The notes beneath the pieces were generated by a model. It was not told the origin of the DNA, searched no databases, and was given only the letters and a program-made list of their open reading frames with translations. A program made the position numbers and the translations under genes. A DNA stretch of 63,707 nt from an uncultured Archangium sp. (GTDB lineage Bacteria; Myxococcota; Myxococcia; Myxococcales; Myxococcaceae): positions 1 to 63,707 of the forward strand of contig CAIVGN010000171.1 in the NCBI GenBank assembly GCA_903905455.1. Reading direction: 5' to 3'. The first letter of the stretch is position 1. Each line of letters starts with the position of its first letter. Positions 1 through 63,707 of the stretch are shown piece after piece.

Positions 1-63
1 CCACGAGTCCACCTGCTCCGTCAGCCGTCCCAGCTCTGCTGCTTCGTCATGCCTCTGCGCCAT
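1..63 (-). CDS. Partial small CDS, N-terminal 21 codons only
   Basis: A leftward reading frame starts with ATG at 63 and is open to the window edge. It encodes MAQRHDEAAELGRLTEQVDSW. A good ribosome binding site (AAGGGG) lies about 8 bases upstream of the ATG. The visible part is hydrophilic and could be the start of a helical or coiled-coil protein. It lies 135 bases downstream of the helicase stop and in the same direction, so it could be co-transcribed with it. Family cannot be judged from 21 residues. Confidence 0.45.
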   Translation of the reverse strand, partial: MAQRHDEAAELGRLTEQVDSW

Positions 64-198
64 CGTCGTGCCCCTTGGTTCACCGCGGGACCCTATGGCT
101 CAGGTCAGCTCGCTCTCACGCATGCGTGCCGGAAGGACACCGTCGCCCGCAGTCGGTGCGCAATGCTTCGCGCCACGTGATCGGTCCAATTCGCCGCT

Positions 199-3100
199 CT
201 AGGACCGGGGCCGACGAAGTCTCTGCCTCAGCTCACGCCATGGGTATTGCTTCTTGCACTTGGGGTGAGCCGAACAGCCAACGAAGGAAGTGGCGCCACC
301 TTTGAAGGTGACCTCAACGACCTTGAGCGGAGAGCCGCAGTCGCACCGGCCGTTCAGATCCACGACGGCGTCGCGTAGGGCCAGGAATGGGGGATGCACG
401 CGGTCTGTGCACGCCGCCATTTCACACTGAAGAAAGGGCGCGCGGTCATCGACCAGAAGCTTCATTGGTCGACCACATCGCTTGCACTGCCTCGCGGCCG
501 CCGTGAGCTGACCAAGCACAGCCCGACCAAAAGGATCCCCGTCAGTCGGATGTGGCGGCGGAGTGGCCGGGTTGGAAAGCGGAAGGCTGGTTCGCGGGAA
601 CGTAGGAACATTGGAAAGAGTGGCGACCGCGTCCAACGGTGAGGCCTCCTGCCGAGGACCGGACGAAGAACCACCTATCTTGTGCTTTGCGCTCTGGAGT
701 CCGAGTTCCAGTGCAGCGAGGCGCTGTTGAACAACGACGCCATTCTCATCAACAGCTGCCGGGGTCGGCTGAGCTTCGGTTTGCGACTTTCGCCCGAAGG
801 TCCGAGACCTCTTCGTGGGCGCTGCGAGCGCGAACAGTTCGTCAATCGACCCCGCGCCTTCCAACCACGAACGTCGCAACTCGGCAGCAACTCGAACCAC
901 CTCGTCACGGTGGTCGGTGCCGTCGCTCGAAGAGACTGATCCAGACGGCATGTGCCCAGCCATGATCCCGAATTCTCCAAGTCGCCGAGTCACACGGGCC
1001 ATCTCCCGCACACCATCGCGGAAGAAGGCGCTGCCGCGAATGCGGATGAACCGCCAACCGAGGCGTTCGAGAATCGCCTGCCGAGCCAGATCGGCGTCGA
1101 GGTTGGCGAGCGTGTGGTACCGCTCACCGTCGCACTCGATCGCGATCCGTGAAACACGGCCGTCAACGAGGCCCTCGACGACGAGATCAAGTCGATAAGC
1201 CCCGACCTCGACCTGAGGATGCACGGCGTACCCATCCTGCGTGAGCTGACGAAGTACGCGACGCTCAAACTCCGAATCAGTCCGGCCCTCCCCCTCAAGC
1301 CTCCGCCTCCACTCTGCTGGATGAAGAGCGTGGGTGAGGAGACGCCTTCTGAGGTCCCCAGGCTTGAGGTCCTTGTCTGCATCGAGCGAATGCACGACCC
1401 AGAGTTGGTCTCGCGCTCGGCTCGCAGCAACGTTGTACCGCTTCTTGGCGCCATCCTGATCGAGCAGGCGCAGCGGGCCCTCCGCGGGCGAGTCGACCAT
1501 CGAGAGCAACATCACGTGACGCTCGTCGCCCTGGAAATGCGCGGCAGTGCCACAAATGATTCTTCGCTTCTTGTACTCCGATGGCTCGAGCAACTTCTGC
1601 AGAAGCCCATCAATCTCACGAGCCTGCTCATCGCCAAGGAGGCTCACTACACCGATCTCGAGACCCTGGTAGCTCGACACCTTCGTCATTGCGGCAGCGA
1701 GCGAGGCAACTTCAAGTGCCTCAATTCGGTTGGTCTTCGCCCGGTCGACTCGCTCTCCGCCGAGGACGCGATGCGCAACAACAGCCGGGAACACTTGAGC
1801 GGACGAGCTCTCTCGCAGCGGCTTGATGTCGTTCTTGTAAGAGAGTTCGTTACTGAAGGCGATGATGTCGGGAACGCAGCGGAAGTGCTCAACGAGGCGA
1901 ATCAGGCCGCCCGGGAATCTGCGCCCAGCAATTTCATAAGCAGACGCGCTACCGTCGAATAACTGCTGGTCGGTGAATCCCTGAAGCCAATCCTGCTGGA
2001 GGGCACGGACCTCGTTGACGTCCTGACCAATGTCGAGCGGGCTCACTTGCTCGTCGTCGCCAACAACGACGACTTGGCGGCCGAGCGCGAATGCAACAAG
2101 CGCACTGATGTCGCACTGACTCGCTTCGTCCAGGATCACGACATCGAACAGTCGCTCGCCAGGAAGGAAACTCTCGGCCACGCGGGCGAGGGGCATGATC
2201 CACACCGGCACTGCGCCACGTGCGACATCGAGCTGCTTCCTTGCCTCGCGCCGATGTTCCTCCACCCTCTTTCCCGTGCCCTTGCCGATGCGCCGGATGA
2301 ACTGCGCCCAGGCCGTGAGAGCCGCATGCTCAGCAGGACTGGTTCTCTTCGCCTGAGCCGCCCATGACAGGTTCTCGACCAAACTCCTGGTGACCGTCTG
2401 GACATGGTCGTTCAACGTCGAGAGTTCTCGCTGCAGCATGTCCGGATCCAGTCGAGCACGACGATCGAGTTCTTGCGTGAACTGCCGGTGCTGCCACGCC
2501 GCCTCCGCGTCGCCCGGGATGTCGGGCCCAGCATGGGGCGGCCGACGCTCCGAGATCTGATCGCCCCAGCCACGAGCGACGGCCCGCAGCGAGGAGAGCA
2601 ACTGTTCATGCTGCTTCACCCGGTCGCGGAGCCTGTCCAATCGGTCCAACTCCCGAAAGGCCACTTCGTAGGCATCCGCATCGCGCTTGCTCTCGAGCGC
2701 ACGAAGGGCTGCTGATGCCGCTACGACGCGTTTGAATTGCGACAACACCGAACGTGACTTCTCAAGCGAGTCCGCAAGCACACTCCGGCGCCTCTCTTCG
2801 ACCTCGTACTCAATGGCGGGCACCACTTGCTCTGTTGCGCACTTCGATATCCGCCAGACCTCTGCGTGCGGAGGCTTCGCGTAGGTCGCGTCCAGCAACC
2901 TTGCCCATGGCACTTGTGCCGACCGCATCGCCACAGCGCACTTTGCCCACCGCTCCGCCCAGCCCAGCGCCTGCCGAAGCTCAGGCAGAAGCGCGTGAGC
3001 GTGCTCCTCGGGCCGCGCCTGTTGCGCGACATCAAAAGGCAGGCCGGCATCCGTCATTACCCCCTCCCAACGTCGTCGAACTTGAAGTCTGAGAAGTTGA

Positions 3101-5355
3101 ACTCGAAGGTAGTTCCGGAGGGCCGCGACCTCCGGTTTCGAGCGCGCCTGCTTCCCATTCACGGTCGAGCCAGCGAGCGTCGTAGTCCAGTCCTTGTGGC
3201 CCAACCGAGAGAACCAGGACAGGTCTCGGCCGGCCGCGACGTGGGCCAGTATCGCCTCAGAGGTTCCTGCGGCTTCCTCGACGTCCAGCGTTGCGTCTAC
3301 GGCCAACTCAAAGCCCACCAACTGTCGACGCAGGCCGGAGATCTCCAGAAACGAGGCATCGATGAACTCTTCGAATTCGCTCCAGGTCTTCCGCACTTCG
3401 CCGCCAACCAACCCCGCATGGATGCAACTCCGAACCCATGGGGGCGCAGCCTCAAGGCGCAGGAGAGCATCCGAGATCTCAGCCTTGAGGCTTCGTAGTG
3501 AGTCAAGTGAAGCGGCCGCTGGGAACTTCCAGTCCTTCGCAACCGGAAGTGGCGCGGCTAGTTGCTCGGCAACGGCGCGAAACTCCGTGGGCAGAATCAG
3601 GTCCGCGACATTGGGAACGCCGGCAAGAACAAGTTGCTCGTCTTCCCTTCGCAACTCTGCGTTCAGACGGTAGAGAACTGCGAGATCGGCGCTCGACAAG
3701 GGCAGCGGCGCACACGGAGCGACCTCGCCAGGCAGCCACTCGTTCGCCCCGAGACCTCGAGCAATCGTGCGAGCAGCCTCGCTGGGATGAGTTCCTTTCC
3801 CGGCTACTACGACATCCTCAATCTCGGCCGTCAGCGCAGTCTTCAACTCGCGCGTCTTCTCGCCAATCCGCTTCTTCAGACTCGTGCGCTCATCCCGTAG
3901 AGTTCTCGCCTTGGAGTCGAACCCGGCATTGTCGGACGTGAGCTTCGCCACGATCCCGTTCACCGCGTGCTCAAGTTCGCTTCGGCTCTCGATGTCGCTG
4001 TCGAGAACACTCACACAGAGAGGCTTCAGTTCATCGACCACCTTGTCGCGCAGAACGCGAAGCGCTTTCGAGGTCTGAGCAGTGACAAGGACGCTCTTCC
4101 CCTGAGCAAGAAGGTGGCCCACCAGATTGGCGATTGTGTGTGTCTTTCCCGTTCCGGGCGGACCCTGAACCAGCACGGCACTCTTCCGCTCCAGTCGCTG
4201 AGCGATCCGCTCTTGGGCCTCGTTCGCCGGTTTGGTGAAGAAGAGCTCGACGTCCTCGCCGGCGCTAGAGGGCTCATCGGTGCCTCCCAAGACTTCGTGG
4301 CTCGGTGCGGCTCCAACCGCGAGTTCAAGGCCAATCGGGATCGACTCAAGACCGTCGAGCCGTTGCAGCAGGGCCTCGCAGGCACCGCGAACACCGGACT
4401 GCCGCGGCACCACAAAAATGGCCGGGCTTCTCTGCAGGCGTGGCGTGGCGTCAGGGACAAGGTCGGTCCCTGGTGGAGTGAGCCCATCGGCTGCGGACAG
4501 CAGGCGACCAAGCTGCACCAGGACCTCGTCGGTCTCCTTGCCACCAAGGGGGTGGCAGGTACCCTGGTCCGCAGCCTGATCGACGAGGTGCCTACAGATT
4601 TGTCGTCGATTCCCGTCCAGGTCTTCGAAGGTCGAAAGCAATTCCGAATAGAGGAACGGCACCGAAGACACCTCGACGAAACTAAGTTCGCTCCTCTTCT
4701 CGTCGAACTGAAGCTCGAGTTCGAGGAGCACGAGTGGATGGCGAACCGCCCCACGTGGATCGTCCGGCTGTAGCCAGACGAGATGGCCATCGCCCACAAA
4801 GATTCGCAGCGCCTCGCCTTCACGCTGAAGTTGGGCCCAGAGCGCCATGCAGCGGTTGAAGAGTCCCAAGCTCTGCCGAGCAGGCAACTCAGCCGCCGAC
4901 CATCGCTCGCGAGTTTTCTGCCATTCGTGGAGCGCTTCGACTCGGTTCGGGTCGGCATCGAATCGCTCCGTTCGACCGTCTACGCGCGTTAGCTGAGCAT
5001 GGAGCTCCAGCGCGGCTTCGACGTCCTTCCAACCGTCGGCGAGCCATTCCTTCAATGGAAGAGGGGGAGATGGACACTCCGTCACCACTGCTCGTTGGAT
5101 GGAAAGAATGCTGCGTTCGACCTCGTCTCCATTCGAGGCGGCAGCGCCCCACATGGAACTGATTGTCGGGTGAGATGGAATCTCTGAGAAGAACAGCTTC
5201 CAAGAGGCGTCTTGGATATTCCGGCGGACAGGCGTTCGACGTTCGTCGAATCGCTTCAGGAACTCGAACAGCCTCCGCACACGATCTCGAACCTCATCCC
5301 CGATTCCGCCAGACCCCGACTCAGTACTCATGTCCGCCCCCATCGATTCCGTCAT
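199..5355 (-). CDS. SF1 helicase with Vsr-like nuclease domain and C-terminal zinc ribbon
   Basis: The 1718-aa protein has the Walker A motif GPPGTGKT at about residues 398-405, followed by a motif Ia-like stretch. A long helical insertion follows, then a Walker B motif VVILDEASQCD near 1066-1077 and late SF1 helicase motifs (VVVVGDDEQ; NVAASRARDQLWVV). Residues about 1355-1455 form a restriction-endonuclease-like fold of the MTES_1575/DUF559/Vsr group, with key elements YRLDLVVEG and IAIECDGERYH. Residues about 1620-1715 carry two zinc-ribbon clusters (CKRCGRP...CEMAAC, CDCGSP...CSAHPKC) like topoisomerase C-terminal fingers. Helicase-nuclease fusions of this type are common in phage-defence islands; defence is inferred. 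The start codon overlaps the stop of the upstream gene (ATGA), giving translational coupling. Codon use is less G/C-biased than in genes to the right, suggesting transfer. Confidence 0.88.
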   Translation of the reverse strand: MTESMGADMSTESGSGGIGDEVRDRVRRLFEFLKRFDERRTPVRRNIQDASWKLFFSEIPSHPTISSMWGAAASNGDEVERSILSIQRAVVTECPSPPLPLKEWLADGWKDVEAALELHAQLTRVDGRTERFDADPNRVEALHEWQKTRERWSAAELPARQSLGLFNRCMALWAQLQREGEALRIFVGDGHLVWLQPDDPRGAVRHPLVLLELELQFDEKRSELSFVEVSSVPFLYSELLSTFEDLDGNRRQICRHLVDQAADQGTCHPLGGKETDEVLVQLGRLLSAADGLTPPGTDLVPDATPRLQRSPAIFVVPRQSGVRGACEALLQRLDGLESIPIGLELAVGAAPSHEVLGGTDEPSSAGEDVELFFTKPANEAQERIAQRLERKSAVLVQGPPGTGKTHTIANLVGHLLAQGKSVLVTAQTSKALRVLRDKVVDELKPLCVSVLDSDIESRSELEHAVNGIVAKLTSDNAGFDSKARTLRDERTSLKKRIGEKTRELKTALTAEIEDVVVAGKGTHPSEAARTIARGLGANEWLPGEVAPCAPLPLSSADLAVLYRLNAELRREDEQLVLAGVPNVADLILPTEFRAVAEQLAAPLPVAKDWKFPAAASLDSLRSLKAEISDALLRLEAAPPWVRSCIHAGLVGGEVRKTWSEFEEFIDASFLEISGLRRQLVGFELAVDATLDVEEAAGTSEAILAHVAAGRDLSWFSRLGHKDWTTTLAGSTVNGKQARSKPEVAALRNYLRVQLLRLQVRRRWEGVMTDAGLPFDVAQQARPEEHAHALLPELRQALGWAERWAKCAVAMRSAQVPWARLLDATYAKPPHAEVWRISKCATEQVVPAIEYEVEERRRSVLADSLEKSRSVLSQFKRVVAASAALRALESKRDADAYEVAFRELDRLDRLRDRVKQHEQLLSSLRAVARGWGDQISERRPPHAGPDIPGDAEAAWQHRQFTQELDRRARLDPDMLQRELSTLNDHVQTVTRSLVENLSWAAQAKRTSPAEHAALTAWAQFIRRIGKGTGKRVEEHRREARKQLDVARGAVPVWIMPLARVAESFLPGERLFDVVILDEASQCDISALVAFALGRQVVVVGDDEQVSPLDIGQDVNEVRALQQDWLQGFTDQQLFDGSASAYEIAGRRFPGGLIRLVEHFRCVPDIIAFSNELSYKNDIKPLRESSSAQVFPAVVAHRVLGGERVDRAKTNRIEALEVASLAAAMTKVSSYQGLEIGVVSLLGDEQAREIDGLLQKLLEPSEYKKRRIICGTAAHFQGDERHVMLLSMVDSPAEGPLRLLDQDGAKKRYNVAASRARDQLWVVHSLDADKDLKPGDLRRRLLTHALHPAEWRRRLEGEGRTDSEFERRVLRQLTQDGYAVHPQVEVGAYRLDLVVEGLVDGRVSRIAIECDGERYHTLANLDADLARQAILERLGWRFIRIRGSAFFRDGVREMARVTRRLGEFGIMAGHMPSGSVSSSDGTDHRDEVVRVAAELRRSWLEGAGSIDELFALAAPTKRSRTFGRKSQTEAQPTPAAVDENGVVVQQRLAALELGLQSAKHKIGGSSSGPRQEASPLDAVATLSNVPTFPRTSLPLSNPATPPPHPTDGDPFGRAVLGQLTAAARQCKRCGRPMKLLVDDRAPFLQCEMAACTDRVHPPFLALRDAVVDLNGRCDCGSPLKVVEVTFKGGATSFVGCSAHPKCKKQYPWRELRQRLRRPRS

Positions 5356-5807
5356 GATCTCGCCCTGAGGAAAAGGTACAGGCCTGCCAGCAACACTCCG
5401 ACAAGGACAACTACGCCCCAGATACGACTGCCCGATATTGCGGGCTCAACCGGGAATGTCACCTTGATGATGCCGGACTCGAACTCCACGACGAAAGGCC
5501 TGAGACACGCCGCGCACGACAAATGCTGTGCGCCATTGCGAGCGGCAACAGAGTTGACCCTGCCGCACTGAGAGCACCCGACCCTCAATTGCTGATCGTT
5601 GCTCCTTTGAACTGTTGGCACTGCTCGCGGCCTCACATATTTAGCTAGAGCCTCATCGACTTGAGCCGTGAGAGCGCGCGCCCGCGGCACTGTTCTGTGT
5701 CCTAACTCGCGTCGGAGCATGCCCAGCAATACGGAATCGTTCTGTACAGCCGCAAAGAGCCTCTCGAGCTCCTCGACGCCATGTCGGAAATACGGGCGAT
5801 CGGTCAT
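5352..5807 (-). CDS. Small zinc-ribbon membrane protein coupled to the helicase
   Basis: This 151-aa protein has a central zinc ribbon (CSQCGRVN ... CAACLRPF, about residues 77-102). A single C-terminal membrane helix (IWGVVVLVGVLLAGLYLFL) ends in a short basic tail. The N-terminal 70 residues are helical and soluble. Its TGA overlaps the ATG of the helicase gene in ATGA, so the two are translationally coupled and presumably work together. A membrane-anchored zinc-ribbon partner would fit a membrane-associated sensor or effector role, but that is inference. No family is recognised beyond the ribbon. Confidence 0.75.
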   Translation of the reverse strand: MTDRPYFRHGVEELERLFAAVQNDSVLLGMLRRELGHRTVPRARALTAQVDEALAKYVRPRAVPTVQRSNDQQLRVGCSQCGRVNSVAARNGAQHLSCAACLRPFVVEFESGIIKVTFPVEPAISGSRIWGVVVLVGVLLAGLYLFLRARS

Positions 5808-6252
5808 AGATTGATGAACAGGCTATCGGGAAACTGTCGCAGGACGAAGGGCGACGAGGCGGCGTCTCAAGACGCGAATGGAAAGTCCGGCTCTTTGGGA
5901 GTGGGCGGCGCCTCAGGATGAGACGCTTTCTTCTCGTTAATCACCCTCAGAAAGATTTCTCAGAGAGCGCGGAAGCCTTCATCTTCACTCATCGCGCGAC
6001 TCGCACCCCACCTCTACGAAGGCGCTGAGGAGTTCGACCACTGGGCACTCGGTCACCACCTCATGGTGCGAGACCACGTGTTGGCTCGTCCTGATGGGAC
6101 CGGCGAACCAGAGGTGGACCCGCCTGTCTTGCGGATCAGATCCCACGCCGGTCAAACACAGCACAACCATGCGCGTTAAGTTTCTTTCATCTGACAAACA
6201 CAATCACGAGCATCCGCTCATATCCAAGCGAACGCGGCGCGAGACCACCCGC
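5808..6252. other. Intergenic region, relatively AT-rich
   Basis: These 445 bases lie upstream of the leftward helicase operon and downstream of the next leftward gene. The promoter of the operon should be here. I see an AT-richer stretch around 5930-5970 that contains a short dyad (AGAAA-GA-TTTCT, about 5950-5961). No sigma-70 pair is convincing. A 72-codon leftward frame (5985-6203) has no family features and unconvincing codon use, so it is not called. Confidence 0.5.
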
Positions 6253-6525
6253 TCACTTCAACCAGACGATGTCCCGGGGCAGCCCGTCGCAGCCCTTCCA
6301 CGTCAGCACCAGCACCACGATGGCGATGAGCGCCATGGCGAACACCAGGCTGCCGTTCCCCGCCGCCGCCTGCCCGGGGATGTGCTCGTTGGAGTCCTTG
6401 CTCACCGCCGCGCGGCACTCGGCGCAGCGGGACCGCGTGACCTTGCACTTGCGACACAGGGGACGCACGCAGCTGTCGCAGACGCTGGTGCCAGGCAGGC
6501 CGTGGTCGGGACAGTCGTCGTACAC
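6253..6525 (-). CDS. B-box-type zinc-finger single-pass membrane protein
   Basis: This 90-aa protein is read from a GTG at 6525. Residues 5-39 hold closely spaced Cys/His pairs (CPDHG, CDSCVRPLCRKC, CAEC) like a small B-box zinc finger. Residues about 60-76 form a membrane helix (LVFAMALIAIVVLVLTW). The frame remains open further upstream, but that part lies antisense to the kinase gene, so the internal GTG just before the first zinc-finger residues was chosen. The start is divergent from the PilZ-kinase gene with about 75 bases between them. No function is known. Confidence 0.65.
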   Translation of the reverse strand: MYDDCPDHGLPGTSVCDSCVRPLCRKCKVTRSRCAECRAAVSKDSNEHIPGQAAAGNGSLVFAMALIAIVVLVLTWKGCDGLPRDIVWLK

Positions 6526-6600
6526 CGCCGGAGTAGACCCGCGCGGGGCAGGACGCGCAATCGCTCGTGCGGACCCTGCGCCTTGCGCGAACGAGCAGGT

Positions 6601-8196
6601 ATGGTGCGCGCCGTGAGTTCCCCCGTGGAGACGATCGAGCGCGCGATCGTCTTTCAGAGCGTGTCCGGCGCCCGCAAGGCCAGCGCCCACCACTGCGTCT
6701 CGGAGTGGATCGACCAGTTCGACTACGCCCTGCTCCAGGTCGACCTCGGGCTCCACGAGGGCCCGCGCACGCTCTTCGTCATCCTCCGGCTGCGCGAGGA
6801 CCGCTTCACCGACACCTCGCACGCGCGCATCCTCGCCTCGGGGCAAGAGGCCGGCGGCCGCGTGGTGGCGCTCAGCGACCTCGACTACCAGGAGCGCGGC
6901 CACTTCTTGACCGGCTTCAACGCCTGCACCCAGCAGCGCCTCGGGCTTTCTCCCGAGGAGGTGCCCGCGGCGCTCGACCAGCTCCTCGCCGAGGCCCCCG
7001 TGCCCGCCACCCAGGAGCGTCGCGCGACGGCGCGCCGGGTGCTGCAGGCGCCAGCCGTGGTGACCATGGGCGAGCACCAGGTCGACGGCACGGTCGAGAA
7101 CGTGTCGCAAGGTGGCGCGCTGGTGCGCACCGCGCCCGCACCGGTGCTCCGGGACCAGGTCGAGCTCGAGGTGCAGCTCCCCGGTGGACTCGTGCGCGCC
7201 CAGGCGACGGTGGTGAACCTGTCGCCCCGGGGCGCGGGCCTGCAATTCACCGAGCCCCTGGCGGCGACGAAGCTCGAGGTCCCTCGCGCCGAGCCGAAGG
7301 CCCCCGAGCGCGTCGCCCACTACGAGCTGCTCTCACTGCTGGGCCAGGGAGGCACCGGAGAGGTGCACTTCGCGCGCGCCCTCGAGGGGCCCCACCAGGG
7401 TCAGCACGTCGCGCTCAAGCGCCTGCGCAAGCGCCGCGCACAAGACGCCGACGCGGTGAGGCAGCTCGAGGCCGAAGCGAAGACGCTCTCTCTGCTCGAG
7501 CACCCCAACATCGTGCGCGCGCTCGATTCGGGGGTCTTCGAGGGCCAGCAGTTCCTGGTGATGGAGGTCGTCGACGGGCACGACCTGAGCCAGGTGCTGC
7601 GCCGCTGTCGCACGCGCAAGAAGCCACTGCCCATCGAGGCCGCGTGCTTCACGGTGAAGACCCTGCTCGAGGCGTTGTGCGCGGTGCACGACGCGACGGA
7701 AGACGGGCAGCCGCTCGAATTGGTGCACGGCGACGTCTCGCCCCACAACCTCTACGTGTCGAAGGCCGGCGCCATCAAGCTGGGTGACTTCGGGCTCACC
7801 AAGCGCGCGGGCCCGGGCGTCGCGCACCGGGTCGAACAGGGCCGGCCCACGTACCTCTCCCCCGAGATGCTCGACGGCGACCTCTCCCCGGCCGCGGATC
7901 TCTGGGCCGCCGCGGTGACGCTCTACGAGCTGCTCACGCTGAAGCTGCCGTTCGCAGGCGACAGCCTCGAGGAGCTCACCCACGCCATCCGCTCCACCCG
8001 CGAGCTCCCCATTCGCGAGCTGCGCGACGACTGCTCGGGGCCCCTCGAGGCGGTGCTCAAGTGCGCGCTGGAGAAAGACCCCGCACGCCGCTTCCAGACC
8101 GCGCGCGAGTTCGCCGACGCCCTCTCGCCGCACTACCACCACGTGCGCGCGCCCCTCCAGTTGGCGACCGCCGTGCGCGAGCTCTTCTCGAGCTGA
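6601..8196 (+). CDS. PilZ domain-serine/threonine protein kinase fusion
   Basis: This 531-aa protein starts at ATG 6601. The frame is open upstream to 6094, but that part is antisense to the zinc-finger gene. Residues about 10-115 form an unrecognised N-terminal domain. Residues about 138-218 match a PilZ domain, with the RRATARR cluster and NVSQGG, the two motifs that bind cyclic-di-GMP in this family. Residues about 240-510 are a Hanks-type kinase: glycine loop GQGGTGEV, ATP lysine in VALKRL, catalytic HGDVSPHN and DFGLTK. The usual HRD is HGD, as in many myxobacterial kinases; the catalytic Asp and DFG are kept, so it is probably active. There is no membrane helix. A link between cyclic-di-GMP binding and phosphorylation is inferred from the fusion. 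Confidence 0.88.
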   Translation: MVRAVSSPVETIERAIVFQSVSGARKASAHHCVSEWIDQFDYALLQVDLGLHEGPRTLFVILRLREDRFTDTSHARILASGQEAGGRVVALSDLDYQERGHFLTGFNACTQQRLGLSPEEVPAALDQLLAEAPVPATQERRATARRVLQAPAVVTMGEHQVDGTVENVSQGGALVRTAPAPVLRDQVELEVQLPGGLVRAQATVVNLSPRGAGLQFTEPLAATKLEVPRAEPKAPERVAHYELLSLLGQGGTGEVHFARALEGPHQGQHVALKRLRKRRAQDADAVRQLEAEAKTLSLLEHPNIVRALDSGVFEGQQFLVMEVVDGHDLSQVLRRCRTRKKPLPIEAACFTVKTLLEALCAVHDATEDGQPLELVHGDVSPHNLYVSKAGAIKLGDFGLTKRAGPGVAHRVEQGRPTYLSPEMLDGDLSPAADLWAAAVTLYELLTLKLPFAGDSLEELTHAIRSTRELPIRELRDDCSGPLEAVLKCALEKDPARRFQTAREFADALSPHYHHVRAPLQLATAVRELFSS

Positions 8197-8208
8197 GCGG
8201 GTCGAGCG

Positions 8209-10227
8209 CTACAACCCCGAGTCGGCCCACCACGCGCGCACGTCTTCGAAGCGCACCACCTTGCGCACCGGCGGCAGGCTCGCGAGGAACTTCGCGCCGT
8301 AGCGCTTGCGCAACACGCGCACGTCGCCCAGCGCCACCACCCCGCGGTCCTTCGCGGTGCGGATGAGCCGCCCGAAGCCCTGGCGCAACGCGAGCGCGGC
8401 CTGGGGCACCTGGTAGTCGTCGAAGGGGCGCCCTCCCGCGTCGCGCACCGCGTCCATGCGCGCGGCCTGCAGCGGCTCGTTGGGCGGGGCGAAGGGCAGC
8501 CGGTCGATGATCACCAGCGACAGCGCGTCACCCGGCACGTCCACGCCTTCCCAGAAGCTCTGCGAGGCGAACAGCACCGAGGGCGCCTCGAGGAACTTCT
8601 CCAGCAGCGCGCGGCGGGGCGCGTCACCCTGCTTGAGCACCGGCACCTGGAGATGCGGCGCCACCAACGCGTGCACCCCGTCCATGTGCTTGAGCGAGGT
8701 GAACAGCACGAAGGCCCGGCCCCCCGAGAGCTGCAGCAGGCGGAACACCTCGCGCGCGAATTGAATCGTCCACTCGGGCGACGAGGGCTCGGGCAGGTAC
8801 CCGGGCACGTAGAGCAACGCCTGCTTCTCGTAGTCGAAGGGCGAGTCCACCTCGAGGCCGTCCCAGTCGCGGCCCGTCAACCCCAGGCGCTCCACCACGT
8901 AGTCGAAGCCCGGCGCGTCTCCCTTCGCGGTGCGCAGCGTGGCCGAGGTGAAGACCACGCTGTCCACCGAATCGTAGAGGAAGGTGGACAGCGACTGCCC
9001 GATGTCGATGGGCGCCGCGCGCAGGGACAGCGTGCGACCCCGCGTGCTCGCCCAGTACACCTGCGACGGGTCGTCGGCGCGCATGGTCACGTCCAGCGCC
9101 ATGGCCGACTCGAGCGCCCGGCGGTGAAAGGCGCCGAGGTTCGCGTCGTCTTCCGGGCAGATGGCGGCGATGGCGCCGATGGTCTCGAGCAGCAGCGCGG
9201 CTTGCGGGCGCGCGTCGGCCAGGGTCTCCGGGAGCAGGCGTTGATCCGAGGTGTCGAAGAGCGCCTTGCCCTCCACCCCGCCCGGGGCGAGCGAGGCGGC
9301 GACGGCGGTGAAGAAGCGCTCGGACCGCGTGCGCAGCTCCAGGGCCATCGCGGTCAGGGTGCCGGCCCGCGCGTCCGTGCCCGGGGTGTTGGTGAGGATG
9401 TCCGTGGCGAGGTTCGCCAGCCGCCCACTCGACGAGGTGAGCCCGAAGAACTCGGTGGCCACGTCTTCCAGCGCGTGGGCCTCGTCGAAGATGACCGCGT
9501 CGTAGGCCGGCAACACGCCCAGCTCGAGCTCGCCCCCGCCGCGCAGCTTGAGCGCCAGGTCGGCGAAGAACAGCGCGTGGTTCACCACGATGACCTGGCA
9601 GTCGTTGGCCAGGCGCCGGGCGCGGGTGACGAAGCACTGCTCGTAGTAGGGGCAGCGCGCGCCGGTGCACGACTCGGAGGTGGTGGAGACCTGGAACCAC
9701 GTCGCCCAGCCGTCGGGCACCTGCGTCTCGTAGCGATCGCCCGTCTCGGTGGCGTAGGCCCACTCGCGGAACTCGTCCCAGTGCTTCGCGTCGTCGGGCG
9801 TGGGGAACAGCGGCTGCTTCTCGAAGCGCTCGAAGCGCGCGGCGCAGAGGTAGTTGTTGCGGCCCTTGAGCAGCGCGGCGGTGACCGGCAGGCCCACCTC
9901 GTCGCGCAGCAACGGGAGGTCCTTCAAGAAGATCTGCTCCTGCAGCGTGCGCGTGGCCGTGGAGACGATGACCCGCTTGCCCGAGAGCACCGCGGGCACG
10001 AGGTAGGCGAGCGTCTTCCCGGTGCCCGTGCCGGCCTCGGCGAGGAGGAAGCGCTTGTTCGCCAGCGCGTGCGCCACCGCCCGCGCCATCTCCAGCTGCG
10101 GCGGGCGGTGCTCGTAGCCCTCCAGCGCTGCCGAGAGCGCCCCGTCAGGGCCCAGCACGCCGTCGACCGTCAGTCCCTCGGGCTGCTTCCAGCGGGTGCG
10201 GCGCTTCGAGGGGACTTCGTCACTCAC
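8209..10227 (-). CDS. DinG/XPD-family ATP-dependent DNA helicase
   Basis: This 672-aa protein belongs to SF2. It has Walker A AGTGTGKT (about 65-72), the DEAH box (FDEAHALED, about 247-254), and late motifs SFWEGVDVPG and QGFGRLIRT. Four cysteines (about 128, 187, 192, 198; YLCAARF ... CTGARCPYYEQC) sit where DinG and XPD hold a 4Fe-4S cluster. The family unwinds 5'-tailed duplexes, D-loops and R-loops in DNA repair and replication-transcription conflicts. The gene converges on the kinase gene with 12 bases between stops. The length fits standalone DinG-like proteins without an exonuclease domain. Confidence 0.93.
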   Translation of the reverse strand: MSDEVPSKRRTRWKQPEGLTVDGVLGPDGALSAALEGYEHRPPQLEMARAVAHALANKRFLLAEAGTGTGKTLAYLVPAVLSGKRVIVSTATRTLQEQIFLKDLPLLRDEVGLPVTAALLKGRNNYLCAARFERFEKQPLFPTPDDAKHWDEFREWAYATETGDRYETQVPDGWATWFQVSTTSESCTGARCPYYEQCFVTRARRLANDCQVIVVNHALFFADLALKLRGGGELELGVLPAYDAVIFDEAHALEDVATEFFGLTSSSGRLANLATDILTNTPGTDARAGTLTAMALELRTRSERFFTAVAASLAPGGVEGKALFDTSDQRLLPETLADARPQAALLLETIGAIAAICPEDDANLGAFHRRALESAMALDVTMRADDPSQVYWASTRGRTLSLRAAPIDIGQSLSTFLYDSVDSVVFTSATLRTAKGDAPGFDYVVERLGLTGRDWDGLEVDSPFDYEKQALLYVPGYLPEPSSPEWTIQFAREVFRLLQLSGGRAFVLFTSLKHMDGVHALVAPHLQVPVLKQGDAPRRALLEKFLEAPSVLFASQSFWEGVDVPGDALSLVIIDRLPFAPPNEPLQAARMDAVRDAGGRPFDDYQVPQAALALRQGFGRLIRTAKDRGVVALGDVRVLRKRYGAKFLASLPPVRKVVRFEDVRAWWADSGL

Positions 10228-10241
10228 CGGCGCAAGCTAGC

Positions 10242-11825
10242 TCAGTGGCACACCCCGACCAGCACGCTGAGTGAGCCGGCGGGAGGCGGGGCCGGATTCA
10301 CGCCGCCGTCGGGGAACACGGCCTCGTACCCATAGTTCACCACCGCGAGATCGGGCAGGCCGTCGCCGTTGAAGTCGCCCACCACCGGCGTCAGCGGCTG
10401 CGAGCCCACGCTCCACCAGGTCGGCAGCCCGAACGCGCCGGTGCCCGCGCCGAGGAGCAAGCCCAGGGTGCTGAAGGTCAAGCTGTTGGTGACCGGGGTG
10501 TTGATCTTGTGGGTGACGGCGAGGTCCACCTTGCCGTCTGCGTTGAAGTCGGCCGCCGCGAGCCCCAGCGCGTACGGCCCTCCCCGAAAGCCCTGCGCGC
10601 TCGAGAGCCCCCCGGTGCCGGTGCCGAGCATCACGCTCACCGTCAGGTCGGTGGTGAGGCTGTCCACGAGGTGCGCCGTGGCCGCGTCGATGCGCCCGTC
10701 CCCGTTGAAATCTCCAACCGCCAACGCGACGGGGTGATTGCCCACCTCGAAGGCGGACTCCGGCCCGAAGCCAGCGTCGGCGAGGCCGAGCAACACGCCC
10801 GTGCTCCACCCCCGGCTGCCTCCGTCGGCCAACGTCGCGAGGCTCGCGTTGACGAAGAGGAGATCCGCGTGGCCGTCGGCGTTGAGATCAGCCGCCCGCA
10901 GCGACGTGGGTCCGGGCCCCGACGGGAAGGACACTTCGACACCGAAGCCTCCGTCTGCCTTGCCGAAGAGGACGCCGATGGTCGACGGCGCGCGCGCGAC
11001 CGCGAGATCAGCGACCCCGTCGTGGTTGAAGTCCGCGGCGATGACGGAGTTGGCCGGCGCACCCGTCTGCCGCGAGTACGCGGTGGGCAACGTGAAGGCA
11101 CCCAGGCCGTCACCGAAGACGACGTTGATCTCCGAGGGCAGCGAGAAGGCGATGGCCACGTCGAGGTGCCCGTCGCGGTTGAAGTCCGCGAGCGCGAGGG
11201 ACGAAGGTCCCTCGATGTAGCTGGGCCCCACGTTGACGCTCGTGGCCGCCCCGAAGAGGCCGTGGCCCTGGCCGAGCAACACACTCGCGGTGGCGGTCAC
11301 GCCCCCGCCGGAGTTTGCCACCACGAGGTCGAGAATTCCGTCGTGGTTGAGGTCTCCCGTCGCGCCCGCGACAGGGTACGGCCCGAGCGTGTAGCGGCCC
11401 CGATCGGCGAAGGAGAACGCACTGCAGGTGACGCAGACGCCCGAGACGCAGGCCTGGGTGGGTGCACACGCGACCGGACAGCTACCGCCGGATCCACCGC
11501 CAGTACCACCTCCCGATGCGCCGCCAGTGCCGCCCCCCGACGCGCCACCTGATCCGCCGCCGAAAGCTCCGCCTGATCCGCCGCCGACACCTCCACCCGA
11601 CGCGCCACCTGATCCACCACCGGACGCGCCACCCGATCCACCACCGGACGCGCCACCTGATCCGCCACCGACTCCGCCACCCGAAGCGCCGCCACCGTCA
11701 CCTCCACCCGTTGCGCTCTGCCCGGCGTCGAGCTCGTCGTCCGTGCCACCGATGATCCCCTCACAACTGCAGCCACCCAGGAGGAACACCGCGACCATCG
11801 TCGACATCAACCGGAGAAGACGCAT
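10242..11825 (-). CDS. Lipoprotein with Gly/Ser-rich linker and FG-GAP/VCBS repeats
   Basis: This 527-aa protein starts at ATG 11825, which gives a clean lipoprotein signal (MRLLRLMSTMVAVFLLGGC, lipid Cys 19). After about 20 residues comes a low-complexity linker of GG(A/V/T)SGGG repeats (about residues 35-110), then a small Cys pair region. Seven or so FG-GAP/VCBS-type repeats follow; each has the pattern ADFNxDGxxDLAV, a calcium-binding beta-propeller blade. The protein probably sits on the outer membrane and binds ligands or surfaces. It ends close to the helicase start (14 bases). The longer frame from 11918 would bury the signal peptide and is unlikely. Confidence 0.88.
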   Translation of the reverse strand: MRLLRLMSTMVAVFLLGGCSCEGIIGGTDDELDAGQSATGGGDGGGASGGGVGGGSGGASGGGSGGASGGGSGGASGGGVGGGSGGAFGGGSGGASGGGTGGASGGGTGGGSGGSCPVACAPTQACVSGVCVTCSAFSFADRGRYTLGPYPVAGATGDLNHDGILDLVVANSGGGVTATASVLLGQGHGLFGAATSVNVGPSYIEGPSSLALADFNRDGHLDVAIAFSLPSEINVVFGDGLGAFTLPTAYSRQTGAPANSVIAADFNHDGVADLAVARAPSTIGVLFGKADGGFGVEVSFPSGPGPTSLRAADLNADGHADLLFVNASLATLADGGSRGWSTGVLLGLADAGFGPESAFEVGNHPVALAVGDFNGDGRIDAATAHLVDSLTTDLTVSVMLGTGTGGLSSAQGFRGGPYALGLAAADFNADGKVDLAVTHKINTPVTNSLTFSTLGLLLGAGTGAFGLPTWWSVGSQPLTPVVGDFNGDGLPDLAVVNYGYEAVFPDGGVNPAPPPAGSLSVLVGVCH

Positions 11826-11933
11826 CGAGGGACACCATACCGAAGCGCAAGCAGCGGACCCCGCAATCTCCCCCCATGGCCGGGCCGGCGCGCGGCACGG
11901 GCCAGGTGGTTCGCGCACCTATGACAAAATGTC

Positions 11934-11951
11934 GGTCACCCCTCGGTGACC
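11934..11951. promoter_or_regulatory. Perfect 7-bp inverted repeat upstream of the FG-GAP lipoprotein gene
   Basis: GGTCACC and GGTGACC are separated by four bases. The dyad sits about 110 bases upstream of the leftward lipoprotein start and about 70 bases upstream of the rightward small ORF at 12020. It could be an operator or a small hairpin. Only the symmetry is seen; no regulator can be named. Confidence 0.3.
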
Positions 11952-12406
11952 AGCATCGGCGTGCGGGATGCGCCCTGCTCCGCATGGCCGCCGGTTGGCT
12001 CCGCAGGTAGAGCGCCGCCATGCCCACCATCACTGCCGAGGACTTCCTGCGGGCCATCGATGCGCGTGAGCCCTCGCGTGCAGTCTCCATCGCGCGCTCC
12101 CTGGCCTTCGAGACCACTGACGGCTCGGGTTACCCGCCGGGCGTCGCGGCCCATGCGGGCATATTGCGGACGCTCGGGGAGAAGCTCGGCGCGTAGCAGG
12201 CCGCGCTCCTTCTTCCGCTTTCGCGGCGCAGGCTTCGCCGGCGGGTCCTCGCTCGCCTCGCTCATCTGGTGCGGGCCGCGGTCCTTCTTCTCCACCAGCG
12301 TCAACTCGAACTGGCACAGCGAGCGCACGAACCCGCTCGCGAACGCAGGCTTGCCGAGCAACCCACGCAGGCGACGCTCGAGCTCCGCGGCCACGAGCGC
12401 GAGCAT
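11936..12406 (-). CDS. Doubtful hypothetical ORF, convincing only in its N-terminal 70 codons
   Basis: A leftward frame from ATG 12406 begins MLALVAAELERRLRGLLGKP and has good G/C third-position bias down to about 12200. It includes a basic patch (PRKRKKER) suggestive of nucleic-acid binding or a linker. Past that point codon bias fades and the frame runs antisense to the 58-aa ORF at 12020-12196. A frameshift near 12200 or a degraded gene would explain this. The start has a G-rich stretch about 10 bases upstream. Confidence 0.3.
   Translation of the reverse strand: MLALVAAELERRLRGLLGKPAFASGFVRSLCQFELTLVEKKDRGPHQMSEASEDPPAKPAPRKRKKERGLLRAELLPERPQYARMGRDARRVTRAVSGLEGQGARDGDCTRGLTRIDGPQEVLGSDGGHGGALPAEPTGGHAEQGASRTPMLVTEG
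12020..12196 (+). CDS. Possible 58-aa small protein
   Basis: An ATG at 12020 opens a 58-codon frame (MPTITAEDFLRAIDAREPSR...) ending in TAG at 12196. Third positions are strongly G/C and the composition is protein-like, with an amphipathic first half, suggesting real or once-real coding sequence. A weak purine run (AGGTAGAG) lies upstream. It is antisense to the tail of the leftward frame 11936-12406, so both cannot be right over their full length. No family is recognised; it could be a gene remnant. Confidence 0.4.
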   Translation: MPTITAEDFLRAIDAREPSRAVSIARSLAFETTDGSGYPPGVAAHAGILRTLGEKLGA

Positions 12407-12495
12407 CAATGCGCCCCCCGTCACCGGCGACCCGCCCCGCGTCCCCTCCAGTGCGCCCACGGGGTGCCGGCGATGCAGGTACATTGCCCGGCGCC

Positions 12496-13032
12496 ATGTC
12501 TGAAGGTCGCTACGTATTTCCGTCGTCGGTAGAGGGGATCTTGAGGGGCCTGGGTCCACTGGCCACCAACGAACTGAAGGCGCACCTCAAGGGGCACGGC
12601 CTGGACGTCACGCAGCTCCCGTCGTCGATGCCCGTCGCCGAGTGGTCGCCGTACCTGCGACGCGTCGCCGTCTTCACGTGGCCCGCGGAGTCCGAAGACG
12701 AGGCGCTGCGGCTGCTGGGCCTGCACTTCATTCGCGGGTGGAAGCGCACCACCCTGGGCGCGGCGGCGGCGGCGCTGCTCAAGCTCGTCGGGCCGGTGCG
12801 CGCGTTCCCGCGGCTCGGTGGCGCCATCAGCACCTCCGACAACTTCACCCGCGCGCAGACGCACCTGCTCAGCGACCACGAGGCCCGGGTGCACATCAAC
12901 GAAGTGCAGGGCTGCCCCACGTATTGGGTCGGCGTGCTGGAGGGCGGGCTCGAGGTGCTGGGCCGCCGCGGCCAGGTCACCCTCACCGAGGTCGTGGCGC
13001 CCGGCGCCACCTTCCGCGTCACCTGGACCTGA
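12496..13032 (+). CDS. DUF2378 (TIGR02265) family protein, copy 1
   Basis: This 178-aa protein starts MSEGRYVFPSSVEGILRGLG and ends PGATFRVTWT. It matches the Myxococcus paralogous family TIGR02265/DUF2378, typical of Cystobacterineae, whose molecular role is unknown. The family is often found near two-component and signalling genes. A close paralogue of identical length lies at 14892-15428, on the other side of a hybrid histidine kinase. The start is fixed by alignment with that copy (MPEGRYVFPSSV). Confidence 0.9.
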   Translation: MSEGRYVFPSSVEGILRGLGPLATNELKAHLKGHGLDVTQLPSSMPVAEWSPYLRRVAVFTWPAESEDEALRLLGLHFIRGWKRTTLGAAAAALLKLVGPVRAFPRLGGAISTSDNFTRAQTHLLSDHEARVHINEVQGCPTYWVGVLEGGLEVLGRRGQVTLTEVVAPGATFRVTWT

Positions 13033-13049
13033 GCGCGCTCCGCCCCGGC

Positions 13050-14771
13050 TCAGGCCACCTCGAGCCAGCGTCGCAAGCCGGCCTCGAGGGCCTCGGGGTC
13101 GATGGGCTTGGCGAGGTAGTCGTTCATGCCCGCCGCCAGGCACTCGTCGCGATCGCCTTCCAGCGCGTTGGCGGTCATGGCCACGATGGGCACGTCGACG
13201 TTCCCCGGCCCCACCTGGCCCTCGCGAATGCCCCGGGTGGCCGAGAAGCCGTCGAGCCGCGGCATCTGGCAGTCCATGAGCACGAGATCGAACGGCCCCT
13301 GGCGCAGGGCCTCGAGCGCCTCCTCGCCGTCGACGACGGTGACCGCCTGGATGCCCAGCCTCGCCAACAAGCCCAGCGCCACCTTGCGGTTGACCGCGTT
13401 GTCGTCGACGACCAGCACGCGCGCGGCGCGGAAGGAGGCCGGCAGGAGCACGACTGGCGGCTTCGCAGCGACGGCCTCCGCGGCGGCGGTCGGCACGCGG
13501 AAGGAGCAGGTCGTTCCGACGCCCGGCACAGAGGTCACCGTCAGCGAGCCCCCCATGCCCTCGGCGAGCTGCCGGCTGATGGACAGGCCCAGGCCCGTAC
13601 CCCCGAAGCGCCGCGTGGTGCTGGCGTCGGCCTGGAAGAAGGGCGTGAAGAGCCGCTGCATCGCGTCCGCCGACATGCCGATGCCGCTGTCGACGACGTC
13701 GAAGGACACGGCCGGCGCCGCGGGCTCCCATTCGACCTTCAGCGTCACCGTGCCGGCCTGGGTGAACTTGACGGCGTTGCCCGCGAGGTTCAGCAGCACC
13801 TGGCGCACCCGCCCCGCGTCGCCCCGCACGGCCCGCGGCAACCCGGGCGCGCACCACACCTCGAAGTGGAGCTTCTTCCGTTCGGCCTCGGGGCCGAGCA
13901 GCTTCGCCACGTCGCGCGCGAGCCTCGCAGGGTCGAAGGGGAGCGCCTCGAACTCCATGCGCCCCGACTCGCCGCGCGAGAAGTCGAGCACGTCGTTGAT
14001 CACCCCCAGCAGCGCCTGGGTGCTCGAGAGGATGGTCTCGGCGTGCTCGCGCTCTCCTTCCGCGAGCGACCCGTCGAGCAGCAACCGGGTCATGCCCAGG
14101 ATGCCGTTCATCGGGGTGCGGATCTCGTGGCTCATGTTGGCGAGGAACTGGCTCTTCGCCTTCGCCGCCGCCAGCGCCTCGTCACGCGCGAGCACCAACG
14201 CCTCCTCCGCCGCCGCGCGGGTGCGCGCCTCCTCGCTCGCCCGCTCCAGGGCGCGGCGCAGGCTCGCCACCGTGCCCGGAATGGGCAGCAACACCAGCCA
14301 CACCGAGAGCGCGCCGATGACCAACGACGTCCACGGCGAGCCCGGGAAGTAGCGCGCGGGCACCAGGTCGTAGGCCGCGAGGCCCAGGTAGAGCGCCCAG
14401 ACGCCAATGTAGCTGAGGGCGAAGATCACCCCGGAGCGCGTCCCGGCCACGATGGAGAGGGTCACCGCCACGGCGAGGACGGGCGCGGCGGTGCTCGCCG
14501 GCAGGCCGAGCCACAGCAACGTCACCATCACCGCCCACAGCAGCGCGGCGAAGACGGTGATCGAGCGGGCCGGCTTTCCCGCGCGGTTCAGCCGCCAGCA
14601 GCCCGCCACCACGGCGAGCATCACCAGGCACGTCACCAGCCCGCCGAGCTTGCGGTGGAACACGAAGGGCACGCCCAGGAAGACGAGCCCACCGAGAAAG
14701 GCGGCGAACACCGCGTAGAAACGATCGAGGAGCCGGCCGTTGGCGACCGCGATTTCGTCGGGCGTCGTCAC
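13050..14771 (-). CDS. Membrane hybrid histidine kinase/response regulator
   Basis: This is a 573-aa protein if read from GTG at 14771 (VTTPDEIAVANGRLLDRF). Five or six membrane helices fill residues about 15-165. They are followed by a HisKA phosphoacceptor motif (FLANMSHEIRTPMNGILG), a HATPase domain with DSGIGMS and [11 protein letters not shown], and a C-terminal receiver (RVLVVDDNAVNRKV ... VLMDCQMPRLDG) with its phospho-Asp. It is a phosphorelay kinase with no recognised periplasmic sensor; the sensing part may be the membrane bundle. It converges on DUF2378 copy 1 and is divergent from copy 2, so the three genes may share a job. Upstream in-frame codons to 14993 are antisense to copy 2 and were excluded. 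Confidence 0.9.
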   Translation of the reverse strand: MTTPDEIAVANGRLLDRFYAVFAAFLGGLVFLGVPFVFHRKLGGLVTCLVMLAVVAGCWRLNRAGKPARSITVFAALLWAVMVTLLWLGLPASTAAPVLAVAVTLSIVAGTRSGVIFALSYIGVWALYLGLAAYDLVPARYFPGSPWTSLVIGALSVWLVLLPIPGTVASLRRALERASEEARTRAAAEEALVLARDEALAAAKAKSQFLANMSHEIRTPMNGILGMTRLLLDGSLAEGEREHAETILSSTQALLGVINDVLDFSRGESGRMEFEALPFDPARLARDVAKLLGPEAERKKLHFEVWCAPGLPRAVRGDAGRVRQVLLNLAGNAVKFTQAGTVTLKVEWEPAAPAVSFDVVDSGIGMSADAMQRLFTPFFQADASTTRRFGGTGLGLSISRQLAEGMGGSLTVTSVPGVGTTCSFRVPTAAAEAVAAKPPVVLLPASFRAARVLVVDDNAVNRKVALGLLARLGIQAVTVVDGEEALEALRQGPFDLVLMDCQMPRLDGFSATRGIREGQVGPGNVDVPIVAMTANALEGDRDECLAAGMNDYLAKPIDPEALEAGLRRWLEVA

Positions 14772-14891
14772 GTGGTGAATCGCTAATGAAGTCGACCCCT
14801 TCGCGCCACCCAACCCCGCCCTGTCACGATTCTGGCTCCCCCGACCGGCGCGGCGCGAGACCGGCCGGAAGCGGGTATGGTGCGCCGCGCC

Positions 14892-15428
14892 ATGCCTGAA
14901 GGTCGTTACGTCTTTCCGTCGTCCGTCGATGGGTTGTTGAAGGGGTTGGGGCCGCTGGCCACCGCCGAATTGAAGGCGCACCTCAAGGAGCACGGCCTCG
15001 ACGTCACGCGGTTGCCGCCGGCGATCCCCGTGGCCGAGTGGTCACCACACCTGAAGCGCGCCGCGCTGTACGCCTGGCCCACCGAGCCCGAAGACGAGGC
15101 GCTGCGGTTGCTGGGCCTGCACTTCATCCGCGGCTGGAAGAGCACGGCCATGGGGGCCGCGGCCTCGGCGTTGCTCAAGCTCGTGGGCCCGGCGCGCACC
15201 CTCTCGCGGCTCGACCGCGCCTTCCGCACCTCGGACAACTTCACCCACGCGGTGACCACCATTCTCGGGGCCAACGAGGCGCTGGTGAGCATCAACGAGG
15301 TGCAGGGCTACCCCACGTATTGGATCGGCATCCTCCAGGGCGGGCTCGAGGTGCTCGGCTGCGAAGGCACCGTCACCGTCGACAAGGTCGAAGCGCCGGG
15401 CGCCACCCTGCGCGTCACCTGGACCTGA
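14892..15428 (+). CDS. DUF2378 (TIGR02265) family protein, copy 2
   Basis: This 178-aa paralogue of the 12496-13032 protein is the same length without gaps and roughly two-thirds identical by eye. Conserved blocks include GRYVFPSSV, PVAEWSPxLxR, DEALRLLGLHFIRGWK and PTYWxGxLxGGLEVLG. The start was chosen at ATG 14892 by alignment; an in-frame ATG at 14877 would add five residues. The gene is divergent from the hybrid kinase with a short intergenic region that probably holds both promoters. Its 3' end overlaps the convergent Cys-rich gene by 14 bases. Confidence 0.9.
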   Translation: MPEGRYVFPSSVDGLLKGLGPLATAELKAHLKEHGLDVTRLPPAIPVAEWSPHLKRAALYAWPTEPEDEALRLLGLHFIRGWKSTAMGAAASALLKLVGPARTLSRLDRAFRTSDNFTHAVTTILGANEALVSINEVQGYPTYWIGILQGGLEVLGCEGTVTVDKVEAPGATLRVTWT

Positions 15429-15639
15429 GCCGGCCGCTCGCTTCCCACTCGAGCACCACCTCGCGCACCGTGTCCTCGATGAGGCGGATGACGGTCTGCT
15501 GCGTGACCTCGGGCCACTGGCCGTGACAGCGCTGCCGGTTGGGGCAACTGCGACACGATTCCTTCTCCACCTTCGGCCCCGTGGACTTCTCGCAGGCCCC
15601 GCCACAACCGGCGCAGCCACCAGCACACCCTGAAGACAT
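15415..15639 (-). CDS. Small Cys-rich protein
   Basis: This 74-aa protein is read from ATG 15639 (MSSGCAGGCAGCGGACEK). The first 32 residues hold seven Cys in CxxxCxxC-like spacing (GCAGGCAGCGGACE, CRSCPNRQRC), compatible with metal or iron-sulfur binding. The second half is one acidic amphipathic helix (VIRLIEDTVREVVLEWEAS). A start at 15666 would add nine residues. It lies 54 bases downstream of the JmjC-like gene in the same direction and may be co-transcribed. No family is recognised. Confidence 0.65.
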   Translation of the reverse strand: MSSGCAGGCAGCGGACEKSTGPKVEKESCRSCPNRQRCHGQWPEVTQQTVIRLIEDTVREVVLEWEASGRLRSR

Positions 15640-15693
15640 CCCGGCAGCGTCCCACGAAGGGGGCAACGGCCGGCTTGATCAACCTCAAGGCCC

Positions 15694-16554
15694 TCAGCGG
15701 GCCAACGCGCGCCGCGCCCGGGACACCGAGCGGTGGATCAACGCCTTGCCCTGGTCTCGCCACCCGCCCCGTCCCACCGGCGTCGGCGTGAGCCCCAGCC
15801 TCCGCGCGCGGTGGTTGAGGCGCATCGCGTGCGACAGCGCGTCGGTCTGCCGGGTGTTGAAGATGATCGACAGCGACACCGAGACGTCGTCGGCGCCGTT
15901 CTTCACGTGGTGCCCGGCCATGAAGGGGATGTGCAGCGCCTGCCCGGGGGCGAAGTCGAAGGTGGAGCCGAGGGCCTCGGCGTCGGGCCGGTACACGGGG
16001 CGCTCGCCGGTGCGGGCCATGAAGGCCTCGAGCTCCGGCGCGGTCACCACGCGCTCGTCGAACATGGGGAACACCGTCACCTGCTTGGTGCCGCGAAACT
16101 GCAGCAGCAGCGTCGAGTAGCGGTCCACGTGGAACGGCGTCACCGAGTGGGGCGACGCGATGAACAGGTAGAGCATGGGGTCGACGGGCGCCCGGCCCAC
16201 CCCGCGGCGCACCATGAGCGTGGACACGTCGTCGACCAGCTGCCGGTAGAGGTCCTTGAACGAGGGGTCCGTCTCCGGCTGGCGCACCATCACGTACGAG
16301 TCGGAGGTGCGGATGCGCTCGATGGTCTCGGCGATGGACAGGCCATTCTTCCGGTCGAGGTGCGCGCGGTCGAAGTTGTCCGTCTTCTCGAGCTGGCCGG
16401 TCGAATGGAAGACCTGGTCCTTCGAGAGCGAGGGGATGACCTGGCCCAGGTTCTCGAGCGACAACGCCGGGTGGCCGAGCAACGAGTGCCCGACGGTGAA
16501 GGCGCGCTGATCGAGTGACTCGAACGCGGCGCCGTCTTCGAAGCAGGTCAACAT
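15694..16554 (-). CDS. JmjC/cupin-like Fe(II)/2-oxoglutarate-dependent oxygenase-like protein
   Basis: This 286-aa protein has the cupin-8/JmjC core. The metal facial triad is visible as H142 and D144 (TPFHVDRYSTLLLQF) and a distal His at 215/216 (FMAGHHVKNG). The central strands FAPGQALHIP and KQVTVFPMF fit the family. Bacterial members include protein hydroxylases acting on Arg, Asn or His side chains of cytosolic targets; this substrate is unknown. The length is normal. It stands divergent from the large MopE-like lipoprotein gene. Confidence 0.82.
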   Translation of the reverse strand: MLTCFEDGAAFESLDQRAFTVGHSLLGHPALSLENLGQVIPSLSKDQVFHSTGQLEKTDNFDRAHLDRKNGLSIAETIERIRTSDSYVMVRQPETDPSFKDLYRQLVDDVSTLMVRRGVGRAPVDPMLYLFIASPHSVTPFHVDRYSTLLLQFRGTKQVTVFPMFDERVVTAPELEAFMARTGERPVYRPDAEALGSTFDFAPGQALHIPFMAGHHVKNGADDVSVSLSIIFNTRQTDALSHAMRLNHRARRLGLTPTPVGRGGWRDQGKALIHRSVSRARRALAR

Positions 16555-16676
16555 GCGCGGCAGCGTAGCCCGTCGGCGCGTCTGACCGCGTCATCGACGT
16601 GGGGACACCCCGGTTGCCCCGCGCGCGGAGGGCTGCTCTGCTGCGGCCTTCCCCTCCTCGCCCGCCCGGGACCCTG

Positions 16677-19600
16677 ATGCGCCACCGCTCCGTGCTGCAC
16701 CTCGCGACGCTCCTCGCCGTCGCTTCCCTCTCGGCGTGCAACTGCCAGCGCCAGTCGGCCATCGAGACGCCCATCGCCGAACTCCAGGGCTGCGCCGAGG
16801 ACGAGCGCTGCGAGACGGGCCTGTGCGACTCGGCGGGCGCCGACAAGGTGTGCCTGCGCCCCTGCACCATGGGCTGCCGCGGCGCGGACGTGTGTACCCT
16901 GCTCCCCGGCGGCCGCTACGCCTGCGTGCCCGAGAAGGCCGGCCTCTGTAAGCAGTGCAGCAAGGACGCCGACTGCCCCCGCGTCGCCGACCGCTGCATC
17001 ACCCTGGGCACCTCCAGCTTCTGTGGCCGCGACTGCAGCTTCGACGAGAGCTGCCCGCCCACCTTCCGCTGCGGCGACGCCACCACCATCGACGGGCAGC
17101 ACGCCACCAAGCAGTGCCAGCCCAGCTCCGGCACCTGCGACTGCATCGCCGCCACCGCGGGCCAGCAGGTGCCCTGCGACGTGACCAACAACCTCGGGCG
17201 CTGCACCGGCGTCAGCGTCTGCCGCCCGCCCGAGGGCTACGGCGCGTGCTCCGCGCGCACCCCCACCGCCGAGGCGTGCAACGGCCTCGACGACGACTGC
17301 GACGGCCTGACCGACGAAGACCTGGGTGACCTCAGCTGCGGCCAGGGCGAGTGCCGCCGCAGCGCCGCCGCCTGCGCCAACAACACCCCCCAGGCCTGCG
17401 TGCCCGGCACGCCTGGCGTCGAGAGCTGCAACGGCCGCGACGACGACTGCGACGGCACCGTGGACGACGGCTTCGATACCCAGACCAACGTCGCCCACTG
17501 CGGCGCGTGCAACCAGGCCTGCGTGCTCAACCACGCGGTGCCCAAGTGCGAGGGGGGCGCCTGCGCCATCGCGCGCTGCGCCGCCGGCTGGACCGACGCC
17601 GACCACGTGGCCTCCAACGGCTGCGAGTACCCGTGCACGCCCTCGGATGCCGGCGTGGAGGTGTGCAACGGCCTCGACGACGACTGCAACGGCGTGGTGG
17701 ACGACGGCTTCAACCTCGTCAGCGACCCCACCAACTGCGGCCAGTGCAACCTCACCTGCGCGCTGCCCGTCTCGTCGGTGGCGAGCTACGCCTGCGTGGC
17801 CCGGGTGTGCGGCATCGGCGCCTGCGTCCCGGGCCGCGGCAACTGCAACCAGCAATACGCCGACGGCTGCGAGGTCGACCTCACCACCGACGTCGCCCAC
17901 TGCGGCCAGTGCGGCCAGACCTGCGCCATGCCCAACGCCACCCCGGCCTGCGTCGCCGGCGCGTGCCGCGTGGGGGCCTGCGCCCCCGGCTTCGGCAACT
18001 GCAACGGCCAGGTCGCCGACGGCTGCGAGGTGAACACCAACACCACCGTCACCAGCTGCGGCGCGTGCGGGCACACCTGCAACGCGGCCAACGCCACCAA
18101 CACCTGCGCCGCGGGCACCTGCGCCTTCACCTGCCTGCCCAACTGGTGGGACGCCGACGGCCAGGCCGCCAACGGCTGCGAGTACGCCTGCGTGCGCACC
18201 GCCGGCGGTGTCGAGGCCTGCGACAGCATCGACAACAACTGCGATGGGCGCGTCGACGAGGGCTTCGACCTCACCAGCAACCCCAGCCACTGCGGCCAGT
18301 GCAACCGGGCCTGCAGCGCGCCCTTCTCCACCACCACCTGCTCCGCGTCCAACTGCGGCATCACCGCCTGCAACGCGGGCCGGGCCAACTGCAACGGGGT
18401 GTACGCCGACGGCTGCGAGGTGAACACCACCGCCGACCTCGCCCACTGCGGCGCCTGCAACAACGCCTGCACCGCGGCCAACGGCACGCCCCGCTGCCAG
18501 GCCGGGAGCTGCGGCATCACCAGCTGCAACGCGGGCTTCGCCAACTGCAACAACCAGGTGGCCGACGGCTGCGAGGTGAACACCAACACCTCGCTGACCA
18601 ACTGCGGCGCGTGCAACGCCCAGTGCGCCCTGCCCCACGCGAGCCCGGTGTGCACCGCGGGCACCTGCGGCATCGGCGCGTGCCTGCCGGGGTTCCTCAA
18701 CTTGAACGGCCTGGTGGCCGACGGGTGCGAGTACTTCTGCACGCCCACCAACGGCGGCGTCGAGCGCTGCGACGGCGTGGACAACAACTGCAATGGCCTC
18801 GTGGACGAGACCTTCACCCTGGCCACCGACGTCAACAACTGCGGGGCCTGCGGCGCCGCGTGCAGCGCGCCCAACGTCACCGTGCCGCAGTGCAACGCGG
18901 GGTCTTGTGCGGTGCAGCAGTGCGCCAACGGCTTCAGCAACTGCAACGGCACCTTCGCCGACGGCTGCGAGGTGAACACCACCACCTCGCTCGCCAACTG
19001 CGGCGCGTGCAACGCGGCGTGCAGCACGCCCAACGCCAACCCGGTGTGCACCCTGGGGAGCTGCCAGGTGGCCAGCTGCCTGGGCACGCACCGCAACTGC
19101 AACAACCTGGCGGGTGACGGCTGCGAGGTGGACATCGGCAGTGACGTGGCGAACTGCGGCGGCTGCGGCAGCACCTGCGCCGTGCCCAACGCGGTCAACA
19201 CCTGCACCGGGGGCACCTGCGGCTTCACCTGCCCGGCCAACCGCGTGGACCTCGACGGCAACCCGGCCAACGGCTGCGAGTACGCCTGCACCTTCCTCTC
19301 GGTCACCGACGAGCCCGACGTGAACCTCGTGGACGCGAACTGCGACGGCATCGACGGCGAGCTGAACAACGCCATCTACGTGGCCCAGGCGTCGGCCGGC
19401 GGCAACGACGGCAACCCGGGCACGCGCGCCGCGCCCAAGGCCACCATCAGCGCCGGCCTGGCGCTCGCCGTCACCAGCGGCAAGCGCGACGTGCTGGTCG
19501 CCGGCGGCACCTACCTCGAGCAGGTGTCCATCAACGTGCCCTTCAAGGGGCTCTTCGGTGGGTACACCGCCGGCACCTGGTCACGAAACCTGGCCACCGC

Positions 19601-20696
19601 GGTCACCGTCACCGGCGTCAACACCCCGCTGCTGATCAACAACGCCAACAACACCGCGGTGCAGGCCATCAACTTCATCGGCGCCAATGCGGCGGGCGTG
19701 TCGACGCCGGCCTCCGGGGCGCTCATCTCGAACAGCGCCAACGTGCGCCTCGAGCGGCTGAGCATCACCGCCGGCGCCGGGGCCAGCGGCAGCAGCGGAA
19801 CGGCAGGCAGCAACGGCGCGAGCGGCGGCAACGGTGGCCAGGGCGCGCCGGGCTGCGAGAACTCCAGCGGCGTGTGCTCGGGTTGCGGCACGCCGGCGGT
19901 CGGCGTGGGCGGCGCCAGCGCGTGCGGGCGCACCGGCGGCGCGGGTGGCGTGCCGGGGCGCGCGGGGTCCAACGGCTCGGTGGGCAGCGACGGCATCGTG
20001 GCCGCGGGCGGTCCGGGCACGCCGACGCACCAGGGCAACTGGGTCACCCCCGCGCAGTACTGGGGCGCGAACGGCGCGGCCGGCACGGATGGGCCCAACG
20101 GCGCGAGCGGGCTCTCGTTCGGCACGCTCAGCGCCATCGGGTACGTGGTGGCGCCGACGAGCGCCGGCGGCCTTGGTGGTGATGGGAACGGCGGCGGGGG
20201 CGGCGGCGGCGGTGGTGGTGGCGAGGCCAACTGCGACAGCTTCGGCGGCGCCGGGAGCGGCGGCGGTGGTGGCGGCTGCAAGGCCACCGGGGGGCTTCCG
20301 GGCGGCAGCGGCGGCGGCTCCTTCGGCCTCGTGGTCTGGGGCTCGACGGTGCAGGCCAACGACTGCGTCATCGGCTCGAGCAGCGGCGGCGCGGGTGGCA
20401 ATGGCGGCGCCGGCGGCACGGGCGGGAGCGGCGGCACGGGCGGCCCCCAGAATGCCTACGGCGGCGGCACCGAGCAGGACGACGGGTCGAACGGCGCCCC
20501 GGGCGGCAACGGCGGGCGCGGCGGCCACGGCGGCGCGGGCGGTGCGGGTGGTGGTGGCCCGAGCATCGGCGTGGCCCGCGGCGGCGGCGCGGTGTGGAGC
20601 GCCATCGGCGGCAGCGTCACCCCGGGCTCCGCGGGCGTCGGCGGCGCGTCGAACGCGGGCGCTGGGCAGAACGGCGTGCAGGCCGCGGTGTACTGA
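16677..20696 (+). CDS. Large MopE-like Cys-rich lipoprotein with Gly-rich C-terminus
   Basis: This 1339-aa protein starts at ATG 16677, giving a lipoprotein signal (VLHLATLLAVASLSAC). The first 200 residues are Cys-rich. Then come MopE-type putative metal-binding motifs (CNGLDDDCDGLTDED, CNGRDDDCDGTVDD, CDSIDNNCDGRVDE and others). They are interspersed with about eight ADGCEV-type Cys modules (NCNGxxADGCEVNTxTxxxHCGxC). Residues about 900-1030 resemble a parallel beta-helix start (GGNDGNPGTRAAPKATISAG, a DUF1565-like pattern). The last 300 residues are PE_PGRS-like Gly/Ala repeats (GGAGGTGGSGGTGG). This architecture is widespread in myxobacterial surface lipoproteins. An extracellular structural or metal-binding role is inferred. 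Confidence 0.88.
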   Translation: MRHRSVLHLATLLAVASLSACNCQRQSAIETPIAELQGCAEDERCETGLCDSAGADKVCLRPCTMGCRGADVCTLLPGGRYACVPEKAGLCKQCSKDADCPRVADRCITLGTSSFCGRDCSFDESCPPTFRCGDATTIDGQHATKQCQPSSGTCDCIAATAGQQVPCDVTNNLGRCTGVSVCRPPEGYGACSARTPTAEACNGLDDDCDGLTDEDLGDLSCGQGECRRSAAACANNTPQACVPGTPGVESCNGRDDDCDGTVDDGFDTQTNVAHCGACNQACVLNHAVPKCEGGACAIARCAAGWTDADHVASNGCEYPCTPSDAGVEVCNGLDDDCNGVVDDGFNLVSDPTNCGQCNLTCALPVSSVASYACVARVCGIGACVPGRGNCNQQYADGCEVDLTTDVAHCGQCGQTCAMPNATPACVAGACRVGACAPGFGNCNGQVADGCEVNTNTTVTSCGACGHTCNAANATNTCAAGTCAFTCLPNWWDADGQAANGCEYACVRTAGGVEACDSIDNNCDGRVDEGFDLTSNPSHCGQCNRACSAPFSTTTCSASNCGITACNAGRANCNGVYADGCEVNTTADLAHCGACNNACTAANGTPRCQAGSCGITSCNAGFANCNNQVADGCEVNTNTSLTNCGACNAQCALPHASPVCTAGTCGIGACLPGFLNLNGLVADGCEYFCTPTNGGVERCDGVDNNCNGLVDETFTLATDVNNCGACGAACSAPNVTVPQCNAGSCAVQQCANGFSNCNGTFADGCEVNTTTSLANCGACNAACSTPNANPVCTLGSCQVASCLGTHRNCNNLAGDGCEVDIGSDVANCGGCGSTCAVPNAVNTCTGGTCGFTCPANRVDLDGNPANGCEYACTFLSVTDEPDVNLVDANCDGIDGELNNAIYVAQASAGGNDGNPGTRAAPKATISAGLALAVTSGKRDVLVAGGTYLEQVSINVPFKGLFGGYTAGTWSRNLATAVTVTGVNTPLLINNANNTAVQAINFIGANAAGVSTPASGALISNSANVRLERLSITAGAGASGSSGTAGSNGASGGNGGQGAPGCENSSGVCSGCGTPAVGVGGASACGRTGGAGGVPGRAGSNGSVGSDGIVAAGGPGTPTHQGNWVTPAQYWGANGAAGTDGPNGASGLSFGTLSAIGYVVAPTSAGGLGGDGNGGGGGGGGGGGEANCDSFGGAGSGGGGGGCKATGGLPGGSGGGSFGLVVWGSTVQANDCVIGSSSGGAGGNGGAGGTGGSGGTGGPQNAYGGGTEQDDGSNGAPGGNGGRGGHGGAGGAGGGGPSIGVARGGGAVWSAIGGSVTPGSAGVGGASNAGAGQNGVQAAVY

Positions 20697-20880
20697 CGCG
20701 CGGGGGGGGACTGGCTCGCGCAGCGCCCACCTGATCCGATCAAGCAGATGAAGGAGCACCTCATCACGCCATCCCGGTTGTCGCGTGGGCAGGCAGAGGC
20801 CGAGCTGCTCGTGCGCGCCAGGCGCTGAAGGCCGACTTCGACGACGAACCAATTCCGGTGGAGCGCGGCGGCTCGCCACA

Positions 20881-20898
20881 ATATGATGGTCATCATGC
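20881..20898. promoter_or_regulatory. Candidate TetR operator, site A
   Basis: ATATGATG-GT-CATCATGC contains a perfect 6-bp inverted repeat (ATGATG/CATCAT) overlapping the start region of the tetR gene. A very similar and fully symmetric site lies just before the SDR gene (21490-21507). Two matching palindromes in front of a TetR gene and its neighbour are the usual arrangement for autoregulation and target repression. Confidence 0.6.
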
Positions 20899-21473
20899 CG
20901 CGCAGCCCCCGCCCACCTGGGCGCAAAGAACTCAGCCATGAGCGCATCGTCGAGACGGCGTCCCGGGCGATTCGCCGTGGCGGCTTCGACGGCGTGGGCG
21001 TCGCCGACATCATGAAGGAGGCTGGCCTGACGCACGGCGGCTTCTACGCGCACTTTCCCTCGCGGGACGCCCTGGTGATTGAGGCGCTGGAACGGGCCGG
21101 CGAAGAGCTCGCGAAGGCCAGCGAGCGCGTGGCCTCCGACACGCGCCTGGAGGGCAAGAGCCCCTTCTACAAGGCCGTGGTGGCCTACCTGTCGGATGCT
21201 CACCTGAAGGGGGTCGAGCAAGGCTGCGCGGTGGCAGCCCTGGTCTCGGAGATGCCCCGGCAGTCGCCGGAGGTCCGGCGAGCGGGCAGCCGCAGCGTGC
21301 TCGACCTGGTGGCGCGCGTGAAGCAGGCCTTGCCACGCCATGCCGCCGCCGCGCCGGTGATCGCCAGCCAGTTGGTGGGTGCGCTGCAACTGGCTCGCGC
21401 GCTGGGGCCCAACACGGAAGGGAAGGCGCTGCTGGCGGCCGTCCGCGAACACCTGCTTGCCCAGTACGACTGA
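20895..21473 (+). CDS. TetR/AcrR-family transcriptional regulator
   Basis: This 192-aa protein has an N-terminal helix-turn-helix (IVETASRAIRRGGFDGVGVA then DIMKEAGLTHGGFYAHFPSR), the classic TetR signature with GGFYAHF. The C-terminal ligand domain includes EQGCAVAALVSEM, typical of regulators that often control SDR or oxidoreductase genes and sense electrophiles. Start choice: ATG 20895 gives MPRSPRPPGRKEL; an upstream ATG at 20883 is also possible but lies inside the palindrome. It is followed by an SDR and a quinone oxidoreductase in the same direction. Confidence 0.9.
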   Translation: MPRSPRPPGRKELSHERIVETASRAIRRGGFDGVGVADIMKEAGLTHGGFYAHFPSRDALVIEALERAGEELAKASERVASDTRLEGKSPFYKAVVAYLSDAHLKGVEQGCAVAALVSEMPRQSPEVRRAGSRSVLDLVARVKQALPRHAAAAPVIASQLVGALQLARALGPNTEGKALLAAVREHLLAQYD

Positions 21474-21489
21474 TTTTTTTTGCATCAAA

Positions 21490-21507
21490 ATATGACGCCC
21501 GTCATAT
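21490..21507. promoter_or_regulatory. Candidate TetR operator, site B
   Basis: ATATGACG-CC-CGTCATAT is a perfect 8-bp inverted repeat. It lies between the tetR stop (21473) and the SDR start (21537). With site A it defines a half-site ATATGAYG. Binding here should repress the SDR and quinone oxidoreductase genes until a ligand releases the regulator. Confidence 0.7.
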
Positions 21508-21536
21508 CGACGGTTCTCGAGACGAAGGACAACACC

Positions 21537-22355
21537 ATGACGACGGGACGGACAGCATTGGTGACGGGCGCATCCTCAGGCATCGGCGAGGCGACGGCGC
21601 TGCGCCTGGCGCGAGCGGGCTTCAAGGTCTACGGCACCAGCCGGCGCGGCGGAATGGCGGGGGAGCGTGCCTTCGAGATGTTGGCGCTCGACGTCACCAG
21701 CGACGCGTCGGTCGAGGCCACCGTGCGCGAGGTGATTGAGCGGGAGGGCCGACTCGACGTGCTGGTGAACAACGCGGGCTTCGGGGTGGCACCCGGGGGC
21801 GCGGAGGAGAGTTCGATGGAGCAGGCCCGCGCCATCTTCGACACCAACTTCTTCGGCATGCTCCGCATGACGCGCGCGGTGGTGCCGCACATGCGGCGAC
21901 AGGGTGCGGGGCGCATCATCAACATCGGCTCGGTGCTGGGGTTCCTGCCCATGCCGTACGGCGCGCTCTACGCCGCGACCAAGCACGCCCTCTCCGGGTA
22001 TTCCGAGTCCCTCGACCACGAGCTGCGCACGCGCGGCATCCGGGTGTCGGTGATCGAGCCCGCGTACACGAAGACTCCCTTCGACTCGAACCTGGTCGAG
22101 CCAGACGCGAAGCTCGAGGAGTACGGCGAGGTGCGCGCCGCCGTCGGCAAGACCGTGAAGGCGGTGATGGCCGCTGCCGGGCCGCCCAGCGGGGTGGCCG
22201 AGGTGGTGCTCACCGCCGCCAACGCCGCGCGCCCGAAGCTCCGCTACACCGCTGGCAGGCTTGCGGTGCGCCTGCGCCTGCTGCGCAGGTTTGCGCCCGA
22301 GGCCCTGCTCGACGCGGGCATTCGCAAGGACCTGCACCTCGATGCGGCACGCTGA
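21537..22355 (+). CDS. Short-chain dehydrogenase/reductase (SDR)
   Basis: This 272-aa classical SDR has the nucleotide motif TGASSGIG (residues 10-17), the structural NNAG (VLVNNAGFG) and the catalytic Tyr/Lys pair in YGALYAATKHALSGYS. The start at 21537 is supported by an AAGGA ribosome site about 9 bases upstream and by the palindromic operator lying just before it. An in-frame ATG at 21480 would place the operator inside the coding region. Substrate is unknown. It is 12 bases ahead of the quinone oxidoreductase, with which it forms an operon, probably for carbonyl or quinone detoxification. Confidence 0.92.
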   Translation: MTTGRTALVTGASSGIGEATALRLARAGFKVYGTSRRGGMAGERAFEMLALDVTSDASVEATVREVIEREGRLDVLVNNAGFGVAPGGAEESSMEQARAIFDTNFFGMLRMTRAVVPHMRRQGAGRIINIGSVLGFLPMPYGALYAATKHALSGYSESLDHELRTRGIRVSVIEPAYTKTPFDSNLVEPDAKLEEYGEVRAAVGKTVKAVMAAAGPPSGVAEVVLTAANAARPKLRYTAGRLAVRLRLLRRFAPEALLDAGIRKDLHLDAAR

Positions 22356-22367
22356 AAGGGTCCTGAC

Positions 22368-23312
22368 ATGAAAGCCTTCAGCATCGACCGGTATGGGAAG
22401 CACCCCTTGCGCGCGGGCGAAGCGCCAGCGCCCGAATTGCGCGAAGACGACGTGCTGGTGCAGGTGCACGCGGCCGGGGTCAACCTGCTGGACTCGAAGA
22501 TTCGTGCGGGGGAATTCAAGCGCTTCCTCCCGTACCGGTTTCCGCTGGTGCTCGGCCACGACGCGGCTGGCGTGGTGGTGCGGGTGGGCGCACGGGTGCA
22601 GCGCTTCAAGGTCGGTGACGAGGTGTACGCGCGACCCGACGACGGCCGCATCGGCACGTTCGCCGAGTTCATCGCGATTCGCGAAACCTCGGTGGCGCGC
22701 AAGCCGAAGCGGCTCACCATGGAAGAGGCGGCCTCCCTTCCGTTGGTCGGGCTGACCGCGTGGCAGGCGTTGATCGAGATCGCCAGGCTCAAGAAGGGCC
22801 AGCGCGTCTTCATCCAGGCGGGCTCTGGAGGCGTGGGGACCCTGGCCATCCAGCTCGCGCGGCACGTCGGCGCGTTCGTGGCGACGACCACCAGCGCGGC
22901 GAACGCGCCGTGGGTCCAGGCGCTCGGGGCCGATCTCGTCATCGACTACACCCGGGAGAAGTTCGGAGACGTCTTGAAGGACTACGACGTGGTCCTGCAC
23001 AGCCAGGGCGGCGACGTGCTCGAACAGTCACTGCAGGTGCTCAAGCCCGTCATGTCCGCGCTGAGCTTCGGGATCAGGAGAAAGGCGGCACGCAAGCAGG
23101 TGAATTATTCGTTCCTGTTCATGCAGGCGAGCGGGACGCAGCTGGGCGAGCTCACTTCGCTCATCGACTCCGGGGCCATTCGCCCGGTGGTGGACCGCGT
23201 CTTTGCGTTCGACGCGACCAACGACGCGATGGCCTACGTCGAAGGAGGGCGCGCGAAGGGCAAGGTCGTGATCTCCGTCCTGGGAGCGCCGCCCCCGACC
23301 ACACCCTCTTGA
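22368..23312 (+). CDS. NADP-dependent quinone oxidoreductase-like (MDR superfamily)
   Basis: This 314-aa medium-chain dehydrogenase/reductase has an N-terminal GroES-like domain (VLVQVHAAGVNLLDSKIRAG) and a Rossmann domain with the AGSGGVG cofactor loop. It has the length and motifs of zinc-independent quinone oxidoreductases (no catalytic zinc Cys/His set). These reduce quinones or enones, often under electrophile or oxidative stress, which fits control by a neighbouring TetR regulator. It is the last gene of the tetR-SDR-qor module and converges on the zinc-ribbon gene. Confidence 0.9.
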   Translation: MKAFSIDRYGKHPLRAGEAPAPELREDDVLVQVHAAGVNLLDSKIRAGEFKRFLPYRFPLVLGHDAAGVVVRVGARVQRFKVGDEVYARPDDGRIGTFAEFIAIRETSVARKPKRLTMEEAASLPLVGLTAWQALIEIARLKKGQRVFIQAGSGGVGTLAIQLARHVGAFVATTTSAANAPWVQALGADLVIDYTREKFGDVLKDYDVVLHSQGGDVLEQSLQVLKPVMSALSFGIRRKAARKQVNYSFLFMQASGTQLGELTSLIDSGAIRPVVDRVFAFDATNDAMAYVEGGRAKGKVVISVLGAPPPTTPS

Positions 23313-23370
23313 GCACGAACACGAAGAACGACCCGGAACAACGGGCGTGCCCGCGCCTGGGTCTCGCGCG

Positions 23371-26300
23371 CTACGAGTTGTCGTCCGAGCCGCCGTGGAA
23401 CGTCCCCATGAGGGTCCCGAGGCCCGCACCGACGCCGAACAACCACAACATCGACGTCCACGGCAGCACGCCAAACAGGCACAGCGCGCCGAGCGGAATC
23501 GCCACCACGGCCGAGAGACACCCGCCCCCGACGCAACCCACGGCGGCACCTCCGACCAGCCTGGCGCGCAGCGACCTTCCCACGCGCCTGCGCGCCGGCC
23601 GGGGAGCGCGCGGTGGCGGAGGCGGAGGTGGCGGCGCCTGCACCTGGAACCCCGCTTCCGCCTCGCGCAGGGAACCCCAGAGGTGCTCGAGCACCGGTCG
23701 CTTCTCCGCCCCGACCTCGCGCAGCTCGACCCACCCCCGTGGATCCGACACGCCCTCCATCACCACCCGCGCCTCGGAGATGGCTGGGTGCCGGAGCTCG
23801 ACCGTGAACGGCGTGCCCGCCGGACGCCGCGACGCCAGCGGCACCGCGACGCGGGTCAGCCGCGCGTCCATGAGGCCGATGGACGTGCGGTGCACCACGC
23901 CCGATTCATCAGACACCTCGAGCTGCAACGAGGTCGTGGGCACCACCACGAACAACCGGCCCTCGGGCCCGGCCGAGGCGCCCGCCTCGAGCGGACAGTC
24001 GGCCAGCGGCGCCGCGCCCTCGAGCAGGCGATCGATCTCCACCAACAACCCGTTGTCCCGCCATGACCGCGGCAGGAACGTGGGCTCCCGCAGCAACTGC
24101 TGCGCGGCGGCCACGAGATCGCGCTGCCCGACGCCCAGGAGAATCGAGGCCACGCGCGCCTCCGGGGCCGGGGACACGCCGGCGGCCGCCAACACCGAGG
24201 CCCTCAGGCTCGCGACCGTGCCGCGCTGATCAGCCGTGCGCTCCAACTCCGCGTTCAGCACGTCGGCCAACGCCTGCGGCACCTGCGGGTGGGCCCAGCG
24301 GCCATCCCATGCACGCGCCGGCTGGGGCGGCACCAGGCGCAGCACGTTCAAGCGCTCGAAGGGATGCGGGTCGAGCATCCAGATCAACGCCTTGCACACG
24401 ATCGCCAGCGGCGCCCCCACGTGACCGCGCGCCTCGGGCCGGAGGTCTTCCCACTCGGTGTGCAGGTCTGGTTCATTCGGCCTCGACACCCACCCGGGCA
24501 CCGGCGCCCCGCCGCGCGTCGCGAAGAGCGTCACCCGGCCCCGCAAGTCGACCCCCAGCGCGTGCGGGCCCTGCCACGTCATCCACAGCAGGTGCTCCGG
24601 GGGCAGCCCCTCGTAGAAGCCGAGCACACGGTCGACGAGGTGCAACCACACGTCGAGCGGAAGCCTGCGCCGCGCCGACTTCAAGGTCTGCACCGCGCGC
24701 GCGACGGACACCCCGACGAAGCGGTCGGACACCACGCGACCCGCCTCGACCTCGTGCACCGCGAGGAACGGCGCGGGCAACGCACGCAGCGCCGTCAACG
24801 CCGCGCCCGCTGACGTCACGTGCGTCGCGATCCGCGGCCACTCGAGGTCCGCGCCCGGCAAGGGCTCGAGGCGGTGCGGCTCGACATAGGAAGCCAGCGG
24901 ATCCTCGGCCGTGGACCGCGGCGCGGACGCGGACGCGGATGCGGATGCGGATGCGGATGCGGATGAAGGCGCACGCGGTGGTCGTGAGGACGCGGGCGCG
25001 GACGCGGGCGCGGGCGCGGGCGCCGAGCGCAACGACTCGGGCCTCCCCGTGGGATGCGACGGGACGCCATTCACGATGCGGTGTTGGTGTGCGAGACCCC
25101 GCGCCGGCGGCGCGCCACCGAAGATCATGGTCGGGCGGGGAGTCGCGCGATCGCGGTCGGGAGACCCGGCACCGAGGATCATGACGTGATGGCGAGCGTC
25201 GTCCCGGTGGTACGGGCCGTCACCGAGGCCTCTGGCCGGGACGCGAGCCTCGTCCGTGGGAAGGGGCCCGCCATACATCACCCGCCCCTCCGCTGAGCGA
25301 TAGGACTCCGCGGGTGGCTGATCAGGAAAGGGGCGCGCGCGTGCGTCTACGTCTGCGCGGCGTTGCGCCGCAGCGCGGTCGTCACCGGACACCATCCACG
25401 AGTCACCCGGCGCTGGGCCCGTGGCGGGCGGCCCACCAGGGATGGTCATCGGGGGCCACTCCGGTGGCTTCCCGACTGCTGGAGCGACCACTCCAACACC
25501 GGAGTGAGGCAGGGCCCCGGTCGGCGGCGTCCCACTGATCATCCAGCCCTCGGTCGAGGGGTCCTCGTCCGCGGGCGGCCCACCAGGGATGGTCATCGGG
25601 CGCAACTCCGGCGGCGTCCCGACCCCAGGAGCGACCACGCCAACACCGGAGCGAGGCAGGGCATCCGTCGGCGGCTTCCCGGAGATCACCCACGCCTCGG
25701 TCGAGCGGTCCTCTTCTCCAGGTGCCCCACCCAGCATGGTCATCGCGCGCCACTCTGGCGGAGGCCCGGCCACTGGTGCGGCCACCTCGCCCTCCGCGGG
25801 AGGCGGGGCACCGGTCGGCGGCGTCCCAAAGATGACCCGCCCCTCGGCCGAGCGGTCCTCTCCCGCGGGTGGCCCACCCAGCATGGTCATCGGGCGCCAC
25901 TCCGGCGGCATTCCGACTGCTGGAGCGACCACTTCACCACCGGAGTGAGGCGGGGCACCGGTTGGCGGCGTCCCAAAGATCACCCGCCCCTCGTCCGAGC
26001 GGTAGAGCTCCGCAGGTGGCTGATCAGGGAAGGCCAGCGCGCCCTGGTCCTGCACCGGCGCGGGGGCGGGGGCGGGGGCATTGGGCTCGACCCGGGGGAC
26101 GGGCCGGCGGCCGAAGTACATGGTGGGGACCTTCGCAGCTGGCTGGGACCCACCGAACACCACGCGGTCCTGCTCTGCGCGGTTCAGTTCGTCGGCCCGC
26201 CCCTCGGAGGGCCTGATCCCCAGGAACGGGTTCCCTGAGCGGGGCCCTGGTGGCGAGGGCGGGGGGCTCGGGTGATTCGCCCGGAACACGTGACGGCAGC

Positions 26301-26388
26301 GCGTGCACTGCACGGGCGCGCCCCCGGGCGGCACGAGCGCGTCTTCGAGCACATAGGTCGTCGCGCACTGAGGACACGGCACAATCAC
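23371..26388 (-). CDS. MJ0042 zinc-ribbon protein with tandem repeats, kinase-like middle domain and C-terminal membrane helices
   Basis: This 1005-aa protein begins with an MJ0042-type zinc ribbon (CPQCATTY ... CTRCRHVF, residues 5-35). Residues 131-326 are four tandem 49-residue Pro/Gly-rich repeats ending around GGPPAGEDRS. A short motif VIFG/VMYG/MILG recurs through the disordered region to about 480. Ser/Ala runs come just before residue 500. The middle domain (about 500-750) looks like a degraded protein kinase: HLLWMTWQGPHALGVDLRGR sits where the catalytic loop would be and VTLFATRG where DFG would be, both lacking catalytic residues. Two membrane helices lie near the C-terminus (VGGGCLSAVVAIPLGALCLF; MLWLFGVGAGLGTLMG). 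It may be a membrane pseudokinase scaffold; that is inference. Confidence 0.72.
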   Translation of the reverse strand: MIVPCPQCATTYVLEDALVPPGGAPVQCTRCRHVFRANHPSPPPSPPGPRSGNPFLGIRPSEGRADELNRAEQDRVVFGGSQPAAKVPTMYFGRRPVPRVEPNAPAPAPAPVQDQGALAFPDQPPAELYRSDEGRVIFGTPPTGAPPHSGGEVVAPAVGMPPEWRPMTMLGGPPAGEDRSAEGRVIFGTPPTGAPPPAEGEVAAPVAGPPPEWRAMTMLGGAPGEEDRSTEAWVISGKPPTDALPRSGVGVVAPGVGTPPELRPMTIPGGPPADEDPSTEGWMISGTPPTGALPHSGVGVVAPAVGKPPEWPPMTIPGGPPATGPAPGDSWMVSGDDRAAAQRRADVDARARPFPDQPPAESYRSAEGRVMYGGPLPTDEARVPARGLGDGPYHRDDARHHVMILGAGSPDRDRATPRPTMIFGGAPPARGLAHQHRIVNGVPSHPTGRPESLRSAPAPAPASAPASSRPPRAPSSASASASASASASAPRSTAEDPLASYVEPHRLEPLPGADLEWPRIATHVTSAGAALTALRALPAPFLAVHEVEAGRVVSDRFVGVSVARAVQTLKSARRRLPLDVWLHLVDRVLGFYEGLPPEHLLWMTWQGPHALGVDLRGRVTLFATRGGAPVPGWVSRPNEPDLHTEWEDLRPEARGHVGAPLAIVCKALIWMLDPHPFERLNVLRLVPPQPARAWDGRWAHPQVPQALADVLNAELERTADQRGTVASLRASVLAAAGVSPAPEARVASILLGVGQRDLVAAAQQLLREPTFLPRSWRDNGLLVEIDRLLEGAAPLADCPLEAGASAGPEGRLFVVVPTTSLQLEVSDESGVVHRTSIGLMDARLTRVAVPLASRRPAGTPFTVELRHPAISEARVVMEGVSDPRGWVELREVGAEKRPVLEHLWGSLREAEAGFQVQAPPPPPPPPRAPRPARRRVGRSLRARLVGGAAVGCVGGGCLSAVVAIPLGALCLFGVLPWTSMLWLFGVGAGLGTLMGTFHGGSDDNS
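25411..25998 (-). repeat. Four tandem 147-bp coding repeats
   Basis: Within the zinc-ribbon protein gene, four units of 49 codons follow one another without gaps. Each runs from S(D/A/T)EGRVIFGTPPTG through VAAP..G.PPEW.PMT to GGPP. The units have diverged by substitution but keep their length, as expected from unequal crossover in a disordered region. Confidence 0.75.
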
Positions 26389-26512
26389 CCGCCCACCGTA
26401 GCAGCGGCCGCCGCGAGGACCCGAGCGTGGAGTTGATCTCCGTCAAGGCGACGCGGTCGCGGAGCCAGTACGAGCGCGCGGCTTCACAGAAGACGTCACC
26501 CCGGGAGAGCCG

Positions 26513-26932
26513 ATGCCGCTGCCGCAGGACGTGGTCGAACTGGTGCAGCACGCCGCGAGACACCCCGACGGTGCGGGGCCGCTCTTCGAAGGAGACCTCG
26601 AGAGCGTCGCCGCGCTCTACCAGGTGCACCCCGAGCGGGTGGAGCACGCCCGCCGCACGCTGGAGGCGCCCCAGGCCCGGCTGCACGCCACGCGGTTGAT
26701 CAGCGACGGCGCGGTGGGCGTGGAGCCACCCCACCGTCCCGCGCGCAAGGGTGTCGACGAGGTCCTCGCCGAGGCGCTGGCCCTGCCCCACGGCCTCGAG
26801 CTGCTCACCGAGGCGCCGCTGGAGATGGCCGCGGTCCTGCTGGCCGCGCACCCGTTCATCGTCGAAGAAGCCCGGGCCCGCCTGGCCTTCCTCCCCTTCC
26901 TTCCCCGCTGCACCGGAGACCTCGCTTCATGA
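26513..26932 (+). CDS. Hypothetical helical protein coupled to the HMG-CoA-lyase-like gene
   Basis: This 139-aa protein (MPLPQDVVELVQHAARHPDG...) has good codon bias and a ribosome site GGGAGAG before ATG 26513. It looks all-helical, with a repeated pattern around 'AAVLLAAHPFIVEEARARL' and 'VAALYQVHPERVEHARRTL', perhaps two related helical hairpins. Its stop overlaps the next start as ATGA, so it is co-translated with the lyase-like enzyme and may be its partner. No family is recognised. Confidence 0.7.
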   Translation: MPLPQDVVELVQHAARHPDGAGPLFEGDLESVAALYQVHPERVEHARRTLEAPQARLHATRLISDGAVGVEPPHRPARKGVDEVLAEALALPHGLELLTEAPLEMAAVLLAAHPFIVEEARARLAFLPFLPRCTGDLAS

Positions 26933-27921
26933 ACTTCCCCCCTGACGTGGTGATGGGCGAATGCTGGGCGCGCGACGGCCTGCAGAGCGAAGCGGCGCTG
27001 GTGTCCACCGAGGCCAAGGTGGAGATCATCACCGGCATGGTCGAGGCCGGCTTCACGAAGATCGAAGCGACCAACTTCGCGCACCCCAGGTACCTCCCGC
27101 AGTTCTCCGACGCGGAAGAAGTGCTCAAGCGCATTCCCCGCCAGCCGGGCGTGCACTACCGCGGCATCTGCACCACCTTGAAGGGCGTGGAGCGCGCGGC
27201 CCGCAGCAAGGCCGAGGGCTACGGCGTCGACGAGATCGCCATGGTCATCTCTGCCAGCGAGGCCCACAACCGAGCCAACGTGGACATGAGCCACGACGAG
27301 AACCGCGCGCTGCTGGAGAAGATGACGCGGCTGGCGCTCGACTCGGGCCACGAGGTCTTCGGCTGGGTGCTCACCAGCTTCGGCTGCCCCATCCTCGGTG
27401 ACGTGCCGGTGCAAGACGCGCTCGCCCTGGGCCAGTGGTGGAAGGAGCTCGGCGCGAAGTACATCGGCTTCGGCGACACCACCGGCGTGGCCAACCCCCG
27501 GCAGGTCAGCGCGTTCTACGAGCACGTGCTCTCGCACGGCATGACCCGCGACGAGGTGGTGGTGCACTTCCACGACACCCGCGGCTGGGGCGTGGCCAAC
27601 TCGCTGACCGCGCTGAACTTCGGGCTGCGCTACTTCGACAGCTCGCTGGGCGCCATCGGGGGCCAGCCCAAGACCGGCGCCGCCGGGTACCACCGCGGCT
27701 ACACCGGCAACACCTGCACCGAGGACCTCGTGGGCATGTTCGAGGAGATGGGCGTGGGCACCGGCATCGACCTGCAGAAGATGATCAGCCTCGGGGCGCG
27801 GGCCGAAGAGGTGCTCGGCCGGCAGCTGCGCAGCAACTACATCCTCGCGGGGCCGGTACCGCACCGGGGCATCGTCTACGACAAGCAGAAGGGCATCGTC
27901 GGGGCGCGCGCCTCGAGCTGA
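26929..27921 (+). CDS. HMG-CoA-lyase-like TIM-barrel enzyme lacking the usual active-site Cys
   Basis: This 330-aa protein is of the HMGL-like family. The substrate/metal motif RDGLQSE (residues 15-21) and the HFHDTRG pair of metal His are kept, and the signature region reads GNTCTEDLV. In true hydroxymethylglutaryl-CoA lyase a glycine loop GGCPYA supplies the catalytic Cys; here it reads GGQPKT, with Gln in place of Cys. The fold and metal site are therefore expected, but the reaction may not be HMG-CoA cleavage. Other HMGL-like enzymes carry out related aldol or Claisen chemistry on acyl-CoA. Translational coupling to the upstream gene is seen. Confidence 0.85.
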   Translation: MNFPPDVVMGECWARDGLQSEAALVSTEAKVEIITGMVEAGFTKIEATNFAHPRYLPQFSDAEEVLKRIPRQPGVHYRGICTTLKGVERAARSKAEGYGVDEIAMVISASEAHNRANVDMSHDENRALLEKMTRLALDSGHEVFGWVLTSFGCPILGDVPVQDALALGQWWKELGAKYIGFGDTTGVANPRQVSAFYEHVLSHGMTRDEVVVHFHDTRGWGVANSLTALNFGLRYFDSSLGAIGGQPKTGAAGYHRGYTGNTCTEDLVGMFEEMGVGTGIDLQKMISLGARAEEVLGRQLRSNYILAGPVPHRGIVYDKQKGIVGARASS

Positions 27922-27938
27922 GGCGGCGCGCCCTTCGC

Positions 27939-28439
27939 TCAGGCCCTGCTCGACTGCTCGACGGGCGCTGGGTCACCCCTGGGCGGGGGACTGCCCGGCC
28001 AGGGGTCGAGGCGCGCCATGAAGGTGGTGACCTCCGCCTCGCGCTTCACGAAGACATAGCGGTAGCGGTAGTCGTCGACGGGGAGTTCCCGGTCGTTGAT
28101 GGCGGCCAGGGCCGCGGTGAGCTTCGGGCTGGCCTGCTCGTGCTCGCCGAAGAGCACGAAGGAGAACAAGGCCGGCCGTTTCACGGACAGCAGGTTCTTG
28201 AACGAGGAGTCGATCACCCAGCTGACCACGGTCCCCAGCACCGAGCTGATCTGCACCGCGCTGAGGTCCGTGACGGAGATGTACTCGCCCTGGATCTGGC
28301 CGATCCGCTGGTTGATGGCCCGCATCAACTTGACGACCTCCCACAGGTGCGGGTTCCCGGTGAGTTCCACCTTGAGCACGGGGATGGAGCCCCGTTCCGT
28401 CAGCAGCGAGGTGAGCGAGAGCTGGTAGGCGTCGGCCAT
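27939..28439 (-). CDS. Hypothetical protein downstream of a chemoreceptor, possibly STAS-like
   Basis: This 166-aa protein starts at ATG 28439, 26 bases after the chemoreceptor stop in the same direction, so it is likely co-transcribed. An alternating strand/helix pattern (IPVLKVELTG ... EYISVTDLSAVQISSVLGTVVSWVIDSSF ... RPALFSFVLF) is reminiscent of a STAS/SpoIIAA-like fold, which in bacteria often serves as a signalling partner. The last 20 residues are Pro-rich and disordered. No named family is certain. Confidence 0.7.
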   Translation of the reverse strand: MADAYQLSLTSLLTERGSIPVLKVELTGNPHLWEVVKLMRAINQRIGQIQGEYISVTDLSAVQISSVLGTVVSWVIDSSFKNLLSVKRPALFSFVLFGEHEQASPKLTAALAAINDRELPVDDYRYRYVFVKREAEVTTFMARLDPWPGSPPPRGDPAPVEQSSRA

Positions 28440-28465
28440 GGCAAGTGAGGGTAGCGCCTCGCACC

Positions 28466-29914
28466 TCAAGGCGACGCGGACGGCGACCCCGCGCCGATAG
28501 CGTGGCGTACCTCTTCGATAAGCCCCTCGAGCTCGTGGGTGGCCTCGTCGACGCGGCCCGCGGCCTCGGTGAGCTGGTGGGCGATGCTCGCGTTGTGCTG
28601 CGCGTTGGCGTCGAGCTCGGCCATGCGCCCGCTGATGTGGTGCACCGCGGTGGTCTGCTCCTGGCTGGCCTGGGCGATGCGCAGGCCGAGGCCGGCGATG
28701 CTGCGGGTCGAGGCGGCCACCTCGTCGAGGGTCTTTGCGCAGCGGCCCGCGAGACCCGAGCCCTGCTCGATGGACTCGACGCTGCCCTGCATGAGCGAGG
28801 AAATCTCCTTCGCCGACGACGCGCTCTTCAGCGCCAGCTCGCGCACCGCGTCGGCCACCACCCCGAAGCCCTTGCCCTCGTTGCCGGCGCGCACCGCCTC
28901 CACCGACGCGTTGAGCGCGAGGAGGTTCGTCTGGAAGGCGATGGAGTCGATGTCTTTCGAGCGCCCCGCCACGTTGCGTGACGAGGCCAGCATCTCGTCC
29001 ATCGCGCCCAGCAGGCTGCGCATGTCCCCCACGCCGCCCTCGGCCGACCGCTGGCCCCCTTCGGCCACGCGGGCGGTCTCCCTGGAGTTGGTCGCGTTCT
29101 GGGCGACGGTGCTCGCCACCTCGGTGAGCGCGGCGGAGGTCTCTTCGAGCGTCGCCGACACCTGGGCGATCTGGTTCGAGAGGTCCTGGCTGGTGTGCGA
29201 GAGGAGCGCGCTCTCGTTGACGAGGCGGGCGCTGCCCGCGGTGAGCCGCTCGACGATGGTGGTCAGCGCCCGGCGCAGGAGCACGTTGAGCCCGAACAAC
29301 TGCACGCCCAGCGAGCCCAGCGCGAGCACCGCGAGGCCCACCGTCGACCACCAACTGAACGACGCCACCTGCGCCGAGGTGCGCGCCGACTCCACCGTCA
29401 GCCCCGCTACCAGCTCGTCCATCGCCTGGGCGTAGCGTTCGGCGCGCACGTCGAAGCCGGCCTCGGGGTCCTTCATGATGCGGTTCCCCGCGGCGACGCC
29501 CGCGCCCTGGTAGGCGGCGTGCATCCGGGTGCCGGTCTCGAAGAGCGCGCGCACCTTGTCTTCGAGGTCGGTGACCTTCCCGGCGAGGTCCGGGCTCCGC
29601 GCGCGCAGCAGCTCGAGCTTCTGCAGCGCCAGCGACCGCTGTTCGCCGGCCTCGCGCACCGCGTCGGCTTCGCCGGTGAGCGAGGCGTCGGTGAGGAACT
29701 GCTGAATCTGGATGGCGTGGTAGCGCACGTCGAGCGCGAGGGTGAGCAGCTCCCCGCCCACTTCCCGCTCGCGCATGCGCGACTGGTGCCACCGCGAGAT
29801 GACCAGGTTGGTGGCCACGAGCCCGGCCACCGAGAGCACGAGCATCACCTCGATCAACCGGATGGTCGAACGGAGGCCGCCGCGGGGAGACCCGCTGTGT
29901 GCATTGGCTCGCAC
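28466..29914 (-). CDS. Methyl-accepting chemotaxis protein
   Basis: This 482-aa protein has a first membrane helix at about 20-40 and a four-helix periplasmic bundle of about 140 residues. A second helix ([22 protein letters not shown], about 188-210) follows, then a long signalling coiled coil. The conserved hairpin tip is [19 protein letters not shown] then [20 protein letters not shown], diagnostic of MCP signalling domains that contact CheA and CheW. No HAMP domain is obvious. A partner gene follows 26 bases later; no che genes are in the window. Confidence 0.92.
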
Positions 29915-29963
29915 CGGGGCCCTTCGACACGCGGGCCGGGGTCCTGAAGGCCGGCCCGGTGGA

Positions 29964-31268
29964 TCACTCGGAGATGTAGAAGATGCCCAGGCACATCTCG
30001 TCGGCGGTGCCCTCGCCCCAGTTCACGTCGCGGGCCTCGCGCTTGACCCCGTCGAACACCGGCTGGTTCTCCGCGGAGTTGTCCCAGTGGCAGGTGATGC
30101 CCAGCAGGTCGCCGGGCTTGAAGGGCTTCATCTTCGAGAAGCGGTAGTTGCGCTGCCAGTGGAAGTCCCAGCGGGGCACGTCGAGCAGGCACTCCTTGCT
30201 GCCGTCGGCGCGGTTGATCTCCAGGCGGCCGCGGGTGCCGAGCAGGTGCTGGTGGAAGCCCGCCGCGTAGATGCGGAAGCCCACGCCGTTCACCAGCTGC
30301 TGCGAGGTGAGGTAGCTGAGCACCTGCGTGGGGTCCAGCGACCAGCTGTGCACCACGTCGGGCTCGCCGGCGGGGATGGGCATGTGGTGGTTGCGCGCCC
30401 AGTCGGGGCTGGACCACGGCATGATCCACGCGCGCTTCTGCACCGTGTCGGCGAGCGCCAGCTCGACCTTCGTCTGATCAGCCCGCTGGCCCACGGGGGC
30501 GGCGGTGGTGTTGTAGTGGACCTGCAGCACCACCTTCGAGCCGGGCTTGATCAACAGCCCGGTGCCCTCGGGGTACATGGTGGCTTGCGAGCCGGGCGCC
30601 CAGCTCCCCAGCCAGCTCACCGAGGCGTTGTTGCCCCCGGGCCCGCCGAAGCAGGTGTAGCCGGGGCCCGCTTCGGCCGCGTCGAGGTCGAGGGTCTGCT
30701 GCACCTTGTCGGGCTGGATCAAGAAGGCGATGACGTGGTGCACCACCCGCGCGTTGCCCGGCTGCACGTTGAAGCCGGTGACGTACTGGTCGACCTGGGC
30801 CGACCAGTCGAGCACGAAGCAGTGGTAGTCGTCGGGGCTCTGCAGCGGGGTGTAGGGCGCAGGCAGGGCCAGCTCGAGGTCGACGCGCGGCAAGGTGTTG
30901 CTGAAGGGCGGCACCGCCACCTCGGAAGCATTCGACGGCGTGCCCTGGGGCGCCCCGGCGTTGGCCCAGGCCGCGACGAGGGCCAGCTGATCAGCCGTCA
31001 AGCGTTGATCATCCGAGTACTCGGTGCACCCCTCGCCCGCGAGGTACGGAGGCATGCGGCGCGAGGCGACGGCGTCGGCGATGGCGTCCTTCTGCGCGCG
31101 GGCCTGTTCGAAGGTCGTCAGCGCGAAGGGCGCGATGCCCCCCTCGACGTGACACGACACGCAGCTGGCCTGCAGCAGCGGCTTGATGTCGGTCTCATAG
31201 GTGGGCGCGGGCTTCGCGCAGGCACTCGCCACGAGCAGCAACAGGAACGCGAAAGTCTTGCGGGACAT
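29964..31268 (-). CDS. Lipoprotein with c-type heme and PHM-like copper monooxygenase domains
   Basis: This 434-aa protein starts at ATG 31268, giving a lipoprotein signal ([12 protein letters not shown], lipid Cys 17). A single c-heme motif CVSCH is at 36-40. The rest resembles the copper type II ascorbate-dependent monooxygenase fold (peptidylglycine hydroxylase/dopamine-hydroxylase type). The likely first copper ligands are H177-H178 (VVHHVIAFL) and H251 (LQVHYN); the second copper site is H339/H341 (AGFHQHLLG) and M425 (TADEMCLG). All five copper-site elements seem present. Heme could feed electrons to the copper pair. The substrate is unknown. The family is recurrent in myxobacteria. Confidence 0.8.
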
Positions 31269-31452
31269 CCGGCGTTCGTACCAGCGGCGGCTGACGTTTG
31301 ACACCCACGGAGTTCGCCCGCGGGTCAGAAGCCTGACGCGCGGTCACGATTCACTCAGTCGGCGTCCACCCAACCTCCTAATCTCGCTGGCTGATCCACA
31401 TGGCCCGGGGGTCGCAACGCAACGCCGCGGATTCTCACCCCGGGGCTGAACC

Positions 31453-34400
31453 ATGAACCGACGCATTGGCCTGCTGGCCGCTTCCCTGCTCGCCGTCGCT
31501 GGCTGTGTCGAGCCGCTGCCGCCGCAAGAGGCCGTCGAGGCCGCCCCGGTGCACTCGCACGTCGAAGAGCCCCTCTTCGTCAACTCGAGCTTCGAGACCG
31601 GCAACCTCACGAGCTGGACGGTGACCACCTGGCTGACCCCGGGCACCGGCGTGACGGCCTACCCGGTGACGGCGGAGTCGCAGCTGGGCCTGACCGCCGG
31701 CGGCGTGCTCAAGACCATGGTGCCTGACGCTGGCGCGCCCTACGCCTACGTGCCCCCGGGGCTCACCGCCGCGGACCCGCCGCGCTACCCGCGCTTCGGC
31801 TACCGCGCCGCGGTGGTCAACGAGCTGGGCAAGAACAACAACGCCAACAAGATCACCCAGTCCTCGGTGGTGACCACGGCCGACATCGACCCGGCCGATG
31901 GCCTGGTGCACGTGCGCTTCACCGTGCTCCCGGTGCTGCAGAACCCGGGACACACGGTCATCGAGCAGCCGTTCTATTTCGTGTCGGTGGCCAACGTCAC
32001 CAAGGGCACCACGCTCACCAGCCGCTTCAACTTCTCGAACGAGGCCGGCGTGCCGTGGCAGTCGAACGCCGCGGGCACCATCGTCTTCACCGACTGGCTG
32101 CTCTTCGACCTGCCGCTGGCGCGGAACGCGGTGAGCATCGGTGACACCCTGAGCGCGACCATCATCGCCGGCGGCTGCGCGCCCGGTGGACACTGGGGCG
32201 AGGCCATCGTCGACGCCTTCGGCTCGAGCATCCCCGGGCTGGTGGTCTACGGCAGCGGCCCCGACAGCGTCGAGGCGGGCACCGACTTCCAGTACGCCTA
32301 CCGGGTGCTCAACGGCGGCACGACCACCACCACCGGCACCCGCATGACCGCGTACCTCCCCGCGGGCGTCACCTTCCGTTCCATCGACACGCCGGGGGTG
32401 ACCTGCACGCTGCCCGTGGTCGGCACGCGCGGCACGGTGGTGTGTGATCTCGGCGCCGTGCCCGCGGGCGGCTCGCAGTTGATCAAGATCACCGTGCGCG
32501 CCGACGCCACCGCGACGGGCGTCATCCGCCACGGGTGGTACTTCAGCCAGTCGAACCAGGACCAGGCGCTCACCGGGCCGCTGGTCAGCACCAACGTCAC
32601 CACCGGCGGCACCACCCAGTACGTCGACCTGGTCACCACCGTGGTCGACGCCGCCTCCAGCGTCGCCTGGGGCCAGCACAACACGTGGTCCATCACCGTG
32701 CGCAACGACGGCAGCGCCACGGCCACAGCCGCGGGCATCACCACCAACACCCCGGCGCAGCTGAGCAACCTCGCGTGGACGTGCACCGCCCAGGCCGGCG
32801 CCTCGTGCGCCCTGGCCGCCGGCAGCGGCGCGCTCAACACCAACGCCACCATCCCCGCGGGCAAGAGCGTCACCTGGACCTTCGAGGCGGACGTCATCGC
32901 CGGCTCGGGCACCGGGGTGCTCAGCTTCACCTCCCTGGCCACGGCGCCGGTGGGCACCGTCGAGCGCTACAGCCTCGACAACGGCAGCGGCGACGACGAC
33001 ACCATCGCCGGCTCGGTGGTGAGCGTCACCGTCAACCGCGCGGGCGCGGGCAGCGGCTCCATCGTCTCGAGCCCCGCGGGCCTGACCTGCGGCAGCGGCT
33101 GCACCACCACCAGCGCCACCTTCGCCAACGGCACCCAGGTCACCCTGCAGGCGGTGCCGGCTTCGGGCTCGGTCTTCGCCGGCTGGAGCGGCGGCACCTG
33201 CACCGGCACCGCGGCCTGCACCTTCAACGCCGCGGCCGGGCAGACGCTCACCGCGACGTTCACCGCCAACGCCATCGCCATCACCAGCCCCGCGACGGCG
33301 GCGGCCGCGGTGGGGCGCCCCTTCAGCTACACCGTGACGGCCATCGGCACCGCGCCCATCGCCCTGGGGGCGACGAACCTGCCCGGCTGGCTGAGCTTCG
33401 ACGCGGCGACGGGCGTGCTCTCGGGCACGCCGCCCGCGGGCGGCACCTTCACCGTCAACCTCTCGGCCACCGACGTCAACGGCACGGCGACGCTGCCGTT
33501 GCTGATCACCGCGGGCCTCGCGCCCACCATCACCTCGGCGACCACCTTCATCGTGCCCACCGGCACCGCGTGGCAGTCCTCGACCCCGGCGGTCATCGTC
33601 ACCGCCACCGGCGACGCGACCATCTCCTTCAACGTGAGCAACCTGCCGGGGTTGGTGTACTTCAACTCCACCACCGGCGCGTTCACCGGCGCGGCGGGCG
33701 CGGACGGCGTGTTCAACGTGCCGGTCATCGCCACCAACCCCTACGGCTCCGACTACAAGGTACTGGCCATCTCGGTGGGCGGCGCGCCGGTCATCACCTC
33801 GGCGTTGGCCTCGGCGGCCACCGTGGGCACGCCGTGGACGTACACCCTGACCGCGACCGGCACCGCGACCATCACCTACAGCGTCTCGTCGCTCCCGGCC
33901 TGGGCCTCGTACAACGCGGCCACGCACGTCATCTCCGGCACGCCCACCAGCGCGGGCACGGTGTCCATCGGCCTCCGGGCCACCAACGGCGTGGGCTTCA
34001 GCCAGCAGTCGTTGATCCTCACCATCGCCGGCCCCGCGGTCATCACCAGCGGCCTCGCCGCGAGCGGCACCGCGGGCCAGGCCTTCAGCTACTCGCTGAC
34101 CGCCGAAGGCAGCGCCCCCATCACCCGCACCATGACCGGGCTGCCGGCCTGGGCCACCTTCGACGCCGCCACCGGGCTGCTCTCGGGCACGCCCCCCGCG
34201 GCGGGCAGCTTCACCGTCACCATGGGCGCCAGCAACGGCGTGGGCAGCGACAGCAGGACGCTGACCATCACCATCGCCGCGCCGCCGCCCACGCCCACCC
34301 CGCCGGTCATCACCAGCGCGCTCACCGCCCCGGGCGCCCTCACCGTGCCCTTCAGCTACACCCTGACCGCCAGCGGCCAGGTGCCGATGACCTTCAGCGC

Positions 34401-37400
34401 CAGCGGCCTGCCCGCGTGGGCCAGCTTCAACGCCACCACGGGCGTCATCTCCGGCACGCCCAACGCCACCGGCCTCACCAACGTCACCCTCGGCGCGACC
34501 AACGCCCTGGGCAGTGACAGCCAGGTGCTGGTCATCGATGTGCCGCAGCCGGCCGCCATCACCTCCGCGCTCGTGGCCACCGGCGTCGTGGGCCAGGCCT
34601 TCAGCTACACCCTGACCGCGAGCGGTTCGGCGCCGCTGACGCTCTCCGCCACCAGCCTCCCCGGCTGGGCCTCGTTCAACGCCGGCAGCGGCGTGCTCTC
34701 GGGCACCCCCACTGCCGAGGGGACCTTCAGCATCTCGCTCGGCGCGAGCAACGCCGCGGGCTCCGACGGCAAGACCCTGGTGATCACCGTGCGCACCGTG
34801 CCGGCCATCACCTCCGCGCTCACCGCGAGCGGCGTGGTGGGCCAGGCCTTCAGCTACACGCTCACCTCGAGCGGCACGGCGCCGTTGACGCTCTCCGCGA
34901 CCAGCCTGCCCGCGTGGGCCTCGTTCAACGCGGCCACCGGCGTCATCTCCGGCACGCCCACCGCGGACGGCACCTTCAACGTCGCGCTCGGCTCGAGCAA
35001 CGCCGCGGGCTCGGACGCGAAGACCCTGGTGCTCACCATTCGCACCGGCGCGGCCATCACCTCGGCGCTCACCGCGAGCGGCGTGGTCGGCCAGGCCTTC
35101 AGCTACACCCTGACCGCCAGCGGCACCGCGCCGCTCACGCTCAGCGCGACCAGCCTCCCCGCGTGGGCCTCGTTCAACGCGGCGACCGGCGTCCTCTCGG
35201 GGACGCCCACCGCTGACGGTGCCTTCAACGTCGCGCTCGGCGCGAGCAACACCGCGGCCACCGACAGCAAGACCCTGGTGCTCACGGTGCGCACCGTGCC
35301 GGCCATCACCTCGGCGCTCACCGCGAGCGGCGTGGTCGGCCAGGCCTTCAACTACACGCTCACCTCGAGCGGAACCGCGCCGTTGACCCTCACCGCGACC
35401 AGCCTCCCCGCGTGGGCCTCGTTCAACGCGGCCACCGGCGCCCTCTCCGGCACGCCGACGGCCGACGGCACCTTCAACGTCGCGCTCGGCTCGAGCAACG
35501 CGGCCGGGAGCGACAGCAAGACCCTGGTGCTCACCGTGCGCACCACCACGGCCATCACCTCCGCGCTCACCGCCTCGGGCGTGGTCGGCCAGCCCTTCAG
35601 CTACACGCTCACCGCGAGCGGCACGGCCCCGGTGACGCTCACCGCGACCAACCTCCCCGCGTGGGCCTCGTTCAACGCGGCCACCGGCGTCCTCTCCGGC
35701 ACGCCCACGGCCGACGGGACCTTCAACGTCGCGCTGGGCTCGAGCAACGCCGCCGGGAGCGACAGCAAGACGCTGGTGCTCACGGTCCGCACCACGCCGA
35801 GCATCACCTCCGTGCTCGCCACCGCGGCCGTGGTGGGGGCGCCCTTCAGCTACACGCTCACCTCCAGCGGCACGGGCCCGCTGACCTTCTCCACCGATGC
35901 CCTGCCCTCGTGGCTGAGCTTCGACGCGGCGACCGGGGTGCTCTCGGGCACGCCCCCTGCCGAGGGGACGACGTCGGTGACGCTGCACGCCACGAACGCC
36001 GCGGGCACCAGCACCCAGACGCTGGTCATCACCGCGCGCAGCACGCCGGTCATCACCAACGCGCTGCAGGCGTACGCGGTCGTCGGGGGCGCCTTCACCT
36101 TCACCCTGACGGCCACCGGTTCGCCCACCATCGCCTTCACCACCACCGGGCTGCCGGCCGGGCTCTCGCTCAGCGGCGCGGTGCTCTCGGGCACGCCGAC
36201 GGCCGCGGGTACCTTCCAGGTCACCGAGACGGCCACCAACAGCGCCGGCCAGCACCAGGTCACGGTGACCCTCTCGGTGCGCCCGGTGATCCCTGCGCCG
36301 AGCATCACCCTGCCGGCCGAAGACGCGGTCCTCGGCTCGGGCCAGGTGACGGTGTCGGGGACGGCGCCCAGCTCCGAAGCGGGCAACACGGTGCACGTCA
36401 CCGAGGGCGGCGCGACGGTGTGCGACGCGGTCATCCAGGCTGACGGCACGTGGTCCTGCGCGGTCACGCTCCCGGAAGCGACGCACACCTTGAGCGCGGT
36501 CATCGTCGACGTGCACGGCTTCGTGGGCACGCAGGCCGACACGCAGCGCTTCACCATCGACCTCACGCTGCCCGCGGCGCCGGCCTGGACGGGCCCCGCC
36601 TCGAGCGCGCTGCTCACCGACGCCACGCCCGAGCTCTCGGGCACGGGCGAGCCGGGCGCCACGGTCTCCGTCACCCGCGGCGGCCAGCCGGTCTGCTCCG
36701 CGCTGGTGCAGCCTGACGGCACCTGGCGCTGCACCCCCACCACGGCGTTGCCCGAAGGTCCGGTGACGCTCTCGCTCTCGCAACGCGACGCGGCCGGCAA
36801 CCAGGGCCCCGCGGTGGAGCGCACCTTCACCATCGACAGCCTGGCCCCCCTCGCGCCCACCATCACCGCGCCCGGGCCGGACGCGCTGCTGCAGGACGCC
36901 TCGCCGTTGCTCTCGGGCACGGCCGAGCCACTGAGCACGGTGAAGCTCTTCGTGGACGGCGTCCAGGTGTGCACCGCGCAGGCCGACGCCAGCGGTCACT
37001 ACGAGTGCCGGCCGTCGTCGCCGCTCGCGCAGGGCCCGCACACGCTCGAGGCGATGAGCGTCGACGCCGCGGGCAACGAGAGCCCGCGCGCGAGCAGCAC
37101 CTTCCGCGTCGACTCGCTGACCCCGGCGGCGCCGGTCATCAGCGGCCCCACCGGGCGCGTCACCACCGCGAGCCCCACGGTCGAGGGCTCCGCGGAGCCG
37201 GGCAGCACCGTCACCGTCACCCTCGACGGCCAGCCGCTGTGCGTGACCACCGCCGACGCGTCGGGCCACTGGAGCTGCCCCACCTCGGGCCTCGCCGGGG
37301 GCACGCACACCGTCACCGCCACGGCGCGCGACGCCGCGGGCAACGTGAGCCCCGCCACCACCGGGAGCTTCGAGGTGCAGACGGCGACGGGCACGGTGAC

Positions 37401-39210
37401 GCCGCCTCCGCCTTCGCCCAGCACCGACAACCCGCACCTCGAGGGCGAGGCCACGCCGAACTCGACGGTCAACGTGTACATCGACGGCAAGCTGGCGGGC
37501 ACCACCACGTCGGACGCCAACGGGCACTGGTCGCTCGACGTGGGGCTGCAGACGGCCGGCGAGCACCCGGTGTCCATCGGCGTGGTCGGCGCTGACGGCA
37601 CGGAGGTCTTCCACTCCACGGACCAGGTGCTGGTCATCGAGAAGCCGGGCATCGACTTCGGCGGCGGCATCGGGTGCAGCAGCACCTCGGGGGCGCCGGT
37701 GGGGGTGCTGGCGCTGGTGGCCATCGCCTTCTTCTCGCGGCGGCGGCGCGCGCTGGCCGCGGCCACGGTGCTGGCCATGCCGGCGCTGGCGCAGGTGGCG
37801 ATGAGCAACTTCGAGCTCGAGCAGTTGACGCTCAACCCCTCGGCCCGCGGCGGGCTGGTGGTGGGTGGCGCGGACCTGCTCGCCCCGAAGGACTTCCGCA
37901 TCGCGGCGTCGCTGGGGTACCAGTACGCGCCGCTCAAGTACTTCGAGAACGGGGTGCTCAAGGCCATTCCCGTCGAGCACCGGTTGACGGCGGTGCTCTC
38001 GGGGGCGGTGGCGGTGCTGCCGTGGCTCGAGGTGGGGGCGACGGTGCCGGTGGTGCTGTACCAGGGCGGGACGCCGGCGCTCTCCCGCTCGGGGGACATG
38101 GTGTTGTCGTCGGTGCCCACGCAGGTGAGCCTGGGCACGCCGTGGCTCCAGGGGCGCATGGCGGTACTGCAGGAACGAAATGGTTCGCCGCTCGACCTCG
38201 GGTTGTCGTTGATGCTCGGGTTGCCCTTCGGCTCGTCGCCGGGGCTGACGCGCGAGGGGACGGTCTCGGGCCAGGTGCTGGCGGGTGCGGGGCGCACCTT
38301 CAAGGGGGTGCGCATCGCGGCCGAGGTGGGCGCGCACCTGCGGCCGGGCACGACGCTGGTGGCCGACAGCACCGACGCGGTGGGGAGCCGGGTGTTGATC
38401 AACGCGGGCGCCTCGACGGTGGGCGGCGCGCTGCGCGGGGAGCTCTCGGTGCGCACCTTCGTGCCGCTGACGGCGCAGCCGGTGAGCGCGGAGCTGCTGG
38501 TGGGCCTGCGCTACGCGTTCCAGGACTGGGAGTTGTTCGCCATCGGAGGCCCGGGCTTCGGCAACGCGCCCGGCACGCCGATGTTCCGCGCGGTGCTCGG
38601 GGCGTCGTTCGGTGGGGTGAAGAGCGCGCGCTGCGGCGGCAGGGATCCCGACCCGGCGCAGTGCCCCGGCCTCGACGCCGACGGAGATGGCGTGGCCAAC
38701 GGGGACGACGCGTGCCCGCTGGTGCGCGCGGCGACGGCGAACGGGTGCCTGGCGGTCGCGGTGGCGCCGGTGGTGGTGCCCGAGGCGGTCGCTCCGGTGG
38801 TGGCGAAGGTGGTGCCCGCGGTCGTCGCGCCGGTCGAAGAGGCGCCCCAGGTGGTGCTCAAGGACGACCACCTCGAGCTGCGCGGGTCGGTGTACTTCGA
38901 CACGGCGAAGGCCACGCTGCAGGCGCGCTCGTTCCCGCTGCTCGACGAGGTGGTGAAGGTGATGAAGGACCACCCCGAGGTGAAGTACGTGAGCGTCGAG
39001 GGGCACACCGATGCCCAGGGCAGCGCGGGGTTCAACCTGCGGCTCTCTGGCGCCCGCGCCCGGGCCGTGAAGGTGTACCTGGAGAAGGCGGGGATTGCGC
39101 CGAAGCGGCTCGGGGCGAAGGGCTACGGGCATACGAAGCCCATCGCCTCGAGCGCGACCGAGGAGGGCCGGGCGAAGAACCGGCGGGTGGAGTTCATCGT
39201 GCTGCAGTGA
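31453..39210 (+). CDS. Giant Ig-repeat adhesin fused through a MYXO-CTERM-like segment to an OmpA-family outer-membrane protein
   Basis: This 2585-aa protein has a lipoprotein signal (IGLLAASLLAVAGC, lipid Cys 18). An N-terminal beta domain (30-260) is followed by DUF11-type domains (about 262-500) and an InlB B-repeat-like segment (about 522-606). About a dozen 83-aa putative-Ig repeats (PAITSALTASGVVGQAFSYT type) occupy 606-1611, and several larger Ig-like/Big domains 1612-2060. At about 2075-2101 comes GCSSTSG, a hydrophobic stretch and RRRR, the pattern of a MYXO-CTERM sorting tail, which normally ends a protein. Here the frame continues with a signal-peptide-like run (ALAAATVLAMPALAQ), a predicted beta-barrel, a calcium-type DADGDGVANGDDACP and a C-terminal OmpA peptidoglycan-binding domain (YFDTAKATL ... 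VEGHTDAQGS ... NRRVEFIVLQ). Probable role: surface adhesion or recognition. Confidence 0.87.
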   Translation: MNRRIGLLAASLLAVAGCVEPLPPQEAVEAAPVHSHVEEPLFVNSSFETGNLTSWTVTTWLTPGTGVTAYPVTAESQLGLTAGGVLKTMVPDAGAPYAYVPPGLTAADPPRYPRFGYRAAVVNELGKNNNANKITQSSVVTTADIDPADGLVHVRFTVLPVLQNPGHTVIEQPFYFVSVANVTKGTTLTSRFNFSNEAGVPWQSNAAGTIVFTDWLLFDLPLARNAVSIGDTLSATIIAGGCAPGGHWGEAIVDAFGSSIPGLVVYGSGPDSVEAGTDFQYAYRVLNGGTTTTTGTRMTAYLPAGVTFRSIDTPGVTCTLPVVGTRGTVVCDLGAVPAGGSQLIKITVRADATATGVIRHGWYFSQSNQDQALTGPLVSTNVTTGGTTQYVDLVTTVVDAASSVAWGQHNTWSITVRNDGSATATAAGITTNTPAQLSNLAWTCTAQAGASCALAAGSGALNTNATIPAGKSVTWTFEADVIAGSGTGVLSFTSLATAPVGTVERYSLDNGSGDDDTIAGSVVSVTVNRAGAGSGSIVSSPAGLTCGSGCTTTSATFANGTQVTLQAVPASGSVFAGWSGGTCTGTAACTFNAAAGQTLTATFTANAIAITSPATAAAAVGRPFSYTVTAIGTAPIALGATNLPGWLSFDAATGVLSGTPPAGGTFTVNLSATDVNGTATLPLLITAGLAPTITSATTFIVPTGTAWQSSTPAVIVTATGDATISFNVSNLPGLVYFNSTTGAFTGAAGADGVFNVPVIATNPYGSDYKVLAISVGGAPVITSALASAATVGTPWTYTLTATGTATITYSVSSLPAWASYNAATHVISGTPTSAGTVSIGLRATNGVGFSQQSLILTIAGPAVITSGLAASGTAGQAFSYSLTAEGSAPITRTMTGLPAWATFDAATGLLSGTPPAAGSFTVTMGASNGVGSDSRTLTITIAAPPPTPTPPVITSALTAPGALTVPFSYTLTASGQVPMTFSASGLPAWASFNATTGVISGTPNATGLTNVTLGATNALGSDSQVLVIDVPQPAAITSALVATGVVGQAFSYTLTASGSAPLTLSATSLPGWASFNAGSGVLSGTPTAEGTFSISLGASNAAGSDGKTLVITVRTVPAITSALTASGVVGQAFSYTLTSSGTAPLTLSATSLPAWASFNAATGVISGTPTADGTFNVALGSSNAAGSDAKTLVLTIRTGAAITSALTASGVVGQAFSYTLTASGTAPLTLSATSLPAWASFNAATGVLSGTPTADGAFNVALGASNTAATDSKTLVLTVRTVPAITSALTASGVVGQAFNYTLTSSGTAPLTLTATSLPAWASFNAATGALSGTPTADGTFNVALGSSNAAGSDSKTLVLTVRTTTAITSALTASGVVGQPFSYTLTASGTAPVTLTATNLPAWASFNAATGVLSGTPTADGTFNVALGSSNAAGSDSKTLVLTVRTTPSITSVLATAAVVGAPFSYTLTSSGTGPLTFSTDALPSWLSFDAATGVLSGTPPAEGTTSVTLHATNAAGTSTQTLVITARSTPVITNALQAYAVVGGAFTFTLTATGSPTIAFTTTGLPAGLSLSGAVLSGTPTAAGTFQVTETATNSAGQHQVTVTLSVRPVIPAPSITLPAEDAVLGSGQVTVSGTAPSSEAGNTVHVTEGGATVCDAVIQADGTWSCAVTLPEATHTLSAVIVDVHGFVGTQADTQRFTIDLTLPAAPAWTGPASSALLTDATPELSGTGEPGATVSVTRGGQPVCSALVQPDGTWRCTPTTALPEGPVTLSLSQRDAAGNQGPAVERTFTIDSLAPLAPTITAPGPDALLQDASPLLSGTAEPLSTVKLFVDGVQVCTAQADASGHYECRPSSPLAQGPHTLEAMSVDAAGNESPRASSTFRVDSLTPAAPVISGPTGRVTTASPTVEGSAEPGSTVTVTLDGQPLCVTTADASGHWSCPTSGLAGGTHTVTATARDAAGNVSPATTGSFEVQTATGTVTPPPPSPSTDNPHLEGEATPNSTVNVYIDGKLAGTTTSDANGHWSLDVGLQTAGEHPVSIGVVGADGTEVFHSTDQVLVIEKPGIDFGGGIGCSSTSGAPVGVLALVAIAFFSRRRRALAAATVLAMPALAQVAMSNFELEQLTLNPSARGGLVVGGADLLAPKDFRIAASLGYQYAPLKYFENGVLKAIPVEHRLTAVLSGAVAVLPWLEVGATVPVVLYQGGTPALSRSGDMVLSSVPTQVSLGTPWLQGRMAVLQERNGSPLDLGLSLMLGLPFGSSPGLTREGTVSGQVLAGAGRTFKGVRIAAEVGAHLRPGTTLVADSTDAVGSRVLINAGASTVGGALRGELSVRTFVPLTAQPVSAELLVGLRYAFQDWELFAIGGPGFGNAPGTPMFRAVLGASFGGVKSARCGGRDPDPAQCPGLDADGDGVANGDDACPLVRAATANGCLAVAVAPVVVPEAVAPVVAKVVPAVVAPVEEAPQVVLKDDHLELRGSVYFDTAKATLQARSFPLLDEVVKVMKDHPEVKYVSVEGHTDAQGSAGFNLRLSGARARAVKVYLEKAGIAPKRLGAKGYGHTKPIASSATEEGRAKNRRVEFIVLQ
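33271..36290 (+). repeat. Tandem putative-Ig coding repeats, about 249-bp period
   Basis: About a dozen units of roughly 83 codons lie head to tail in the adhesin gene. Units starting near 34804, 35053, 35302 and 35551 are spaced exactly 249 bases apart and are nearly identical in DNA; outer units are more diverged. This gradient suggests recent duplication or gene conversion in the centre, and the unit number may vary between strains. Confidence 0.85.
37670..37755 (+). other. Internal MYXO-CTERM-like sorting segment
   Basis: The codons for GCSSTSG, a 17-residue hydrophobic stretch (VGVLALVAIAFF region) and RRRR match the tripartite MYXO-CTERM signal, in which the Cys is thought to be processed and lipid-attached by a dedicated rhombosortase-type system. 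It lies near residue 2075-2101 of a 2585-residue frame, not at the end. If processed, it would split the product into an adhesin and an OmpA-type protein. Confidence 0.6.
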
Positions 39211-39217
39211 GGGTGGT

Positions 39218-39349
39218 GCGGGCTTCGAGGGGAGGTTTTCGTCTCCTGCGATCGGCAGAGGTCGTCTCTGGGTTGGGGTGCCCAGGGTCGCCCCACTCCC
39301 ATCCTCGCCCCCCGGGGCGGGGCAAGGCCTCAATCTTCAGGAACGGTCG
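39218..39349 (+). repeat. Intergenic repeat element, left copy
   Basis: This copy begins seven bases after the adhesin stop with GCGGGCTTCGAGGGGAGG and ends with CAAGGCCTCAATCTTCAGG. It is the inverted counterpart of 39523-39703; the first 50 or so bases differ at only one or two positions. It contains a GC hairpin (CGCCCC-CC-GGGGCG, 39306-39319). Each copy sits just downstream of a stop codon and in the same orientation as its gene, so it may act in transcription termination or mRNA 3'-end protection. Confidence 0.75.
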
Positions 39350-39522
39350 GTGGTGGTTCAGCCACCGTCGGCCCTCGACGGCTTTCGTGGACGGCGACGC
39401 GGGGCGCTGAAGCAGCAGGTGCTGCCCTTGGGCAGCCACGACAGGAAGTCAGATGTTGCTGCCTGGGCGGTGGATCCGGCGCATGCCAAGACCATCGAGA
39501 AGAAGCGTCGGTGTCCTGCGCT

Positions 39523-39703
39523 GCGAGCGGTCCTGCACATTGAGGCCTTGCCCCATTCGACTCTGCATCCCGCCTGGCCCCCGCGGCCGAGCGGTCCCCT
39601 TTCCCCAGGGGGGAAAGGAAGGGATAGGGGCGACCCCGGGCACCCAAACAACAAGACGACCGCTGCCGATCGCAGGAGACGAAAACCTCCCCTCGAAGCC
39701 CGC
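39523..39703 (-). repeat. Intergenic repeat element, right inverted copy
   Basis: Read leftward, this copy begins about 25 bases after the stop of the hybrid kinase gene and repeats the sequence of the 39218-39349 element. Its hairpin (CCTTTCCCC-AGG-GGGGAAAGG, 39598-39618) has the same position but a different sequence from that of the left copy. The stem is kept although the bases changed, which argues for selection on RNA or DNA structure. Confidence 0.75.
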
Positions 39704-39726
39704 CGCGCCAGCGAATGAATCCGTCC

Positions 39727-41514
<1,788 letters not shown>

Positions 41515-41567
41515 CAGGTCGTCCTCTCGCCGGCGCTCCGCCCACGCCACGGCAGCGCCCAGTCAGC

Positions 41568-42320
41568 CTACGGAAGATTGTACAGGTCACCCAGGTAGTC
41601 GAGCCCACAGCGGAAGCCGTCGACCCAGTCGATGAACCGCGTGGCCATGGCCTTGCCGCGCATCATCGCGCCGTGCTGCGGGGCGATGCACTCGATGTCC
41701 AGCGCGCGCGCCTGCGAAGCCCAGGCCTTCATGGCCACGTTGCTCGCCATGTAGCGTCGGTGGAAGCCCTCCATGTAGGGCAGGTGCGCGTCGAAGTCGG
41801 TGACGTCCATCGACGGCGCGCCCAGCGAAGCCCCCAGGTCTCCCGAGTAGAAGATCTTCGAGACCGGGTCGTAGACGTGGAAGTTGCCCGCCGAGTGCAG
41901 GAAGTGGGCGGGGATGATCTGCAGCGCCGTGGCCCCCAGCTGGATCGTCATCCCCTTGTCGGGGATGGGCTTGAGCCGCTCGGCCATCAACCGGTCGAGC
42001 CCGAAGTGCGGAATGAAGCGCGACCACAGCGACGAGGCCCAGGCCGTGGCGTCGGTGGTCATCAGCCAGCCGTTGATGGCCGCGACGATGTCCGGGTCCT
42101 GGTGCGAGAGGAAGATGTGCTTGAGCTTCGCCCCGCCCAGCTGGGTCATCGTCTCGGCCAGCGCGCGCGAGTAGATCTTGTGCCCGCCCGGGTCGAGGAT
42201 CATCCCCTCGGCGCCGTCGACGATGAGGTGCTGGTTGGCCTGCACCGCGATGCCTTCCCCGTAGTCGGGGAGCAGCAGGTTGCGGTGGTTGCCCTGCGAA
42301 AAGAGCGTCGTGGTGGCCAT
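41568..42320 (-). CDS. Oxygen-binding di-iron (ODP) metallo-beta-lactamase-fold protein, copy 1
   Basis: This 250-aa protein has the MBL fold with a di-iron set like flavodiiron proteins: H-x-D-x-D in FLSHQDPDIV, His in PAHFLHSAGNF, bridging Asp in YSGDLGAS and His in APQHG. It lacks the flavodoxin domain, so it fits the ODP group, stand-alone oxygen-binding proteins associated with chemotaxis-type signalling. All six ligand positions appear intact. A paralogue (over half identical by eye) lies at 44771-45532. The role inferred is oxygen, NO or redox sensing. Confidence 0.87.
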   Translation of the reverse strand: MATTTLFSQGNHRNLLLPDYGEGIAVQANQHLIVDGAEGMILDPGGHKIYSRALAETMTQLGGAKLKHIFLSHQDPDIVAAINGWLMTTDATAWASSLWSRFIPHFGLDRLMAERLKPIPDKGMTIQLGATALQIIPAHFLHSAGNFHVYDPVSKIFYSGDLGASLGAPSMDVTDFDAHLPYMEGFHRRYMASNVAMKAWASQARALDIECIAPQHGAMMRGKAMATRFIDWVDGFRCGLDYLGDLYNLP

Positions 42321-42450
42321 GGCAGGAGCACGGTGTCACCGCGGGGCCGATCAAGCCACCGGTCTCATGCAACCCGGGGCCGTCTTTCGGGCGCCCCCTG
42401 CGCCGGCGCCTTGTGACTTCGCGAAGGCCGGCTGTGCCCCGGAGGCGACG

Positions 42451-43083
42451 TCAGGTCGCGTCGGCCGCCGCCAACAGCGTGAGCAGCCGGGCCTGGCGCT
42501 CGCCGGTGAGCCCGGCGGGGATCAACAGCCCCAGCGTGAGGAACGAGCCGTCGGCCTGGGCCAGCCGGACCCCGTGCAGCGTGCCCCGGTGCAGCTCGAT
42601 GGACATGGAGAGGGTGCTGCGCTCCCCGTCGATGCGGTCGGCCTGCTCGAAGGCCACCATCAGCCGCGCGCCCACGGCCTCCAGCTCGTCACCGCCCCGG
42701 CCGCGGCTGGCGATGATCAACCCCGCGGGGTCCATCAACAGCGCGGTGTCCGCGGCCACCGTGGCCACGCTGGCGTCCAGCAGCGCGTTCCACGCGTCGG
42801 GGCCGAAGCCCACGTTCGGCGCCTTGAGCGGCTCGCGCCGGCTCATCAACGGGCCCGAGGGCCTCGACACGTGGGCGGTCGCCGGCCGCACCCCGGGCCC
42901 CACCACCGGGGGCACGGGAGGCACGGCGGGCACCGGCGGCGGCGTGCGGGCGAACGAGACGTAGCCCGGCTCGGCCGCGGGCGCGCCCCGGGGAGCACCG
43001 CCCTGCAACCGCCGGCTCAACGCGCGGGCCTGCTCGAGATCGTCAGAGGAGTTGGCGTTCAGGTCTGGCTTCGGCTGCTTCAT
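42451..43083 (-). CDS. Roadblock/LC7-like protein with Pro-rich N-terminus
   Basis: This 210-aa protein has a disordered N-terminus with a Pro-rich stretch (TPPPVPAVPPVPPVVGPG, about 47-64). A roadblock/LC7-like domain follows from about residue 95 (NALLDASVATVAADTALLMD ... GLIIASRG). Roadblock proteins dimerise and act as GTPase regulators or scaffolds. The start overlaps the end of the ParA gene by 41 bases, so the two are tightly coupled. It may recruit the ATPase to partner proteins. Confidence 0.78.
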   Translation of the reverse strand: MKQPKPDLNANSSDDLEQARALSRRLQGGAPRGAPAAEPGYVSFARTPPPVPAVPPVPPVVGPGVRPATAHVSRPSGPLMSRREPLKAPNVGFGPDAWNALLDASVATVAADTALLMDPAGLIIASRGRGGDELEAVGARLMVAFEQADRIDGERSTLSMSIELHRGTLHGVRLAQADGSFLTLGLLIPAGLTGERQARLLTLLAAADAT

Positions 43084-43858
43084 GGGCTCCCTCGGCGGTG
43101 GCGATCAACGACTCCAGCTCAGACGCGAGCAACTCGAAGCGGCGGGCCTCGGGGCGCTGGGTGCCTCCGAGGAAGGCCAGCGGCAACCCCTTCTCGCTCG
43201 CGGTGAGGAACACCTCGGCCCGCGGGAGCATCGTCTCGAGCACCCCCTCGAAGCCGCTCCACATGGACTCGGCCACCTCGCGCGAGGCGTCCCGCTTCAG
43301 CTCCACCATGGTCAACAAGATGCCCAGCAGCGAGAGCCGCGGGTTCTCCTTGGCGCGCACGTGGTCGATGACCCGCAGCGTCTGCTGCAGCGAGCGCAGG
43401 CCCAGGGGCTCGGACTGCACCGGCACCAGCGCGAAGTCGGCGCCGGCCAGCGCGGCCCGCGTGGGCAGCCCCAGCCCGGCCGGGGTGTCGACGATGATCA
43501 GGTCGAAGCGCGGGCGCAGCGTGGTGAGCAGCGAGGCGAAGCGGTGCTGCAGCGCCAGGGCGTGCTCGAACTGCGGCACGTCGATGGGGTCGAGGCGGCC
43601 ACGGGGCAGCAGCGTGAGCCGCTCCATCTTGGTGACCAGCAGCGCCTGCTCGACGGTGGCCGCGCCGGCCAGCACCTCGGCGATGCCGGCGAGCGCCGCG
43701 TCTCCCTTCGCCAGCGAGAGGCCCACGCCGCCCTGCGGGTCCACGTCCACGAGCAGCACCCGCTTGCCCTTCTCCGCGAAGGCCACGGCGAGGTTGAGGC
43801 TCAGCGTGGTCTTGCCGGAGCCGCCCTTCTGACTGACGACCGCGATGACGTTCTTCAT
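43043..43858 (-). CDS. ParA/MinD-family ATPase
   Basis: This 271-aa protein has the deviant Walker A KGGSGKTT at residues 11-18, Walker A' VDVDPQG, and Walker B IIVDTPAGLG. It is a ParA-type ATPase that forms ATP sandwich dimers and positions cargo such as protein clusters or plasmids. No parB, parS-like gene or replication gene is nearby, so it is an orphan positioning ATPase. Its start overlaps the stop of the receiver gene (ATGA). The neighbours suggest it places or controls a roadblock/ODP signalling complex. Confidence 0.9.
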   Translation of the reverse strand: MKNVIAVVSQKGGSGKTTLSLNLAVAFAEKGKRVLLVDVDPQGGVGLSLAKGDAALAGIAEVLAGAATVEQALLVTKMERLTLLPRGRLDPIDVPQFEHALALQHRFASLLTTLRPRFDLIIVDTPAGLGLPTRAALAGADFALVPVQSEPLGLRSLQQTLRVIDHVRAKENPRLSLLGILLTMVELKRDASREVAESMWSGFEGVLETMLPRAEVFLTASEKGLPLAFLGGTQRPEARRFELLASELESLIATAEGAHEAAEARPERQLL

Positions 43859-44769
43859 GAATCACCCTGGGGCTTGAGCATCTTCTCGAGGCGCGCCACG
43901 TTCACCTTCACCTTCAAGTCTTCGGGCCGGAGCACGCCGGCCGCGCGGAAGGCCTCGAGGGCCACCGCGTACTGCTTGCTCAACGACGCCTCGACGGCCT
44001 CCTCGAAGAGCATGTCGAAGGTCTTCGCCGGGGCCTCGGGCGCCGGCTGCTCGAGCGCCAGCTCCGTGAAGGCCTTGGGCTCCATGCCCGCCTCGTCGCT
44101 GAGGCGCGCGCATTCCAGCAGCAGCGACTCGGCCGAGCCCGAGAGGTTGCGCTTGCCCGCCTCGCCGACGAGCGTCTGGCAGCTGACCATCACCTCGCGC
44201 GCGGTGGCCAGGCGGCGGAACGCGGCCATGCCGTCGCCCAGGGAGTCGCTGGCCGACCACGCCTCGCCTTCGACCACCACCAGCTTGCCGCTCGCCTCGC
44301 CGGTCACGTCGAGCACCACCGAGTGGCGCCCGATGGACGCCAGCTGCAGGTAGTCGGGCACGCCGAAGGGCGACGCGGCCGGCGGCGTGGCCACCCACTG
44401 GGTGACGAGCGCGCGCAGCTGCTCCAGGGACACGGGCTTCTCCAGCACTTCGACGCCGGCGTGGGGGGGAATCTGGGCCCGGTACGCCTTGACGTAGGCC
44501 GACACGAAGACGACGTGCGGCTTGAGGCCCCGCGCGCCCAGCTCGCCCAGCAGCTCGATGCCCGAGCGGTCGGGGAGATCGATGTCGCTGATCACGATGG
44601 CCGGCGCCCGCACCTGGATCTCGGCCACCGCCGCGGCCACCGAGCCCACGCCGACCACCTCGACGCCGGGCAGCCGCGAGAGCCCGGCCACGACGGACTT
44701 CAGGAGCAACGGCTCATCTTCCACGATGAGCACGCGCGCCGCGCCGTGACCGGAGGGAGACGAGCTCAT
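43855..44769 (-). CDS. Response regulator with DUF4388 (PATAN) domain
   Basis: This 304-aa protein starts with a receiver domain (RVLIVEDEPLLLKSV; phospho-Asp near 62 in VISDIDLPDRSG; conserved Lys in EKPVS). A DUF4388-type domain (about 130-235, SPFGVPDYLQLASIGRHSVV and GKLVVVEGEAWSAS) follows, a module found with receivers in PatA-like proteins. There is no DNA-binding domain, so output is probably by protein contact. One base separates its ATG from the stop of ODP copy 2; its stop overlaps the ParA start. Confidence 0.88.
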   Translation of the reverse strand: MSSSPSGHGAARVLIVEDEPLLLKSVVAGLSRLPGVEVVGVGSVAAAVAEIQVRAPAIVISDIDLPDRSGIELLGELGARGLKPHVVFVSAYVKAYRAQIPPHAGVEVLEKPVSLEQLRALVTQWVATPPAASPFGVPDYLQLASIGRHSVVLDVTGEASGKLVVVEGEAWSASDSLGDGMAAFRRLATAREVMVSCQTLVGEAGKRNLSGSAESLLLECARLSDEAGMEPKAFTELALEQPAPEAPAKTFDMLFEEAVEASLSKQYAVALEAFRAAGVLRPEDLKVKVNVARLEKMLKPQGDS

Positions 44770-44770
44770 G

Positions 44771-45532
44771 TCACGCCACCGGGACGCGGTAGACGTCGTC
44801 GAGCAGGTCGACGCCACACTCGAGCTGTTCGCACCAGTCGATGAAGCGATTCACCATGGGCCGGCCCTTCATGTAGCAGCCGTGCTGCGGGGCGATGCAC
44901 TCGATGTCCAGCTGGCGCACCATCTTCGCCCAGGCGCGCATGGACCGGCCGCTGGACATGTACCGCCGGTGGAAGCCCTCCATGAAGGGGATGTGCGCGT
45001 CGAAGTCCTTCACCGCCTCGAAGCCGTCGTTGAGCGAGGCCCCGAGGTCACCCGAGTAGAGGATCTTCGAGACCGGGTCGTAGACCTGGAAGTTGCCCGG
45101 CGAGTGGAGGAAGTGCGCGGGGAGGATGACCAGCTGGAGCCCGCGCAGGTCGAGCAGCATGCCCCCGTCGGGGATGCCCTTGAGCCGGTGGGTGACGAGG
45201 CGATCCAGCCCGAAGTGGGGGATGAAGCGCAGCCACAGGTTCGAGGCGTAGCCGATGGCGTCGGTGGTCATCAGCCAGCCGTTCACCGCGGCCACGATGT
45301 CCGGGTCCTGGTGCGAGAGGAAGACGTACTCGAGCTTGCCGCCGCCCAGCTGCGACATCGTGTCCGAGAGGACCTTGGCGTAGACCTTGTGCCCGCCCGG
45401 GTCGAGGATCATGCCCCCCTTCTCGTGGATGATCAGGTGCTGGTTGGACTGCACCGCGGTGTCGCCGGCCTGCGACTCTTCGAGGAGCACGTTGCGGTGA
45501 TTCGGACTGTCGAACAAGACGATGGAGGACAT
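44771..45532 (-). CDS. Oxygen-binding di-iron (ODP) metallo-beta-lactamase-fold protein, copy 2
   Basis: This 253-aa paralogue of the 41568-42320 protein has the same ligands: FLSHQDPDIV, PAHFLHSPGNF, YSGDLGAS and APQHG. The two copies diverge mainly at both ends and around the loop before the first ligands. The tight spacing (13 bases after the roadblock gene, one base before the receiver gene) puts it in one operon with the PAS kinase, roadblock, receiver and ParA genes. Sensor role inferred. Confidence 0.88.
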   Translation of the reverse strand: MSSIVLFDSPNHRNVLLEESQAGDTAVQSNQHLIIHEKGGMILDPGGHKVYAKVLSDTMSQLGGGKLEYVFLSHQDPDIVAAVNGWLMTTDAIGYASNLWLRFIPHFGLDRLVTHRLKGIPDGGMLLDLRGLQLVILPAHFLHSPGNFQVYDPVSKILYSGDLGASLNDGFEAVKDFDAHIPFMEGFHRRYMSSGRSMRAWAKMVRQLDIECIAPQHGCYMKGRPMVNRFIDWCEQLECGVDLLDDVYRVPVA

Positions 45533-45545
45533 GGCGCGCTCGCTT

Positions 45546-45911
45546 TCAGAGGATCTTCGAGATGTCTTTCACGGCCTTGTTCATGTCGAGAAAGATGAGG
45601 CCCAGCTTCGCGTCGTGCGTGGCGAGCACCAGCAACATGGTGCCCGACGCCGCGCCCACCATCACCACGTAGCCGTCCTTGCCGCGGATCAGCACCTGCT
45701 CGAGGTGCCCGCGCTGCAGCTCGGTGGCGGCGCGCTGGCCCAGGCTCAAGAGCGTGGAGCTCATGCCGGCCACGCGCATCTCGTCGACGTGCTGGGGGAG
45801 CGCGCTGGCGATCATCAGGCCATCTTCAGAGATCAGCGCGCTCGCTTCGATCTCCGGCGTACCTGCCTGGATCGAGCGCAAGACGCGGTTCAAGTCCTCA
45901 GTTCGAGACAT
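45546..45911 (-). CDS. Roadblock/LC7 domain protein
   Basis: This 121-aa single-domain roadblock protein (MSRTEDLNRVLRSIQAGTPE ... GYVVMVGAASGTMLLVLAT) is similar in size and pattern to MglB-type proteins, which are GTPase-activating partners of MglA polarity GTPases. No MglA-type GTPase is encoded nearby. Its start overlaps the end of the PAS kinase gene by 14 bases, so translation is coupled. Confidence 0.88.
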   Translation of the reverse strand: MSRTEDLNRVLRSIQAGTPEIEASALISEDGLMIASALPQHVDEMRVAGMSSTLLSLGQRAATELQRGHLEQVLIRGKDGYVVMVGAASGTMLLVLATHDAKLGLIFLDMNKAVKDISKIL

Positions 45912-46941
45912 CGGAAACTCCCGGGGTGATGGGGAAAGTCAGGGTGATGCGGGTGCCCTGGGCGGGGGCAGAATCGACCGTCAACGTGCCCGCCACGGCT
46001 TCGGCCACGCCGGCGCACAACGCGAGGCCGATGCCCGAGCCGCGCGACTTGGTGGTGAAGAACAGCTCGGTGCACCGCTGCTGGACCTCGGTGGTCATGC
46101 CCGCGCCGGTGTCGGCCACGCGGAGGGTCATCGCCGAGGCATCGCGGTCGAAGTGCGCGTGGGCCTCGATGCGTTGCCCGGCGGTGCAGGCGTGAATGGC
46201 GTTGGTCATCAGGTTGAAGAGCACCGCGCGCACCGCCGCCGGCTCGAAGGGCAGCAGCGGCATGTCGTGCACGTCGAGCTTCGCGATGATGCCGCGCGCC
46301 GCCGCCTGGGGCTCGAGCAACGCGAAGGCCTCGCGCAGGGCGAGGTCGATGGCGTGGTGCCGCGTGCTGCGCACCTCGTGGCGAAAGCGCCCCAGCCCGT
46401 CGAGGGTCAGGCTCAGCCTGCGCACCTCGCTCAAGATGCCGTGCAGCCGCTCGCGCTGATCTTCCGGCGAGTCTTCGATGAGCAACTCCATGGCCAGGGC
46501 GATGCTCGCCAGCGGGTTCTTCAGCTCGTGGAGCACCGCGGGCATCACCTCGCTGATGCTCGCCAACTGCAGCAGCCGGTTGCGCTCGGCCTGGGTCTGC
46601 TCGAACTGGGTGATGTCCTGGAAGGCGATGAGCCGCGCGCCGCCCGACAGCAGGGTGGTCTGGTAGCCGAAGGTCCGCGCGCCCTCGAGGCCCTTGACCG
46701 TCAGCCGGGGCCGCTCGTGGCCTTCGCCGGAGGCCGCCACCATCGATTTCGCGAAGTCGGTGCTGGTCAGCCCCGCGTCCCGAACGAGGGCCTGGGCCCG
46801 GGCGTTCAGGTAGTCGATGTCACCCGTCTTGGAGACGAGCACGACGGCGATGGGCAGGCAGTCCACGAGCTCGGTCAACAAGGGGTCAAAGGTTGAGCAA
46901 GCCCTGTACCGTGGGCCGTGCTCGGAGCTCGAGGCGGTCAC
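45898..46941 (-). CDS. Soluble PAS-domain sensor histidine kinase
   Basis: This 347-aa protein has no membrane helix. A PAS domain (about 25-125, LPIAVVLVSKTGDIDYLNARA) precedes a HisKA helix with the phospho-His in VLHELKNPLASIALAMELL. A HATPase domain follows, with NLMTNAIHA, DTGAGMT and GSGIGLALCAGV. It is the first gene of the leftward operon with roadblock, ODP, receiver-DUF4388, ParA and second roadblock. It presumably phosphorylates the receiver two genes down. Whether the PAS domain binds heme or flavin cannot be seen. Confidence 0.9.
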   Translation of the reverse strand: MTASSSEHGPRYRACSTFDPLLTELVDCLPIAVVLVSKTGDIDYLNARAQALVRDAGLTSTDFAKSMVAASGEGHERPRLTVKGLEGARTFGYQTTLLSGGARLIAFQDITQFEQTQAERNRLLQLASISEVMPAVLHELKNPLASIALAMELLIEDSPEDQRERLHGILSEVRRLSLTLDGLGRFRHEVRSTRHHAIDLALREAFALLEPQAAARGIIAKLDVHDMPLLPFEPAAVRAVLFNLMTNAIHACTAGQRIEAHAHFDRDASAMTLRVADTGAGMTTEVQQRCTELFFTTKSRGSGIGLALCAGVAEAVAGTLTVDSAPAQGTRITLTFPITPGVSDVSN

Positions 46942-46989
46942 CGCACCCCCTGCGTTCCCGGGGGGAGCAGCGCAGTTCGTGCGTCCTCA

Positions 46990-47006
46990 CTCAGGGATTC
47001 CCTGAG
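46990..47006. promoter_or_regulatory. Perfect 7-bp inverted repeat upstream of the PAS-kinase gene
   Basis: CTCAGGG and CCCTGAG with a 3-base spacer lie about 50 bases before the kinase start. It could be an operator for the signalling operon or a short hairpin. The regulator is unknown. Confidence 0.4.
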
Positions 47007-47062
47007 GGCCTCCGAGCGATTGGCTGACGGGTGTGGCCCGGCTGATCAGGTCGCGAGCGCTG

Positions 47063-47086
47063 GAGTGGGCGCTTTCCCACCCACTC
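47063..47086 (-). terminator. Possible hairpin downstream of the O-antigen-ligase-like gene
   Basis: GAGTGGG and CCCACTC flank a 10-base loop about 160 bases past the leftward stop at 47245. There is no U-run on either strand, so it is weak as an intrinsic terminator. Confidence 0.25.
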
Positions 47087-47244
47087 CCGACGAAGCCCTC
47101 GCGAAGTTTCGGTGGCGCCCTTCGCTGCCTCGCGGGGGACGACGATGTTGGCACCGTCAAGTTCAAGCCGGGCAGTCGTCAATTTTGATGACGCGCTCGC
47201 CAACCCGAGCACCAGCCTGAGGGTCTCAGGGCCCTCGGCGCCGG

Positions 47245-49077
47245 TCACCGTGCCAACAAGTTCGGAGCGCCGCACGCGTCGCCGGGCAAGGCGAACACCT
47301 CGGGGCCGCGCAACACCTCGAGCGCGAGCGCCGGGTCGCCGCTGGCCGCGAGCACCTGGGCGAGCGCCGAGGTGGCCACCCCGAGACCCTCGGGCCAGTC
47401 GCGCCAGTCACCCTTGACGGCAGCCTCCAGGGCGGCGCGCGCCTCGAGGGCCCGGCCCTGCTGCAACCGCAACCGCGCCAGCAGCAACCACGCGGGCGCG
47501 TCGGTCGGGTACAGCCCGAGCACCGAGAGCAGGGTGCGCTCCACCAGCACCTCGTCGTGGAGCCGGAAGCTGGCCTCGGCGGCGTCCAGTGCGATGCGCG
47601 CGTCCAGCGGGGCGTGGCGCCGGGCCCGCTCGAAGGCGGCCAGTGACTTCGCGGCGTCGCCGAGCTTCGCCTGCACGCGGCCCACGTTGGCCTCGAACAC
47701 CGCGGCCCCGGGCAGGACCTCCGTCGCGCGGGTGTACGCGGCGAGGCTCTGCGGCAGCGCGCCGCGTTGCTCGAGCCATTCGCCGTGGAGCGCCCACCAC
47801 GGACCGCGCCAGGGCTCGAGGTGCTCGGCCGCGCGGAACCACTGCTCGTCATCGCGTGCCTGGGCCCGGTACACGCAGACCGACGCGGCGAACATCGAGC
47901 CCGTCAGCGCGAGCGGCACGAGGGTCGCCAGCGGCGCCCAGCCGGGCAGCGCGACGGGCTTGCGCTCCACGGAGAGCGCCAGGCAGCACGCGCCCAGGGC
48001 CATCACCAGCACGCCGGAGAAGGCGACCATGGACGCGGCGCCCAGCGCCAGCACCGCGCCCACGAGCCCCGCGTCGCGCACCGGCTGGGCACGCCACGCG
48101 CGGACGACGAGGACGACGCAGCCCAGCAGCACCGCGACGCCCAACAGCCCCTGGGTGGCGAAGGTCTGCGGCACCAGCGAGTGGGCGTGCCCGGCGGTGC
48201 CGCCCCACTCGTAGCGCCAGGCGTCGGGGTGACGCAGTTGCTGGTCCACCAGCACGAAGGTGTCGAAGCCCCAGCCGAGCCACGGGTGCGCGCGAAAGCC
48301 GGCCCACGCGGTGCCCCACAGCTGCACCCGGGTAGGCGCGACGAAGAAGTGCGTGAGCCGCTCGAGCAGCGCGGCCGGCCCGGCGACGAGGCCCACCACG
48401 GCCACGAGCGGGAGCGTGAAGAGCACGTGCCGGCGCGTGGGCCGCACGCCCGAGAGCAGCAGCCAGCTGACCACGCCCACGGCCAACGCCAGCCACCCCG
48501 CCCGCGAGAGGGTGACCACGCAGGTCAGCGCGGCGATGGCGGCCAGCACCCACCCGCTCCACTTCCCCGAGGCGCGGGCGTGCTCGAGACAGAGCACGGT
48601 GATCATCGCCATCCACACGCCCAGCTGCGTGGGGTGACCGAGCGTGGCGAAGGGGCGCAGGCCGCCGCACCACCGCGCCGCGTCGCCCCACACGAACGGG
48701 TCGAGACCGACGCCCTGCACCAGCGCCCACAGCGCGAGGGGCACGGTGGTCCACAGCACGGGCACCAACACGTCGCGGCGGAGACTCGCGTCGAGCGGCA
48801 CCGCCACCAGGGAGAACGCGCCGACGGTGACGAGGCTGATCAACCCGGGCAGCGAGAGCGACCACGAGACGGAGGTCACGGTGCTGATCACCGCGGCCGA
48901 GCCCAGCAGCGCCACCACCCCCAGCCACGGACGGGGCACGACGAAGCGCGGCGCCGCATACGAGAGCACCACCGCGCCGAGCGCGAGCACCAGCTGGTGG
49001 GGGAGCTCGAAGTTGTCGGTGGCGAAGGGGAAGAAGACGAGCGCGGCCAGCGCCAGCCAGCCGCCCGCGTGCCTCAC
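47245..49077 (-). CDS. O-antigen ligase/polymerase-like membrane protein with TPR tail
   Basis: This 610-aa protein is read from GTG at 49077, which overlaps the stop of the upstream gene (GTGA). About ten to twelve membrane helices cover residues 5-425. The large periplasmic loop carries the Wzy_C/O-antigen ligase signature (TRVQLWGTAWAGFRAHPWLG then WGFDTF, and GHAHSLVP). The C-terminal 170 residues are helical repeats of TPR type (WALHGEWLEQRGALPQSLAA). The family joins or polymerises surface polysaccharide or glycosylates proteins. No other glycan genes are nearby. It is coupled to a lipoprotein gene. Confidence 0.85.
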   Translation of the reverse strand: MRHAGGWLALAALVFFPFATDNFELPHQLVLALGAVVLSYAAPRFVVPRPWLGVVALLGSAAVISTVTSVSWSLSLPGLISLVTVGAFSLVAVPLDASLRRDVLVPVLWTTVPLALWALVQGVGLDPFVWGDAARWCGGLRPFATLGHPTQLGVWMAMITVLCLEHARASGKWSGWVLAAIAALTCVVTLSRAGWLALAVGVVSWLLLSGVRPTRRHVLFTLPLVAVVGLVAGPAALLERLTHFFVAPTRVQLWGTAWAGFRAHPWLGWGFDTFVLVDQQLRHPDAWRYEWGGTAGHAHSLVPQTFATQGLLGVAVLLGCVVLVVRAWRAQPVRDAGLVGAVLALGAASMVAFSGVLVMALGACCLALSVERKPVALPGWAPLATLVPLALTGSMFAASVCVYRAQARDDEQWFRAAEHLEPWRGPWWALHGEWLEQRGALPQSLAAYTRATEVLPGAAVFEANVGRVQAKLGDAAKSLAAFERARRHAPLDARIALDAAEASFRLHDEVLVERTLLSVLGLYPTDAPAWLLLARLRLQQGRALEARAALEAAVKGDWRDWPEGLGVATSALAQVLAASGDPALALEVLRGPEVFALPGDACGAPNLLAR

Positions 49078-50138
49078 TGGACGATGAGGGTCGCCGCGGC
49101 GAAGCGGGTGCCGACGCCCACCGACACCACGTAGATGCCCGGCGTCGAGGGCGCGGTGTACGTGCCCGACTGGTTCACCGTGCCGGTGCTGCCCAGGGGA
49201 TCCGCCACCGACCACGCCACGCTCTCGCCGGTGGACACGAAGGCGGTCAACTGCACCACGCCGCCCCGCGAGACGGTGGAAACGGCCGGCGTCACCGAGA
49301 TGGACGGCAAGGTGGTGTTGCTGCCCTCCACCACGCGGGTCGCCCAGATGTTGCTGCCCGTCTCTCGCGCGTAGACCCGCTTGACCGCGGCATCGACGCG
49401 CAGCTGCGGGCCGGTGAAGGACCCCGACGGCCAGGCGAACCACTCGACCCCGCTCACGCCCCGGACGTTGGCGCCCGTCGAGAGAGCGCGGATGCCGGCG
49501 AAGGTCTGCTCGGAGCCGAGCGCCAACGCATAGGGGTCCGACGAGTAGGTGATGGGCACGACCATGAAGGGCTGCGCCGAGAACGAGGTCGTGATGTCGA
49601 TGTACTTCGCGAAGCCCGAGCTACAGAGCCACTCCGCGCGCACCCGGGCGCTCGCGTTGCCCGACGGCGAGAAGTACGTGGCCGAAGAGATGCCCGTCGA
49701 GACCAGCCGCCCCGGGCCCGACTCGAGCACGAAGTTCACGGTGCGCTCCGCGTGCCTGATGTCCGCGCTCAACTCCAGCGAGTCAGCCGAGGGCATCGTC
49801 GCCACTTCCGGCATGACGTTCAGGCTCGGCAAGAAGGAGCCCCCCCCTTGGCACGTGCCGTAGCCGCCACCGGTACCGCCACCCGTGCCGCCGGCCCCGC
49901 CGCCGGTGCCCGACGTCGTCCCGCCGACGCAGGCCCCGAGCGTGCACTGCTGGGTGAAGGTGCACACGTTGCAGCTCACCCCGCCGAGGCCGCAGGCCGC
50001 CAGCGTGGTGCCCGTCTCGCATTTCCCGGCGACGTCACAGCACCCGGTGGGGCAACTCGCCGCCGAGCACGCCTCGCCTCCACACGCCGAGAAACCGACC
50101 GCCACCACCACCGATGCCCACAGGGCCAGAGCACGCAT
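49074..50138 (-). CDS. Cys-rich lipoprotein with Ig-like (Big) C-terminal domain
   Basis: This 354-aa protein has a lipoprotein signal (LALWASVVVAVGFSAC, lipid Cys 19). A Cys-rich stretch (CSAASCPTGCCDVAGKC ... CGLGGVSCNVC) and a Gly/Thr-rich linker follow. The C-terminal region of about 250 residues ends with a Big-type Ig-like domain (VTPAVSTVSRGGVVQLTAFV). The stop overlaps the GTG start of the O-antigen-ligase-like gene. It may be an outer-membrane partner of that protein, but this rests only on the coupling. Confidence 0.82.
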   Translation of the reverse strand: MRALALWASVVVAVGFSACGGEACSAASCPTGCCDVAGKCETGTTLAACGLGGVSCNVCTFTQQCTLGACVGGTTSGTGGGAGGTGGGTGGGYGTCQGGGSFLPSLNVMPEVATMPSADSLELSADIRHAERTVNFVLESGPGRLVSTGISSATYFSPSGNASARVRAEWLCSSGFAKYIDITTSFSAQPFMVVPITYSSDPYALALGSEQTFAGIRALSTGANVRGVSGVEWFAWPSGSFTGPQLRVDAAVKRVYARETGSNIWATRVVEGSNTTLPSISVTPAVSTVSRGGVVQLTAFVSTGESVAWSVADPLGSTGTVNQSGTYTAPSTPGIYVVSVGVGTRFAAATLIVQ

Positions 50139-50268
50139 GGGCGCACCTTGGGGCGCGCTGCGGTGAACAACAAGGAAGATTCCCGTGGCCGTTTCTCGCG
50201 CGCGAAGTCAGGGCCGTCGTAACGCAACGCCCCGTGCGGAAGGGCGCGAGCGGTGCTCACATGGCACC

Positions 50269-51087
50269 ATGATCCGCCTCGCAGCGATCCTCTTCGTGGT
50301 CGACGCCGTGCTCGGCGCCGCGGTCTGGTTCACCACGCCCCCGTCGGCCCCCCGCCCTGACACGACCCCCTCGAACCCCACCGAGGTGGTGATGAACCAG
50401 GCCCACGCGCCCAGCCGCGGCCCGCGCCCCGAAGAAGCCACCGCCGTCGAGCAGGTCTCGCCGGCCGAGCGCGCGGCCGTGGAGGACCTGCCCGTCTTCG
50501 AGGGCGGCCTGACCCCGGAGCTCAAGCACTTCGCCCTGGTCACCGTGGAGAACTGCACCCACCGCGTCATCGCCTGGACCGCCGACGAGCAGCTCTTCGC
50601 CGCCGACTTGAAGCTGACGAAAGAGAAGGACGGCGCCCGGGCCCGCGTGCTGCGCGACGTCACCAGGCGCTCACCCTTCGAGCGTTGCCTCGACCACGAC
50701 CTGCAGGCCCAGGTCCTCGACGACGTCAACCTCACCGCGCCGGCGATGCGCGTCTTCTTCTCGTTGCCCGAGCTGATGCACCTCGAGAAGAAGCCCGGCG
50801 CGCTGCCCGAGCCCACCGAGGTGCACGCGCTGATGCAGAAGTGCGGCGCCCCGCCGATGGCCGTGCACTACCAGGTGAGCGTGGAGGCCGACGCGGTGGT
50901 GGTGGAGAAGCCGACCTTCGTGCCCGAGGACGTCACGGCCACGGTGCGCGCCTGCCTCGAGGCGGGCATCGCCCGGCGCGTGACCTTCCCGCCCGAGAGC
51001 CGCCCGGGGTGGACGAGCGCCCGGGCCGAGGTGAAGACGCACGAAGGCGGGGTGCTGACCCGCTCGACCATGCGCTTCGTGAAGTGA
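50269..51087 (+). CDS. Hypothetical protein with N-terminal membrane anchor
   Basis: This 272-aa protein starts at ATG 50269 with a single hydrophobic N-terminal segment (MIRLAAILFVVDAVLGAAVW), either an anchor or an uncleaved signal. A Pro-rich linker and a domain with four to five conserved-looking Cys (ENCTHRVIAW, ERCLDHD, MQKCGAPP, VRACLEAG) follow. No family is recognised. In-frame codons upstream to 50185 lack a ribosome site. It converges on the collagen-like lipoprotein gene. Confidence 0.72.
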   Translation: MIRLAAILFVVDAVLGAAVWFTTPPSAPRPDTTPSNPTEVVMNQAHAPSRGPRPEEATAVEQVSPAERAAVEDLPVFEGGLTPELKHFALVTVENCTHRVIAWTADEQLFAADLKLTKEKDGARARVLRDVTRRSPFERCLDHDLQAQVLDDVNLTAPAMRVFFSLPELMHLEKKPGALPEPTEVHALMQKCGAPPMAVHYQVSVEADAVVVEKPTFVPEDVTATVRACLEAGIARRVTFPPESRPGWTSARAEVKTHEGGVLTRSTMRFVK

Positions 51088-51095
51088 ACCGCTGA

Positions 51096-52925
51096 TCAGT
51101 GCACGCTGAACTGCACCGGGCCATCGGCGCCGTCCGGCCCGTTGTAGCCGTCGCGCCCGCGGTACCCGTCAGAGCCGCGCTGGCCCGACGAGCCGCTCGA
51201 GAGGTAGTTGCTGCTGCCGCCGCTGGTGGTGCAGCTCATGCCGCTGCCGCCGCTGCCCCCTTCGCCGCCCGAGCCACCGCGCCCGCCGGTGCCGCCGGCG
51301 CCGCCCTGCCCGCCGCGCGAGCGCACCACCTGCCGCACCAGCGCCTCGTCCGCCGGGCAATGCCCGCCGCAGCGCAGCTCGACGTTCACCACGCCGCCGG
51401 GGCCACCCGCACCGCCGGGGCCGCCGTCGCCACCGCGCCCGCCGTCGCCACCGCGCCCGCCCTGCTGGCCCGCGGTGTACGGGCAGCTCGCGCTGTTGCC
51501 GTTGTAGCCGCGCGCACCGGCGTAGCCGTCACGCCCCGACTGGCCCGCGTAGCCATTGCCGCCGCGGCTGCCGAACTCGAAGAAGCCGGCCTGCGCGTCG
51601 CGCGGGTAGATGGCCTGGCGCCGCACCGAGGTCTCGCTCACCGCGTCGAAGAGCAGCGCCGCGTCGGTGGGCTGCACCACCACGTTCAACGCCGGCCCGC
51701 GCTCGCCCTGGTGCGGCGCGAAGAAGTACGACGCCGGCGCGAGGAAGCGCAGCGGCACCTGCAGGGTGGTGACCAGCTGACCGCCCAGGCGCACCGGCAC
51801 CACCATGCCGCTGCCCCCGCGGGCCAGCTCGAAGGCGTCCTTCATCGCGAGGCGATCCGGCAGCCGGAGCACGCCCTCCTTGTCCAGCGAGACCAACGCG
51901 TTGCCCAGCTCCACGTCGCGGGCGTCGATGCAGGGCTCGACGATCATCGCGCTGGGCCCCAGGCACAGCGGCAGCGGCCGGCTCCAGCCCACGGAGAAGC
52001 GCAGCGTGGGCTTCAAGTCGAGCGTGGGCGTGACCTCGAGGCCGCCCTGGCCCGGGGCGTAGAGGGTCACCAGCTGCGCGTCGAGGTCCTGCTTCACGTA
52101 GCCCAGGAAGGGCAGCGACAAGGGGAGCCCCGGGCGCTCCAGCTTGAGCGTGGCCACGGCCTGGGCCCAGCGGCCGGTGTTCACCACCGCCATCTCCACC
52201 TCGGCGGCCCGGGCCTTCACCTCGGGGAAGTCGGACCGGGCGATGCGCAGCTGCACCAGCCGGTGCCGCGCCGCGAGCCGCAGGGCCTCGTTGGGCAGGC
52301 GCGCGCCCATGCGCGTCAACATCGCGTCGTCCTGCGTGTTCTCGATGTCCGCCTGGGTCAACGCGCGGCCCTGGAACTGCCCGTGCTCCAGCTCCAGCGT
52401 GCTCATCAACGCGTCGAACACCGGGGGCAAGGTGGGCGGCAGCTTCTGGCGCGGGTAACCGGCCAACTGCCGGGTGAGCGACTCCAGCGCGGGCGACGGG
52501 TCGCGCGGCCGGGTGACGAGCACCTCGTGGGCCGCGATGAGCCGCGAGGCCCCCGTGGCGTCGTCGAGCAGCGCGAGCACCAGGCGCGCGAGCTTCTCGA
52601 GGAACAACTCCCGCGAGGCGAGCGGCAGCGTGGGCACCAGCCGCGTGGCGCAGGCCTGCCAGCGCTCGGGCGCCAGGGTGGGCTTCTCCAGCGAGGTGAC
52701 GAAGGGCCCCACCAGCTCGTCGTCGGCGCGCAAGAGCGCCTGCTCGTCACCGCTGGCGGCGCAGACCGCCACGTCGGCGTTGGGTTGCCCCAGGTAGTGC
52801 ACCAACGCGTCGCCCGGCCACCGGGTCGAGTCGGTGCGCAGCTGGGCCGCGGAGTACGGAAGGGGGAAGTGGTGACGGCACCCGAGGGTGCTCAACGAGA
52901 GAAGCGCGAGGCAGAGAACACGCAT
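51096..52925 (-). CDS. Lipoprotein with collagen-like Gly-rich C-terminal region
   Basis: This protein of about 609 aa is read from ATG 52925 (an ATG at 52934 adds three residues). The signal is MRVLCLALLSLSTLGC with lipid Cys 16. The first 440 residues are a mixed helical/beta region with no recognised family (about 20 residues after the signal, HYLGQPNADVAVCAASGDEQ). Residues about 450 onward are collagen-like Gly-X-Y stretches (GGRGGDGGRGGDGGPGGAGG, GYNGPDGADGP). The C-terminal tail holds a few Cys. Such domains make rod-like surface structures; role unknown. Confidence 0.8.
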   Translation of the reverse strand: MRVLCLALLSLSTLGCRHHFPLPYSAAQLRTDSTRWPGDALVHYLGQPNADVAVCAASGDEQALLRADDELVGPFVTSLEKPTLAPERWQACATRLVPTLPLASRELFLEKLARLVLALLDDATGASRLIAAHEVLVTRPRDPSPALESLTRQLAGYPRQKLPPTLPPVFDALMSTLELEHGQFQGRALTQADIENTQDDAMLTRMGARLPNEALRLAARHRLVQLRIARSDFPEVKARAAEVEMAVVNTGRWAQAVATLKLERPGLPLSLPFLGYVKQDLDAQLVTLYAPGQGGLEVTPTLDLKPTLRFSVGWSRPLPLCLGPSAMIVEPCIDARDVELGNALVSLDKEGVLRLPDRLAMKDAFELARGGSGMVVPVRLGGQLVTTLQVPLRFLAPASYFFAPHQGERGPALNVVVQPTDAALLFDAVSETSVRRQAIYPRDAQAGFFEFGSRGGNGYAGQSGRDGYAGARGYNGNSASCPYTAGQQGGRGGDGGRGGDGGPGGAGGPGGVVNVELRCGGHCPADEALVRQVVRSRGGQGGAGGTGGRGGSGGEGGSGGSGMSCTTSGGSSNYLSSGSSGQRGSDGYRGRDGYNGPDGADGPVQFSVH

Positions 52926-52961
52926 GGCGCGCATCTATCCACGGCCCACGCGGGCATGCAC

Positions 52962-53600
52962 TCACGAGATGGCGGGACCCACGCGCTGCAGGCCCGCTTC
53001 GACGAAGGCCACCACGTCCTCGAGGAACGAGTCGTGGGCCGGCTTCGGCTCCGTTTCCCACACCACGAAGCGCAGCCCCACCAGGTCCGCCACCCCCATG
53101 AGGATGTACGCCAGCACCTCGGGCTTGAAGCGCGACACCTCGCCCTGGGCCATGGCCTCGGCCAGCACCTTCGCGTAGGCCCCGGCGATGCGCTGGTAGT
53201 ACGCGCGGTACACCGTCTCGTCGACGAAGTCCGACTGGCGCACCATGCGGTAGAGGTGCGGGTGCGCGGTGACGAACTCGAAGAACGCCGTGAGCACCGC
53301 CCGCTGCCGTGACAGCCGCGCGCCGTGGTGCGCCACCCGCTCCACGATGAAGTTCTCCAGCCGCTGCCCCAGGGCCTCCACCAGCTCCAGGAACACCGTC
53401 TCCTTGTTCGCGAAGTGCACGTAGAAGGTGCCCGTCGCCACCCCGGCCCGCTGGGTGATTTCCCCCACGCTCGCGGACAGGAACCCCCGGCGCCCGAAGA
53501 CCTCCTCGGCCGCCTGCAGGAGAACCCCCCTGGTGTGCTGCCCCCGGAGGGTCGTGGCCTTTCGTTTCTCGACGCGCTGCGTAGTCACTCGCCCCTTCAT
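52962..53600 (-). CDS. TetR/AcrR-family transcriptional regulator
   Basis: This 212-aa protein is read from ATG 53600. The helix-turn-helix (VLLQAAEEVFGRRGFLSASV then GEITQRAGVATGTFYVHFAN) is the TetR signature. The C-terminal domain is helical with no named ligand type. An upstream in-frame start at 53681 would add 27 residues without a TetR-like pattern. Palindromes around its start and in the intergenic region point to autoregulation and control of the divergent esterase gene. Confidence 0.9.
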   Translation of the reverse strand: MKGRVTTQRVEKRKATTLRGQHTRGVLLQAAEEVFGRRGFLSASVGEITQRAGVATGTFYVHFANKETVFLELVEALGQRLENFIVERVAHHGARLSRQRAVLTAFFEFVTAHPHLYRMVRQSDFVDETVYRAYYQRIAGAYAKVLAEAMAQGEVSRFKPEVLAYILMGVADLVGLRFVVWETEPKPAHDSFLEDVVAFVEAGLQRVGPAIS

Positions 53601-53614
53601 GCTGCAATGCAGCA
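53600..53614. promoter_or_regulatory. Inverted repeat at the tetR ribosome-binding region
   Basis: TGCTGC-AAT-GCAGCA, 6-bp perfect arms, directly abuts the ATG of the leftward tetR gene. Position and symmetry suggest a site for self-repression or an mRNA hairpin that hides the start. Only symmetry is seen. Confidence 0.4.
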
Positions 53615-53637
53615 AAAATGACAAATGGGTCTGTGTT

Positions 53638-53684
53638 TCATGATGGTTACAAAGCGATGTCATGAAGATTGCATACCTCATGAC
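53638..53684. promoter_or_regulatory. Cluster of TCATGA palindromes between tetR and esterase genes
   Basis: TCATGA occurs at 53638, 53660 and 53678. The last two form a 7-bp inverted repeat (GTCATGA ... TCATGAC) with a 12-base spacer. The stretch is AT-rich for this genome and is likely to include divergent promoters. It is the best candidate for operators of the adjacent TetR regulator. Confidence 0.5.
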
Positions 53685-53732
53685 GCAGTGCGCCGAGTGG
53701 CGGCGGGGGGCTGGAAACCGTAGCTGGAGGCC

Positions 53733-54971
53733 ATGCGAAACGCGTGGGTGTTGATGCTGGCGGTGGCGGGGTGCGGGGTGGAGCAGGCGACCGGGGAATT
53801 GGCCCCTTCAGCGGCGGCGGTGCTGGAGCGGGAGGCCCTGGAGGTGACGGACTTCGGGGCGAACCCGGGGGCGCTGCGGCTGTTCTTGTACGCGCCGAGC
53901 GCGCCGAAGGCCGGGGCGGGCCTGGTGGTGGCGCTGCATGGCTGCGCGCAGACCGTGGCGGACTACCAGCAGGTGGGGTGGAACGCGTTGGCCGAGCGGT
54001 ATGGGTTCTACGTGCTGTACGCGCAGGCGTCGGCGGCGAGCGGGTGCTTCCGGTGGTTCGAGCCGGGCCACGCGAGCCGAGGCCAGGGTGAATCGGCGAG
54101 CGTGGTGGGCGGCGTGGACTGGGTGCTGCGGCGCTACGCGGTGGATCGCCGAAGGGTGTTCGTCACCGGGCTCTCGGCGGGCGCGGCGATGACGGCGGCG
54201 TTGCTGGCGTCTTCGCCTGACGTGTTTTCGGCGGGCAGCCTCTTCGCGGGCGTGCCGGCCGGCTGCGCCACGACGATGACCGAGGGGCTGAAGTGCCAGG
54301 CCGGCGTGGACCTCAGCGCGCAGACGTGGGCCTCGCGGGCGCAGGCGCAGTGGCCGGTGACGCCGGCGGGCGCGCCACGGGTGCAGGTGTGGGCGGGCTC
54401 GGCGGACACCACGGTGAGCCCGTCGATGGCGCGCGAGCTGGCGGAGCAGTGGACCGCGCTCAACGGCATCGACGCGGTGTCGGAGCGCAGCGAGACGGTG
54501 GGCCAGGTGAAGAGCGAGGAGCACCGCCGCGACGGCGAGCTGCGGGTGCAGGTGGTGACGTTGTCGGGCTTCGGCCACGCGGTGCCGGTGAAGACGTCGA
54601 GCGGGTGCGGATCGACGGGGGCCTTCGTGCGCAACGCGGAGGTGTGTGGGGCGCTCGAGGCGGCGCGGTTCTTCGGGCTGCTCGAGGCTGAGGTGGTGGC
54701 GCCGGTGGTGGAGGTGCTCGATGCCGGGAGCGCGACGGTCATCATCGACGGGGGCGTGATGAGCGCGGGGCCGGTGGTGGGGACCTGCAAGGCGTCGGTG
54801 GCGACGCCGACGTGGCACGCGTGGTTGCGGCACGGAGAGGTGTGCGGGTTCTTCGGGTCGCTGGTGTGCGCGGTGGGCTCGGGCGAGCTGCTCGGCCCGG
54901 CGGCGTCGAGCGTCGCGGTGAGTGCGTACACGCTGGGGGATGGCACGTGGCGCGCGGGGGCGTGTCCGTAG
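53733..54971 (+). CDS. PHB-depolymerase/feruloyl-esterase-type secreted lipoprotein
   Basis: This 412-aa protein has a lipoprotein signal (MRNAWVLMLAVAGC, lipid Cys 14) and an alpha/beta-hydrolase of the esterase-PHB depolymerase family. The oxyanion-hole region reads VVALHGCAQTV, the nucleophile elbow is GLSAGAAM, the acid is near VWAGSADTTV, and the catalytic His is in GFGHAVPV. A C-terminal Cys-containing domain of about 100 residues resembles a carbohydrate- or polymer-binding add-on. A strong GGAGG ribosome site precedes the ATG. It probably degrades polyesters or esterified plant material outside the cell. Confidence 0.9.
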   Translation: MRNAWVLMLAVAGCGVEQATGELAPSAAAVLEREALEVTDFGANPGALRLFLYAPSAPKAGAGLVVALHGCAQTVADYQQVGWNALAERYGFYVLYAQASAASGCFRWFEPGHASRGQGESASVVGGVDWVLRRYAVDRRRVFVTGLSAGAAMTAALLASSPDVFSAGSLFAGVPAGCATTMTEGLKCQAGVDLSAQTWASRAQAQWPVTPAGAPRVQVWAGSADTTVSPSMARELAEQWTALNGIDAVSERSETVGQVKSEEHRRDGELRVQVVTLSGFGHAVPVKTSSGCGSTGAFVRNAEVCGALEAARFFGLLEAEVVAPVVEVLDAGSATVIIDGGVMSAGPVVGTCKASVATPTWHAWLRHGEVCGFFGSLVCAVGSGELLGPAASSVAVSAYTLGDGTWRAGACP

Positions 54972-55353
54972 GCGCGGGAAACAGAAGCAGCCCGGGGGAC
55001 CGCGAGGGGTGATGGGCGACGGGGGCCGTGCTCGATGCGGGTGAGCCCCTCACTTCGAGCGCGCGGTACTCGCGGCTGCAGGCTTCGTCGCGCCACGGAC
55101 ACTCTGACGGACTCCGTGGGGGTGGGCACCACCACCGAGTCCGTCAGTGTTGCGAATCCGAGCCCGAAGCCTGCACGCGCGCGTCAACCACCGTCGGCGC
55201 CGCGGGCTGCACGGGTGGCGCAGTGCGCCCGCGCACGTCACCCCTGCCGCTCCTCCCTGCGCCGTTGGCTTTCCCGAACACCCCACCATCTCTCTCATTC
55301 CGCCGCCGTTCCCGGCCCCGCGCGCCCCTTCCCCATGGGCTATATCGCCGCTC
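54972..55353. other. Intergenic region with a long hairpin
   Basis: These 382 bases separate two rightward genes. The main structure is the large inverted repeat at 55099-55150. The downstream part to 55353 should contain the promoter of the DUF3857 lipoprotein gene. The coding-like frame from 55147 is not preferred because the internal ATG 55354 starts a clean signal peptide. Confidence 0.5.
55099..55150 (+). terminator. Long inverted repeat, putative terminator or structured RNA
   Basis: TGACGGACTC (arm starting about 55105) pairs with GAGTCCGTCA (55137-55146). The pairing extends outward through ACACT/AGTGT with one mismatch or bulge. The 22-base centre can also fold (GGTGG with CCACC), making one nearly continuous stem of about 50 bases. 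It lies 128 bases after the esterase stop. No U-run follows. Confidence 0.5.
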
Positions 55354-58300
55354 ATGCGTTCCCTGTCCGTGCTCCTCGCGGCCGTGCTCCTCGCCGGCTG
55401 CGCCACCTTCGCGCCCACCCTCACCCGCGCCACCGCCACCGACGAGGCGAAGCTCACCCTGGCGGCCGAGGCCTTCTACCGGGCGCAGACGCCGGATCAG
55501 CTCCGCAGCGCCCTCGCCGACGCGCAGGCCGCGGGACCGAGCACGGCCCTCTTCCACGAGCTCGCCGCCCGCCTCGCGCAGCTCGAGGCCCGTGACGCCG
55601 ACGTGGTGAAGCACCTCGTGGCCGCGCTGCAGGACACCGGCGACGACGCCGCGGTGATGCACCTCCACCTGCTCGCGGCCACCGAGTTCACCTGGGCCGA
55701 GCGCGCCGTGGTGCGCGAGCTCTACCGCGGGCTCACCGAAGGCCACCCCAACCCCGAGGTGCGCGCCATCGCCGCCTCGCACCTGGCGATGATGCTCAAC
55801 GCCGAGGGCGACCTCGCCGGCCGCGACGCCGCCATCGCCTCCATCCCCGGGCAGCTCGAGTTCGCCTTCGTCGGCACCTGGGACAACGACCAGGGCAAGG
55901 GCTTCGACCTCGAGCTCGCGCCGGAGCTCCGCCCCGGCCTCACCGAGACCTACGAAGGCCGCGCCGGCCCGCTCACCTGGCGCACCCGCGTGCCCAGGGA
56001 CGGCCGCGGCCGCTACGACCTCCTGCAGCTCATGACCCCCGCGCGCTGGTCCGCCGCCTTTGCCCAGGGGAGCTTCACCACCGACCTCGAGGGCGCCCAC
56101 GCGCTGCGCCTGACCTCCACCGACCCGCTCAAGGTGTGGGTCGACGGCCGCCTCGTGTTCTCCGCCGCGCAGCTCGAGCGGCAGGTGATGGATCACCTGG
56201 TCATCCCGCTCCAGCTCGCGAAGGGCACGCACACGGTGTTGATCAAGTCGGCGCACCGCGAGGGCCTGTGGTCGCTCTCGGCCCGCGTCACGGGCTTCGA
56301 CGGCCCGCTCTTCAAGCCCACGCTCGAGGCGTCGCTGGCCCTGCGCGCGCAGGACCTCGCGGCCATGCCGGCGCGGCAGCTCTCGCACCTCGTGGGCTGG
56401 ACGCACCTCGGCGCGGGCGGCGCGAGCACGGTGAAGGCCGCCGACGCCGCGGTGGCGAAGCTGCCCCGCTCGCTGGTGATGCGCGCCTGGCTGGTCGACG
56501 CCCTCTGGTACAACCAGGAGCGCGGGCGCACCGCGGATCTCCTCGCGGCCCTCGACACCGAGGTGGGCGACGAGCTCCCCTTCATCCGCCTGCGCCAGGC
56601 CCGCTTCCACCAGCAGCAGGGGCTCAAGCAGAAGGCCCGCGCGCGCCTGGTGCAGCTACAAAAGGAGAAGCCCCAGCTCCACGAGGTGTGGGACCTGCTC
56701 ATCGACGCCTGGCGCGCCGAGGGCTGGACGGAGGACGAGCTGCGCACCTCGACGGAACGGGCCGCGCGCTTCGGCAGCACGCCCGAAGAGGACATCGAGC
56801 GCTCGCGCACCCTCTCGCGCCATGGCCACCGCGACGAGGCCCTCGAGGTGGTCGACGCCGTGCTCGCCGAGCTGCCCGGTCACCCCGAGGCGCTGCGCCG
56901 CGAGGCCGAGCTCGCCTTCGACGCCGCCGACTACCGCGAGGCGCGCCGCTACCAGCGCGCCCGCGTCGAGGCCTGGCCGACCGACTACACCACGTGGATG
57001 TTGCTCGCCGAGACCGAGCGGCGCCTGGGTGACGTGAAGGCCGCCGACGCGGCGCTGCTCGCGGCCGACGCGCTCTCGCCCGAGGCCTCGGTGCCCAAGA
57101 GCCGCCGCGGTGACCTCGCCTACGAGCGCGGGGACACGGCCAGCGCCATCGCCCTGTGGAGGCGCTCGGTGGAGCTGAACCCGGAGAACGAGGCCCTGGC
57201 CAACCGGGTGGACTTCCTCTCGCCCGAGACGCGCGGCGAGTGGATGGCGGACCTGCCCGACGAGGCGCGGCTCGAGGCGTTGTGGCGCGCGCGCAGCGGC
57301 CTCCAGCAGCTCTCCGGCGCCGACGTGGCCTACCTCCTCGACCACGAGGTGACGGTGCTCAACACCGACGGCTCGACGACCAACGTGGTGACCCTGGTGG
57401 TGCACGCATGGAACGCGCAGGGCCGCGACCGCATCATCCGCCAGTCGGTGGGCGCCGGCCGCCTGCGCCTGCTGCACGCCTGGGCCGTCGACGAGAAGGG
57501 CCAACGCAGCGAGGCCTCGAGCGAGCGCAACCGGCAGATCTTCTTCCGCGGCATGCAGCCGGGCTCGACGCTGGTGCTCCAGTACCGGCTCGACGCGCCC
57601 CCCAAGGGCTACCTCGCGCGGCACTACAACGAGACCTGGTCCTTCCAGGGCGTGGGTGACCAGCGCGAAGAGTCCACCTTCGTGCTCTGGGCGCCGCTGA
57701 CCTCGCAGCTGCACGAGTACAAGGTGGGCGAGCTGACCCACACCCAGGAGAAGCGCGGCGAGCTGCTGCGCTTCACGTGGACGAAGAAGAACACGCCGCC
57801 GTTGATCAGCGAGCCGTCGATGCCCACGGTGGGCGAGCTGGCGGTCAACATCGCCCTGTCCACGGTGCCCGACTGGAAGACGTGGCTCTCGTGGGAACAG
57901 GCGCTGCTCGAGGGCGTGTTCCGCGACAGCCCCGAGCTGGAGCAGGTGGCGAAGGGCCTGGACACCGGCGCGGCTTCCGCCAACGAGAAGCTCGAGCGCA
58001 TTCACACCTTCGTGATGGAGGAGATCCGCTACCAGCAGGACTACGAGACCTTCATCGCCGGCGTGAAGCCGCACCCCGCGTCGATGACCCTCGAGCGGCG
58101 CTACGGCGACTGCAAGGACAAGGCGGTCCTGTTCATCGAGCTGGCGCGCAAGCTGGGCCTCGACGCGCACTTCGCGCTGGTGCGCACGCGCGACGTGGGG
58201 CCGGTGCGCCAGGACGTGCCGATGCAGCAGTTCAACCACGCCATCGTGTACGTGCCCGCGCAGCCGGGGGTGACGGCGCGCTTCTTCGACCCCACCGCCG

Positions 58301-59070
58301 AGCTGCTCGACGTGGCCGCGGTGCGCAGCGACGACGTGGGCACGCAGGCCCTGGTGTTCGACCCGAAGACCAACGTGCACACCTGGCGCGAGATCCCCTT
58401 CCAGGGGCCGGAGTTCAACGCCGAGACCACCAAGCTGGCGCTCGCGCTCGACGACAAGGGCGGGGCGAAGGGCACGCTGACGCTGGACGCGGTGGGCCGG
58501 TCGGGCTCGCTCATCCGCCGCACGGCGAAGAACCAGGCCATCTTCGCGCAGGTCGCGCAGCGCATCGCCTCGGCCTACCTGCCCAACGCCACGGCCTCCG
58601 ACGTGCGCGCGCTCGAGGTGGAGTCGCTGCAGGTGCCGGCGTCCATCCGCATGGACCTCCAGAGCGGCACCTTCGCCCGGGCCGAGGGCGACACCCTGCG
58701 CCTCAAGTTCCCCAGCGACGCCAACCCGCGCAACACCTTCGCCCTCGCCAAGCGCGACCACCCGCTGGTGCTGGGCACGCCGCAGCAGCAGGTCATGTCG
58801 CTCGAGCTGACCGTGCCCGAGGGCTACGAGGCGAAGAAGTTGCCCAGCAGCGGCACGGTGACCATGCCGTGCCTCTCCCTGTCGCGCGAGGTCAAGCAGG
58901 AGGGGCGCGTGGTGAAGAGCACCCAGACCTGGCGCACCACCTGCGAGCGGCTCTCGGCGCAGGAGTACCCCGCCTACCGCGCGAAGCTCGACGACATGGT
59001 GCGGCTGCTCGACGACGAGCTGGTGTTCGGGCCCTCGAAGAAGGCCGTGGGGGCGCCGAAGAAGAAGTGA
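55354..59070 (+). CDS. Lipoprotein with TPR, DUF3857 and transglutaminase-like domains
   Basis: This 1238-aa protein starts at ATG 55354, giving the signal MRSLSVLLAAVLLAGC (lipid Cys 16). A helical N-terminal region and a beta domain lead into TPR-like helical repeats (about 400-620). A DUF3857 domain (about 655-830) and a transglutaminase-like cysteine-protease-fold domain follow. The catalytic triad is visible: Cys920 (YGDCKDK), His962 (QFNHAIVYV) and Asp979 (FFDPTAEL). A beta-rich C-terminus follows. DUF3857/transglutaminase proteins occur widely in Bacteroidetes and Myxococcota envelopes; the substrate is unknown. Confidence 0.88.
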   Translation: MRSLSVLLAAVLLAGCATFAPTLTRATATDEAKLTLAAEAFYRAQTPDQLRSALADAQAAGPSTALFHELAARLAQLEARDADVVKHLVAALQDTGDDAAVMHLHLLAATEFTWAERAVVRELYRGLTEGHPNPEVRAIAASHLAMMLNAEGDLAGRDAAIASIPGQLEFAFVGTWDNDQGKGFDLELAPELRPGLTETYEGRAGPLTWRTRVPRDGRGRYDLLQLMTPARWSAAFAQGSFTTDLEGAHALRLTSTDPLKVWVDGRLVFSAAQLERQVMDHLVIPLQLAKGTHTVLIKSAHREGLWSLSARVTGFDGPLFKPTLEASLALRAQDLAAMPARQLSHLVGWTHLGAGGASTVKAADAAVAKLPRSLVMRAWLVDALWYNQERGRTADLLAALDTEVGDELPFIRLRQARFHQQQGLKQKARARLVQLQKEKPQLHEVWDLLIDAWRAEGWTEDELRTSTERAARFGSTPEEDIERSRTLSRHGHRDEALEVVDAVLAELPGHPEALRREAELAFDAADYREARRYQRARVEAWPTDYTTWMLLAETERRLGDVKAADAALLAADALSPEASVPKSRRGDLAYERGDTASAIALWRRSVELNPENEALANRVDFLSPETRGEWMADLPDEARLEALWRARSGLQQLSGADVAYLLDHEVTVLNTDGSTTNVVTLVVHAWNAQGRDRIIRQSVGAGRLRLLHAWAVDEKGQRSEASSERNRQIFFRGMQPGSTLVLQYRLDAPPKGYLARHYNETWSFQGVGDQREESTFVLWAPLTSQLHEYKVGELTHTQEKRGELLRFTWTKKNTPPLISEPSMPTVGELAVNIALSTVPDWKTWLSWEQALLEGVFRDSPELEQVAKGLDTGAASANEKLERIHTFVMEEIRYQQDYETFIAGVKPHPASMTLERRYGDCKDKAVLFIELARKLGLDAHFALVRTRDVGPVRQDVPMQQFNHAIVYVPAQPGVTARFFDPTAELLDVAAVRSDDVGTQALVFDPKTNVHTWREIPFQGPEFNAETTKLALALDDKGGAKGTLTLDAVGRSGSLIRRTAKNQAIFAQVAQRIASAYLPNATASDVRALEVESLQVPASIRMDLQSGTFARAEGDTLRLKFPSDANPRNTFALAKRDHPLVLGTPQQQVMSLELTVPEGYEAKKLPSSGTVTMPCLSLSREVKQEGRVVKSTQTWRTTCERLSAQEYPAYRAKLDDMVRLLDDELVFGPSKKAVGAPKKK

Positions 59071-59116
59071 ACGCGAGCCCCGGTCGGCGCGCGCGCGGTC
59101 TATAGGGTGTCCCCTG

Positions 59117-60046
59117 ATGAGAGCGATGGGACGAGCCGCGCTGGTCGCCGGGGCCTACATGGCCTTCGCCGGCGCGTGGATCGTCTGGAGCGACGACGCG
59201 GTCGCCCGGGTCGCCGACTCGGTCGCGGAGTTCGAGCAACTGGAGCACCAGAAGGGCCTGTTCTTCGTGCTGAGCACCGGCGTGGGCCTGTTCTTCGGCA
59301 CCTACTTCGCCATTCGGCGCCTGGTGCTCGAGACCGAGAAGGCGGCGGAGGCCCGCGAGTCGCTGCTCAAGCTCGAGCGGCAGGCGCTCGCGGGGCTCTT
59401 CGTCAGCTCCATTGCCCACGACGCGAACAACGTGTCGGTGGTGGTGTCCTCGGCGCTCAGCGAGCTGCGCCAGGTGCCGGGGCTGGAGGTCGACGCCCGC
59501 GAGGCGGTGGAAGACGCGCAGCAGGCGATGGCGAAGCTGCACCAGCTCTTCAAGGACCTCCAGGGCATGGGCCGGAGCCGCGCCTCGGCCACCCGCGCCG
59601 AGTGCGACCTGCGCGAGCTGGTGGAGAAGACGGTCACCCTGCTGCGGGGTCACACCGCGATGAAGCACTGCAAGGTGCGCATCGTCGCGCCCGACCCGGT
59701 GAGGCTCGGGGTGTTCCCGGGGTTGATCGACCAGATGTTGATCAACCTGTTGATCAACGCCGCCGACGCCACCGAGCGCCGCGGCCAGCTCGAGGTGCGC
59801 CTGCACGTCGAAGGAGAGAACGTGCAGCTCGAAGTGCATGACGACGGCCCGGGCGTGGCCGCGGAACAGGAAGCGCTGCTCTTCAAGGCCTTCAACACCA
59901 CCAAGCCGCACGGCACGGGCCTGGGGTTGTTGTCGGTGAAGGAGTGCGCCGGCGCCCACGGGGGCCGGGTGTCGTACGCGCGCTCGCCGCTGGGTGGCGC
60001 GTGCTTCAAGGTGACGCTGCCGCTGAAGGCGCAGGTGGTCTCGTGA
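59117..60046 (+). CDS. Membrane sensor histidine kinase
   Basis: This 309-aa protein has two membrane helices (about 7-25 and 48-66) with a short periplasmic loop. The dimerisation helix carries the phospho-His in SSIAHDANNVSVVVSSALSE. The HATPase domain has NLLINAADA, HDDGPGV and GTGLGLLSVKEC. No receiver or sensor domain is attached. The stop overlaps the next GTG start (GTGA), coupling it to a pseudouridine synthase gene, an unusual partner. Confidence 0.88.
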   Translation: MRAMGRAALVAGAYMAFAGAWIVWSDDAVARVADSVAEFEQLEHQKGLFFVLSTGVGLFFGTYFAIRRLVLETEKAAEARESLLKLERQALAGLFVSSIAHDANNVSVVVSSALSELRQVPGLEVDAREAVEDAQQAMAKLHQLFKDLQGMGRSRASATRAECDLRELVEKTVTLLRGHTAMKHCKVRIVAPDPVRLGVFPGLIDQMLINLLINAADATERRGQLEVRLHVEGENVQLEVHDDGPGVAAEQEALLFKAFNTTKPHGTGLGLLSVKECAGAHGGRVSYARSPLGGACFKVTLPLKAQVVS

Positions 60047-60834
60047 GCCGGCCGAAGAAGCCGCCGCGGTGGCTCGAGGCCGCGCGGGTGCGGGATTCGG
60101 GTGGGGACGGCGAGTGGCTGGCGCGCGCCCTGTCGCGGGCCGGGGTGTTGCCCCAGGCCGAGGCGGAAGAAGCGATTCGCCAGCGGCGCGTGAAGCTCGA
60201 CTCGCGCGAGGTGATGGAGCCCATGTCGCCGGTAGGCCCGAAGTCGCGGGTCACCGTCGACGGGCACCCGGTGTCGCTGTCCTGGCGCACGCAGGTCATC
60301 ATGCTGCACAAGCCCGCAGGCGCGGTGGCCCACGGCAGCGACAAGAAGGCCACCAGCACGGTCTTCGACACCCTGCGCTCGGCGCTGCCCCCGGAGCTGG
60401 TGCGCTTCGGCTGGCACTCGGTGGGCCGGCTGGATCGCGACACCACGGGGCTGCTGCTGTTCACCAACGACGAGCGCTTCGTGGCCCACGCCACGGCGCC
60501 GGCGACGCACCTGCCCAAGACCTACGTGGCCCGGGTGGGCGTGAAGGTGACGAGCGAGAAGCTCGAGCCGTTGCGCAACGGGGTGCTCATCGACGACGGC
60601 GAGGTGACCCGGCCGGCGAAGGCCTTCCCGCGCGGCGAGGACTCGGTGGAGCTGGTGCTCACCGAGGGCCGCTTCCACCAGGTCAAGCGCATGCTCAACG
60701 CCGTGGGCTTGCCGACGCTGGCGCTGCACCGCGAGGCCGTGGGCGAGCTGATGCTCGACGTGGAGGTGGGCACCTGCCGCCCGCTCACCGACGCCGAGGT
60801 GCGCGAGAAGCTCGGGTACACGCCGCGGTCGTGA
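60043..60834 (+). CDS. RsuA/RluB-family pseudouridine synthase
   Basis: This 263-aa protein is read from GTG 60043, which overlaps the kinase stop as GTGA. An N-terminal S4 RNA-binding domain (LARALSRAGVLPQAEAEEAI) is followed by the synthase core. The catalytic Asp lies in VGRLDRDTTGLLLFTND, and other motifs are VIMLHKPAG and EGRFHQVKRML. The family modifies rRNA in small- or large-subunit sites; which one cannot be judged here. The length is typical. Confidence 0.92.
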   Translation: MSRPKKPPRWLEAARVRDSGGDGEWLARALSRAGVLPQAEAEEAIRQRRVKLDSREVMEPMSPVGPKSRVTVDGHPVSLSWRTQVIMLHKPAGAVAHGSDKKATSTVFDTLRSALPPELVRFGWHSVGRLDRDTTGLLLFTNDERFVAHATAPATHLPKTYVARVGVKVTSEKLEPLRNGVLIDDGEVTRPAKAFPRGEDSVELVLTEGRFHQVKRMLNAVGLPTLALHREAVGELMLDVEVGTCRPLTDAEVREKLGYTPRS

Positions 60835-60919
60835 GCAGCAGGCCGCGCCGCGCGCCTTGATCAAGGTCAAGGCTTGCGCGGTTGACGAGGGCCGGGGCAC
60901 CCGGAGTAGGCCCTGCCGG

Positions 60920-61816
60920 ATGTTCCGCTACTCCGCTGACCGTCTCCCGGTGCTCGTGTTGCTGGCCATCTCGGCCCTCGACTTCTCGGCGTACCTCTTC
61001 CTCGACAGCTGGTGGCTGCTGGCGGCGTACGCGGGGCTGAGCATGTACCCCAAGGCGTTCTCCTGCTCGTACAACCACCACCACCAGCACCTCTCGCTCT
61101 TCACCCGCTGGCTGCCGAACCGGCTCATCGAGTTCGTCTTCGCGCTGCAGACGGGCATCACCGGCAACACCTGGGTGCTGCACCACTCGCTGGGCCACCA
61201 CCTCAACTACCTCGACCAGGCGAAGGACGAGTCGCGGTGGATGCGGGACGACGGCTCGCGCATGGGCGAGTGGGAGTACGCCTTCAAGACGGCGCTCACC
61301 GCGTATCCGCGCGCCTGGCAAGTGGGCCAGCGCTACCCCCGGCAGCGTCGGGTGATGGCGGTGATGTCGGCGCTCACCGTGCTGCTGGTGGCGGGCCTCG
61401 TCGCCTACCGCCCGGTCGCGGGCTTCCTCCTCTTCGTGGTGACCCCGCTGTCGCTGGTGGTGGGTACGGCGCTGGCGACCTGGTACCACCACTCGGAGCG
61501 GCCGACGGACAGCCACTTCGTGGCCAGCAACAACATCCTGCAGAAGTTCTACAACGTGCTCACGCTGAACCTCGGGTACCACACCGCGCACCACTACAAG
61601 CCCGGGGTCCACTGGTCGCTGCTGCCGAAGCTGCACGCGGAGATCGAGGCCCGCATTCCCCTCGTGGCCTACGCCGCGCCGGGCATGCCCTGGAAGCTCT
61701 TCGGCGAATCCCCGCGCCCCCTCGCCGTGCCGCCGCCGGTCCCCGTCGCCGAGGTGACGAAGGAAGACACGCACGCGGAAGGCTTCGGCCTGGTCGGAGA
61801 GCCGTCGGGCATCTGA
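60920..61816 (+). CDS. Membrane fatty-acid desaturase
   Basis: This 298-aa protein starts at ATG 60920. Four membrane helices and three histidine boxes characteristic of membrane di-iron desaturases/hydroxylases are visible: NHHHQH, HHSLGHH and YHTAHHY. It is short for the family and may act on acyl lipids or other hydrophobic substrates. It lies 101 bases upstream of the caleosin-like gene and in the same direction, so both may act on the same lipid pathway. Confidence 0.87.
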   Translation: MFRYSADRLPVLVLLAISALDFSAYLFLDSWWLLAAYAGLSMYPKAFSCSYNHHHQHLSLFTRWLPNRLIEFVFALQTGITGNTWVLHHSLGHHLNYLDQAKDESRWMRDDGSRMGEWEYAFKTALTAYPRAWQVGQRYPRQRRVMAVMSALTVLLVAGLVAYRPVAGFLLFVVTPLSLVVGTALATWYHHSERPTDSHFVASNNILQKFYNVLTLNLGYHTAHHYKPGVHWSLLPKLHAEIEARIPLVAYAAPGMPWKLFGESPRPLAVPPPVPVAEVTKEDTHAEGFGLVGEPSGI

Positions 61817-61917
61817 GCCTCTCCCAGCTTCGAGAACCAGGTTCCCATTCACGGGAATGCGTCGGCAGGCAGCGCGGGCTACGGTAGCGGTTCCTCGCTT
61901 CCCGCCTCGGAGCTCCC

Positions 61918-62571
61918 CTGAGCAACTCGATCAAGCCGCCCCCCGGTTTCACCGGCGCCACGACCGCGCTGCAGCAGCACGTCTCCGCCTTCGACCCCAA
62001 CAAGACGGGGCTCGTCACCACCAAGACCACCGCCGAGGGCCTGCAGAAGATGGGCGTGTCGGCGGGCTGGTCGAAGTTCATCGCCACGGTGATCAACGGG
62101 GGCCTCGGGCCCGCGACGGGCGGCAACGCGTCGACCACCGTGGTGCCCACCATCACCCAGGCGCAGCACGAGGGCGACACCGGGGTGTTCGACCCGAAGG
62201 GCCAGTTCTCGCCGGACCGCTTGAACCAGGTCATGACGCGCTTCGACCGCAACCAGGACGGCGCGTTGTCGCTCGGCGAGATCCACCAGATGCAGTTCGC
62301 CAACGCCAAGACGGCCAAGGGCGCGGCCATCACCAAGCTGGAGTTCGGCCTGCTGCTCTCGATGTTCTCCGACACCACGGTGAAGGGGAAGAATGGCCAG
62401 GCCGAGCCCGCGCTCTCCAAGGCGCAGCTCACGAAGTTCTACGACGGCTCGCTGTTCCAGGACGCGCTGAAGACCGGCAACGTGAAGCTCAACGCCGGGC
62501 TGTTCTCGCGCGAGCTGGTCAACGCGGCTGGTTCGGCGGTGAAGGCCGCGGTGGGCTGGACGCCGAAGTGA
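61918..62571 (+). CDS. Caleosin-like (peroxygenase) EF-hand protein with probable CTG start
   Basis: This 217-aa protein aligns along its length with plant caleosins/peroxygenases as I recall them. LQQHVSAFD (18-26) matches the start of the EF-hand and its heme His (here H21). VINGGLGPAT matches the ...INLTLSYAT region. QHEGDTGVFDPKGQFSPDRL (second heme His, H84) matches KHGSD...YDNEGRF. LSLGE, EFGLLL and LSKAQLTKFYDGSLF match the C-terminal half. A second EF-hand loop is DRNQDGALSLGE (110-121). The oleosin-like proline knot is missing. No ATG/GTG/TTG lies between an in-frame TAG (61885) and the first part of the homology; CTG 61918 has GGAG 5 bases upstream. ATG 62050 would remove H21 and the first EF-hand. 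Confidence 0.82.
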   Translation: MSNSIKPPPGFTGATTALQQHVSAFDPNKTGLVTTKTTAEGLQKMGVSAGWSKFIATVINGGLGPATGGNASTTVVPTITQAQHEGDTGVFDPKGQFSPDRLNQVMTRFDRNQDGALSLGEIHQMQFANAKTAKGAAITKLEFGLLLSMFSDTTVKGKNGQAEPALSKAQLTKFYDGSLFQDALKTGNVKLNAGLFSRELVNAAGSAVKAAVGWTPK

Positions 62572-62665
62572 GCCCCAGCTCGGACCCCACGGCCTCGAGG
62601 AGCTGCGCGTAACGAACGGAGCGGGCTGGCGAAGCGCGGCCGGGCATCGTGCTACGCCTTCCTCC

Positions 62666-63707
62666 ATGGCCAGCAAGCGCACGCGCCCCCGGGCGACGAA
62701 GGCAGGAGACGTTCCCCCCGACTTGAGCCCTGCGGGCCTCGAGAACTTCACGGTGGAGCAGGCGAGCTCCGCGGCCGACGAGGTGAAGGCGAGCACCATT
62801 CGCGACGTGCTGACGGGCACCAGCCCCGAAGACGCGGTGCGCATCTTGCGCGACGTGCTCAGCCAGCAAGAGGGCCTCGACAAGCTCGCGCGCCGCGCCG
62901 CCGACAAGGAGCTCGCCGACAACTGGCAGCAGGGCGGCTACCCGTACAAGAACCTGCTCTCGCGCAAGAGCTACGAGCGGCAGAAGTACCGGCTCCAGGT
63001 CGAGCTGCTCAAGCTGCAGGCCTGGGCGAAGGAGACGCACCAGCGGATCATCGTGCTCTTCGAGGGGCGCGACGCCGCGGGCAAGGGCGGCACCATCCGG
63101 CGCTTCATGGAGCACCTCAACCCCCGCGGCGCGCGCGTGGTGGCGCTGGAGAAGCCGACCGAAGAGGAGCGCGGCCAGTGGTACTTCCAGCGCTACGTGG
63201 AGCACCTGCCGACGGCCGGCGAAATCGTGCTCTTCGACCGCAGCTGGTACAACCGCGCGGGCGTGGAGCGGGTGATGGGCTTCTGCACCGACGCCGAGTA
63301 CCAGGAGTTCATGCGCCAGGCGCCGGAGTTCGAGCGCATGCTGGTGCGGCAGGGCATTCACGTCTTCAAGTTCTGGTTCTCGGTGAGCCGCCGCGAGCAG
63401 GAGCGCCGCTTCCGCGAGCGCCAGATGCACCCGCTCAAGCAGTGGAAGCTCTCGCCCATCGACCTCGCCTCGCTCCACAAGTGGGACGACTACACGACCG
63501 CGAAGGAGGCGATGTTCTTCCACTCCGACACCTCGGACGCGCCGTGGATCGTGATCAAGAGCGACTGCAAGAAGAGGGCGCGGCTCAACGCCATGCGCTA
63601 CCTGCTGCACCGCCTCGACTACGAGAAGAAGGACGCCGAGCAGATCGGCCCGGTGGACCCGCTGCTCGTCGGCCGGGCGGCCGTCATCTTCGAGCGCGGC
63701 GAGCACA
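62666..63707 (+). CDS. ppk2: Polyphosphate kinase 2 family protein, partial (cut at window end)
   Basis: The frame opens at ATG 62666 and is uninterrupted to the window edge, about 347 codons. An N-terminal extension of about 90 residues precedes the PPK2 core. Seen are Walker A GRDAAGKGG (about 134-142), Walker B FDRSWYNRAGVE (about 190-201), the lid-type region SVSRREQERRFRERQ and SPIDLASLHKWDDYT. PPK2 enzymes use polyphosphate to phosphorylate nucleotides (NDP or NMP). The class cannot be decided from what is visible. Only the C-terminal tail seems missing. Confidence 0.92.
   Translation, partial: MASKRTRPRATKAGDVPPDLSPAGLENFTVEQASSAADEVKASTIRDVLTGTSPEDAVRILRDVLSQQEGLDKLARRAADKELADNWQQGGYPYKNLLSRKSYERQKYRLQVELLKLQAWAKETHQRIIVLFEGRDAAGKGGTIRRFMEHLNPRGARVVALEKPTEEERGQWYFQRYVEHLPTAGEIVLFDRSWYNRAGVERVMGFCTDAEYQEFMRQAPEFERMLVRQGIHVFKFWFSVSRREQERRFRERQMHPLKQWKLSPIDLASLHKWDDYTTAKEAMFFHSDTSDAPWIVIKSDCKKRARLNAMRYLLHRLDYEKKDAEQIGPVDPLLVGRAAVIFERGEH

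Follow-up and report, generated by a model that had tools for sequence, protein, structure and literature searches.

A putative soluble caleosin-type peroxygenase in an uncultured Archangium sp. and a possible link between caleosins and unspecific peroxygenases

Introduction

The described systems closest to the locus analyzed in this work are the plant caleosin CLO1/PXG1 of Arabidopsis (EC 1.11.2.3), the caleosin-like proteins of the myxobacterium Sorangium cellulosum, and the fungal unspecific peroxygenases (UPOs) and chloroperoxidase (PF01328, EC 1.11.2.1). In S. cellulosum, seven caleosin-like proteins with an EF-hand and both His residues were reported in 2018, and a gene transfer was suggested to explain their presence (PMC5957377); in addition, some Legionella carry caleosin domains (PMC7542358). 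Bacterial caleosins were therefore already known and are not new here. The use of heme by these small EF-hand proteins is unsettled, and no solved caleosin structure turned up in our sequence searches of the PDB, and a soluble, anchorless bacterial member would be convenient to study by crystallography and spectroscopy. Caleosins are not mentioned in the 2015 review of the heme peroxidase superfamilies, where the Stramenopiles are named as the sole non-fungal clade of heme-thiolate peroxygenases (PMC4420034). In the one open-access collection searched, we found no instance of caleosin being named together with chloroperoxidase, and a prior report elsewhere is possible.

Here we report the analysis of a stretch of 63,707 nucleotides from an uncultured Archangium sp. 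(contig CAIVGN010000171.1 of the assembly GCA_903905455.1; hereinafter, the window) harboring a putative caleosin-type peroxygenase gene. The encoded protein resembles CLO1/PXG1 in its whole-length homology, in the two His residues, in the helix-loop-helix core and in the C-terminal block of the YDGSLF type; it differs from the plant protein in that it is predicted to be soluble, lacks both the proline-knot anchor and the N-terminal H-domain, and keeps only the second EF-hand intact, the first being degenerate. As to the Sorangium proteins, they are also myxobacterial and are reported to possess an EF-hand and both His; however, they are described as seven in number and as carrying a lipid-binding domain (PMC5957377), whereas a single anchorless copy exists here, no second caleosin having been found in the window genome (G000).

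Results and Discussion

The gene and its start codon

The putative gene is located on the forward strand at positions 61918 to 62571 and encodes 217 amino acids followed by the stop codon; the frame and the coordinates given in the preliminary description are correct, and every residue block quoted there is present in the translation. Since no ATG, GTG or TTG occurs in this frame ahead of residue 45, the start was placed at the CTG of position 61918, which is likely to be a start codon of a rare type. This placement is supported by the presence of a GGAG, a likely ribosome-binding site, 5 nt upstream of the CTG on the same strand (positions 61909 to 61912), and by the comparison with the closest homologue (L003, 82% identical, belonging to another genus of the same family), which has a TTG at the position of the CTG, also preceded by a GGAG; moreover, the DNA similarity between the two loci starts at the CTG codon itself. 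The same comparison gave a dN/dS of 0.27, with differences falling mostly at third codon positions; the gene is real and under purifying selection. Its GC3 (98%) matches that of the neighbouring genes.

Family membership and distribution

The Pfam Caleosin profile (PF05042) matched residues 15-181 of the window protein over profile positions 3-167 of 170, with an E-value of 2.3e-25 and a score of 89.9 bits against a curated cut-off of 27 bits, whereas the best generic EF-hand model reached 20 bits, under its own cut-off. The caleosin-like nature proposed in the preliminary description is thus confirmed by a wide margin over generic EF-hand proteins, and the assignment to the caleosins is sound; judging from its sequence, the protein can be regarded as a bacterial, soluble form of an enzyme type that is already known. 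A generic calmodulin-like EF-hand sensor was rejected on the basis of the same scores and because calmodulin-like chains cover one lobe only of the predicted structure.

Caleosins were found in five of the 195 Myxococcota genomes, one of which has two copies, and in none of the five other genomes of the window genus (G001-G005); a tblastn search and a pattern scan of plasmids and viral contigs retrieved no caleosin relative. Such a patchy distribution, together with the transfer proposed for Sorangium (PMC5957377), might suggest that the gene was recently acquired from a plant or a fungus and has no settled role. Transfer was one of the two origins considered in the preliminary description, but in the form of a recent transfer from plants it finds no support in our data. 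Indeed, the window protein shares 30% identity with a provisional plant CLO1 sequence, a value no higher than the 27-33% shared with the myxobacterial caleosins other than L003; in addition, the composition is host-like, the dN/dS value speaks of selective constraint, and a sister gene 82% identical exists in another genus. Taken together, these data make a recent acquisition from eukaryotes very improbable. Contamination by eukaryotic DNA was discarded, since the neighbouring genes and the GC3 are bacterial and a second myxobacterial genome harbors the sister gene.

Conserved residues, EF-hands and the lack of an anchor

The alignment of the six bacterial caleosins with CLO1 revealed 16 invariant positions, which include His21, Gly31, His84, Asp87, Gly95 and Glu142. 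The CLO1 sequence used in the alignment is the provisional one; its second block agrees with the plant consensus NIHKCKHGSDS printed in PMC5957377, and it matches the bacterial caleosin profile with an E-value of 7e-25. The codons of the three residues discussed below lie on the forward strand at positions 61978 to 61980 (His21, a candidate proximal heme ligand), 62167 to 62169 (His84) and 62341 to 62343 (Glu142). The His pair pointed out in the preliminary description aligns with the plant pair and is intact in all six myxobacterial caleosins. In this respect, the presence of a bacterial caleosin with intact His residues is confirmed, but its notability is weakened by the earlier reports of such proteins in S. 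cellulosum and of caleosin domains in some Legionella.

The first, plant-type EF-hand loop (DPNKTGLVTTKT, positions 61993 to 62028, forward strand) appears degenerate from the alignment, having lost the Glu of position 12, which is a Thr; the second loop (DRNQDGALSLGE, positions 62245 to 62280, same strand) is canonical, as revealed by sequence, profile match and alignment, in agreement with the clear second EF-hand described previously. The state of the two loops varies within the family: the first is degenerate and the second intact in the window protein and in L003, the opposite holds for L002, both are intact in L007 and neither (by inspection) in the member from genome G091. A protein like L007, with both loops intact, may resemble the ancestor.

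The presence of a canonical EF-hand raises the possibility that the window protein is a Ca2+-binding protein with the caleosin fold, acting as a Ca2+ buffer or sensor without any enzyme activity, where the His pair would be kept for structural reasons. This idea is in agreement with the lack of conserved oxylipin partner genes: neither lipoxygenases nor proteins of the animal-heme-peroxidase/alpha-dioxygenase type were found in the window genome and, among the five caleosin genomes, the former occur in G187 only and the latter in G023 only. It is also in agreement with the existence of plant members lacking key residues and thought to be inactive (PMC5957377). However, His21, His84, Asp87 and Glu142 are invariant, whereas the EF-hands are variable to the point that the G091 member has neither of them intact and that L002 and the window protein keep different ones; this is the opposite of the conservation expected for a Ca2+ sensor, and renders a purely Ca2+-binding role unlikely.

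Concerning the membrane anchor, the peak hydropathy over 19 residues in the region between the two His is 0.91, versus 2.05 in the provisional CLO1 sequence; this bears out the absence of the proline-knot noticed in the preliminary description. The placement of the protein in the oil-body (lipid-droplet) subgroup of caleosins was therefore rejected, no lipid-binding hydrophobic segment being present.

Similarity of the predicted structure to UPOs

For the window protein, AlphaFold gave a confident model (pLDDT 83, pTM 0.80). When this model was compared with PDB chains, the first 24 ranks were all occupied by fungal UPOs, with 177-190 of the 217 residues aligned and Z values from 9.2 to 6.8; it should be kept in mind that, according to the alignment tool, Z values of 8-9 for mostly helical models may reflect a common arrangement only. 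EF-hand proteins aligned with one lobe of the model (60-80 residues) with a Z of about 6. The model of L007, which shares 34% identity with the window protein, was less confident (pLDDT 71); in its comparison, UPOs occupied ranks 1-9, while rank 13 went to chloroperoxidase. Foldseek alone, run against the PDB with the window model, found nothing beyond EF-hand proteins, which matched poorly and had low TM-scores. In SCOP, chloroperoxidase belongs to the EF-hand-like fold class, and this placement fits the likeness between caleosins and UPOs. The assignment of the window protein to the heme-thiolate peroxygenase class (PF01328) was nevertheless rejected, since no caleosin has a Cys at positions 13-18, which correspond to the proximal Cys of the Pro-Cys-Pro motif of that class.

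A bridge family between caleosins and UPOs

Because Z values of this kind can be due to arrangement only, sequence evidence was sought. A search of the Myxococcota with PF01328 gave weak matches in myxobacterial proteins that appeared collinear with caleosin. All five of them match PF01328 (best E=1.4e-8); searched against PDB sequences, they hit UPOs or chloroperoxidase, with a best E-value of 3.4e-6, plus one antibody chain at chance level (E=0.8). This group of PF01328-type proteins (L031-L052, e.g., L031:1321-2355:+), hereinafter the bridge family, was enlarged to 15 members, in which a Cys-Pro-x-Leu motif, a His and a Glu are invariant; the family, which has matches with E<1e-3 in 17 of the 195 Myxococcota genomes, is apparently undescribed so far.

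When the profile of the 15 members was compared using hhalign, it matched the caleosins with an E-value of 1.1e-13 (probability 98%; E=6.3e-12 with the provisional plant sequence added) and the UPOs with an E-value of 4.6e-11 (probability 97%), versus 0.0019 (probability 14%) for calmodulin/troponin C. With the version including five members, an E-value of 1.2e-8 to caleosins remained after masking both EF loops; none of 200 column shuffles scored higher than 22, whereas the real alignment scored 76-79, and reversed-profile controls gave E-values above 0.5. The provisional CLO1 sequence alone did not match this five-member version (E=0.75). Since the direct comparison of caleosin and UPO profiles is not significant (E=0.16), the link between the two families is transitive and passes through the bridge family.

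The alignments place caleosin His84, Asp87, Gly95, Gly135 and Glu142 on bridge His152, Asp155, Gly162, Gly211 and Glu218 (trimmed numbering). In the UPOs, the column matching His84 holds the His of the E-H-D motif and the one matching Glu142 holds the catalytic Glu; the two residues form the distal acid-base pair of these enzymes. In MroUPO, the pair consists of His86 and Glu157, to which the activation of the heme is attributed, and Cys17 is the proximal ligand (PMC9137552). His21 falls on the helix carrying the proximal Cys of UPOs (Cys+3/+4 according to the structural ranges, Cys+6 to +8 according to sequence); given this location and the lack of a Cys at that site in caleosins, His21 is the foremost candidate to take the place of the Cys as ligand. 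As a whole, the bridge proteins are collinear with caleosin and share with it the His, Asp and Glu and several Gly/Leu positions, differing in the Cys-Pro-x-Leu heme-thiolate motif and in a longer C-terminus. Caleosins and UPOs have in common the distal His/Glu positions and possibly the fold, as predicted over about 185 residues; unlike UPOs, caleosins have no proximal Cys-Pro motif, and the similarity is detectable only via the bridge family.

On this basis, we lean modestly towards the idea that caleosins (plant, fungal and bacterial) belong to the heme-thiolate peroxygenase superfamily as a branch with His ligation, which retains the distal His-Glu pair, has no proximal Cys and has either kept or regained working EF-hands, with intermediates preserved in myxobacteria. 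According to a different interpretation, the window protein is a caleosin peroxygenase whose heme is bound by both His, in line with the proposal made for plants, and the likeness to UPOs is a mere matter of EF-hand-like arrangement. The lack of significance of the direct comparison, the modest Z values for helical folds and the EF-hand-like fold of the UPO/chloroperoxidase proteins themselves would all agree with this interpretation. Nevertheless, the matches of the bridge family to caleosins and to UPOs both have E<1e-10, that to calmodulin/troponin C being far weaker, its match to caleosins survives the masking of both EF loops, and the aligned conserved columns include the catalytic His and Glu; hence, we regard a likeness by arrangement alone as rather doubtful. 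The view, shared by the literature and the preliminary description, that the two His are heme ligands differs from our alignments, which place His84 on the distal acid-base His of UPOs.

If the link to the UPOs is true, it names the catalytic residues of caleosins (His84 and Glu142), leads to the reinterpretation of one supposed heme ligand, joins two enzyme families having the same chemistry and explains the use of heme by caleosins. We consider this link, marginally probable as it is, the part of the finding worth following.

Two observations concern the bridge family itself. Several of its members have a second conserved motif, ACPHMGG, near the C-terminus. Moreover, four of the five congeners of the window organism have a bridge gene and no caleosin, while the window genome has a caleosin and no bridge gene; it is possible, although the numbers are small, that the two genes replace each other within the genus. 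The N-terminus of the window caleosin (LSNSIKPPP, positions 61918 to 61944) is nearly the same peptide as that of bridge-family members such as L031 (MSNTIKPK), and this shared peptide is possibly a sorting or binding tag.

A proposed mechanism

We consider it probable that the window protein is a soluble, most likely cytosolic, caleosin-type heme peroxygenase with a UPO-like heme site, in which His21 is proximal and His84/Glu142 are distal, and which uses organic hydroperoxides. Heme b would be accommodated between the two lobes of an EF-hand-like fold presumably shared with the fungal UPOs, with His21, on the helix bearing the UPO proximal Cys, as the likely proximal ligand. In Aspergillus, the His85 mutant of AfPXG lost its peroxygenase activity; this residue is taken here as the equivalent of His21 since it precedes the membrane segment 126-140 (PMC5808235). 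The hydroperoxide would bind to the open face of the heme, where His84 and Glu142 would shift a proton and cleave the O-O bond. A substrate with an unsaturated bond or a sulfur would then receive the oxygen and become an epoxide, an alcohol or a sulfoxide. If the substrate were a lipid, an unsaturated lipid would be epoxidised or hydroxylated with the oxygen of an organic hydroperoxide. Ca2+ bound to the second EF-hand would probably stabilise the pocket or the lobe, a task that might be covered in plants by the first EF-hand instead.

Gene neighbourhood and possible partners

A fatty acid desaturase gene (PF00487, positions 60857 to 61816) lies 101 bp upstream of the caleosin gene on the same, forward strand, and might encode a possible partner; it is one of the eleven desaturase-type matches of the window genome. 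The downstream neighbour, coding for a polyphosphate kinase 2 (PPK2, positions 62666 to 63706, forward strand, running off the window), is probably unrelated to the caleosin system. No conserved neighbourhood emerged: neither gene recurs near any of the remaining caleosin genes or near those of the bridge family, and at the sister locus L003 the caleosin gene is flanked by a fasciclin gene upstream and an acyl-CoA synthetase gene downstream. The PUFA synthase marker PfaD was discarded as a partner because, although present in the window genome, it scores over the cut-off in 47 of the 195 Myxococcota genomes and is uninformative.

In plants, the enzyme acting next after the peroxygenase is an epoxide hydrolase. 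The caleosin gene of genome G091 (L006:1072-1920:-), which encodes a distant member of the family, runs in frame into an N-terminal piece of an epoxide hydrolase, whose best PDB match is EphB (E=7.8e-10), and then breaks off; its sequence hints that a fusion of peroxygenase and epoxide hydrolase may have left a remnant here, rather than at a working fusion.

Other relatives

The caleosin L005 (L005:1429-2067:+) apparently starts with a signal peptide, so that at least this relative may be exported, and carries an insert (TWSACSYWWCPSYTS) ahead of the last helix; the same genome also harbors the second caleosin L007 and a lipoxygenase. Lastly, the window model matched three uncharacterised giant-virus proteins (from Edafosvirus, Dasosvirus and Harvfovirus; BFVD entries A0A3G4ZVQ5, A0A3G4ZRE2 and A0A3G5A5K6) with a probability of 1.00 and TM values of 0.54-0.65, and these, on the strength of the predicted structures, are probably viral caleosins.
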